Source of the DNA: a virus
Length of the DNA: 30,829 nt
Virus record (IMG/VR): IMGVR_UViG_3300021960_000325
Coordinates: 1 to 30,829 of that record
Strand: one strand, 5' to 3'
Shown: piece after piece, positions 1-30,829 of the stretch
Numbering within the stretch: the stretch's first letter is position 1
How the letters are laid out: every line of letters begins with the position of its first letter
The notes under the pieces: model-generated
Seen by the model: the letters and a program-made list of their open reading frames with translations, nothing else
Told to the model about the DNA's origin: nothing
Database searches by the model: none
Program-made: the position numbers and the translations under genes

Positions 1-444
1 GGTGCCAAAGCAGGTGCGGGTGCCAGAACATATTACACCAACGATGGATTGATTCCATTTGCTGTGACCAATGACACTTCGGTGAGTGCAGGTGCTCAGG
101 TGGGTGCAAAGATTGGTGGTGGTTATCAAGTGCCAGATTGGAACAAAGATAGTAAACCAATCACATTCGGCGGCGAAGTGAACATTGCTCTGATCGCCGG
201 AGTTAAAACAGGTGGTACAGTAACAGTTGATGTGGATCCAGTATATGATATGACTGTGCAACCAGTCAACGATTATGTCGTAGAACCTGTTAAAGAAAAT
301 GTGATACAACCCATACAGGAAAATGTTGTGAAACCCATACAAAATAATGTGGTCGCACCAGTAAAAGATGTGGTTGATAAAATTATTCCTAGTGTGCCAA
401 AACCATCAAACCCTTTTGCTAAAAAGAAAAAGAAAAAGAAATAG
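1..444 (+). CDS. Probable virion structural protein, 3' end only (partial)
   Basis: The reading frame is open at the left edge, so only the last 147 residues are visible. The first part is Gly/Ala/Val-rich and resembles beta-rich phage structural proteins. It is followed by six tandem octads of the form xP(V/I)xx(N/D)xV (nt 235-378) and a tail of seven lysines. The stop codon directly abuts the ATG of the next gene, so the two are probably co-translated. I do not recognise the family. A structural role is inferred from composition and from the late promoter boxes upstream of the following genes. The TTG at 49 is not a convincing start because the frame continues upstream of it. Confidence 0.75.
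   Translation, partial: GAKAGAGARTYYTNDGLIPFAVTNDTSVSAGAQVGAKIGGGYQVPDWNKDSKPITFGGEVNIALIAGVKTGGTVTVDVDPVYDMTVQPVNDYVVEPVKENVIQPIQENVVKPIQNNVVAPVKDVVDKIIPSVPKPSNPFAKKKKKKK
235..378 (+). repeat. Tandem octapeptide-coding repeat (six units)
   Basis: Six consecutive eight-residue units follow the pattern x-P-V/I-x-x-N/D-x-V, for example QPVNDYVV, EPVKENVI, QPIQENVV and KPIQNNVV. The protein period is exact while the DNA copies have diverged, so selection acts on the protein. A regular hydrophobic spacing with Pro at position 2 suggests an extended fibre or helical rod before the poly-lysine tail. Confidence 0.8.
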
Positions 445-756
445 ATGGCACACAAGATTGACGAAAAAACAGAACTAACAGTATCGCTGAAGACAGTGAT
501 TACTCTGATTGCGGCAATCGTTACAGCATCGGCATTTGTGTTTCACATTGAGGAAAGAATTGATTTTTTGGAAAACAAGATACAAGAAAATCACATGGTG
601 ATGGATGCCAACACTCAATTCAGAATCAATTGGGCACCACCACCCGAAGTGAAAGAAACTATCAAAACCACCTATCACCAGAATGAACGTATTGCTGTGT
701 TAGAAAAGCATATTGAAATGCTGGAGAAACAGATTCAAGAACTAAACAAAAAATAA
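445..756 (+). CDS. Small membrane-anchored coiled-coil protein
   Basis: A 103-aa protein with a polar N-terminus, one hydrophobic segment at about residues 17-35 (containing VITLIAAIVTASAFVF), then a charged region ending in heptad-like sequence (IAVLEKHIEMLEKQIQEL) that should form a coiled coil. The ATG follows the stop of the preceding gene with no gap. Similar short proteins with one membrane segment followed by a coiled coil occur next to structural genes in marine T4-like phages. A holin- or spanin-like role is possible but nothing diagnostic is visible, so the function is left unknown. Confidence 0.8.
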   Translation: MAHKIDEKTELTVSLKTVITLIAAIVTASAFVFHIEERIDFLENKIQENHMVMDANTQFRINWAPPPEVKETIKTTYHQNERIAVLEKHIEMLEKQIQELNKK

Positions 757-759
757 ATA
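752..759 (+). promoter_or_regulatory. T4-type late promoter box AATAAATA
   Basis: Seven of eight bases match the T4 late box TATAAATA. With the box at -13 to -6, transcription would start near 765, giving a 21-nt leader with an AAAGGAA ribosome site before the ATG at 786. Confidence 0.6.
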
Positions 760-785
760 CTTGCACACACATAAAAGGAACCCCC

Positions 786-989
786 ATGTTTACACCCCAG
801 TTCTATATAGATCAATTCCAAGCCACCAAAAAACTAGTGGTAGCACAGATGTACTCAAACGATGAAGTACGCTCAAGCCTAAACGCACTAATAGACACAC
901 AAACCGAAGTGGCCAAGCAGTGGACCAATACCACGCTACTGTTAGCCAAAACGCTTAACGATGCATGGTTTGGCAAAACAAATAGTTGA
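786..989 (+). CDS. Phasin-like small protein
   Basis: A 67-aa, mostly alpha-helical protein preceded by an AAAGGAA ribosome site about 6 nt upstream. The alternation of Gln, Ala, Thr and aliphatic residues (FYIDQFQATKKLVVAQ, then TEVAKQWTNTTLLLAKT) recalls one amphipathic helical hairpin of the phasin family, which coats polyhydroxyalkanoate granules. Bacterial phasins are usually over 100 aa, so this would be a minimal version. A late promoter box sits 26 nt upstream of the ATG. The phasin assignment rests on composition and pattern only; a small virion or assembly protein is equally possible. Confidence 0.75.
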   Translation: MFTPQFYIDQFQATKKLVVAQMYSNDEVRSSLNALIDTQTEVAKQWTNTTLLLAKTLNDAWFGKTNS

Positions 990-1007
990 TTTGTGCATAC
1001 CTGATAT

Positions 1008-1015
1008 GCTAAATA
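1008..1015 (+). promoter_or_regulatory. Late promoter box GCTAAATA feeding the riboswitch
   Basis: The TAAATA core of the late box is intact. The implied start at +6 from the box is base 1021, which is exactly the first base of the riboswitch aptamer. This agreement is the main support, since the first two bases of the box are not consensus. Confidence 0.5.
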
Positions 1016-1020
1016 TGTAT

Positions 1021-1070
1021 ATCGTTCGTACACTAGTATGGAAGTAGGCACAATGCCGAAGGAACGCACC
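1021..1070 (+). promoter_or_regulatory. Glutamine riboswitch (glnA / Downstream-peptide class aptamer)
   Basis: The core matches the glutamine aptamer as I know it: CGTTC near the 5' end, GGAAGTAGG in the middle and CGAAGGAACGC at the 3' end. P1 forms between CGUUC (1023-1027) and GAACG (1062-1066). P2 is a small hairpin GUAC-ACUA-GUAU (1028-1039). P3 is GGCA-CAA-UGCC (1047-1057). The Downstream-peptide subclass is known upstream of very short genes in cyanobacteria, cyanophages and marine metagenomes, which matches the 64-aa gene starting at 1100. The 3' end of the aptamer (CACC, 1067-1070) can pair with GGTG just after the GGAGG ribosome site, which suggests control of translation. The ligand is inferred from the family. 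Confidence 0.85.
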
Positions 1071-1084
1071 TAACTTTAACTTAT

Positions 1085-1092
1085 AAGGAGGG
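1085..1092 (+). promoter_or_regulatory. Strong ribosome binding site AAGGAGGG under the riboswitch
   Basis: This near-perfect Shine-Dalgarno sequence lies 8 nt before the ATG at 1100. Bases 1091-1094 (GGTG) can pair with CACC at the end of the aptamer, so the site may be masked or freed according to ligand state. Confidence 0.7.
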
Positions 1093-1099
1093 TGGCTAA

Positions 1100-1294
1100 A
1101 TGGATAGACATTCATTCATGCTCAAGCAGTACGCAGAGCAACAAACACGCAAAAAGAAGGAAATGGAGTTGTGGAGATCCCGCAATGAGGTCAACATCAA
1201 CGGTGGTGGTACTTCTGGTTACGTGGTAAAAAATGGTCCAAACACTGGACGCATACTTGGACATAACAGTCCTAAATCTACTAACAATTGGTAG
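1100..1294 (+). CDS. Riboswitch-controlled 64-aa downstream peptide
   Basis: A 64-aa basic protein directly downstream of the glutamine riboswitch. The N-terminal half is helical and rich in Gln, Lys and Arg (MLKQYAEQQTRKKKEMELW). The C-terminal half is Gly/Asn/Ser-rich and probably disordered (NGGGTSGY, NTGRILGHNSPKSTNNW). The genetic position is the one described for the short proteins after Downstream-peptide RNAs, whose role is not settled as far as I know. A role in adjusting host nitrogen or glutamine metabolism is inference from the switch alone. A GC-rich hairpin follows 15 nt after the stop. Confidence 0.85.
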   Translation: MDRHSFMLKQYAEQQTRKKKEMELWRSRNEVNINGGGTSGYVVKNGPNTGRILGHNSPKSTNNW

Positions 1295-1309
1295 TCTCTT
1301 AAGAGGACG

Positions 1310-1329
1310 TCGGGGGTTTCGGCCCCCGA
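1310..1329 (+). terminator. GC-rich hairpin after the riboswitch-controlled gene
   Basis: TCGGGGG pairs with CCCCCGA around a TTTCGG loop, a very stable 7-bp stem in an AT-rich genome. It is preceded by the short palindrome CTCTTAAGAG (1296-1305). There is no T-run after it; instead the next late box overlaps its last two bases. It may stop transcription, protect the 3' end of the mRNA, or both. Confidence 0.6.
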
Positions 1330-1335
1330 TAAATA
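1328..1335 (+). promoter_or_regulatory. Late promoter box GATAAATA with leaderless start
   Basis: Seven of eight bases match TATAAATA. The box is followed by exactly 5 nt (CTCGT) and then the ATG at 1341, so the predicted start site is the A of the start codon. Confidence 0.65.
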
Positions 1336-1340
1336 CTCGT

Positions 1341-1544
1341 ATGAGCAGTGGCAGTTGGGATCAATATCGACGACCCTATCAGGGGCACATACGCAACATC
1401 ATGCGATTAATAGATCGACACTCGGAACTGTGGGTTACCACGGGAGATCACCATCATCGCAGAAGTTATGAGCGATTGGTCTCATACATATCCGACCTCA
1501 AGGAAATGATCAAGAACAAGGAAATCAATCATACAGGCTCGTAA
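1341..1544 (+). CDS. Small basic protein, 67 aa, unknown function
   Basis: The frame is open further upstream but would run through the preceding gene and its hairpin. The ATG at 1341, 5 nt after a late box, is the supported start. The protein is rich in Arg, His and Tyr (SSGSWDQYRRPYQGHIRN, then GDHHHRRSYERL) and ends in a short helix with Lys and Glu. There is no ribosome binding site, so translation is probably leaderless. I do not recognise the family. Confidence 0.65.
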   Translation: MSSGSWDQYRRPYQGHIRNIMRLIDRHSELWVTTGDHHHRRSYERLVSYISDLKEMIKNKEINHTGS

Positions 1545-1646
1545 ATAACTGTAATACAGTTATAATATAGGTACTTAACTCCACCGAAAATCACCCTTTT
1601 AAACGCATTTTAAGGGCTCTACAGCAGGTTTTAGATAATTACTAGT

Positions 1647-1749
1647 GTAGTGAACAAGTTTGTATGCATAACACACGCTAGACGCTTATTTGCACACAAA
1701 AACGTGCTACATATATAAAAAGGTTATTTGACGTAAACTTGTACACTAC
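1647..1749 (+). repeat. Long-range inverted repeat, 15-nt arms
   Basis: GTAGTGAACAAGTTT at 1647-1661 is the reverse complement of AAACTTGTACACTAC at 1735-1749 with one mismatch. The arms enclose 73 nt that hold a smaller GCAC/GTGC pairing. In RNA this would be a long stem with a branched loop. Confidence 0.65.
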
Positions 1750-1800
1750 CTTCCAAAAAGAGCAAAAATTCAACATTACTATACGCACAAACCATAGCAG

Positions 1801-1808
1801 GATAAATA
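1801..1808 (+). promoter_or_regulatory. Late promoter box GATAAATA
   Basis: Seven of eight bases match the late box. The predicted start at 1814 leaves a 5-nt leader before the ATG at 1819. Confidence 0.55.
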
Positions 1809-1818
1809 CAACCTGTAT

Positions 1819-1965
1819 ATGACACACACAGAGTACAATGCGGGAAACTTCCAAGAATACACATACGAATTGGAATGGATGGAATGCTCCTGGAAAATGG
1901 TACACGATACTGTTCATCTTGTAACAGCATTTTGGTATCCATGGATCCAAATCCAAAGAATGTAA
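1819..1965 (+). CDS. 48-aa protein, unknown function
   Basis: A short frame reading MTHTEYNAGNFQEYTYELEW and ending in WIQIQRM. It is very rich in aromatic residues (five Trp, four Tyr) and has a central amphipathic stretch (VHDTVHLVTAFWYPW) that could lie on a membrane. There is no ribosome site. Support comes from the late box 10 nt upstream and from the lack of any other gene here. Family unknown. Confidence 0.45.
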   Translation: MTHTEYNAGNFQEYTYELEWMECSWKMVHDTVHLVTAFWYPWIQIQRM

Positions 1966-1994
1966 TATACAGTTATTACTGATTAAAATAATAC

Positions 1995-2002
1995 TTTAAA
2001 TA
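1995..2002 (+). promoter_or_regulatory. Late promoter box TTTAAATA
   Basis: Seven of eight bases match the late box. The predicted start is near 2008, leaving a leader of about 19 nt with a GAGGGGGAG ribosome site before the ATG at 2027. Confidence 0.45.
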
Positions 2003-2026
2003 TTAGATTACGCGAGGGGGAGATGT

Positions 2027-2251
2027 ATGTGGAATCTCTTTATTTCCATTTGTACGTCCGCTGGATTATGTGCTTGGTTTGAAGTAACTGATCCAACAGT
2101 ATACAAAACAGAAAAAGAATGTGTCCTTAAAGGGCAAATTATAGTCGACAGGGTTGTGGAAGAAACCCAAACAAAATACGGTAAAGTAAACTGTATAGAG
2201 CATCGGTATGCCGACGAATATCGAACATGGTTATACGAGCAAAGCAAATAG
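2027..2251 (+). CDS. Small protein with hydrophobic N-terminus, 74 aa
   Basis: The first 19 residues (WNLFISICTSAGLCAWF) are hydrophobic and could be a short signal sequence or membrane anchor. The rest is polar and carries further cysteines in KECVLKG and VNCIEHRY that could form a disulfide after export. A strong GGGGGAG ribosome site lies just upstream, with a late box above it. A second ATG at 2023 is in another frame. I do not recognise the family; a secreted or periplasm-facing late protein is inferred. Confidence 0.75.
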   Translation: MWNLFISICTSAGLCAWFEVTDPTVYKTEKECVLKGQIIVDRVVEETQTKYGKVNCIEHRYADEYRTWLYEQSK

Positions 2252-2289
2252 TATAACAATAATAAGAAAGAACACTTACTATTAAAATT

Positions 2290-2451
2290 ATGAAACGATT
2301 TAACAACAAGAGAATTCCTGTTGATCAAATGATATCTAAATTAAAGGATCAACTAAAACGTGAACAGGATCCAATTGAACGTGAAAATATAGCACAGAGG
2401 ATCGAACACTATACTAGACAAATCAATCAACGCAATACCAACAACAAATAA
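2290..2451 (+). CDS. 53-aa helical protein, DUF4167-like ending
   Basis: The sequence begins MKRFNNKRIPVDQMISKLKD and ends RIEHYTRQINQRNTNNK. It is basic and helical. The segment ERENIAQRIEHYTRQIN recalls the end of the alphaproteobacterial DUF4167 domain (AENYLQHAEHYNRII), including the spacing of the EHY motif. The match is by eye and weak. The stop codon lies inside the late box of the next gene. No clear ribosome site is visible. Confidence 0.6.
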   Translation: MKRFNNKRIPVDQMISKLKDQLKREQDPIERENIAQRIEHYTRQINQRNTNNK

Positions 2452-2454
2452 ATA
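2447..2454 (+). promoter_or_regulatory. Late promoter box AATAAATA with leaderless start
   Basis: Seven of eight bases match the late box. It is followed by CTAGT and then the ATG at 2460, so the predicted +1 is the A of the start codon. The same CTAGT spacer is used at 28240-28244 on the other strand. Confidence 0.65.
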
Positions 2455-2459
2455 CTAGT

Positions 2460-3017
2460 ATGGAAGACAATTACGCTGGTAAATTGCTTATTGCACAACC
2501 AAATGCCAACAGCACGTTTTTTGAAAAAACTGTTATATTGGTGTGCGAGCATAACGAATCAAAGGGTGCTTGGGGCGTTATAGTAAACAAACCTTCTCCA
2601 ATACCATTAAGAATGGTATCCGAATCTGTTAATTTAGATATTGACATGGGTGAAGATTCTTCGTTTGTTGGCGGTCCAGTTGATACGCACAGCATTAACA
2701 TACTGCATTCGAATGAAGTTGAATTTCCTAACACCCTGCAGGTAACTCCAGATCTAAGTATTACAAGCAGTCTTGAATTAATGGAACTGATTGGTCATGG
2801 TAGAGGTCCACAAAAGTGGAGATGCATACTAGGTATATCAGGTTGGGGTCCAGGACAACTGGAAGGTGAAATGAGTGGTATGCACCCATGGACAACTCAG
2901 CACGAATGGTTAACCATGGATGCTCCTAAAGATTTGTTAACAAAGGGATTGCCTAGTTTATGGCAATGGTGCATTACCGAATCTATTGGAACTATTGCTT
3001 CCAAGTATCTAAACTAG
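2460..3017 (+). CDS. AlgH / YqgE family protein (UPF0301, DUF179)
   Basis: A 185-aa protein of about the full family length. It shows the family signatures: GKLLIAQPNANSTFFEKTVI near the N-terminus, VCEHNESKGAWGVIVNKPSP, the SSFVGGPVD block, and LGISGWGPGQLEGEM, followed by a C-terminal helical region. AlgH/YqgE is a widespread bacterial protein whose biochemical role is unresolved; the name comes from alginate regulation in Pseudomonas. Presence in a phage suggests modification of a host process late in infection, since it sits directly behind a late box. There is no ribosome site and the start appears leaderless. The 3' end overlaps the opposing 71-aa gene by 4 bp. Confidence 0.9.
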   Translation: MEDNYAGKLLIAQPNANSTFFEKTVILVCEHNESKGAWGVIVNKPSPIPLRMVSESVNLDIDMGEDSSFVGGPVDTHSINILHSNEVEFPNTLQVTPDLSITSSLELMELIGHGRGPQKWRCILGISGWGPGQLEGEMSGMHPWTTQHEWLTMDAPKDLLTKGLPSLWQWCITESIGTIASKYLN

Positions 3018-3229
3018 AAATCAAATTCTACTTGTTCTTCTTTTGAAAGTTTAACGTATTGGCTTCTGTCCTGTGAAACCAAATAACAGTCTGATTGTAT
3101 TTGTGCAATTAGATTATCTATTTCTCCGTCTGTACCTTTTGGTACTCCGTATTTTAGTTGGCGTAGTCGGTCAGCATCACGCTTGATTGAATCGATCTTA
3201 TCGCACAGTTGACTGATTTTATGAAGCAT
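3014..3229 (-). CDS. 71-aa coiled-coil protein downstream of gp41
   Basis: A small, charged, helical protein (MLHKISQLCDKIDSIKRDAD, then DGEIDNLIAQIQSDCYL). A GGAG ribosome site lies 6 nt before the ATG, inside the end of the helicase gene, and the gap between the two genes is one base. Co-transcription with the helicase suggests a replication accessory role, but the family is not recognised. Confidence 0.75.
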   Translation of the reverse strand: MLHKISQLCDKIDSIKRDADRLRQLKYGVPKGTDGEIDNLIAQIQSDCYLVSQDRSQYVKLSKEEQVEFDF

Positions 3230-3230
3230 T

Positions 3231-4661
3231 TTATTCTCCTTCCGGTGTCATAGTTTTTAAAAGTTCTCTCAGTTTTGTTGACTGAGTTTTACCCGAAACC
3301 TTACCAATCGTAGATCCTTCTGTTGGATCTGATCTGGAGTCTTCGGATTCTTCGGTACTTACAGTACTTTGTTTTTTAAGATTACTGTAAATGCTAGAAG
3401 CACTTGATTGATATGAACCTTGCTCTTCTTCTGCAAGATCTGTAATACGCAATGTATCAATATCAAATTCTAGATCAACTTTTTGTCCTACACCACTTGA
3501 TGAACGTGTTTTCATAAACTGTATTTGATAACGTCCACGTTCACGCATAGCACGACTTGTAAAAATACCAATCACGTTATCTGCTGTTTGAATCTTACTT
3601 AAACCACCTGCGATATGTGAATGATCAAATTCAATTTCTTCAACAGCCGCTCTATTCAACTGCGATGCTGTTACAAATACTGTTTGACTTTCCATTGCCA
3701 AGTTACGTAATTCTTCTGATACATACTTGTCCTTAACAAACAAATCACTTGGCGATACTTTTCTGCTCATCGGCATCATCAAATCAAGATAGTCAACAAG
3801 CAATACATCTACTTTTTTCTTATTTTTAATTTCGTATTCTTTAATATAACTTCTTATATCGTTAGCATTCTTACCTGCAGGCATATATTTGATCTGTATG
3901 TTACCTGCTTGTTTTCCTTTCATTCTAACCTTTAACTCTACGTCATCAAGATTTTTAAATATCTCTCTTGTAGCAATACCTGTGAACATACTGTCCATAC
4001 GCATTGCAACCAACGCCTCTGAAAGTTCTAACGAAATATAAATTACATTCAGTCCTTCAAGTGCAAAGTTTACACCCATGTTCTGCAAGAACAACGATTT
4101 ACCTGCACCCGAACCACCTGCCCAAATATTAAGTTCACCTCTGTTGAATCCACCAAACAGTTTCTTGTCAATGCTTGGCCATCCTGTGCTTACCTGTCCG
4201 TTGTTGTTCTTTAGTCCTTCAAGTCTTGCTCTAGGATCAGCAAAGTAATCTGTACCCATATCTTTTGCAAGACCAATTTGAATTGCTTCTTTGATCATAC
4301 CTTCTACAGGACCGTAATCTCCCTTTTCAAGAAGATCAGCACTCTGTAAGATTGCACGTTCTAGTGCTTTGTGTCTGCTAAACTTTTCAAATGTATCCAA
4401 CAACCAATCATGATGTTCAGGTCCTACACTACTAGCATCACCTAACTGAATATTGTTTGCTTTGTTGACAATTTCAAGTTCAGGCATAACTTTATATTCG
4501 TCAACATATTTTGTAATGAACTCTGCTGTATCTTGTAATTTTTGATCAAAGTTCTTTGAATCAAAAATGTTTTGACAACGCACGAAACTTTCTGCATTGC
4601 TCAAAAACATTTCTAAAAAAAGTTTCTGTATATCGTAATTAAAATTTGTTTCTTGTGCCAT
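3231..4661 (-). CDS. 41: Replicative DNA helicase, T4 gp41 / DnaB family
   Basis: A 476-aa hexameric 5'-3' helicase that unwinds DNA at the fork and pairs with the gp61 primase. The N-terminal about 140 residues are helical, like the gp41 N-domain. The RecA-like C-domain holds GWPSIDKKLFGGFNRGEL, Walker A GGSGAGKS at about 182-189, Walker B VDVLLVDYLDLM, VTASQLNR, and the DnaB-type segment HIAGGLSKIQTADNVIG. The C-terminal about 60 residues are Ser/Thr-rich and probably disordered. Length fits T4 gp41. It follows a small membrane protein and a strong sigma70-like promoter at 4823-4851. Confidence 0.95.
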   Translation of the reverse strand: MAQETNFNYDIQKLFLEMFLSNAESFVRCQNIFDSKNFDQKLQDTAEFITKYVDEYKVMPELEIVNKANNIQLGDASSVGPEHHDWLLDTFEKFSRHKALERAILQSADLLEKGDYGPVEGMIKEAIQIGLAKDMGTDYFADPRARLEGLKNNNGQVSTGWPSIDKKLFGGFNRGELNIWAGGSGAGKSLFLQNMGVNFALEGLNVIYISLELSEALVAMRMDSMFTGIATREIFKNLDDVELKVRMKGKQAGNIQIKYMPAGKNANDIRSYIKEYEIKNKKKVDVLLVDYLDLMMPMSRKVSPSDLFVKDKYVSEELRNLAMESQTVFVTASQLNRAAVEEIEFDHSHIAGGLSKIQTADNVIGIFTSRAMRERGRYQIQFMKTRSSSGVGQKVDLEFDIDTLRITDLAEEEQGSYQSSASSIYSNLKKQSTVSTEESEDSRSDPTEGSTIGKVSGKTQSTKLRELLKTMTPEGE

Positions 4662-4664
4662 ATG

Positions 4665-4814
4665 TTACTTAGTTATTCCCCAAATTAGTAATCCAAAATA
4701 TATTATGGTTGTTATGATAATAAACCAAAACATACTATCTCTTAAAGGAGAATCCTTTGCAAGTTTAATGTGGTCAAACCATCTTAATGTTTCATAAACT
4801 ATTTTGTCTATCAT
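4665..4814 (-). CDS. 49-aa single-pass membrane protein
   Basis: The sequence starts MIDKIVYETLRWFDHIKLAK and carries one membrane segment, MFWFIIITTIIYFGLLIWGI, ending in Thr-Lys. The ATG overlaps the TGA of the carbamoyltransferase gene (ATGA), and the stop is 4 nt before the helicase start. A promoter with TTGACT, 17 nt and TATAAT places the transcription start 2 nt before the ATG, so this peptide is the first gene of a transcript that also carries gp41. Function unknown; it could act at the host membrane. Confidence 0.75.
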   Translation of the reverse strand: MIDKIVYETLRWFDHIKLAKDSPLRDSMFWFIIITTIIYFGLLIWGITK

Positions 4815-5779
4815 GTTTTACTATTATACCACATATCACTTTTAAAGTCAATATGTTTTTTGGTTTTGGCTAAAACAGATCCTATACAACTTCCTGGGTC
4901 ACCCGGATTGGGTGGAACCCAAACATTTTTCCATTTGTATGAAATGCGTCTAATAGCCTTTCCATTTAATGCACCACCTCCTACAACAATTAAGTTTTTG
5001 CTTGACATCTGCTTCAGCATACTATTGGATAATCTTTCAATTATCTGTTCAAATATCCATTGTGTGGCATATGCAATTTTACCAACATCAGTTATTTCTG
5101 GTCTCCACCAATCACAACCTTTGTGTAGATTTACTTTAAATTTAAATGTTGGATATCCAAAAGATTCATCAAACCAAAGTAGATCTTTAATCATTAATCT
5201 AACAACTTCCATGTCCTTTTTACCACGTGCAAGATCAGTCATCATACCTTCGTCACGTTGTGCTGTTAATCCACAACGCTGTGTCATAGCACTATAAAAT
5301 AATCCTAAACTATCGGGATATCGTTGTTTGTGTACACAGTGTAGATCGTCACCTACACCTTGCCATACAGTTAATGTTTGGAACTCTCCAATGCTATCAA
5401 CACAAAGTATAGAAGCATTATTAAACCCGCTGGTATAGTAACCATAGGCCGCATGACTGTGATGATGTAACGTGTATTCTATAGGGCAGTGAATACCATA
5501 ACGTGCTAGATATTTTTTAATATTATTTTCTTTCCACAACCATCCTTGTCCTGCTCTCCACTGTCTAAGAGTTTTTAAAAATGGTCGTTCATACCACACA
5601 ACACGATCAGGACCGCCGCCGTAATTTACTCGAGCAACACTTATAAGAGTGAAGTTTAGATCAGGATCATGATCAATGCCACTGAAGTCTTTTGACAATG
5701 CCGCAAACGTTAGTTTGTCGTCGTTAAACACTGCTAGGCTGGCATCATGACTGTTGCCAACAATACCCCAAGTAATCAT
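4811..5779 (-). CDS. Carbamoyltransferase N-domain protein (NodU/TobZ-like), short
   Basis: The protein belongs to the ASKHA-fold carbamoyltransferases that transfer a carbamoyl group from carbamoyl-adenylate to a hydroxyl. Visible signatures are VGNSHDASLAVF near the N-terminus, LHHHSHAAYGYY (about 104-115), the metal and nucleotide region ASILCVDSIGEF, SLGLFYSAMTQRCGL, DEGMMTDLARGK, and VVGGGALNGKAIRR (about 266-278). Family members are usually 550-600 aa; this one is 322 aa and ends after the ASKHA part, with most of the C-terminal domain missing. The start has a GAGG site 6 nt upstream. The substrate is unknown; sugars or modified nucleotides are plausible. Confidence 0.85.
   Translation of the reverse strand: MITWGIVGNSHDASLAVFNDDKLTFAALSKDFSGIDHDPDLNFTLISVARVNYGGGPDRVVWYERPFLKTLRQWRAGQGWLWKENNIKKYLARYGIHCPIEYTLHHHSHAAYGYYTSGFNNASILCVDSIGEFQTLTVWQGVGDDLHCVHKQRYPDSLGLFYSAMTQRCGLTAQRDEGMMTDLARGKKDMEVVRLMIKDLLWFDESFGYPTFKFKVNLHKGCDWWRPEITDVGKIAYATQWIFEQIIERLSNSMLKQMSSKNLIVVGGGALNGKAIRRISYKWKNVWVPPNPGDPGSCIGSVLAKTKKHIDFKSDMWYNSKT
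4823..4851 (-). promoter_or_regulatory. Sigma70-like promoter, TTGACT-17-TATAAT
   Basis: On the minus strand, TTGACT (4846-4851) and a perfect TATAAT (4823-4828) are separated by 17 nt. Predicted +1 is 4816, 2 nt before the ATG at 4814. It lies inside the last codons of the carbamoyltransferase gene and would give independent expression of the membrane peptide and the helicase. Confidence 0.75.
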
Positions 5780-5789
5780 TCTTAACCTC

Positions 5790-5894
5790 TCACTTATACA
5801 AGAACGGATCTTGCTTTTGCTTTTCTTTTAATTTCTTTGCTAGTTGTCTTTTATACTGCCATTGATAAAAGACTTTTTTAAACCATCTAATCAT
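5790..5894 (-). CDS. 34-aa basic micropeptide
   Basis: The sequence begins MIRWFKKVFYQWQYKRQLAK and ends KQDPFLYK. It is strongly basic and helical with a polar C-terminus. The ATG overlaps the end of the SGNH gene and the stop lies 10 nt before the carbamoyltransferase start. Very short basic peptides ending in a DPF(I/L)YK-like motif occur in marine T4-like phages as far as I recall. Function unknown. Confidence 0.55.
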   Translation of the reverse strand: MIRWFKKVFYQWQYKRQLAKKLKEKQKQDPFLYK

Positions 5895-6687
5895 AATTCT
5901 CATCTATATATTTTTTCAACAACTCTGCAAATTTTAAATGCACAGGTCTTTTAAAATGTCCTTCTGCTCTACGTTCCCACGGATAAGTTCTATTGCCCCA
6001 ATCACTAAATGTAAAAGTTTCAAACTTAAAAAATCTTTTATCGTCACTAAGTAAATCTCTGTATTTTTCTACACGACAGTCGTTAGGAGAATTCCATGCA
6101 TGAACATTTAAATGAAATAAGAAATTAATCTGTTTGCTTTCTAAAAACCCTTTTAACAACATAACTTGACTAAAAAATTTATCGTATTCTAATTTATCAT
6201 TCCATACGTATTCATTTAAAAATTTAACACTGTCAGCGTGACCAAAGTCCCAATAAGGTGTTCCGCTTTTCTCATCAACGAGCGTTTTTGCAATAGTAGG
6301 ATTAACAAAGTTTGTACCAAAGTAAGACATCTCAGGACTAGGTAATTGATCCCAGTATACACCACTGTTCTTTATCATATCCAGTCTATCTTTAATGTAT
6401 ATTTCGAATCTGTTAATGCTGGTCCATCCTATAAGGGCAAAAATCTTTGAAGTATCTACTCCTTCTTTTTCCAATCGAAGAACATCCATTACAGTTTGTC
6501 TAGCAATGAATTCGTTTGTAGCACCTGGTAGTGCTGTGTTGCTAACGTCGGGTATTCCCATTAGATCCGCTAGATGAATGGGATATGAATGTGCTTTGTT
6601 TTCTTCTGAAACATCTTTATCACCAAGTATTTCCATACCTGATGTAAAACTATCACCGCACGATATTAAAAAATTATACTTTTTCAT
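5887..6687 (-). CDS. SGNH/GDSL-like hydrolase
   Basis: A 266-aa protein with the blocks of SGNH hydrolases: block I SCGDSFTSG with the nucleophile Ser at about 13, block II NTALPGATNEF with the oxyanion Gly and Asn, a block III-like segment ALIGWTSINRFE, and a C-terminal His in GHFKRPVHLKFAELL as the likely catalytic His. The family removes acyl or acetyl groups from sugars and lipids. The 5' end overlaps the Nfu-like gene by 14 nt. Its place before the carbamoyltransferase suggests the two act on the same glycan or nucleotide, which is inference. Confidence 0.75.
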   Translation of the reverse strand: MKKYNFLISCGDSFTSGMEILGDKDVSEENKAHSYPIHLADLMGIPDVSNTALPGATNEFIARQTVMDVLRLEKEGVDTSKIFALIGWTSINRFEIYIKDRLDMIKNSGVYWDQLPSPEMSYFGTNFVNPTIAKTLVDEKSGTPYWDFGHADSVKFLNEYVWNDKLEYDKFFSQVMLLKGFLESKQINFLFHLNVHAWNSPNDCRVEKYRDLLSDDKRFFKFETFTFSDWGNRTYPWERRAEGHFKRPVHLKFAELLKKYIDENYD

Positions 6688-6970
6688 TTTTAAAATATGG
6701 ATCGTTGAAATTCGGATCGTCTTCCCCTATAACTACATTTATCTCCGGAACATAGTGTTTCATCATGTTTTCGATTCCATATTTTAAGGTTTGTGTTGAC
6801 CCTGCACATCCTGAACAGGCTCCACTCATTTGCAACTTTAAAGCACCTGTTGTAGAATCAAAATCAATGTATTTGACTATTCCTCCATGTGCTTGTACCG
6901 AAGGGTTAACTTTGGTTTCTAAAAGTTTTTCTATATCGTTTACTATTTCTTCTTTGGTTCTATCAGTCAT
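6674..6970 (-). CDS. NfuA/NifU C-terminal-domain Fe-S scaffold protein
   Basis: A 98-aa protein that matches the NifU C-terminal domain over most of its length. It has the Fe-S binding CxxC in GACSGCAGSTQTLK (Cys52 and Cys55), the preceding VNPSVQAHGG motif, and the expected alpha-beta pattern. The domain binds a 4Fe-4S cluster at a dimer interface and delivers it to apoproteins. It overlaps the primase gene by 8 nt and sits in the replication operon, so it is likely expressed early. A role in supplying clusters to phage or host enzymes is inferred. Confidence 0.92.
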   Translation of the reverse strand: MTDRTKEEIVNDIEKLLETKVNPSVQAHGGIVKYIDFDSTTGALKLQMSGACSGCAGSTQTLKYGIENMMKHYVPEINVVIGEDDPNFNDPYFKNEKV

Positions 6971-7979
6971 TAAAGTACGTCTTTGATTTTAATTTAATTT
7001 TAACTTGGTTCGATTCTATGCTGTTAATAATCTTGTTCATAACATATATTTTTCCATAACGCTTAACTGCTTCGTTTACATCTTTTACAGCAGGATCAGG
7101 CCACTCTGGAAAACCAACACTCCAATTATAATGTAATGCTGATTCGATCATATCAAGTCCTGCTTTATCAGTATCAGGTACCACTACTATATGGCGTCTT
7201 AAACCGTTTATAAGCGTCGCTTGTGCGTCTTTAACGTCATTGCTTAGTACTGCTACCCCGTCAATAGAAATAGCGTCTAAAGGACCTTCTACGACAAAAC
7301 AATAGTTTCTATCTTCGTTTTGAGCATCCAAGTTAAACACATAGCCAGGTTGACTATCTGTGATATATTTGGGTGAGCCATCGCCTATTTTTCTTGCAGT
7401 GTATCCGACTATGTCCCCTTGATAATAGAATGGTATAATCAGCCTTGACTTATATGAACCTTCTGGGGTCCACATGAAATCATAGTCATCTATCATCAGG
7501 CCTCTGCCAATTATATATTCGATGGCTCTCATGAGATCCGGATCAAGTCCACTTGGTTCAAGTGCCTTCCAATCAGCACACTCCATAATAGGTCTAGCAC
7601 CCATTGGCAGTTCTTTAGATTCAAACTTAGGTATATTAATCGAAATAGTTGATTGTACATCAGGACCATTTTCTTTTAATCTTAACGCTTCCAAACTACA
7701 TTTGGTTATGTCCGAATCTGGCACATTCAACCAACGCATTAACTTTCTCATCTTTACAGATAAGTTTCTTCCTGGTGTAAACGATGCTGTGTAGCCACAA
7801 TTGAAACAGTGATAACTTACAGTTCCATCACCATTTAACATAACTCCACCACGCTTACGCTTGTCAGCACTTTCTCCGTTGTGAACACAACAGGGTGCAT
7901 CAAAAGAAGTCCACCCACTAGGAGTAGTCTTTCTTTTTGAAGGTAAGAATGCTGTTAATACTTGCTGAATCGGATTCAT
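6963..7979 (-). CDS. 61: DNA primase, T4 gp61-like
   Basis: A 338-aa primase that makes RNA primers for the lagging strand together with gp41. The N-terminal zinc-binding region contains Cys30, Cys31, His33 and CFNCG (Cys58, Cys61). The TOPRIM domain shows the acidic Glu in FVVEGPLDAISIDG and the DxD in VVVPDTDKAGLDMI. Length agrees with T4 gp61 (342 aa). It is the first gene of its operon: a promoter with TTGACA and TAATAT separated by 17 nt puts the start site on the ATG, and no ribosome site is present. Confidence 0.92.
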   Translation of the reverse strand: MNPIQQVLTAFLPSKRKTTPSGWTSFDAPCCVHNGESADKRKRGGVMLNGDGTVSYHCFNCGYTASFTPGRNLSVKMRKLMRWLNVPDSDITKCSLEALRLKENGPDVQSTISINIPKFESKELPMGARPIMECADWKALEPSGLDPDLMRAIEYIIGRGLMIDDYDFMWTPEGSYKSRLIIPFYYQGDIVGYTARKIGDGSPKYITDSQPGYVFNLDAQNEDRNYCFVVEGPLDAISIDGVAVLSNDVKDAQATLINGLRRHIVVVPDTDKAGLDMIESALHYNWSVGFPEWPDPAVKDVNEAVKRYGKIYVMNKIINSIESNQVKIKLKSKTYFND

Positions 7980-7985
7980 AAGTAT

Positions 7986-8014
7986 ATATTACGATCTTAC
8001 TGTGATTTTGTCAA
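7986..8014 (-). promoter_or_regulatory. Sigma70-like promoter, TTGACA-17-TAATAT
   Basis: On the minus strand a perfect TTGACA (8009-8014) and TAATAT (7986-7991) are separated by 17 nt. The predicted +1 is 7979, the A of the primase ATG. The -35 element lies in the last codons of the upstream structural gene, so an early promoter is embedded in a late gene. Confidence 0.75.
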
Positions 8015-8795
8015 CCGTTCCGGTGTTCGAAATGTCTGGAGTATGCTGAAGTCTTACCCAACTATAAACGCCCGAAACATTAAAGTAATCATTTCCGGAA
8101 TAGTTGTTTAATGATACTGTAGAAACATCAACCCAAGTTGTTCCGTTGCCAGGTTGCGTTTCCAAAGTTGCTTGTAATTTAATTGAGCCTTTATAGCCTG
8201 TGGTTGTGTAAGAAACGGTATGTATTGAGTTCGCTCTCTTCCATTCTGGACTAGCATTGATCCAACTAGATGTGTAATCAACTATTCCAGAATTATCGCT
8301 TCTTGTGTTAGAACTAAAAGATGTAATAATTTCACTTTCGCTAAACGGTGAATACACCTTATCCTGTATTTCTAAAGTACCCTCTGCATCATGGTATGTG
8401 TTTGTGTATACGGGTTTATCAACCCCATTAACTGTTTGAATGATGCTGTACGTATAAAATTTTGAATTCAATCCAATTAGATCGTTTTCTGCGAGTACTA
8501 TTTGTACGACACCTCTGGTTGCTCTGGTCGATCCGTCATCAATTACAGTCATTGGTTTGTTTAGATAAGAAGCACCTGTTTCAGGGTTGTTTAGCACAAA
8601 TCTAAATGTTGTATTGTTAACACTAATAGGCTTTTGATCCTGATTCTTTACTGTAAATTTTAGGGTATTTGTAATACCTTTATAAACTTCTACATTTTTT
8701 TGATACATAGGTGCATATCCTTGACTTATAGTTACATCCAAATCGCTGTATACGGTATAACCGGTTTCATAAATATATAATGGTAACTTGAGCAT
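7989..8795 (-). CDS. Putative tail/baseplate structural protein (BppU-like N-domain)
   Basis: A 268-aa beta-rich protein. Residues about 25-130 (NVEVYKGITNTLKFTVKNQD, then FRFVLNNPETG and VVQIVLAENDL) resemble the Ig-like N-domain of baseplate upper proteins. Residues about 150-268 form a second beta-rich region with SIHTVSYTTTGYKGSIKLQA and ending DKITVRS, like a carbohydrate-binding or jelly-roll head. It is monocistronic behind a late box at 8821-8828, with an AAGGA ribosome site 12 nt before the ATG. Late control and fold pattern support a virion role; the exact tail part is not known. Confidence 0.7.
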   Translation of the reverse strand: MLKLPLYIYETGYTVYSDLDVTISQGYAPMYQKNVEVYKGITNTLKFTVKNQDQKPISVNNTTFRFVLNNPETGASYLNKPMTVIDDGSTRATRGVVQIVLAENDLIGLNSKFYTYSIIQTVNGVDKPVYTNTYHDAEGTLEIQDKVYSPFSESEIITSFSSNTRSDNSGIVDYTSSWINASPEWKRANSIHTVSYTTTGYKGSIKLQATLETQPGNGTTWVDVSTVSLNNYSGNDYFNVSGVYSWVRLQHTPDISNTGTVDKITVRS

Positions 8796-8801
8796 ATCAT
8801 T

Positions 8802-8830
8802 TTATCATCCTTACTACAAGTATTTATAAG
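8802..8830 (+). promoter_or_regulatory. Possible sigma70-like promoter overlapping the late box
   Basis: On the plus strand TTATCA (8802-8807) and TATAAG (8825-8830) are separated by 17 nt and would start transcription at 8837, one base before the ATG at 8838. The -10 shares bases with the late box on the other strand. The match is modest. Confidence 0.35.
8821..8828 (-). promoter_or_regulatory. Perfect late promoter box TATAAATA for the structural gene
   Basis: All eight bases match the T4 late consensus on the minus strand. The predicted +1 at 8815 leaves a 20-nt leader with an AAGGA site before the ATG at 8795. Confidence 0.75.
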
Positions 8831-8837
8831 AAAGAAG

Positions 8838-9212
8838 ATGACAAACATAGACCAGGACTTACAACAAAAATTCCCCTTTTTATCGTGTGTAAAGCACGGA
8901 CCAGTGGAATATATCTGCATTATTATTAATCAAGATGCATACGTTACAAGCGTTTACGACTATGCTAGTTGCAAGTCTGATAGTGAAAAATTATCACTAT
9001 TAGAATGTGGCGATGCTTGGTGGTGGGAATCTAACAGGAAGATACCAATCAATATTTTTATGAAGGCTGAGATGATTAAATTTAAGCATTTAATTAAAAC
9101 CTTTAATACCAAAGATATTGAACTAATGTTTGGACCTGTTGTTCGATTAAGCGATATTGCCGAAAAACGTGTTAAAAGAAAAAGCATTCAGTTAGTTCGT
9201 AAACTCAAATAA
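8838..9212 (+). CDS. Conserved T4-like marine phage protein, unknown function
   Basis: A 124-aa protein with a compact alpha-beta pattern: DQDLQQKFPFLSCVKHG, then EYICIIINQDAYVTSVYDY, the aromatic block GDAWWWESNRKIPINIF, and a basic C-terminus KRVKRKSIQLVRKLK. I recall proteins with the same WWWESNR-IPINIF and KR(R/K)SIQLVR blocks in marine T4-like phages, with no assigned function. It is the only plus-strand gene between two minus-strand early operons and overlaps the opposing membrane-protein gene by 8 bp. Confidence 0.85.
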   Translation: MTNIDQDLQQKFPFLSCVKHGPVEYICIIINQDAYVTSVYDYASCKSDSEKLSLLECGDAWWWESNRKIPINIFMKAEMIKFKHLIKTFNTKDIELMFGPVVRLSDIAEKRVKRKSIQLVRKLK

Positions 9213-9441
9213 TATTTGTAGTTCTATACTGAATCCAACTAAGATAGTCCACAACCAAAAGTTGGACTAACATTCCGACCGGTGACAAATATGTTCCAAA
9301 TAAAAGAAGCGGAATAATCCATAACCAAAGCATCAATCTAAAAAGATATTTTAAGGTAAATCTCTGTGGAACTGCCCACGTTAACCATGGACCTGGATCG
9401 TGGTAGTGTTTGTTTCTATAATCTTCAAACTCGTAATGCAT
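9205..9441 (-). CDS. 78-aa membrane protein
   Basis: The first about 30 residues are polar and aromatic (MHYEFEDYRNKHYHDPGPWL). They are followed by hydrophobic segments RLMLWLWIIPLLLFGTYL and PVGMLVQLLVVDYLSW, which could form one or two membrane helices. The start overlaps the stop of the DnaE-like gene (TAATG), so the two are translationally coupled. Function unknown. Confidence 0.75.
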   Translation of the reverse strand: MHYEFEDYRNKHYHDPGPWLTWAVPQRFTLKYLFRLMLWLWIIPLLLFGTYLSPVGMLVQLLVVDYLSWIQYRTTNII

Positions 9442-9998
9442 TAACTAATCTGTTCGCAAATTAAATTCATATGTACCACAATCGCGTGTGCATATGCAAC
9501 CGCGTGTGCTTTCTTAAAATAATAACTGCCGTCAGTCGGTTTCGTCCACACTTCCTTCATCACCGTATCCCACGATTGTCCAAGCAGATGTCTCTTCGCG
9601 GGTCTGATAATCGCTAGTACTGCCGCCAGTTGTTCTATACTCTGTGGTTTCATTGTTTGAAGTATAGTGCTGTGTTCTGCGACGTGAAATAAGTTGTTGC
9701 TGAAGTCTGGTTCGATAAGTAGTTCCCATAACGGCTCCTTTTGCAGTAATGTATTTAAATGTTCTTCATTTAAAACATCCTTATATATGTGAACATTCAA
9801 CATATCAATTTTAAAGTAACCTCTTTCATCTGCTACCTTATGATCAATAGTTGAAATATTTGTAAAGGGATCAACAGGAATGCTGTGAAAGTATACACCT
9901 GTATTGTGTTTCTTTCCTGTGTCTAGTTTTGCTTTATGATGTTTGAACTTTTCAAGAACAGTATCTCTGTCAAAAAAGTCTAAATCAATATCAGGCAT
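9441..9998 (-). CDS. Miniature DnaE-like protein (DNA polymerase III alpha core fragment)
   Basis: The 185-aa protein carries, in the correct order, the short motifs of bacterial Pol III alpha. PDIDLDFFDRD matches the PDFDVDF palm motif, so Asp5 and Asp7 correspond to the catalytic pair. HNTGVYFHSI matches the HAGGVVI region. ADERGYFKIDMLNVHIYKDV matches the VKFDFLGLRTL strand, with Asp65 in the place of the third catalytic Asp. NNLFHVAEHSTILQTMKPQS followed by AAVLAIIRPA matches VFQLES..ALFRPGP. FKKAHAVAYAHAIVVHM matches FNKSHAAAYALVSYQT. DnaE is over 1,100 aa, so PHP, most of the fingers, the beta-binding and OB parts are gone. Activity is unknown. Confidence 0.8.
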   Translation of the reverse strand: MPDIDLDFFDRDTVLEKFKHHKAKLDTGKKHNTGVYFHSIPVDPFTNISTIDHKVADERGYFKIDMLNVHIYKDVLNEEHLNTLLQKEPLWELLIEPDFSNNLFHVAEHSTILQTMKPQSIEQLAAVLAIIRPAKRHLLGQSWDTVMKEVWTKPTDGSYYFKKAHAVAYAHAIVVHMNLICEQIS

Positions 9999-10001
9999 CT
10001 T

Positions 10002-10187
10002 TTAATTCTTTCCCTTTTTTAATTTTCCAAGTGTTCGCTGGCGTCGAAAAATATCGCTTAATAGTTCTTGTTGACGCTGAGCCTTAACACCGTTTTTACG
10101 CATCTCTTCTAGTTCTGTAATTTTGTTGTCAATGCTCTTTTGCATAGCCTTAATATGAGCACTTAGATCTTCTTTGTTTTCAGTCAT
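10002..10187 (-). CDS. 61-aa coiled-coil protein
   Basis: A charged helical protein (SAHIKAMQKSIDNKITELEE, then QRQQELLSDIFRRQRTLGKL) ending in KKGKN. It overlaps the 38-aa gene upstream by 8 nt and leaves a 3-nt gap to the DnaE-like gene. No family recognised; its place suggests an accessory role in replication. Confidence 0.7.
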   Translation of the reverse strand: MTENKEDLSAHIKAMQKSIDNKITELEEMRKNGVKAQRQQELLSDIFRRQRTLGKLKKGKN

Positions 10188-10296
10188 TTAATTTCCATCC
10201 AAACACACTTGCTAAATTTCTGCCACTCATTTCTTCCTTGGTTGGCTTATAATTTCTCTTCATACCATACCCGTGTCCACCGGGCGTTTTTGTCAT
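10180..10296 (-). CDS. 38-aa micropeptide
   Basis: The sequence begins MTKTPGGHGYGMKRNYKPTK and continues EEMSGRNLASVFGWKLND. The Gly-rich HGYG start and the KPTKEEMSGRNLA block look conserved among T4-like marine phages as far as I recall. The ATG is 10 nt after the upstream stop and the 3' end overlaps the next gene by 8 nt. Function unknown. Confidence 0.6.
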   Translation of the reverse strand: MTKTPGGHGYGMKRNYKPTKEEMSGRNLASVFGWKLND

Positions 10297-10306
10297 GGTC
10301 TTTGGA

Positions 10307-10621
10307 TCAAAGGTTGTTTGTTCCTTGTACCTGTTCTTCTTTATTTTCTTCTTCATTTTCTATTTTTGTTGGTTTAGGCATTGGCATACCGCTTCTGTCA
10401 AACCATCTACCGTCTTCTGTTTCAAAACAAGGATATCTAAAATTATTTCCTTTTAAGTCTACCCTTATAATTGTTCTTCGATGTATTTTACCTGTGTATG
10501 TTGTTTGATCAGCATTTACAAGTTCATATTTTTCTAGTGATCCTTTTTGATATATTCTATCAAACGGTCCATCCGGCCCTTCGTTTGTTATAACCCTAGT
10601 ACCACTGGAATTAACTAACAT
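10307..10621 (-). CDS. 104-aa protein, unknown function
   Basis: The core is beta-rich (GTRVITNEGPDGPFDRIYQK, then YTGKIHRRTIIRVDLKGN and GRWFDRSGMPMPKP), followed by an acidic disordered tail with ENEEENKEEQ. A strong AAAGGAGG ribosome site lies just before the ATG inside the 3' end of the zinc-finger gene, which it overlaps by 11 nt. Not recognised. Confidence 0.75.
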   Translation of the reverse strand: MLVNSSGTRVITNEGPDGPFDRIYQKGSLEKYELVNADQTTYTGKIHRRTIIRVDLKGNNFRYPCFETEDGRWFDRSGMPMPKPTKIENEEENKEEQVQGTNNL

Positions 10622-11303
10622 TAGCCTCCTTTATTATTTCTTTTACTAATTCTACATCAGCCTTTTTCATATTAAACTTTTGTTTCCAATATATAACATC
10701 TAGTGCAGGTTCAATAATTGAAAGTTGTTCATCATTAAAACTTGCTAATAGTTTAACACCTTCTTTTGAATTTAGCAAGAGCCAAGGTGATACCAAACCG
10801 TTTCTAATATCATGTACTGCACGATTATGGTTAACGTATTTGAAATAATCCTGATATGGTGCTTCTTGTTTATCTCCCCAATCCATCATTGTTTGTAGTG
10901 ATCTTCTTACAGCACTTTCCACAGGCTCCAATTTAATCATTTCAAACATATACGTATCATACAATTCATCACGACACCAGTGATCTAATTTGACTCCGCT
11001 TTTAATTACGAATTCAATAAACTTCTCTGGATATATTGGATTAATGTTTACAACGAAACTTCCAAACTTAACAAACGCATTATAGTAACTGCTCTTACAA
11101 AACTCTGTATATGTTTTTGGTTTGGTCTTTTGAACTGTTTCGTAAAACTTATTAAATGCTAATAATCCAACCTGTACACGTTTTTCGTCTTTTTGTAATG
11201 CTCTACGCTTTGGCTCACACATATGAGCAATTAACGTTTTTTCTTTTTGAAACGCCTTACCGCAGTGTATACATTCATGGTCTTTTTCAATCGTTTGGAT
11301 CAT
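10611..11303 (-). CDS. Conserved phage protein with N-terminal zinc finger
   Basis: A 230-aa protein. The N-terminus holds a C2H2-like finger, CIHCGKAFQKEKTLIAHMC, followed by the basic PKRRALQKDEKRVQ. The remainder is helical, with conserved-looking blocks TYTEFCKSSYYNAFVKFG, INPIYPEKFIEFV and KLDHWCRDELYD. The family is common near replication genes in marine T4-like phages and probably binds nucleic acid. The frame is open to an ATG at 11366 with an AAGG site, but that start would overlap the gp62-like gene by 80 nt, so the ATG at 11303 (17-nt overlap) is preferred. Confidence 0.8.
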   Translation of the reverse strand: MIQTIEKDHECIHCGKAFQKEKTLIAHMCEPKRRALQKDEKRVQVGLLAFNKFYETVQKTKPKTYTEFCKSSYYNAFVKFGSFVVNINPIYPEKFIEFVIKSGVKLDHWCRDELYDTYMFEMIKLEPVESAVRRSLQTMMDWGDKQEAPYQDYFKYVNHNRAVHDIRNGLVSPWLLLNSKEGVKLLASFNDEQLSIIEPALDVIYWKQKFNMKKADVELVKEIIKEANVS

Positions 11304-11736
11304 GTTCTTTAATGTATTCCGTTTGTTCACTTTTTGACATAATAGTTGATAGGGTTGTTGCATCATCCACCTTCATATTAGGATTTTTATCTAACAGTAC
11401 TTGCTCGAATTTATTCTTTGCTTGTTTCTTTGGAGCCGCCAAATATTGATGGAAGAAATTTTCGTATGCACCACACATAGCCATAAGTTTCCACAATAAG
11501 CCTTTGTGATTCTTACTCAGTGTCCAATGATGTTTGTTTACAAACTCGTTGGTCATTTCCAAATAATGTTCTTGGAAAAACTGATCGCCCTTAATGTTGC
11601 TAACATAACGCATAGCAATAAATGGAGCAAACAGTTTCTTATCGTCATCGGATAGTTTATCATACCAATCTTTATCACGACGATCTACTGCCTTAAGCAT
11701 GGATTTTAAATCAAGGAATTTCTTTTTCTCAGCCAT
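11287..11736 (-). CDS. 62: Clamp-loader small subunit, gp62-like
   Basis: A 149-aa helical protein. The segment DWYDKLSDDDKKLFAPFIAM followed by RYVSNIKG, and the later LLWKLMAMCGAYENFFHQYL, resemble gp62 of T4-like phages. There gp62 joins gp44 to load the gp45 sliding clamp. T4 gp62 is 187 aa, so this one is somewhat short. gp44 and gp45 are not in the window. It heads its operon behind TTGACA-17-TAATAT with the ATG at the predicted start site and no ribosome site. The assignment is by motif pattern and could be wrong in detail. Confidence 0.65.
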   Translation of the reverse strand: MAEKKKFLDLKSMLKAVDRRDKDWYDKLSDDDKKLFAPFIAMRYVSNIKGDQFFQEHYLEMTNEFVNKHHWTLSKNHKGLLWKLMAMCGAYENFFHQYLAAPKKQAKNKFEQVLLDKNPNMKVDDATTLSTIMSKSEQTEYIKEHDPND

Positions 11737-11741
11737 AACTT

Positions 11742-11770
11742 ATATTAACACCTTTGTGGATAATTGTCAA
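11742..11770 (-). promoter_or_regulatory. Sigma70-like promoter, TTGACA-17-TAATAT
   Basis: A perfect TTGACA (11765-11770) and TAATAT (11742-11747) on the minus strand are separated by 17 nt. Five nt separate the -10 from the ATG at 11736, so the transcript should be leaderless. The promoter fills the whole gap after the dehydrogenase gene. Confidence 0.75.
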
Positions 11771-12565
11771 CTACTCACGCATTCCATTGAATACTGTTTT
11801 TTTAAATTTGGCATTATCTTCATCTATAGTTTCAATTAACTTGAGATCAATATCCAATTTTTTCATTAGTTGTCCTAATGCCTTAGTATCCTTTGGTAAG
11901 CACATACCACCATAACCACGTAAGCCAGGATTTACATCCAAATACATATCAGTTGCTTTACCTGTTTTGATGTAAGCATTTTTAATAGTAGTATAATCGC
12001 AATCCAGTTTTTCACAAATTTCATACATTACGTTTGCAAATGTAACACGTAGACTTGCATATACGTTGTTATAATACTTTAATACTTCTGCTTCGTTTGG
12101 TGTTAGATGTTCTGTAAACTTTGGTAAGTCGCCGTGTGCTTGAACTAATTTTCTGTATACCCAAATATCGTGTGTGCCAATTGCAAGTAATTTGTGATTG
12201 TTAATAAAATCATCTTCAGCACAGCGTTCTCTCAAAAATTCTGGAACAAAACAAATAGTAAGATTTTTAAATTTGTCAATCATACTTTGTGTAAATCCAG
12301 GAACCACAGTTGACCTAATAGCAATTATACCTTTGTAGTGTACACTATCAAGTTCTGTAATAACACTTTCTATAATGCTTGTATCACATTCGCCTTCTTC
12401 TGTGCTAGGAGTAGGAACACAAACAAAAACTATTTCACAATCTGCTACATCACGAATTGTTGTTTTTAATTTTATATCATGAGTCTTAACAGTGTGTCCA
12501 AGATATTCAAATCCTTTTAGATTTGCTGTACCTACTGCTCCTATACCCACTATACCTAAGTTCAT
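11771..12565 (-). CDS. UDP-glucose/GDP-mannose 6-dehydrogenase family, truncated
   Basis: The family oxidises nucleotide-sugar C6 to uronate with NAD+. Residues 1-120 form the Rossmann domain with GIVGIGAVGTA, VFVCVPTPS and RSTVVPG. Residues about 150-250 form the central helical domain, with NNVYASLRVTFAN and the catalytic Cys222 in GGMCLPKDTKALG. It stops at 264 aa, while the family is usually 400-450 aa; the C-terminal UDP-binding domain is missing. AAGGAGA lies 7 nt before the ATG, and the start overlaps the epimerase stop (ATGA). It may use a different substrate carrier or act with another subunit. Confidence 0.88.
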   Translation of the reverse strand: MNLGIVGIGAVGTANLKGFEYLGHTVKTHDIKLKTTIRDVADCEIVFVCVPTPSTEEGECDTSIIESVITELDSVHYKGIIAIRSTVVPGFTQSMIDKFKNLTICFVPEFLRERCAEDDFINNHKLLAIGTHDIWVYRKLVQAHGDLPKFTEHLTPNEAEVLKYYNNVYASLRVTFANVMYEICEKLDCDYTTIKNAYIKTGKATDMYLDVNPGLRGYGGMCLPKDTKALGQLMKKLDIDLKLIETIDEDNAKFKKTVFNGMRE

Positions 12566-13533
12566 ACATTATCTCCTTGTTCGTCTAAGTCATCTAATAC
12601 TTTTAGTGTTTCATATCCTTGTAAGTTTAAAGTTTTTGTTAGTCCTTCTTCTAAACTTACTTTTTGTTTAAATCCTGTTACTGATTTTAATTTAGTTGTA
12701 TCCGGCCATCTACGCATTGTGCTTCCTTCTGGTGCTGGATGTAAATCTAAATTAACATCTTCTTTATCCATTAATCGTAAAATAGTTTCAGCGACTTCTT
12801 TAATTGTTGTTTCTTTATCACCACCAATGTTAAAAATTTCATTTGTTGCATCTTGAGTATTAATTAAAAGTTCTGTTGCATCAATGGCGTCATCGATGTA
12901 TATAAATGTTCGTGTATTTTCGTATCCATACAAACTATATTCTTTATTACACACCCTATCATAAAATTCACTAATAAAATGATCAACCTGTTTTGGACCA
13001 TATACATTATTATATCTAATAATAGTATAAGGTAAGTCGCTGGCAATAACTGCCTGTTCTCCTAACGCTTTACTATTAGCATAACTCCATCTTTTATTTT
13101 TAACATCAATTACACCCACAGGAGCCTTTTCATCTGTAGGCAAACCATAATTAAAATATTCTGTAGATACTACTGTGCTTTCTGGAGTTCCTGAATATAT
13201 AAATCTTTTTATTTTTCTATCTTTATAGGAATCAATTAAATTTAATGTTGTTAATATATTATCTTTAATAACATCATATGCTTTGGAATAAAAGTGTTTT
13301 GTTCCATTAAATGCCGCTAAATGAATTACATAATCAACATCGGGCAACATAGGTGGTGGAACACGTAAATTGTGTATAATTTCTTCTACGTTTTCTTTTA
13401 TATAAAGATCTGGTGATGTAATGTTTAATGGTGTTTTATCTAAACAATAAACATAATTGTCAGGGTTTTTAGATAGTCTGTTTGCTAGATGGGAACCAAT
13501 AAATCCAGATGTTCCTGTGATTAAGTATTTCAT
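12562..13533 (-). CDS. NAD-dependent sugar epimerase/dehydratase (extended SDR)
   Basis: A 323-aa extended short-chain dehydrogenase. The N-terminal glycine motif is ITGTSGFIGSHLA, followed by HLAAFNGTKHF, the active-site region with FIYSGTPEST, and the Tyr151-Lys155 pair in SYANSKALGEQ. RTFIYIDDAIDATELL and IFNIGGDKETTI are typical of nucleotide-sugar epimerases. It overlaps the 2OG oxygenase and dehydrogenase genes by 4 nt on each side. It probably makes a nucleotide sugar for the glycan cluster, though it is transcribed with the early operon. Confidence 0.9.
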   Translation of the reverse strand: MKYLITGTSGFIGSHLANRLSKNPDNYVYCLDKTPLNITSPDLYIKENVEEIIHNLRVPPPMLPDVDYVIHLAAFNGTKHFYSKAYDVIKDNILTTLNLIDSYKDRKIKRFIYSGTPESTVVSTEYFNYGLPTDEKAPVGVIDVKNKRWSYANSKALGEQAVIASDLPYTIIRYNNVYGPKQVDHFISEFYDRVCNKEYSLYGYENTRTFIYIDDAIDATELLINTQDATNEIFNIGGDKETTIKEVAETILRLMDKEDVNLDLHPAPEGSTMRRWPDTTKLKSVTGFKQKVSLEEGLTKTLNLQGYETLKVLDDLDEQGDNV

Positions 13534-14138
13534 GTTATATTCCTTATTTTCACTCCATTAATGTTTATGCTCATAACAACTCTAATATCATCAGACTGAT
13601 TAGGTTGCACTCTATGAGATAACCAACCAGGAAATATAACCACATCACCTGTTGTGGCTGGTACTTCATGAAAGTAATCATGCATATCACCATCCACAAA
13701 TCTTCTTGGCATATGACTCCAATTAGTTTGTAACGGATTTCTAAATTCTATGTGTCCACTATTGTCCGGCTTCTGCAAATATATAGCCATACTCATATGA
13801 CTAGGCGAATGATCATGTTCAACAACATAACCGCCCTTTGCTTCTATATTTGTCCAACTGTTTTCTGGTATTAATGGTAAGTCAGCCATGTCCCATTCAT
13901 TCCAAACAGTTCTCATATGAGGATCTAGCCAATCAAAGAAAGATTCTAATTCTTGCCAAGTATGAGGTGGTTGCTTGGTATGATTAGCAGTTGTTTTTCC
14001 TCCTCCTCGCATAGAACCTACATTTGATGGATGCACACAAGTATCAGCAATGGCTCTCGATACAGCAGGTCCTAAGTCACCTTCGTAGTGAAATTTATAA
14101 ACTAGATTGGGTGTTAGTTTTATAGAACCTGCTGACAT
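13530..14138 (-). CDS. 2OG-Fe(II) oxygenase
   Basis: A 202-aa protein of the 2-oxoglutarate/iron oxygenase type common in marine T4-like phages. The iron ligands are likely His108 and His110 or Asp109 in VVEHDHSPSHMSMAIYL, and His175 in GDVVIFPGWLSHRVQP, with Arg186 in DDIRVVMSINING for 2-oxoglutarate. The usual prolyl-hydroxylase spacing is kept. The target is unknown; protein or nucleic-acid hydroxylation are both possible. The ATG is 3 nt after the AT-hook gene. Confidence 0.88.
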   Translation of the reverse strand: MSAGSIKLTPNLVYKFHYEGDLGPAVSRAIADTCVHPSNVGSMRGGGKTTANHTKQPPHTWQELESFFDWLDPHMRTVWNEWDMADLPLIPENSWTNIEAKGGYVVEHDHSPSHMSMAIYLQKPDNSGHIEFRNPLQTNWSHMPRRFVDGDMHDYFHEVPATTGDVVIFPGWLSHRVQPNQSDDIRVVMSININGVKIRNIT

Positions 14139-14141
14139 CGA

Positions 14142-14321
14142 TTACTTCTTTTTAGTTGCCGGGCGTCCTCTTTTTTTAGGAGCCGTTTTTACTGCTGTTT
14201 TTTTAGTTGCTGGTTTCTTCTTTGCTACTGCTTTAGGTTTGTCTTCAACAATCATATCCTTAGTAAGTACCAAAGGTTCTTGCGTCTTGTTAAAGATTTT
14301 TGCAAGCCATCTTAAAATCAT
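14142..14321 (-). CDS. 59-aa AT-hook protein
   Basis: The sequence begins MILRWLAKIFNKTQEPLVLT. The C-terminal half is Lys/Ala/Pro-rich like histone H1 tails and contains an AT-hook core, PKKRGRPATKKK (Arg-Gly-Arg-Pro at 51-54). AT-hooks bind the minor groove of AT-rich DNA. An AAGGAG ribosome site lies 7 nt before the ATG. Its place in an early operon with recombination genes suggests a DNA-architecture or host-nucleoid role. Confidence 0.8.
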   Translation of the reverse strand: MILRWLAKIFNKTQEPLVLTKDMIVEDKPKAVAKKKPATKKTAVKTAPKKRGRPATKKK

Positions 14322-14331
14322 AATATTCTCC

Positions 14332-14691
14332 TTAGTTTTTTACTTTAGTTCCGACTGTGCGTCTTACAATATCGTCATGATTGAATTCCGCCCAGTATAG
14401 TTCAAATGCTACACCGTCTTCGATGCCTTCGAACTGATGAACCTTACCCGGCTTTACTTGGGTAAATTCACCTGGACCAAGAATAGTTTCATCAACTAAC
14501 CCTTCTTGATCTTCTTGCCAAACTCGAACAAGCATCTTGCCCGATTCAACAAAGAATCCATTCCACTTGTATTTGTGTTCGTGCTCGCTACACTTGTAGC
14601 CTTTTTTAAATTCAATACGGTGAAATTCAAGCACACCGTTTGCGTGGATCAATTCCGTTTGACCCCATATCTTACCTGCTTTCATAGTCAT
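14332..14691 (-). CDS. Cupin-domain protein
   Basis: A 119-aa single-cupin protein. The metal motif is visible as CSEHEHKYKWNGFFVESG (His37, His39) and PGKVHQFEG (His85), with the usual Gly turns in GPGEFTQVKPG. It resembles type II mannose-6-phosphate isomerase and sugar-isomerase cupins by the H-E-H pattern. It overlaps the upstream gene (ATGA at 14688-14691). A role in sugar conversion alongside the epimerase and dehydrogenase is inferred. Confidence 0.85.
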   Translation of the reverse strand: MTMKAGKIWGQTELIHANGVLEFHRIEFKKGYKCSEHEHKYKWNGFFVESGKMLVRVWQEDQEGLVDETILGPGEFTQVKPGKVHQFEGIEDGVAFELYWAEFNHDDIVRRTVGTKVKN

Positions 14692-15422
14692 TCGCCTTTC
14701 TCCATATCCTTTTTCAACTTCCTTAACTTCATGTATGAGTTTAGAAAGAATGGTTTATATATTGTTAGTTTTTCCATTTCACTGCTATCTACTAAATGGC
14801 ACTTAACTTCAAAACTATTTTGATCATCGATTAGTGGTATTAACTGTACAACAGGATCACCTGCATTCCAGTGAATTCGTTTTCCTTTGGGTATCATCAT
14901 ATTAACCAATACAGAATGTTGATACTTAAATTCTATAAAGCCAGGTGTAATCCAATGATTGAGAGGATTACGTTGATGCCAACTAGGTTGTGTCCAATAA
15001 AATTTAATACCTGTGTCTTCTCTAAACAACCAAGGTGTACCAAATTTCCAATGAAGTAGGTCTCCTTTGTTTGCTAGATCTTCTGCATGATGTTGTACAG
15101 GTTGTCCCCAGGTAGCGGCCGCGGCCATACATTCTGCTTTACCTGTGGTTGCATCTCTTTGAATAATAAGTTCTGCAAATGCCGGCATAATTGCACCATA
15201 CGAAAAATGATCATTGATTGCCGGACACATTCTAATACTAGGCTCCTCAATTGATAAATTCTGTGACATCTCCTTATTACTTTTGTGTGTCAGAGGCATT
15301 TTTTTAAACCATTCAGGAGTAAAATGTCTTGTTCTTTCAACAGGAAAAAGTTTGTATACAGTTGCTTGATCTGTAAAACAATCGAGTACAATTTTCTTTT
15401 TCTTAAACCAAAAACTTACCAT
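14688..15422 (-). CDS. Conserved marine phage protein, unknown function
   Basis: A 244-aa protein with an aromatic, beta-rich core (FYWTQPSWHQRNPLNHWITP, then EFKYQHSVLVNMMIPKGK and NAGDPVVQLIPLID). The pattern of Trp, His and Pro and the G-x-P-v-x-q-l-I-P block recalls an uncharacterised DUF6065-like family. A GGAG site 6 nt before the ATG at 15422 favours this start over the in-frame ATG at 15434. It lies in the UvsW operon next to the cupin. No catalytic motif is clear. Confidence 0.75.
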   Translation of the reverse strand: MVSFWFKKKKIVLDCFTDQATVYKLFPVERTRHFTPEWFKKMPLTHKSNKEMSQNLSIEEPSIRMCPAINDHFSYGAIMPAFAELIIQRDATTGKAECMAAAATWGQPVQHHAEDLANKGDLLHWKFGTPWLFREDTGIKFYWTQPSWHQRNPLNHWITPGFIEFKYQHSVLVNMMIPKGKRIHWNAGDPVVQLIPLIDDQNSFEVKCHLVDSSEMEKLTIYKPFFLNSYMKLRKLKKDMEKGE

Positions 15423-15919
15423 AACAAACTCCATTCAAGTTGTTCATTTTGTCTTGACACTTCTTTTACAAAAAATGCACACTGTGGATTGTGTTTCTTC
15501 TCTAAAGGGGTTGTTAACAGTTGTCCTGATTTTAATTTAGGAAAATACCATTTAACATCTTGATAAACATTGATAACGTCTACTGTATGCCATTCTGGTC
15601 TATATCCATCTAAAGGATTAAAAATAAACGCTTCAAAGCCTCTGTCATTTAAACTTGTCAAAGGAAGTATGCACAGTTCACCACTGTCAGCACTTCCAAC
15701 AATCATGCTCCACTCTAATGGCATTTGAATTTGATGTGGGCCAATCTGTAATACAACTGCCGGCGAACTAAAACTTTCTAAGTATATTAAAGGCATAAAG
15801 AAATAATCCGGATCCTTAGGATCAGAATTATCTAATACACTGTATCTAATATCTTCTGTAATTTCTTTTGGTAAGTTGTTTAAACTAAAATAATTATTTT
15901 CTACTGTTAATATTTGCAT
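15416..15919 (-). CDS. Conserved phage protein, unknown function
   Basis: A 167-aa protein beginning MQILTVENNYFSLNNLPKEI. The middle is beta-rich (PAVVLQIGPHQIQMPLEWSM, then DVINVYQDVKWYFPKLK) and the end has NPQCAFFVKEVSR. An AGGAG site 4 nt upstream supports the ATG at 15919 over an in-frame TTG at 15934. It follows UvsW in the same transcript. I recall such proteins in marine T4-like phages but no function. Confidence 0.75.
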   Translation of the reverse strand: MQILTVENNYFSLNNLPKEITEDIRYSVLDNSDPKDPDYFFMPLIYLESFSSPAVVLQIGPHQIQMPLEWSMIVGSADSGELCILPLTSLNDRGFEAFIFNPLDGYRPEWHTVDVINVYQDVKWYFPKLKSGQLLTTPLEKKHNPQCAFFVKEVSRQNEQLEWSLLW

Positions 15920-15926
15920 ATCTCTC

Positions 15927-17381
15927 CTATCCAATATCTATTCTTTCAATTGTGAAAGGATAGTTTGCTTCTTTGTAAAATTTCTTTCTTTGTGTAAGAT
16001 GCCTTTTTGCAAACTTACACCTGCTTGTAATGTCCCAAATTTGAACATGATCTTTGTCTTCTGCCTTTCTAATGCCTCTACCAATACTTTGTATAACTCT
16101 AACAAATGACTTACCAGGTTCAAGAAGAACAAGATTAAAGATACGCGGAATGTTAATACCCACTGCGGCCACGCCATATGTTGCAATAATAATTTTATCA
16201 TTTACTGTTTTTACTTCATCATAGTGTTCTTTTCTATCATTGGCTTTTGTTTCTCCACTAATAAAAACACTATTTTCTAATTTAGATTGTAACATATTTC
16301 CTGCGGAAATCCTATCGACAAGTATTAAAGTATTACCATTTTCTGTAATTTTGGCAATTAATTTAGCAATCCAGTCGATGCGTTTTTCGTTTGTTGTTAG
16401 ATATTTTAATTCTTCTTGATATGTTTTATATTCTTGTGTGTCCTCTGTTTGAATAACATTCACGTGACACTGAGCAAGTACTCCTTTTTCTTGAAGGTCA
16501 CTTGCACTAATATTATTAATAACTTCGCCTAGTCCTGCTCTAATACCTTGAAACTCAAACTGTTCTTTTGGTATTGTGCCTGTTAGTCCCCAACGTATAG
16601 GAACGTGTGCAAAGTTTTGTGTAAGCAATCTCTTTAATACATCTGCTTTAGCCTGATGCACTTCGTCAACAATAATGCAACGAACGTCTTTAATAAATTC
16701 TTCTAGTGTTGTTACTGCTTCAGCATTCTTTGACTTTTTGTCCAGTATGTTCAAACTTTGCCAAGTAACAATAGTATGCTTATGCCCTAGTTCTTTTCTA
16801 TCACCAAAGTACACGCCTACATCAAGGCCGACATTAAGATAGTCTTCTTCCGTCTGTGTTACAAGACTCTTATTAGGAACAATAACAATAGTATCTCCAT
16901 ATTGTTCACATATTTTAGACAAGGTTGCTGTAATAATAGTTTTACCAGCACCTGTGGCTACTTCTTGTAGTGCTTGTGGATTTTCTAAAAAGTTATTAAT
17001 AACTTCAACTTGATAGTCACGTAATACAATTGGTTGTCCGGCTAATTGATGTCCTACCGGCCAATTAATGTGTGATAAAAAAGATTCATCTATGAGATCA
17101 AATTTTAATTGTGTTTTATCTCTTAGATCTTCTACTTCTACATACCAACCACGTTCTTCCAATGCCACTAATGCTTCTTCAAGCATACTAACATATGTTG
17201 TTCCACCTAGTCCAAAGAAACTTACAGTGCCATCCCAACGTCCTAGTTTGTATGCTGGCAAGTAACGTGCATAAGGAATTTCATACTTAAACTTGTTAGT
17301 CAATGTTTTACGCATTTGAAGATCAAGTCCCTCAAACTTTACATTCACTTCATCTTTAATTACCAATTTACACGTCGGCAC
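15927..17381 (-). CDS. uvsW: UvsW-type RNA-DNA and branched-DNA helicase
   Basis: A 484-aa SF2 helicase that unwinds R-loops and branched DNA and drives the switch to recombination-dependent replication. An N-terminal about 115-aa substrate-binding domain precedes the helicase core. Motif I is EVATGAGKTIITATLS, motif II IIVDEVHQAKADV (DEVH), motif III WGLTGT, and motif VI RVIQSIGRGIRKAED. Length agrees with T4 UvsW (about 500 aa). The start is a GTG, 9 nt after GGAG inside the upstream gene, which it overlaps by 14 nt. Confidence 0.93.
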   Translation of the reverse strand: MPTCKLVIKDEVNVKFEGLDLQMRKTLTNKFKYEIPYARYLPAYKLGRWDGTVSFFGLGGTTYVSMLEEALVALEERGWYVEVEDLRDKTQLKFDLIDESFLSHINWPVGHQLAGQPIVLRDYQVEVINNFLENPQALQEVATGAGKTIITATLSKICEQYGDTIVIVPNKSLVTQTEEDYLNVGLDVGVYFGDRKELGHKHTIVTWQSLNILDKKSKNAEAVTTLEEFIKDVRCIIVDEVHQAKADVLKRLLTQNFAHVPIRWGLTGTIPKEQFEFQGIRAGLGEVINNISASDLQEKGVLAQCHVNVIQTEDTQEYKTYQEELKYLTTNEKRIDWIAKLIAKITENGNTLILVDRISAGNMLQSKLENSVFISGETKANDRKEHYDEVKTVNDKIIIATYGVAAVGINIPRIFNLVLLEPGKSFVRVIQSIGRGIRKAEDKDHVQIWDITSRCKFAKRHLTQRKKFYKEANYPFTIERIDIG

Positions 17382-18546
17382 AGTTCTCTACTCCAGTTGG
17401 CTTAGTAGCACAATAAAATACTACCGTTGATTTATTTTCAAGATATATTTGCGTTTTAAAATGGCTCGGTCTTGTAGGAAGATCAACAATAACTATATCC
17501 GGATTTACTGAATCCTTAACAAGTGGCTTAGGAATCCGTTCGGATAATATAAAAATCTTCTTGTTAGGATCGTATGCATTTACTTCTTTTTCTTTAATAA
17601 ATGTATTTCCGTCTTTGTCGGACTTATATCTAAAACAAACACAAATGTCTTTAGCATCAATGTCTTCAGATAATAAAGAGTTAACCCAGCCTTTCATTTC
17701 GTCTGAATCATTACTCGAAACCATAATAAAAACTTTTCTGCTAGAAGAAATAATATTTTTAAACTTTCTTCTATCAATCTTACTTTTATTTACATAATGA
17801 TTTTTACAATCACTATATAAAATTTTATCAATTTGATCTTTATTTGGAATTGATTTAACCAAATTGTCATCATAAATTGCACATCCATACGATTTTGCAA
17901 GTATAAATGATTCTCTTAAATCATTATTTTCAAATACAAATTCTTTGAACGTTATTTTATCATTAACTAATTTAAGCATATCCAAATGCTTTGCAGGATT
18001 ATTTTTTATAAGTTTGATACCATCATAATCGCTTTTAATTTTGTCATCAATTTTAAAATTCATACCCTTAACAGCATTCATTAAAAATTCTACATTTGAT
18101 TCGTTGTAATCAAAACTCCATTCTTTGGTTTCAGGATTATAGTTTCCGGATTGCCAGCCTGGCGTTTTTCTTTTCTTAATAGAATTAACAAGCACTGGTA
18201 TGAATGGACTCTTTACTACTATCTGTTCTCCGTCAATATACAATGCTTTATTTTTGTCAATGGTTCTAAATGGCCATCTAAAAACAGGACCTGATAAAAT
18301 TGTTGTAGTATCAAACCCTAACTTTTTTAGTAACGGTTCATATTTGTTAACTAACCTTAATCCAATAACACTTTGTTTTTCTGTGAATGCTAAATTGTTT
18401 GATAGTTGTCGCCCTAGGCTTTCGATCATACTTTGATCATACGGTTGAATTGCAACATCACGGATTTCATTAGGCCAGAAAAATGTTTGACCACTTAATA
18501 GTAGAATACATTCTTCGATATCTTGATGACTAGGACTGTAACTCAT
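17368..18546 (-). CDS. HARP-like domain protein paired with UvsW
   Basis: A 392-aa protein. Residues about 105-160 (VVKSPFIPVLVNSIKKRKTP, then YNPETKEWSFDYNESNVEFL) resemble the HARP domain of annealing helicases such as SMARCAL1: a beta strand, a helix, then Y-(D/N)P-x-TK-x-W-x-F. The C-terminal about 130 residues alternate strands and helices (KVFIMVSSNDSDEMKGWV, then NPDIVIVDLPTRP) like a degenerate RecA-type domain, without Walker motifs. It overlaps uvsW by 14 nt, so the pair probably works together on stalled forks or R-loops. It heads its operon behind TTGCTC-17-TATAAT with a leaderless ATG. The HARP match is by eye. Confidence 0.6.
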   Translation of the reverse strand: MSYSPSHQDIEECILLLSGQTFFWPNEIRDVAIQPYDQSMIESLGRQLSNNLAFTEKQSVIGLRLVNKYEPLLKKLGFDTTTILSGPVFRWPFRTIDKNKALYIDGEQIVVKSPFIPVLVNSIKKRKTPGWQSGNYNPETKEWSFDYNESNVEFLMNAVKGMNFKIDDKIKSDYDGIKLIKNNPAKHLDMLKLVNDKITFKEFVFENNDLRESFILAKSYGCAIYDDNLVKSIPNKDQIDKILYSDCKNHYVNKSKIDRRKFKNIISSSRKVFIMVSSNDSDEMKGWVNSLLSEDIDAKDICVCFRYKSDKDGNTFIKEKEVNAYDPNKKIFILSERIPKPLVKDSVNPDIVIVDLPTRPSHFKTQIYLENKSTVVFYCATKPTGVENCADV

Positions 18547-18563
18547 AGTGCTATTATAACACT
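18547..18563 (-). repeat. Palindrome overlapping the -10 element
   Basis: AGTGCTATTATAACACT is a 17-nt palindrome with one mismatched pair around a central T. It covers the whole -10 box of the promoter and ends against the ATG. It could be a repressor operator or a small hairpin at the start of the opposite strand; nothing here decides. Confidence 0.5.
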
Positions 18564-18581
18564 CTTTTTAGTTTTGAGCAA
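18553..18581 (-). promoter_or_regulatory. Sigma70-like promoter, TTGCTC-17-TATAAT
   Basis: On the minus strand a perfect TATAAT (18553-18558) follows TTGCTC (18576-18581) after 17 nt. Six nt then lead to the ATG at 18546, so the predicted +1 is the A of the start codon. It drives the operon that includes uvsW. Confidence 0.7.
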
Positions 18582-19425
18582 GTACTAATTCTTCTAATTT
18601 AGGGTATAATCTACTTAAAGGTTTACCAATTTGAATTTCTTCTACGGTCCATTCTGTGTAAGCCAGGTCATTTAACCATTGTGTTCTATCAGGTTTGATA
18701 GGATCAATGATTGTTTCTAAACTATGATTGCCGACATCCCAAGCCAAACTTTCCGGGCCAACAAATACAGGAACACCACCAATCACGGCCTGGGTAGCAG
18801 GATTACTGCTCCAATTAACAACAGCATGAGCATTATGAAAATCAAAATTAAAGTCATCATATGTCCCGTCTATTTTTATAGGTGTTTGTCTTGTTACATT
18901 AATAAATTCTATTTCAATCCAATCAAGTCTTGCTCTAGGATGTTCTCTAATTATGATAGGCTTGGCTGTGTATTTTCTAATTGTTTCGACAGTATTGTAC
19001 ACCCAAGTACTTGCTGGCGGCATACTACGCCATTGATGACTATGTGGATTTTGACAGCATATAATTATGTCTCTACCTGTTTGCCACGGCTTTAATTCTA
19101 ACCCAAACATTTTAGCACGGTCGTCTGAGTTACCTGGTTCCCCAAAGTATGCTTCTCTGTTGATTCCGTTTATTCCAACCTTCCAGGTTATGTTTCGTTT
19201 TATTCCGCCTACTTCTATGACAATAACAGGAATATTCTTTTTCTGACATTCATCCCATATGGGTTTGTTTTTTGCCATACGACCATTCCATAGCACACTC
19301 CATATAACAGCAACGTCATAATCGTCAGACTCTGTTATATCGTAGTGCTTTAGAGATTGTCTAAATGCCTGAAACACGGGTTGACTGTTCATTGCTCCAT
19401 GTTCAGAAAATATTTTAACCTTCAT
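18568..19425 (-). CDS. KpsS-like glycan biosynthesis protein, copy 1
   Basis: A 285-aa protein resembling the capsule-synthesis (KpsS/KpsC, beta-Kdo transferase) GT-B type. It has PIIIREHPRARLDWIE in place of the HP motif and AHAVVNWSSNPATQAVIGGV before PVFVGPESLAW, the part that usually binds the nucleotide sugar. It shares the ending pattern DRTQWLNDLAYTEWTVEEI with three other proteins of this cluster. The gene reads away from the two plus-strand genes; its late box CATAAATA is at 19453-19460. Confidence 0.65.
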   Translation of the reverse strand: MKVKIFSEHGAMNSQPVFQAFRQSLKHYDITESDDYDVAVIWSVLWNGRMAKNKPIWDECQKKNIPVIVIEVGGIKRNITWKVGINGINREAYFGEPGNSDDRAKMFGLELKPWQTGRDIIICCQNPHSHQWRSMPPASTWVYNTVETIRKYTAKPIIIREHPRARLDWIEIEFINVTRQTPIKIDGTYDDFNFDFHNAHAVVNWSSNPATQAVIGGVPVFVGPESLAWDVGNHSLETIIDPIKPDRTQWLNDLAYTEWTVEEIQIGKPLSRLYPKLEELVLAQN

Positions 19426-19433
19426 AGGACCCC

Positions 19434-19441
19434 ACTAAATA
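19434..19441 (+). promoter_or_regulatory. Late promoter box ACTAAATA (plus strand)
   Basis: The TAAATA core is intact, six of eight bases match. Predicted +1 is 19447. A GGAG ribosome site 7 nt before the ATG at 19471 follows. It is half of a face-to-face promoter pair. Confidence 0.45.
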
Positions 19442-19452
19442 ACTGCATACAT

Positions 19453-19460
19453 TATTTATG
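19453..19460 (-). promoter_or_regulatory. Late promoter box CATAAATA (minus strand)
   Basis: Seven of eight bases match the late box on the minus strand. The predicted +1 is 19447, the same base pair as for the plus-strand box, with a leader of about 22 nt to the ATG at 19425. Confidence 0.5.
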
Positions 19461-19470
19461 GAGTTTATAA

Positions 19471-20286
19471 ATGTCTAGAAAATTTGCGGTTGTTACAACA
19501 TTTCATGATGCAGGATTAAAGCAATACGGTCAAGCAATGATTGATTCGTTTGAAAAGAATTGGCCCAGCGACGTGAAATTGTATGTCTATGCGGAAGATT
19601 GTACACCGACAAAAACCAAAGATAATGTTGTTATACGTGATTTAATGGGAACAGGTTACATAGCAGAGTTTAAAGCAAAATGGAAAAATGTACCTAAAGC
19701 AAATGGACAAGACAATCCCAAGCATCGTGTAGATGCAAACAAGAGTTTTAAATGGGACGCTATTCGTTTTTGTCATAAAGTCTACGCAATTTTTGATGCC
19801 GCGAAATCAGTAGAAGCAGATGTGTTAATTTGGATGGACGCTGATACAGTATGTCATTCTCCGATGACCACGGACTTTTTAGAAAAGTTCGTTCCTGAAG
19901 ATATACACATCGGTTATTTCGGCCGCGAGCCTAAATGGCCAGAATGCGGTTGGTACACAATGAATTTGCGTGACGATATGACAAAACGATTTTTAAGCAG
20001 ATTCCAATGGGTTTATGATCATGCCGAAGAAGGAATTTTTACAATGAAGGAATGGCACGATAGTTTTGTGTTTTTTGAAATTGTAAAAGAGTTTAGACGT
20101 ATACCAGGATGGAAAGAACATAATTTAAGTCGTCCAGGCACAAGCGGCGAGGGACATCCTATTATTAATAGTGATCTAGGAGCATACATTGATCACCTTA
20201 AAGGCGGAAGAAAAGCAAGAGGTATTTCTGAAAAGAAAGATCTTAAAGTAGAACGTACAGAAGAATATTGGAAAAAAGCAAAATGA
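19471..20286 (+). CDS. DxD glycosyltransferase (GT-A type)
   Basis: A 271-aa GT-A glycosyltransferase. The N-terminus reads KFAVVTTFHDAGLKQYGQAM, followed by LYVYAEDC and the metal-binding DxD in LIWMDADTVCHSPM (about 127-129). The C-terminal part has EWHDSFVFFEIVKEFRR and SDLGAYIDHLKGGRKARG. It is a paralogue of the proteins at 20902-21630 and 25012-25851, sharing the start, the (W/Y)(I/L/M)D(A/C)D block and the end around DHLKG. The GGAG site is 7 nt before the ATG. The sugar and acceptor are unknown. Confidence 0.8.
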   Translation: MSRKFAVVTTFHDAGLKQYGQAMIDSFEKNWPSDVKLYVYAEDCTPTKTKDNVVIRDLMGTGYIAEFKAKWKNVPKANGQDNPKHRVDANKSFKWDAIRFCHKVYAIFDAAKSVEADVLIWMDADTVCHSPMTTDFLEKFVPEDIHIGYFGREPKWPECGWYTMNLRDDMTKRFLSRFQWVYDHAEEGIFTMKEWHDSFVFFEIVKEFRRIPGWKEHNLSRPGTSGEGHPIINSDLGAYIDHLKGGRKARGISEKKDLKVERTEEYWKKAK

Positions 20287-20918
20287 AAGAAATACTATTC
20301 AATCAATTTAGACAAATTTTAGATGCATACAAACCCACAAATATTTGTGAAATAGGAACACACGAAGGAAAATCATCCGGGCAATTTATAGGACACTTAC
20401 TTGAAACAGTAGGAGTTGAAAAATTAAAGTATACAGGGTATGATGCTTTTGAATTAGCAGACAGACAATCAGATATAACAGAAGTTAACGGCAAAGGACC
20501 AGGAACACTTGCAGGTGCGTCTAGTCGTATTGGAATTTATAAATCAAAGTACCCTACTAAATTTGATTACGAATTAATTAAAGGGTGGACACAAGATACA
20601 CTTAAAGATAGTGTGTTTGATTTTGTTTATATTGACGGTGGTCACAGTTATGAATCTGTAAAGTTTGATCACAGCAAACTAGAAAAGAGTACAGTAATTG
20701 TATTTGATGATTATCAAATTGATCCTGTAAAAAAATATTTTGATGAATATGTTACTGCAAATAATATTCCTGAAGTAGAATTTAATCCTGTAAACATCAA
20801 GAAAGAAAACAAAACTGTTTGGAGTTTTCTACCACATCCTTTAAAGAAAAATAAAATTACAGGTGAGTTACAAAGAGTACAGCACGTACAGCCTTGTATT
20901 TTTAGATCTGTTGTTTAG
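20283..20918 (+). CDS. SAM-dependent methyltransferase (class I)
   Basis: A 211-aa protein whose ATG overlaps the TGA of the glycosyltransferase gene (ATGA). Motif I is ICEIGTHEGKSSGQF, and FDFVYIDGGHSYESV is the block of the Methyltransf_24-type family, followed by VIVFDDYQ. It probably methylates a sugar of the phage-directed glycan. The 3' end overlaps the opposing glycosyltransferase gene by 17 bp. Confidence 0.82.
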   Translation: MKEILFNQFRQILDAYKPTNICEIGTHEGKSSGQFIGHLLETVGVEKLKYTGYDAFELADRQSDITEVNGKGPGTLAGASSRIGIYKSKYPTKFDYELIKGWTQDTLKDSVFDFVYIDGGHSYESVKFDHSKLEKSTVIVFDDYQIDPVKKYFDEYVTANNIPEVEFNPVNIKKENKTVWSFLPHPLKKNKITGELQRVQHVQPCIFRSVV

Positions 20919-21630
20919 CAACTACATCAGCACCAGTATTAAGCATACGTTCTTTGTGGTGTGCTTTGTAATGATACATATATTCTTTTAGTTGACTTCT
21001 GTTAAAAGGACTGACTAGATTTAGATTAGTTGAAAGTTCTGTGTAAGGTGCATCAATAACTTTAATTGTTCTTCCATAAATGTCATTATCAAAAGGCTTT
21101 CTTAAATTGTTCCAATCTCTTTCTACATAACTTCTTCTATACTCTTCTAGGAAATTATTTTTTAATGTGTGTTCTAAGTTAATTACAAAAAATCCTGTTT
21201 CAGCACCGTATATTTCTTTCCATATTAATCCTAAATGGGCACTGAGATTATCACCAACAAGACTTGAAACCCATTCTAATGGAACAGTCTTTTTAAACAA
21301 TACATCACAGTCTATCCATACTAATAGTCCTTTGTCATGATTTTTTAAACTATCCATAACTGCAAATGCTTTGTGACTAAATCCTTTTGTTCTGCTAGGT
21401 ATTGGAATGTTTTTATCTTCTTGAAATTTTGTATATTCTGTATCGCCTAATGATTTTAAATCAATTACATTAACACTAGGATTGTTACCTATTGATATTT
21501 TAACTTTAATATAATCTTCTGTATATAGATTTAAAATTTGATTAGGAAATGCTTTGGTAAAACTATCAATCATATGTTTACCGTGTTCTGATACTTGAGA
21601 AAAACTCTGACTGCTAATAAATCTTATCAT
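20902..21630 (-). CDS. DxD glycosyltransferase, paralogue
   Basis: A 242-aa protein starting MIRFISSQSFSQVSEHGKHM, with the metal-binding block LVWIDCDVLFKKTV. The C-terminal third has PFDNDIYGRTIKVIDAPYTE and an end close to LKEYMYHYKAHHKERML. The ATG at 21630 makes an ATGA overlap with the upstream gene; a longer frame to 21657 has no better start. It is the last gene of the long minus-strand glycan operon. Confidence 0.75.
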   Translation of the reverse strand: MIRFISSQSFSQVSEHGKHMIDSFTKAFPNQILNLYTEDYIKVKISIGNNPSVNVIDLKSLGDTEYTKFQEDKNIPIPSRTKGFSHKAFAVMDSLKNHDKGLLVWIDCDVLFKKTVPLEWVSSLVGDNLSAHLGLIWKEIYGAETGFFVINLEHTLKNNFLEEYRRSYVERDWNNLRKPFDNDIYGRTIKVIDAPYTELSTNLNLVSPFNRSQLKEYMYHYKAHHKERMLNTGADVVAKQQI

Positions 21631-22550
21631 ACATACTTCCTCATATGACTCCAACAAGCACCGTTGCGTAACTCCTCAACATTCCAATGGCTTGCACAAA
21701 TTTTCCATAACCATTCTTCTCTATCATGATAGTCAGGCTTATCTATTTTGTGTAGATTTGTGTTTGCAATAGGTCCTGCTTGACAATTAATAGGATCTGT
21801 AACAAATACAGGAATACCATTCATTACTGATGCTACACTAGGACTAGAATTTTTAACAATCATGGCCCATGCACCCTTTAAATCATCCATGATGTGTCTT
21901 GTGGTATGATCGCTAATAATTAAATCACCTATCTTTTTAATTTCATCTATGTAATGTCTAAACTTACCATCTCCTGGATGACAACGTATTACAATTTTTC
22001 TAGTGGTGTATTCTCTTAATTCTTTAACAGTTTTTCTTAGCCAATCAATTACAGGCTCCCCCATCATACTCCAACCACCATTACGTTGTAAGCAAATTAG
22101 AATATGTTCGCCTTGTTTAGTCCAAGGTTTTAATTCTAATCCATAATTTTTTTGAAGTCTTTCCCAATGTTCTGGACCAACACCATCACTACAATACTCA
22201 CCTGTTGTAGGGAACACGCCATCAAAACTGTAACGACACATACCACTGTCTCCTAAACGCCCTGTATGATAAGAAAACATATTGCTGTCAATTATAATAC
22301 AACGCTTGGGTTTTCTAGTATTAATATCAATAACTTGTTTTCTAAAAGACAAATGTGGTGCTGTTTTACCGTGTTCATGAACAAATCCTTGTATTACTGC
22401 TACATCACAATCTACATATTGTTTTTGTTCAATAACAAAACCTTGATCGCCTACAGCATTAACGCCTTCGATAATGCTCTTTAACATAACCGGTTTATTT
22501 GGATTTTTGTTACCAGGCGGAATGCCTGCTAAAAAACTACATACTTTCAT
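21627..22550 (-). CDS. KpsS-like glycan biosynthesis protein, copy 2
   Basis: A 307-aa paralogue of the proteins at 18568, 23482 and 25848. The core has IVIRCHPGDGKF (HP motif), DLKGAWAMIVKNSSPSVASV and MNGIPVFVTDPINCQAG, and the end reads EEWLWKICASHWNVEELRNG. It overlaps its neighbours by 1 and 4 nt (TAATG and ATGA). Confidence 0.65.
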   Translation of the reverse strand: MKVCSFLAGIPPGNKNPNKPVMLKSIIEGVNAVGDQGFVIEQKQYVDCDVAVIQGFVHEHGKTAPHLSFRKQVIDINTRKPKRCIIIDSNMFSYHTGRLGDSGMCRYSFDGVFPTTGEYCSDGVGPEHWERLQKNYGLELKPWTKQGEHILICLQRNGGWSMMGEPVIDWLRKTVKELREYTTRKIVIRCHPGDGKFRHYIDEIKKIGDLIISDHTTRHIMDDLKGAWAMIVKNSSPSVASVMNGIPVFVTDPINCQAGPIANTNLHKIDKPDYHDREEWLWKICASHWNVEELRNGACWSHMRKYV

Positions 22551-23485
22551 TACACTAACGCCTGTATATTATTCCACATCTTTTGATTAGCCATAATTGA
22601 TTCATCTAATGCGGTGGTATAAATCTTTGCTTCGTCGATTGCTTCGGCAAGTTCTTTGTTAATTGATTTTATATGTACAGGTTTGTGTTTTAATGTAAAA
22701 AATTTACTGCTCCATGCACCTACACATATTGTTTTCTTTTTCATTAATGTTGCCCAGTATATTGCATGATAACTGTTTGATACAACAGTATTTGCTGAAC
22801 CAATTAATTCAATCATCTGTTCTAAATTATTTCCACTATTAACAAATCTCGGAATAGACATTGCACCAAAATCTGTACCTTTAATAAGTTGCTTCTTATG
22901 TTCAATAATTACTATGTCATTTTTAATAGAATGTGTTTTTCTTAGTTCAGGATGCATACAACTTGCACAAGGAACATAATCATAAGGTTGTTGTGGTACA
23001 TAATCTCTTATACCAACAATATTAAACTCTCTCATGAACTTAGGATATTTTATTTTATCAACGTCATCCTGTCCATATTTTTGTACATTATGACCTACTC
23101 CCCAAAGTACTTTTGGTGTTTTGTTTTTGTCAATTGTTGCTAAGGCATCATTAACCATATCTTTAAATTTTGTGTAAAAATCAGTATGTAATTCTTTATA
23201 CTTAGGATTGCTTAAATCCCATCTATTACGCCATAACTTTTCAATTTGAACAGCATCAGGATGTTCTAGTGCTAACTGAATGTTTTCTCCGAAAAACTCA
23301 TTACCAATCAATCCTCCACCTCCTACAATAATAGGAATGTCATCTGGATAAGGTTCTTGCCCTAGGGTGTCTATATCTAATACCATATATTCGTCATCTT
23401 TTAAAAAATATTTTAATGGATTAGATGCCATATCACCTACGTTGTTTACATCTGTTCTGTGTACTACTACAAACTTTGGTTTCAT
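22550..23485 (-). CDS. Polysaccharide pyruvyltransferase family protein
   Basis: A 311-aa protein with the family pattern: VNNVGDMASNPLKYFL near the N-terminus, IPIIVGGGGLIGNEFF (Gly-rich loop), the ASCMHPELRKTHSIKND region, and ANTVVSNSYHAIYWATLMKK followed by KTICVGAWSSKFF. The family transfers pyruvate from PEP to sugars, and some members act as glycosyltransferases. It lies between two KpsS-like genes in the late operon. Confidence 0.75.
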   Translation of the reverse strand: MKPKFVVVHRTDVNNVGDMASNPLKYFLKDDEYMVLDIDTLGQEPYPDDIPIIVGGGGLIGNEFFGENIQLALEHPDAVQIEKLWRNRWDLSNPKYKELHTDFYTKFKDMVNDALATIDKNKTPKVLWGVGHNVQKYGQDDVDKIKYPKFMREFNIVGIRDYVPQQPYDYVPCASCMHPELRKTHSIKNDIVIIEHKKQLIKGTDFGAMSIPRFVNSGNNLEQMIELIGSANTVVSNSYHAIYWATLMKKKTICVGAWSSKFFTLKHKPVHIKSINKELAEAIDEAKIYTTALDESIMANQKMWNNIQALV

Positions 23486-24273
23486 TGTTTCCTCTCTTGT
23501 ACTATTATTTTATACGCTGTGCCATTCTTCAGTTCATCAATGTGAAACTGTCCATATGCTAAATGACAGGCCCATTTGTACACCAGGTCACTATCTGGAT
23601 AAAATGGATTTTCAATTTTGGTTATATCGCTTAATGATACTGGCGATGCGGCATTAGGTGCAAGTCCAAATGCAGGAACTCCGTATAAAACTGATTCTGT
23701 TGCCGCGATACTTTGTAGTGTAACTACTGCATAAGCATTGTCTAATTCTTCGTATATTGTTTTAACTACACGTTCCGGACGACTTGCTTTTTCACGTACA
23801 ACAATAGGACGATCTGTATACTGTTTGATTGTATTAATAGTTTCTTCACGCCATTTTACCATATCAATATTATAAAACTTTGCAGGCTTTTCGCTTGGCA
23901 TAACAACTAAAATATTACGTCCATCTTTTTTCCAACTAGGAATTTTATACTTTAGTTTTTCCCATCTATCACTGGATTGATCAATTATTTCATTATGTTG
24001 TAAATCATTTTTTACAATACGATGAAACCATTTCCAACCGTTTGGATTAATGGAAGATTTATAGTTACCCAAGTAACCACTGTCCATGTAGTAAAAGTCA
24101 CGTTTGTCTTCCCAACACTGTTTCATAACTTTGTGTTTGAGAATCCCTCTTAATAATATTGCGTCGTTCGATGATTCATATATAAACTCCTTATCCGAAG
24201 TTGGGGTTATACCTGCACCTTCGGCAAACATATTAACATATTCATCTGATCCATTTTTACTTAAACAAATCAT
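23482..24273 (-). CDS. KpsS-like glycan biosynthesis protein, copy 3
   Basis: A 263-aa paralogue starting MICLSKNGSDEYVNMFAEGA; the ATG at 24273 forms an ATGA overlap with the methyltransferase gene, and a longer frame to 24300 is less likely. It has RPIVVREKASRPERVVKTI where the other copies have the HP motif (Lys-Ala replaces His-Pro), then NAYAVVTLQSIAATESVLYG and VPAFGLAPNA. The lost His may mean a changed or lost activity. The end reads YGQFHIDELKNGTAYKIIV. Confidence 0.65.
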   Translation of the reverse strand: MICLSKNGSDEYVNMFAEGAGITPTSDKEFIYESSNDAILLRGILKHKVMKQCWEDKRDFYYMDSGYLGNYKSSINPNGWKWFHRIVKNDLQHNEIIDQSSDRWEKLKYKIPSWKKDGRNILVVMPSEKPAKFYNIDMVKWREETINTIKQYTDRPIVVREKASRPERVVKTIYEELDNAYAVVTLQSIAATESVLYGVPAFGLAPNAASPVSLSDITKIENPFYPDSDLVYKWACHLAYGQFHIDELKNGTAYKIIVQERKQ

Positions 24274-25019
24274 TTTATTATATCTAGCCTTGAGTTCCAA
24301 AAAGGATGTTGTTTAATTTCTGCATTAATCTCGTCTTTGTTTTTTATTCTTCCTGGAGATGTTTCAATTCTTAGTTGTCTTTCTTCTGGTAATAAAGATT
24401 CATCTACATCGTTTGGATGATAGAAAAACATATTAATTCCTCTACTATCTAATGTAAAAAATTTATAACCTTTTGCTTCTAAAAGATTTCTATACTTGCG
24501 ATAACTAACTCCGTGGAATAAACTAGTCTTCTCATACTTACCTTTGTCAACATAAGGCATTGAGTGTATAATATCCCAACCCCATCTAATGTTAAATTCT
24601 AATACCATTGCTTTAGGCCTAAACCCATAATTAAGCATACCTGTCATAATTTCATAATCAAAACTATCGATATCTAAACTGTAAAAGTCAGGTCTAAGTT
24701 CGTTAATAGTTTTAAGATAGTTAGAAACATTGTCGGGTCTTAAAAATTCTTGTGTAAATGTAACTGTTGGAGGAACAACGTGTTGAAATTGTGCGTCCCA
24801 GGCAAAGCCTTTATAGCCGTGTGTATGAATAAGATTGCTAATACAATTTTGAGCAAATTCTATCTGTTTTGCTTTTTTACCAACATGGTCTTTACCCCAA
24901 CCCATTTCAACACATATCTTGTTTGGCTTTTTAATGGCATTGATTAGTTTCTCAATAATACCATCTTCGCCTTGTTGACTGTAAATTTGTTTTTCGTATG
25001 ATAGTTTAAATTTAACCAT
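24270..25019 (-). CDS. FkbM-like methyltransferase
   Basis: A 249-aa protein. It shows YSQQGEDGIIEKLINAI, KICVEMGWGKDHVGKKA, the SAM-binding region, DFYSLDIDSFDYEIMTGML and FRPKAMVLEFNIRWG, the order found in FkbM-type and related methyltransferases that modify sugars. The usual E-x-G-x-x-x-G motif is altered to E-M-G-W-G. The preferred ATG at 25019 overlaps the upstream stop by 8 nt; a longer frame to 25052 overlaps more. Confidence 0.72.
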   Translation of the reverse strand: MVKFKLSYEKQIYSQQGEDGIIEKLINAIKKPNKICVEMGWGKDHVGKKAKQIEFAQNCISNLIHTHGYKGFAWDAQFQHVVPPTVTFTQEFLRPDNVSNYLKTINELRPDFYSLDIDSFDYEIMTGMLNYGFRPKAMVLEFNIRWGWDIIHSMPYVDKGKYEKTSLFHGVSYRKYRNLLEAKGYKFFTLDSRGINMFFYHPNDVDESLLPEERQLRIETSPGRIKNKDEINAEIKQHPFWNSRLDIIK

Positions 25020-25851
25020 TGCGTGTCCTAAAGAATCGTTTCTTCTTTTCAATATCTTTTAACGGATTGTCTGCTCTTTTGATCTTCTGTTTATTATCAA
25101 CACCTGTTGTTGTTAATTCATCAACATAAGAATCAATATTGTTATCTAATTTTCTTGCACCTTTAAAGTGTCTAAAATAATCACCAAGTATAGTTTCTTT
25201 TAAAGGACTGTGTGCTTTTCTAGTAGGGTGTAAGTCGTTTATTAAATGACCGTTTGCTAATGCACGTTGTACACACTCTGTAAATGCCCAAGTATCGTGA
25301 GGTTTTTTAAATCTTTGACGATCATCAATTTCTCTGGATTCGTAAATGTATTCGTAATGATCCATAAACTGTTTAGCACCAGCGTGTTGTTTATTAAACA
25401 AATAGATACACGTTTCGGCATTTTCTGTTTCATTGCCCTGCCATTTACCTTTATTCATTGTAACACCCATATATGCTGTTAACTCTTTATTAGGTAATAA
25501 ACTATCTAAAAATTCACGTGTAATAGTTTTGTATGTAACACTATCAGCATCTAAATATATAATAACATCACAGTCGATGTTCTTAAATGCACTAATAAAA
25601 GAGTATGTTTTAAATGCCATACCTCTTGTAAAATGATCACCACGCCAATCTAAAAACTCTTTTAGTCCTGGACAGTTTTCATATATGTCAAGTTCTTTTA
25701 AATTTTCTGCCTGAACCGGAAGTTTCATATCTTCGGTATACACATACAATGGAATATCTTTAGGCCAAAACTTTAGATATGTTTCAACCATCTTATGTGC
25801 CATATTATCGTAGTACGGTTTATTAAATGTTGTTATTGCTATGTACTTCAT
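25012..25851 (-). CDS. DxD glycosyltransferase, paralogue
   Basis: A 279-aa protein starting MKYIAITTFNKPYYDNMAHK, with LYVYTEDMKLPVQ, DVIIYLDADSVTYKTI (DxD) and GDYFRHFKGARKLDN. It is close to the plus-strand enzyme at 19471 in the start, the LYVY(A/T)ED block, the DAD block and the (D/R)HLKG/HFKGARK ending. The ATG at 25851 makes an ATGA overlap with the KpsS-like gene upstream; the longer frame to 25884 is not needed. It ends in a basic tail. Confidence 0.78.
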   Translation of the reverse strand: MKYIAITTFNKPYYDNMAHKMVETYLKFWPKDIPLYVYTEDMKLPVQAENLKELDIYENCPGLKEFLDWRGDHFTRGMAFKTYSFISAFKNIDCDVIIYLDADSVTYKTITREFLDSLLPNKELTAYMGVTMNKGKWQGNETENAETCIYLFNKQHAGAKQFMDHYEYIYESREIDDRQRFKKPHDTWAFTECVQRALANGHLINDLHPTRKAHSPLKETILGDYFRHFKGARKLDNNIDSYVDELTTTGVDNKQKIKRADNPLKDIEKKKRFFRTRNG

Positions 25852-26771
25852 TTTTGCCCCATTACTGGTTTTAAATGTGACCAACTTTCTCCTCGGCCGT
25901 GTTCCTTAGAACTCCATTGTGTATAAGCAATATCGTTACACCATTGCGTTATATCTACGTTATAATCTAATTTTTCAATCTTGCTAATGTCTTTATGTGC
26001 AATAGGCCAAATCATACTACCATCTTCCATTGCGTATGTTGGTATACCTTCGCAGATTGATTCAACTCCACTTAAACTATTGTATGTTAATACACACCAC
26101 GCTCTGTCTAAATCTTTTTGTAATCCAGCACCACCTTGTGCTCCACCAACTTCAACGTATTCACTTACTTCAACGTTTGTATATTGTCTTGAAATCCAAT
26201 AAGCACCTTTGTTTCCTGCTCTCATTCCCCTAGGATGTGGCCTAATAATTATTTTTCTATCTGTGTATTTTCTAATCTCTGATATAATCTCACCAACCCA
26301 ATCATAGAAATTTTTTCCTTGGTCGTGCAGTCTATTCAAACTACTGTCACCAACTTTTTGTCCCATTAAAATAATATTATCACCAGGACTATGCCAGTCT
26401 TTAATTTTTATTCCTGTTTCTTTAACAAACTTATTCCATCTGTCTGGTGGACAATTATTATTATTAAAGTTTCCTTCAGTCCATTTATAACTCCACCAAC
26501 CTAGTCGAGTATAGTCTAAATATTTTCTAAACGAAGCACTTTCCCCTACTAAAAAAGGTTTTCCTGATTTTAGTATATATTCGTAAGGACCGTCTTTTCC
26601 TTTACTAATAAATTTAGGTTTTAGTAAGTTAGTTTGAAGGAACATATCCGCTTCTTGAACTTTAGGATCGGTGAATTCTACTAGTTCGTGACTATCACCT
26701 AGTTTAGTAAATCCTTTATGTAATCCGTGGAATCCTTTCCAGGCTCCACGTATGCTTATAACTTTGACCAT
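25848..26771 (-). CDS. KpsS-like glycan biosynthesis protein, copy 4
   Basis: A 307-aa paralogue with KIIIRPHPRGMRAGNKGAYW (HP motif), DLDRAWCVLTYNSLSGVESI and CEGIPTYAMEDGSMIWP. The end, DITQWCNDIAYTQWSSKEHG then RGESWSHLKPV, is close to copies 1 and 2. It overlaps the upstream glycosyltransferase gene by 16 nt and the downstream one by 4 nt. Confidence 0.65.
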   Translation of the reverse strand: MVKVISIRGAWKGFHGLHKGFTKLGDSHELVEFTDPKVQEADMFLQTNLLKPKFISKGKDGPYEYILKSGKPFLVGESASFRKYLDYTRLGWWSYKWTEGNFNNNNCPPDRWNKFVKETGIKIKDWHSPGDNIILMGQKVGDSSLNRLHDQGKNFYDWVGEIISEIRKYTDRKIIIRPHPRGMRAGNKGAYWISRQYTNVEVSEYVEVGGAQGGAGLQKDLDRAWCVLTYNSLSGVESICEGIPTYAMEDGSMIWPIAHKDISKIEKLDYNVDITQWCNDIAYTQWSSKEHGRGESWSHLKPVMGQK

Positions 26772-27451
26772 TTCTTGCCCGTTTTATCTGCTGTCTTTAA
26801 CCATAAGTCAGCATAGTCAACATCTTGACAATTTGCAAACCACGGGCCACCTTCTGTAAAATGAATTGCTTTAGGTTTACCATCTTGAGGTTCTTTGTAC
26901 CAACCTTCTAGCCAATTCCATTCATGACTGATCTTGCCAATCTCTTTATCCTTGAGCCAACTAAAACGATGCATGAATTTTCCTGTCTCTTTGTTAACCA
27001 TAGCAGGAATAACTTGTGCATTACTTGGATGACCGCAATTCCATAACACCATAGAACTCCAATTCTTTCTTGGGTACAACGTTTGTTGCTTACCGTCCAT
27101 CTTAACACCTTCCTTAGGTGTATAGTCATGATGCACACACATTACAGCATACTTGTCGTCGCGTTGTGCAAATAGTTTATCAACATCCTCTAACCATAAA
27201 AAATCACAGTCACAGAATAATGCCCAACCTTCATAATTCATTAAAAACGGAACTAAGAATCTTGTAAATGTAAATTCTGTTGAGCCTAATGTGTCAACGG
27301 GTCTAGTATAAATGCCTTTTTGTTTTAGTTCTTCTTGTTTAAGATATTTGATGTTTATTGGTTCTTCTGTGCTATGTTTTAAACTATATTCACAGACATC
27401 ACTAGCAATCGTCTCGCGACTATCCCAGCCTATAAAAACAGTGTTCGTCAT
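26756..27451 (-). CDS. DxD glycosyltransferase, separate subfamily
   Basis: A 231-aa GT-A protein with FIGWDSRETIASDVCEYSL, TEFTFTRFLVPFLMNYEGWA, the metal site LFCDCDFLWLEDVDKLF, and KAIHFTEGGPWFANC near the end. The Cys between the two Asp and the HFTEGGPWF block are features I recall in glycosyltransferases of marine phages and bacteria. It is more distant from the three paralogues above. The ATGA overlap with the nucleotidyltransferase fusion ties it to the same late transcript. Confidence 0.8.
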   Translation of the reverse strand: MTNTVFIGWDSRETIASDVCEYSLKHSTEEPINIKYLKQEELKQKGIYTRPVDTLGSTEFTFTRFLVPFLMNYEGWALFCDCDFLWLEDVDKLFAQRDDKYAVMCVHHDYTPKEGVKMDGKQQTLYPRKNWSSMVLWNCGHPSNAQVIPAMVNKETGKFMHRFSWLKDKEIGKISHEWNWLEGWYKEPQDGKPKAIHFTEGGPWFANCQDVDYADLWLKTADKTGKKWSKL

Positions 27452-28239
27452 TCTTGTTCTCCATAGTTGGTATTAACACCAACTCTTTGAATGTCATCTT
27501 CTACACAATTATCACCGTATTGTATTTCTACAACTTTTAATGGTAATTTTGATTCGTTGCACAATTGATGCCATTCTTTGTTATTAATATGCAATGATTC
27601 GAATTTACTATACTTACCTAATAATTCAGTATCGGTTGATACATTTAGAGTATATACAGTTGCTTCTCCTTCACTAACAAACCAGTGTTCTGCACGATGA
27701 TCATGTCGTTGCATAGAAAGTCGTTGACCCGGATCTACTACTAATTCTTTAACTTTTACAGTATTTTCAACTTCAAATAAAACTCTATAATATCCCCATG
27801 GTCTTTGTGTTTTTGGATACTTGTAATCTTCTAATATCCAACTGCTTGAATTCTTTTTATCTTCTCCGCCTACACCAAATTCAAAGGATAAATTCTTATC
27901 AGGGTGTGACATTTCCGGAATATTAGTTGATGTTCTATCTCCACCATTGGCAAAGATGATGTGTGCTTCTGGATATAATAATCTAGCGTTATTAATTGCT
28001 TCTAAGGCTGAGCCATCATTATCATCAAACAAAAAAACATTATCGACCATTTCTAAGTGTCTAACAATCTGTGTTCGTTCAGTGCTTGGCATAAACGGTC
28101 TACCTTTTTTACGTTCAAGCCATCCGTCTGAATTGATGCCAATTAGAAGTTTATCTCCTAGTTGTTTTGCCGCTTTGAAATATTCGATGTGTCCTGAATG
28201 GAGTGGATCGAAGCCACCTGTGACTAGTACTATGTTCAT
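27448..28239 (-). CDS. Nucleotidyltransferase-cupin fusion protein
   Basis: Residues 1-135 are a cytidylyltransferase-like domain: VTGGFDPLHSGHIEYFKAAK carries the HxGH motif, followed by KLLIGINSDGW, STERTQIVRHLEMVDNVFLF and a final SSSWI. The type resembles RfaE and TagD enzymes. Residues about 140-263 are a type II mannose-6-phosphate isomerase cupin, with RPWGYYRVLFEVENTVK, QRLSMQRHDHRAEHWFVSEG and HQLCNESKLPL. The fusion would activate a sugar phosphate and isomerise its precursor. It heads the glycan operon behind a perfect late box, with the ATG at the predicted start and no ribosome site. Confidence 0.88.
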   Translation of the reverse strand: MNIVLVTGGFDPLHSGHIEYFKAAKQLGDKLLIGINSDGWLERKKGRPFMPSTERTQIVRHLEMVDNVFLFDDNDGSALEAINNARLLYPEAHIIFANGGDRTSTNIPEMSHPDKNLSFEFGVGGEDKKNSSSWILEDYKYPKTQRPWGYYRVLFEVENTVKVKELVVDPGQRLSMQRHDHRAEHWFVSEGEATVYTLNVSTDTELLGKYSKFESLHINNKEWHQLCNESKLPLKVVEIQYGDNCVEDDIQRVGVNTNYGEQE

Positions 28240-28244
28240 ACTAG

Positions 28245-28252
28245 TATTTATA
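28245..28252 (-). promoter_or_regulatory. Perfect late promoter box TATAAATA for the glycan operon
   Basis: All eight bases match the late consensus on the minus strand, followed by CTAGT and the ATG at 28239. The predicted +1 is the A of the start codon. It drives nine minus-strand genes down to 20902. Confidence 0.8.
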
Positions 28253-28274
28253 TGGGTAGTTTATTATTAGTTTA

Positions 28275-28290
28275 TCGAATGATCATTCGA
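28275..28290. repeat. Perfect 16-bp palindrome over the GT25 stop codon
   Basis: TCGAATGATCATTCGA is a perfect palindrome. It contains the stop codon of the GT25-like gene. No T-run follows on the minus strand. It may end or stabilise the GT25 mRNA. Confidence 0.6.
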
Positions 28291-28948
28291 CGTTTTTAGT
28301 AAAAAACGGCATAGTTGTATATTGAAGATTGATAATTGCACCGTTTAACATAACATCAATTGGCATGGCTCCTTCACGTGCAACAAATGTTGCAAGTCTT
28401 CTAACGCCTGCTGGTTTAATTGCATAAGCAACAACATTGGGGATAAAATTTTCTCTCATTTTTTCGTATTCTAGAAAACTAATCTTACCTTTTGTTTCTA
28501 CATTTCTATATGTTCCGTCGTCTTCAACAACCAAAGTAGGTTTTAATGTTTTAACAATATTAACTGCATGATCGGCTTTGATGCTTAAATGCAAAGCGTG
28601 TACAAAAAGATCTTCTAGGTTGCCAGGAATCTCAGTAATTTGATATCCATTATAGTCAACTATTAGATGTGGTTCTTTGGTTTCCATACAATCCTGCCAA
28701 CATTTCCAATGAGTCAAAAATCTTGATAATGCATTAGGATCACGAGAATAAACATCTTTCATATTTGGAAAATGTTTAAAATTTAAAGAGTTAAAATAAG
28801 CAGATGATGTTTCTGGTGGAAAATATTCAAACGTCGTAGGGTTTAAGTTCATCCTGCGACAAACGTCGACGGCTTCCCGACTATAAGCCTTTTGCTTATC
28901 AGTTGGATTATTTTTAGGATCTAATTTTGTTAAAACTACTGTTTTCAT
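28283..28948 (-). CDS. GT25-like glycosyltransferase
   Basis: A 221-aa protein resembling the LPS-biosynthesis glycosyltransferase family 25. NALSRFLTHWKCWQDCMETK matches the helical 'LS-H-x-x-x-W' block, and VVAYAIKPAGVRRLATFV with PIDVMLNG matches the C-terminal part. In place of the usual acidic LxLEDD block it has HLIVDYNGYQ, so the catalytic metal site looks altered. It is monocistronic behind its own late box, with a leaderless ATG. Confidence 0.6.
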   Translation of the reverse strand: MKTVVLTKLDPKNNPTDKQKAYSREAVDVCRRMNLNPTTFEYFPPETSSAYFNSLNFKHFPNMKDVYSRDPNALSRFLTHWKCWQDCMETKEPHLIVDYNGYQITEIPGNLEDLFVHALHLSIKADHAVNIVKTLKPTLVVEDDGTYRNVETKGKISFLEYEKMRENFIPNVVAYAIKPAGVRRLATFVAREGAMPIDVMLNGAIINLQYTTMPFFTKNVE

Positions 28949-28953
28949 ATCAA

Positions 28954-28961
28954 TATTTACT
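28954..28961 (-). promoter_or_regulatory. Late promoter box AGTAAATA with leaderless start
   Basis: The TAAATA core is intact. TTGAT (5 nt) follows and then the ATG at 28948, the same geometry as three other late genes in the window. Confidence 0.6.
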
Positions 28962-29024
28962 CGCTTCTACATTCAAAAAGAGTATAAGGACCAAGTGTAT
29001 GTTCGGTAACATTACTATATAGGT

Positions 29025-29483
29025 CTAGATTGATGCATCTTCCATTCCTGCTACACGTAATTTAGTAATATTAGTTATCTGCCATTGCTTCATGTCAATG
29101 CCTTTTAAGATTCCTAACCACTTGTTGCGTAGCAGTGCAAACTCGTTGATAATTTTTTCCATATCAACAACGTCTGCTTCACCGTCTACGTATTTTTCTA
29201 CGTCACGACTGCTTAATGCACGTTGATAATTTTCAAGATATTGTTTGAAAAATTTCGATCTTGTTCTTCTTAACTCGATGTTAAGGTACTCAAGGATTGC
29301 TTCAATTTCTTGTAGTTGTGCAAATCTTTTTTCAACAACGCCAGGAAGCATTGCCGCATTCTTTTCAAGATTGCCTTTGAGCCCACATTCTATTTTTGCG
29401 TCTTGCATCTCATTCTCATACCATGTGATACAGTCTGGAATGTTAGCAATATCCTGTGTAACCCTTGAGTACCAATTAATCAT
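29025..29483 (-). CDS. uvsY: UvsY recombination mediator
   Basis: A 152-aa protein. UvsY loads UvsX on single-stranded DNA covered with gp32. The family blocks are clear: NAAMLPGVVEKRFAQLQEIE, AILEYLNIELRRTRSKFFKQ, YQRALSSRDVEKYVDGEAD, EFALLRNKWLGILKG and KLRVAGMEDASI. Length is close to T4 UvsY (137 aa). It is two genes downstream of UvsX, in one minus-strand unit, with the acidic protein in between. Confidence 0.93.
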   Translation of the reverse strand: MINWYSRVTQDIANIPDCITWYENEMQDAKIECGLKGNLEKNAAMLPGVVEKRFAQLQEIEAILEYLNIELRRTRSKFFKQYLENYQRALSSRDVEKYVDGEADVVDMEKIINEFALLRNKWLGILKGIDMKQWQITNITKLRVAGMEDASI

Positions 29484-29771
29484 CTAGTTCCACTCATCAT
29501 TATCGTCATCGGTATATTCAGACCAACCATCTTCGTCGTCAGCATACTCCTTATCAGGAGCATACGGAGTTTCTCGGGTTCCTTGCACTTCTTCAACTGC
29601 TTCTTGAAGATAAGGATCTTCATCAGCCAAATTATACAACACTTCTTCCTCAATACCGTTATCCTGGCACCATTTAATAAAACCCAGTGCCGCGGATTCT
29701 TTATCTTTCTTTGCAATATGTGAAGTAAACATATCCCAAAGATCTATGAGTTGTTCATCATTCATCTCGAT
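29484..29771 (-). CDS. Acidic protein between uvsX and uvsY
   Basis: A 95-aa acidic protein. The N-terminal half is helical (EQLIDLWDMFTSHIAKKDKE, then ALGFIKWCQDNGIEEEVL) and the C-terminal third is Asp/Glu-rich (PDKEYADDEDGWSEYTDDDN). The family is found beside uvsX/uvsY in marine T4-like phages as far as I recall. The start is uncertain: ATG at 29771 has a GAGGAAG site 9 nt upstream, while ATG at 29765 gives a shorter overlap with uvsX. It may be a DNA-mimic-like or recombination accessory protein; that is inference. Confidence 0.75.
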   Translation of the reverse strand: MEMNDEQLIDLWDMFTSHIAKKDKESAALGFIKWCQDNGIEEEVLYNLADEDPYLQEAVEEVQGTRETPYAPDKEYADDEDGWSEYTDDDNDEWN

Positions 29772-30829
29772 CATCTGTATTTTCTTCCTCTGAATTAGAA
29801 TCTGATACACTTGTATCTGTACCAGAATACTTATCCTCGATAGAAGAAAAATCCTTCATAATGATTTCAAGTTTATCACCTGTCCAATCTTTACGATAAT
29901 CCAGGTATTCTTTACCTGATGAATCAACAAACTTTAGTCTGTTACCTTGTTGCTTTAGTAGTCCTTCTTTTTCAAACATATCAACCAAGCCACTGTATGG
30001 ATCCATGCCAGTTTCATATGGAATCTTAACCTGTACGCCTTCAAAAGGTTTTGCGTAACGTGTTTTCATTACCTTACAAGCGGCTCTGATACCACGCACA
30101 TCTGTTACCTTTTTACCGTCTTCATCTTCTTTAAGTTTCAATTTCTTCATTGCGATTACAATTGAACTTGCGTAGATAAAGCCTTGGCCACCACTGATCT
30201 TATCATCTGGATCAAACATATCCTGCGATGCATAAGTGTGATTAGTACAAACCATACCAATATTGTAACTACCAAACATATTAACGCAGTTTCTTACAAG
30301 TGCTGTCAGTGCCTTAGGTTTTCTACCCATATCACCTTTTAAGTCACCTGCTTCAAACTGATTAACATCTGTAGGAGTTAGTAACATACCTAGTGAGTCA
30401 ATCACAAATAATACTTTAGGACGTTCTTGTGGATCTTTATCTCCATAGTCCGTTTTGTATTCACTCATAAAGTTTGATACTGTTTTTGCTACATCATCAA
30501 TCATACTCATTGATAAACGTAACAATTTGTCTTCGCTTGTGTCAACACCAAGTGCCTGTAACCACTTTTCATCAAGTGCGTTCTCTGAGTCAACTAGGAC
30601 TACAAAGATGCCTTGTTCTTGTGCGGCCTTTACAATGTTGCCTGAAGCAAAATAACTTTTACCTGCTCCGGATTCGCCAGCAAACACCGTTACCTTACCT
30701 AAGGGGATTCCTTTATGGAAGTCCCCAGAGATAAGATAGTTAAGTGCGTAATTGCCGGTCGAAACCCAGTCAGTAGGATCGTTAAAACCTACACCTAGAC
30801 CTGTAATGCTCTTGGTAAGATTCTTACGA
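29758..30829 (-). CDS. uvsX: UvsX RecA-like recombinase, 5' end missing (partial)
   Basis: The frame is open to the right edge, so the N-terminus is cut; about 356 residues are visible. Walker A is FAGESGAGKSYFASGN; Walker B is PKVLFVIDSLGMLL; FGSYNIGMVCTNHTY and DKISGGQGFIYASSIVIAMK are typical UvsX segments. The C-terminal about 45 residues are acidic and probably disordered (TDTSVSDSNSEEENTDDRDE). UvsX pairs homologous DNA in recombination-dependent replication. A GTG at 30687 is internal, since the frame continues upstream through GLGVGFNDPTDWVSTGNYAL. Confidence 0.95.
   Translation of the reverse strand, partial: RKNLTKSITGLGVGFNDPTDWVSTGNYALNYLISGDFHKGIPLGKVTVFAGESGAGKSYFASGNIVKAAQEQGIFVVLVDSENALDEKWLQALGVDTSEDKLLRLSMSMIDDVAKTVSNFMSEYKTDYGDKDPQERPKVLFVIDSLGMLLTPTDVNQFEAGDLKGDMGRKPKALTALVRNCVNMFGSYNIGMVCTNHTYASQDMFDPDDKISGGQGFIYASSIVIAMKKLKLKEDEDGKKVTDVRGIRAACKVMKTRYAKPFEGVQVKIPYETGMDPYSGLVDMFEKEGLLKQQGNRLKFVDSSGKEYLDYRKDWTGDKLEIIMKDFSSIEDKYSGTDTSVSDSNSEEENTDDRDE

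Follow-up and report, generated by a model that had tools for sequence, protein, structure and literature searches.

A glutamine-I aptamer at the predicted start of a T4-type late transcript in a marine virus

Introduction

Riboswitches of phages have so far been noted only in passing. Glutamine-I aptamers are listed for cyanophages (PMC9964418), and glutamine riboswitches were already reported in the phages Melnitz and Mosig (PMC9004378), both marine T4-like myophages carrying the same aptamer class as the element described here. A survey of pelagimyophages found no riboswitches, and late promoters could not be defined in it (PMC7029224). The known switches of the glutamine-I family (Rfam RF01739) control gifB, glnA or amt, and glutamine riboswitches of types 1 and 2 both switch expression on (PMC6316151). 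In glutamine-I RNAs, ligand binding inserts G23 opposite C60, and this linchpin pair at the base of P1 exists only with the ligand (PMC11477058).

The late promoters of phage T4 carry a box about one helical turn upstream of the transcription start, and Aeromonas phage Aeh1 uses a/gC at positions -13/-12 of this element (PMC2988020). We found no description of a fusion between an aptamer and a late promoter in the literature searched; an earlier mention may exist elsewhere. The Melnitz paper alone in that literature mentions both a glutamine riboswitch and a late promoter, and its accessible text does not connect the two (PMC9004378).

Results

The window analyzed here is the whole 30,829-nt virus record IMGVR_UViG_3300021960_000325 (positions 1-30,829). 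It encodes T4-like replication genes (gp41-type helicase, UvsW, UvsX, UvsY and primase). A nucleotide search of the window against phage records gave no match, and no gp55 gene was found in this 30.8-kb fragment. Based on gene content and homologues, the host is probably a heterotrophic marine bacterium, SAR11-like; a cyanophage is not indicated. The features of the locus are collected in Table 1.

Table 1. Positions of the promoter, aptamer and gene features in the window.
Feature	Position	Strand	Remark
Conserved short dyad GCATA-CCTGA-TATGC	995-1009	+	abuts and overlaps the late box; from alignment
Late-promoter box GCTAAATA, Aeh1-like variant of the T4 late box	1008-1015	+	
Predicted transcription start (+1), aptamer base 1	1021	+	box at -13 to -6
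Glutamine-I (glnA) aptamer, RF01739	1021-1070	+	46.3 bits (gathering score 35); E 2.9e-7 for the whole window
P1	1023-1027/1062-1066	+	forms
P2	1028-1031/1036-1039	+	forms
P3	1047-1050/1054-1057	+	forms
Equivalents of linchpin G23 and C60	G1041, C1067	+	mapped by hand
Predicted expression platform: 1067-1071 with 1090-1094, 1074-1076 with 1085-1087	1067-1094	+	would close the ribosome site
Shine-Dalgarno (SD) AAGGAGG	1085-1091	+	
64-aa small protein gene, pelagiphage small-protein family phrog_32989	1100-1294	+	E 8.9e-11
G+C-rich hairpin TCGGGGG-TTTCGG-CCCCCGA after the gene	1310-1329	+	possible transcript end

An earlier note on this DNA had recognized the core and the three stems of a glutamine aptamer, and the covariance search bears this out. 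RF01739 is the sole Rfam family above threshold in the window and is matched over its full length (model positions 1-53 of 53), with P1, P2 and P3 joined in a three-way junction around the conserved GGAAGUA / GAAGGAACGC core; the GGAAGTAGG and CGAAGGAACGC cores both lie within the aptamer. The Downstream-peptide model RF01704, which that note had also proposed to scan, did not reach its threshold anywhere in the window. The glutamine RNA stands as one of glnA type, not of Downstream-peptide type, and the homologues point away from a cyanophage. RF01704 (glutamine-II) likewise puts an aptamer for glutamine in front of a very small gene, but with a pseudoknot architecture that the present aptamer does not share. 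Compared by eye across loci, P3 shows compensatory variants (GGC/GCC, GAC/GUC, AGC/GCU, GCA/UGC) and P1 of Mosig is CGUUU/AAACG, another such variant, while the ligand-site nucleotides are intact. The window's copy has the stems, the conserved core and the place before a ribosome site of the known RF01739 switches, and differs from them in preceding a small phage protein and in lying at the +1 of a predicted phage late promoter.

The box GCTAAATA is two mismatches away from the T4 consensus TATAAATA. It shares with the T4 and Aeh1 late promoters an 8-bp element about one turn before +1 and the lack of a -35 element, and has the RCTAAATA form of Aeh1; unlike theirs, the transcript predicted from it opens with a metabolite aptamer. 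Since the box carries the Aeh1-type a/gC at -13/-12, and so extends from -13 to -6, the start falls on the first base of the aptamer, as had been claimed from the first reading. This +1 rule is independently supported in the same lineage. In contigs of the window's lineage and of phages whose gp41 helicase is related, the ATG of a reading frame of 36 codons or more falls exactly at +1 for 16 of 98 late boxes, vs 2 of 820 A/T-matched control motifs. The window itself holds 10 late-box matches (NATAAATA or RCTAAATA); as a plain count, each of them has an ORF start 0-79 nt downstream. Allowing one mismatch, TATAAATA shows no excess in the window as a whole (75 matches vs 99.7 expected), so only the tests at gene starts and in the aptamer register are informative. 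An NtcA-type box is absent in the window and so does not enter the explanation of this leader.

Late boxes with an ATG at the predicted +1 occur in the window at 1328-1341, 2447-2460 and 28245 (minus strand), and also at L040, L088, L134, L135, L138, L306 and L307; such boxes predict leaderless late mRNAs. One of them sets at +1 the ATG of an AlgH-like (DUF179) protein encoded at 2460-3017 of the window (Pfam E 2.6e-32). At the place of the dyad, other lineages have longer hairpins or clear terminators, and terminator-like hairpins directly abut the late box at L055, L046, L110, L117, L256 and L261, which results in compact terminator, late promoter and aptamer units.

The arrangement recurs. 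An aptamer pattern search in IMG/VR returned at least 120 loci, and the register was counted in 63 non-redundant, non-tandem loci among the matches listed: in 32 of them TAAATA has its first base at -13 to -10 relative to aptamer base 1, vs a mean of 0.66 and a maximum of 6 in dinucleotide shuffles. A second search used protein alignment only, blind to the aptamer and to promoter DNA. Among the matches listed, the aptamer was present in 36 of the 44 close homologues with readable upstream DNA, and of the 30 distinct leaders 29 showed TAAATA at -13 to -10, the remaining one having it at -14 (shuffles: mean 0.42, maximum 4). In bacterial genomes with the same aptamer, taken as a negative control, TAAATA was in register in only 1 of the 68 cases among the matches listed. 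Related sequences are not independent; the bacterial control and the one-per-type comparison given below address this kinship. What stays constant across the leaders is TAAATA with TA or RC in front of it, the pattern of late promoters. On sequence comparison, we consider it well supported that the RNA is a glutamine aptamer placed at the +1 of a late promoter of T4 type. None of the 26 distant homologues of the 64-aa protein among the matches listed had the aptamer, which indicates that glutamine control is not needed for the basic function of the protein.

Other arrangements were met in the same searches. Tandem glutamine aptamers stand directly before small phage genes (L003, L006, L033, L037, L062 and others). 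A GTAN8TAC (NtcA-like) box is found at -37/-36 in 18 of the 63 aptamer loci among the matches listed (L001, L057, L060, L064, L068, L082 and others), and several of these loci precede small YRG-type proteins resembling DUF4278, the one checked being just below the Pfam cutoff; these loci suggest cyanophages that combine NtcA-like and glutamine control. Glutamine-I aptamers, often in tandem, were also present in genomes labelled marine Alphaproteobacteria, SAR86 and SAR92 (L309-L427), in contrast with a review that calls glutamine riboswitches restricted to cyanobacteria. These bacterial copies lie upstream of Amt-, GlnA- and GltB-like genes, as named by eye.

The 64-aa gene is real, as judged from its conserved family. 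The protein has an N-terminal helix and a conserved C-terminal NGTSGY..KSTNNW, and residues R3, G37, Y41, K44, G46 and N48 are invariant in the family. In the AlphaFold model only the N-terminal helix is confident (pLDDT 71, pTM 0.36), and a flexible tail is predicted. Pfam gave no significant domain and a PDB sequence search nothing significant. With the window's own protein, tblastn at 1e-5 found no match; a relative used as query at a looser limit matched the pelagiphage family. Among GenBank phages this family is nearly confined to those of Pelagibacter, which span several morphologies. Its phrog_32989 members in HTVC019P, HTVC011P, Kolga and HTVC008M are homologous and often near late or packaging genes, but are shorter (52-54 aa); the HTVC008M homologue is unannotated and lies between a DNA end protector and a baseplate gene. 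RF01739 had no match in six phrog_32989 pelagiphages searched whole. The hairpin after the window's gene overlaps the next late box at 1328 and lacks a T run, so that it stands outside the terminator list.

The claim that the end of the aptamer can pair near the ribosome site of this gene also held: the two short helices of Table 1 enclose the SD. Among the matches listed, tail-SD pairing is possible in most loci, with lineage-specific sequences (CACC/GGUG, CAUC/GAUG, CACUU/AAGUG, CUUUAC/GUAAAG and others). The mean energy of each tail with its own SD was -8.96 kcal/mol vs -6.88 when swapped, and none of 10,000 permutations was as good; with one representative per tail type (n=17) the values were -5.08 and -3.42, with none of 20,000 permutations as good. 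By these comparisons, the predicted tail-SD helix covaries.

Relatives give further information on lateness. The 185-kb relative G024 carries the same cassette together with a gp55-like late sigma factor (phrog_234, E 6.8e-24), and its replication genes are homologous to those of the window (UvsW 67%, gp41 66% identical). Contigs related to HTVC008M carry the cassette between gp5 hub/lysozyme and the gp25/gp6/gp8 baseplate wedge genes, in a late module and on the strand of these genes; in another placement it is beside Hsp20, peroxiredoxin and gp45. For the window's own lineage, no recognizable virion genes were identified next to the cassette, and lateness there rests on the box. The cultured Pelagibacter (SAR11) phage Mosig has one aptamer with CATAAATA before it in the same register, followed by a 51-aa gene; this layout goes beyond the description in the accessible text of PMC9004378, which mentions neither a late-promoter register nor a tail-SD helix and attributes the element of Melnitz to the tmRNA. 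In Melnitz (MZ577097; L122 2574-3150) the aptamer is 3' of the tmRNA and is followed immediately by an SD and a 32-aa ORF that lacks annotation; the leader of this ORF has the same tail-SD pairing. Control of this 32-aa ORF by the Melnitz aptamer appears more likely than the published control of ssrA.

Discussion

We propose that a gp55-like sigma factor would read the box at 1008-1015, so that the mRNA would begin at 1021 and carry the glutamine-I aptamer as its 5' end. Without glutamine, the tail starting at C1067 would pair with the SD region and limit translation of the 64-aa gene. With glutamine bound, P1 would be stabilized and C1067 drawn into the linchpin pair with G1041, which would weaken the tail-SD helix and turn translation on. 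The small late protein would thus be made in proportion to the glutamine, and hence nitrogen, supply of the infected cell. We give this whole mechanism, from late promoter to glutamine ON switch, a probability of roughly 0.55. Its aptamer, box, register, covarying tail-SD helix and conserved gene are supported by the comparisons above; from them we infer glutamine binding, late timing, the ON direction and the purpose. For nitrogen status to be read during virion assembly, the RNA would have to bind glutamine in vivo and be produced late.

The direction of the switch is where the main rival lies. In the window the tail-SD helix shares no bases with P1, and a nearest-neighbour model lets both form together; the SD is unpaired at 0.24-0.26 with or without P1, and at 0.37 when C1067 is withheld. 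This energy model does not force P1 and the tail-SD helix to exclude each other, so that the switch rests on the linchpin argument and an OFF switch stays a real rival, although we regard it as unlikely. With the same RNA and promoter, the bound P1 would stack on the immediately adjacent tail-SD hairpin and stabilize it, and glutamine would stop translation. In host-type bacteria, moreover, the aptamer precedes Amt, GlnA and GltB-like genes, for which repression by glutamine is expected. However, the characterized glutamine riboswitches are ON switches (PMC6316151), the ligand-bound linchpin takes C60, which is the first base of the tail-SD helix (C1067), and in several lineages (L016, L036, L050, L070) this helix extends into the P1 strand. 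Since the helix begins at the very base that the ligand recruits, and the known switches activate, the ON switch is favoured.

It is less plausible still that a real aptamer is transcribed from an ordinary sigma-70 or middle promoter and is not specifically late. In favour of this reading, a T4 late box sits at the place of a -10 element, TTGACA precedes TAAATA by 17 nt in L233/L049, and overlapping early and late promoters have been suggested for the middle genes of cyanophages (PMC2984593). Nevertheless, the alignment of the family leaders has no conserved -35 element, no sigma-70-like site was found on the plus strand around the window's leader, the late-promoter-like TAAATA with TA or RC before it is invariant, and the same boxes have the ATG-at-+1 pattern. 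Finally, it is very improbable that the aptamer mainly protects late mRNA as a structured 5' end and gives the phage no effective response to glutamine. In these leaders the aptamer is always the 5'-terminal element, and the affinity of its class is only millimolar (PMC6698751), but a mere cap would need neither a ligand site kept intact while the stems compensate nor a covarying tail-SD helix.

Our analysis yields a concrete rule for late promoters and shows that a module of promoter, aptamer and small gene recurs, a cultured SAR11 phage among its carriers. Beyond the window, we suggest tentatively, as a possibility somewhat short of even, that several T4-like lineages on heterotrophic marine bacteria gate late small proteins by host glutamine, through a standard module of late promoter, +1 aptamer and SD-closing helix, and so read nitrogen status late in infection. 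If true, this module would directly link phage late gene expression to the nitrogen state of the host. Late sensing of host metabolites by phages becomes a directly testable question, and Mosig, with the same layout, is a ready test system.
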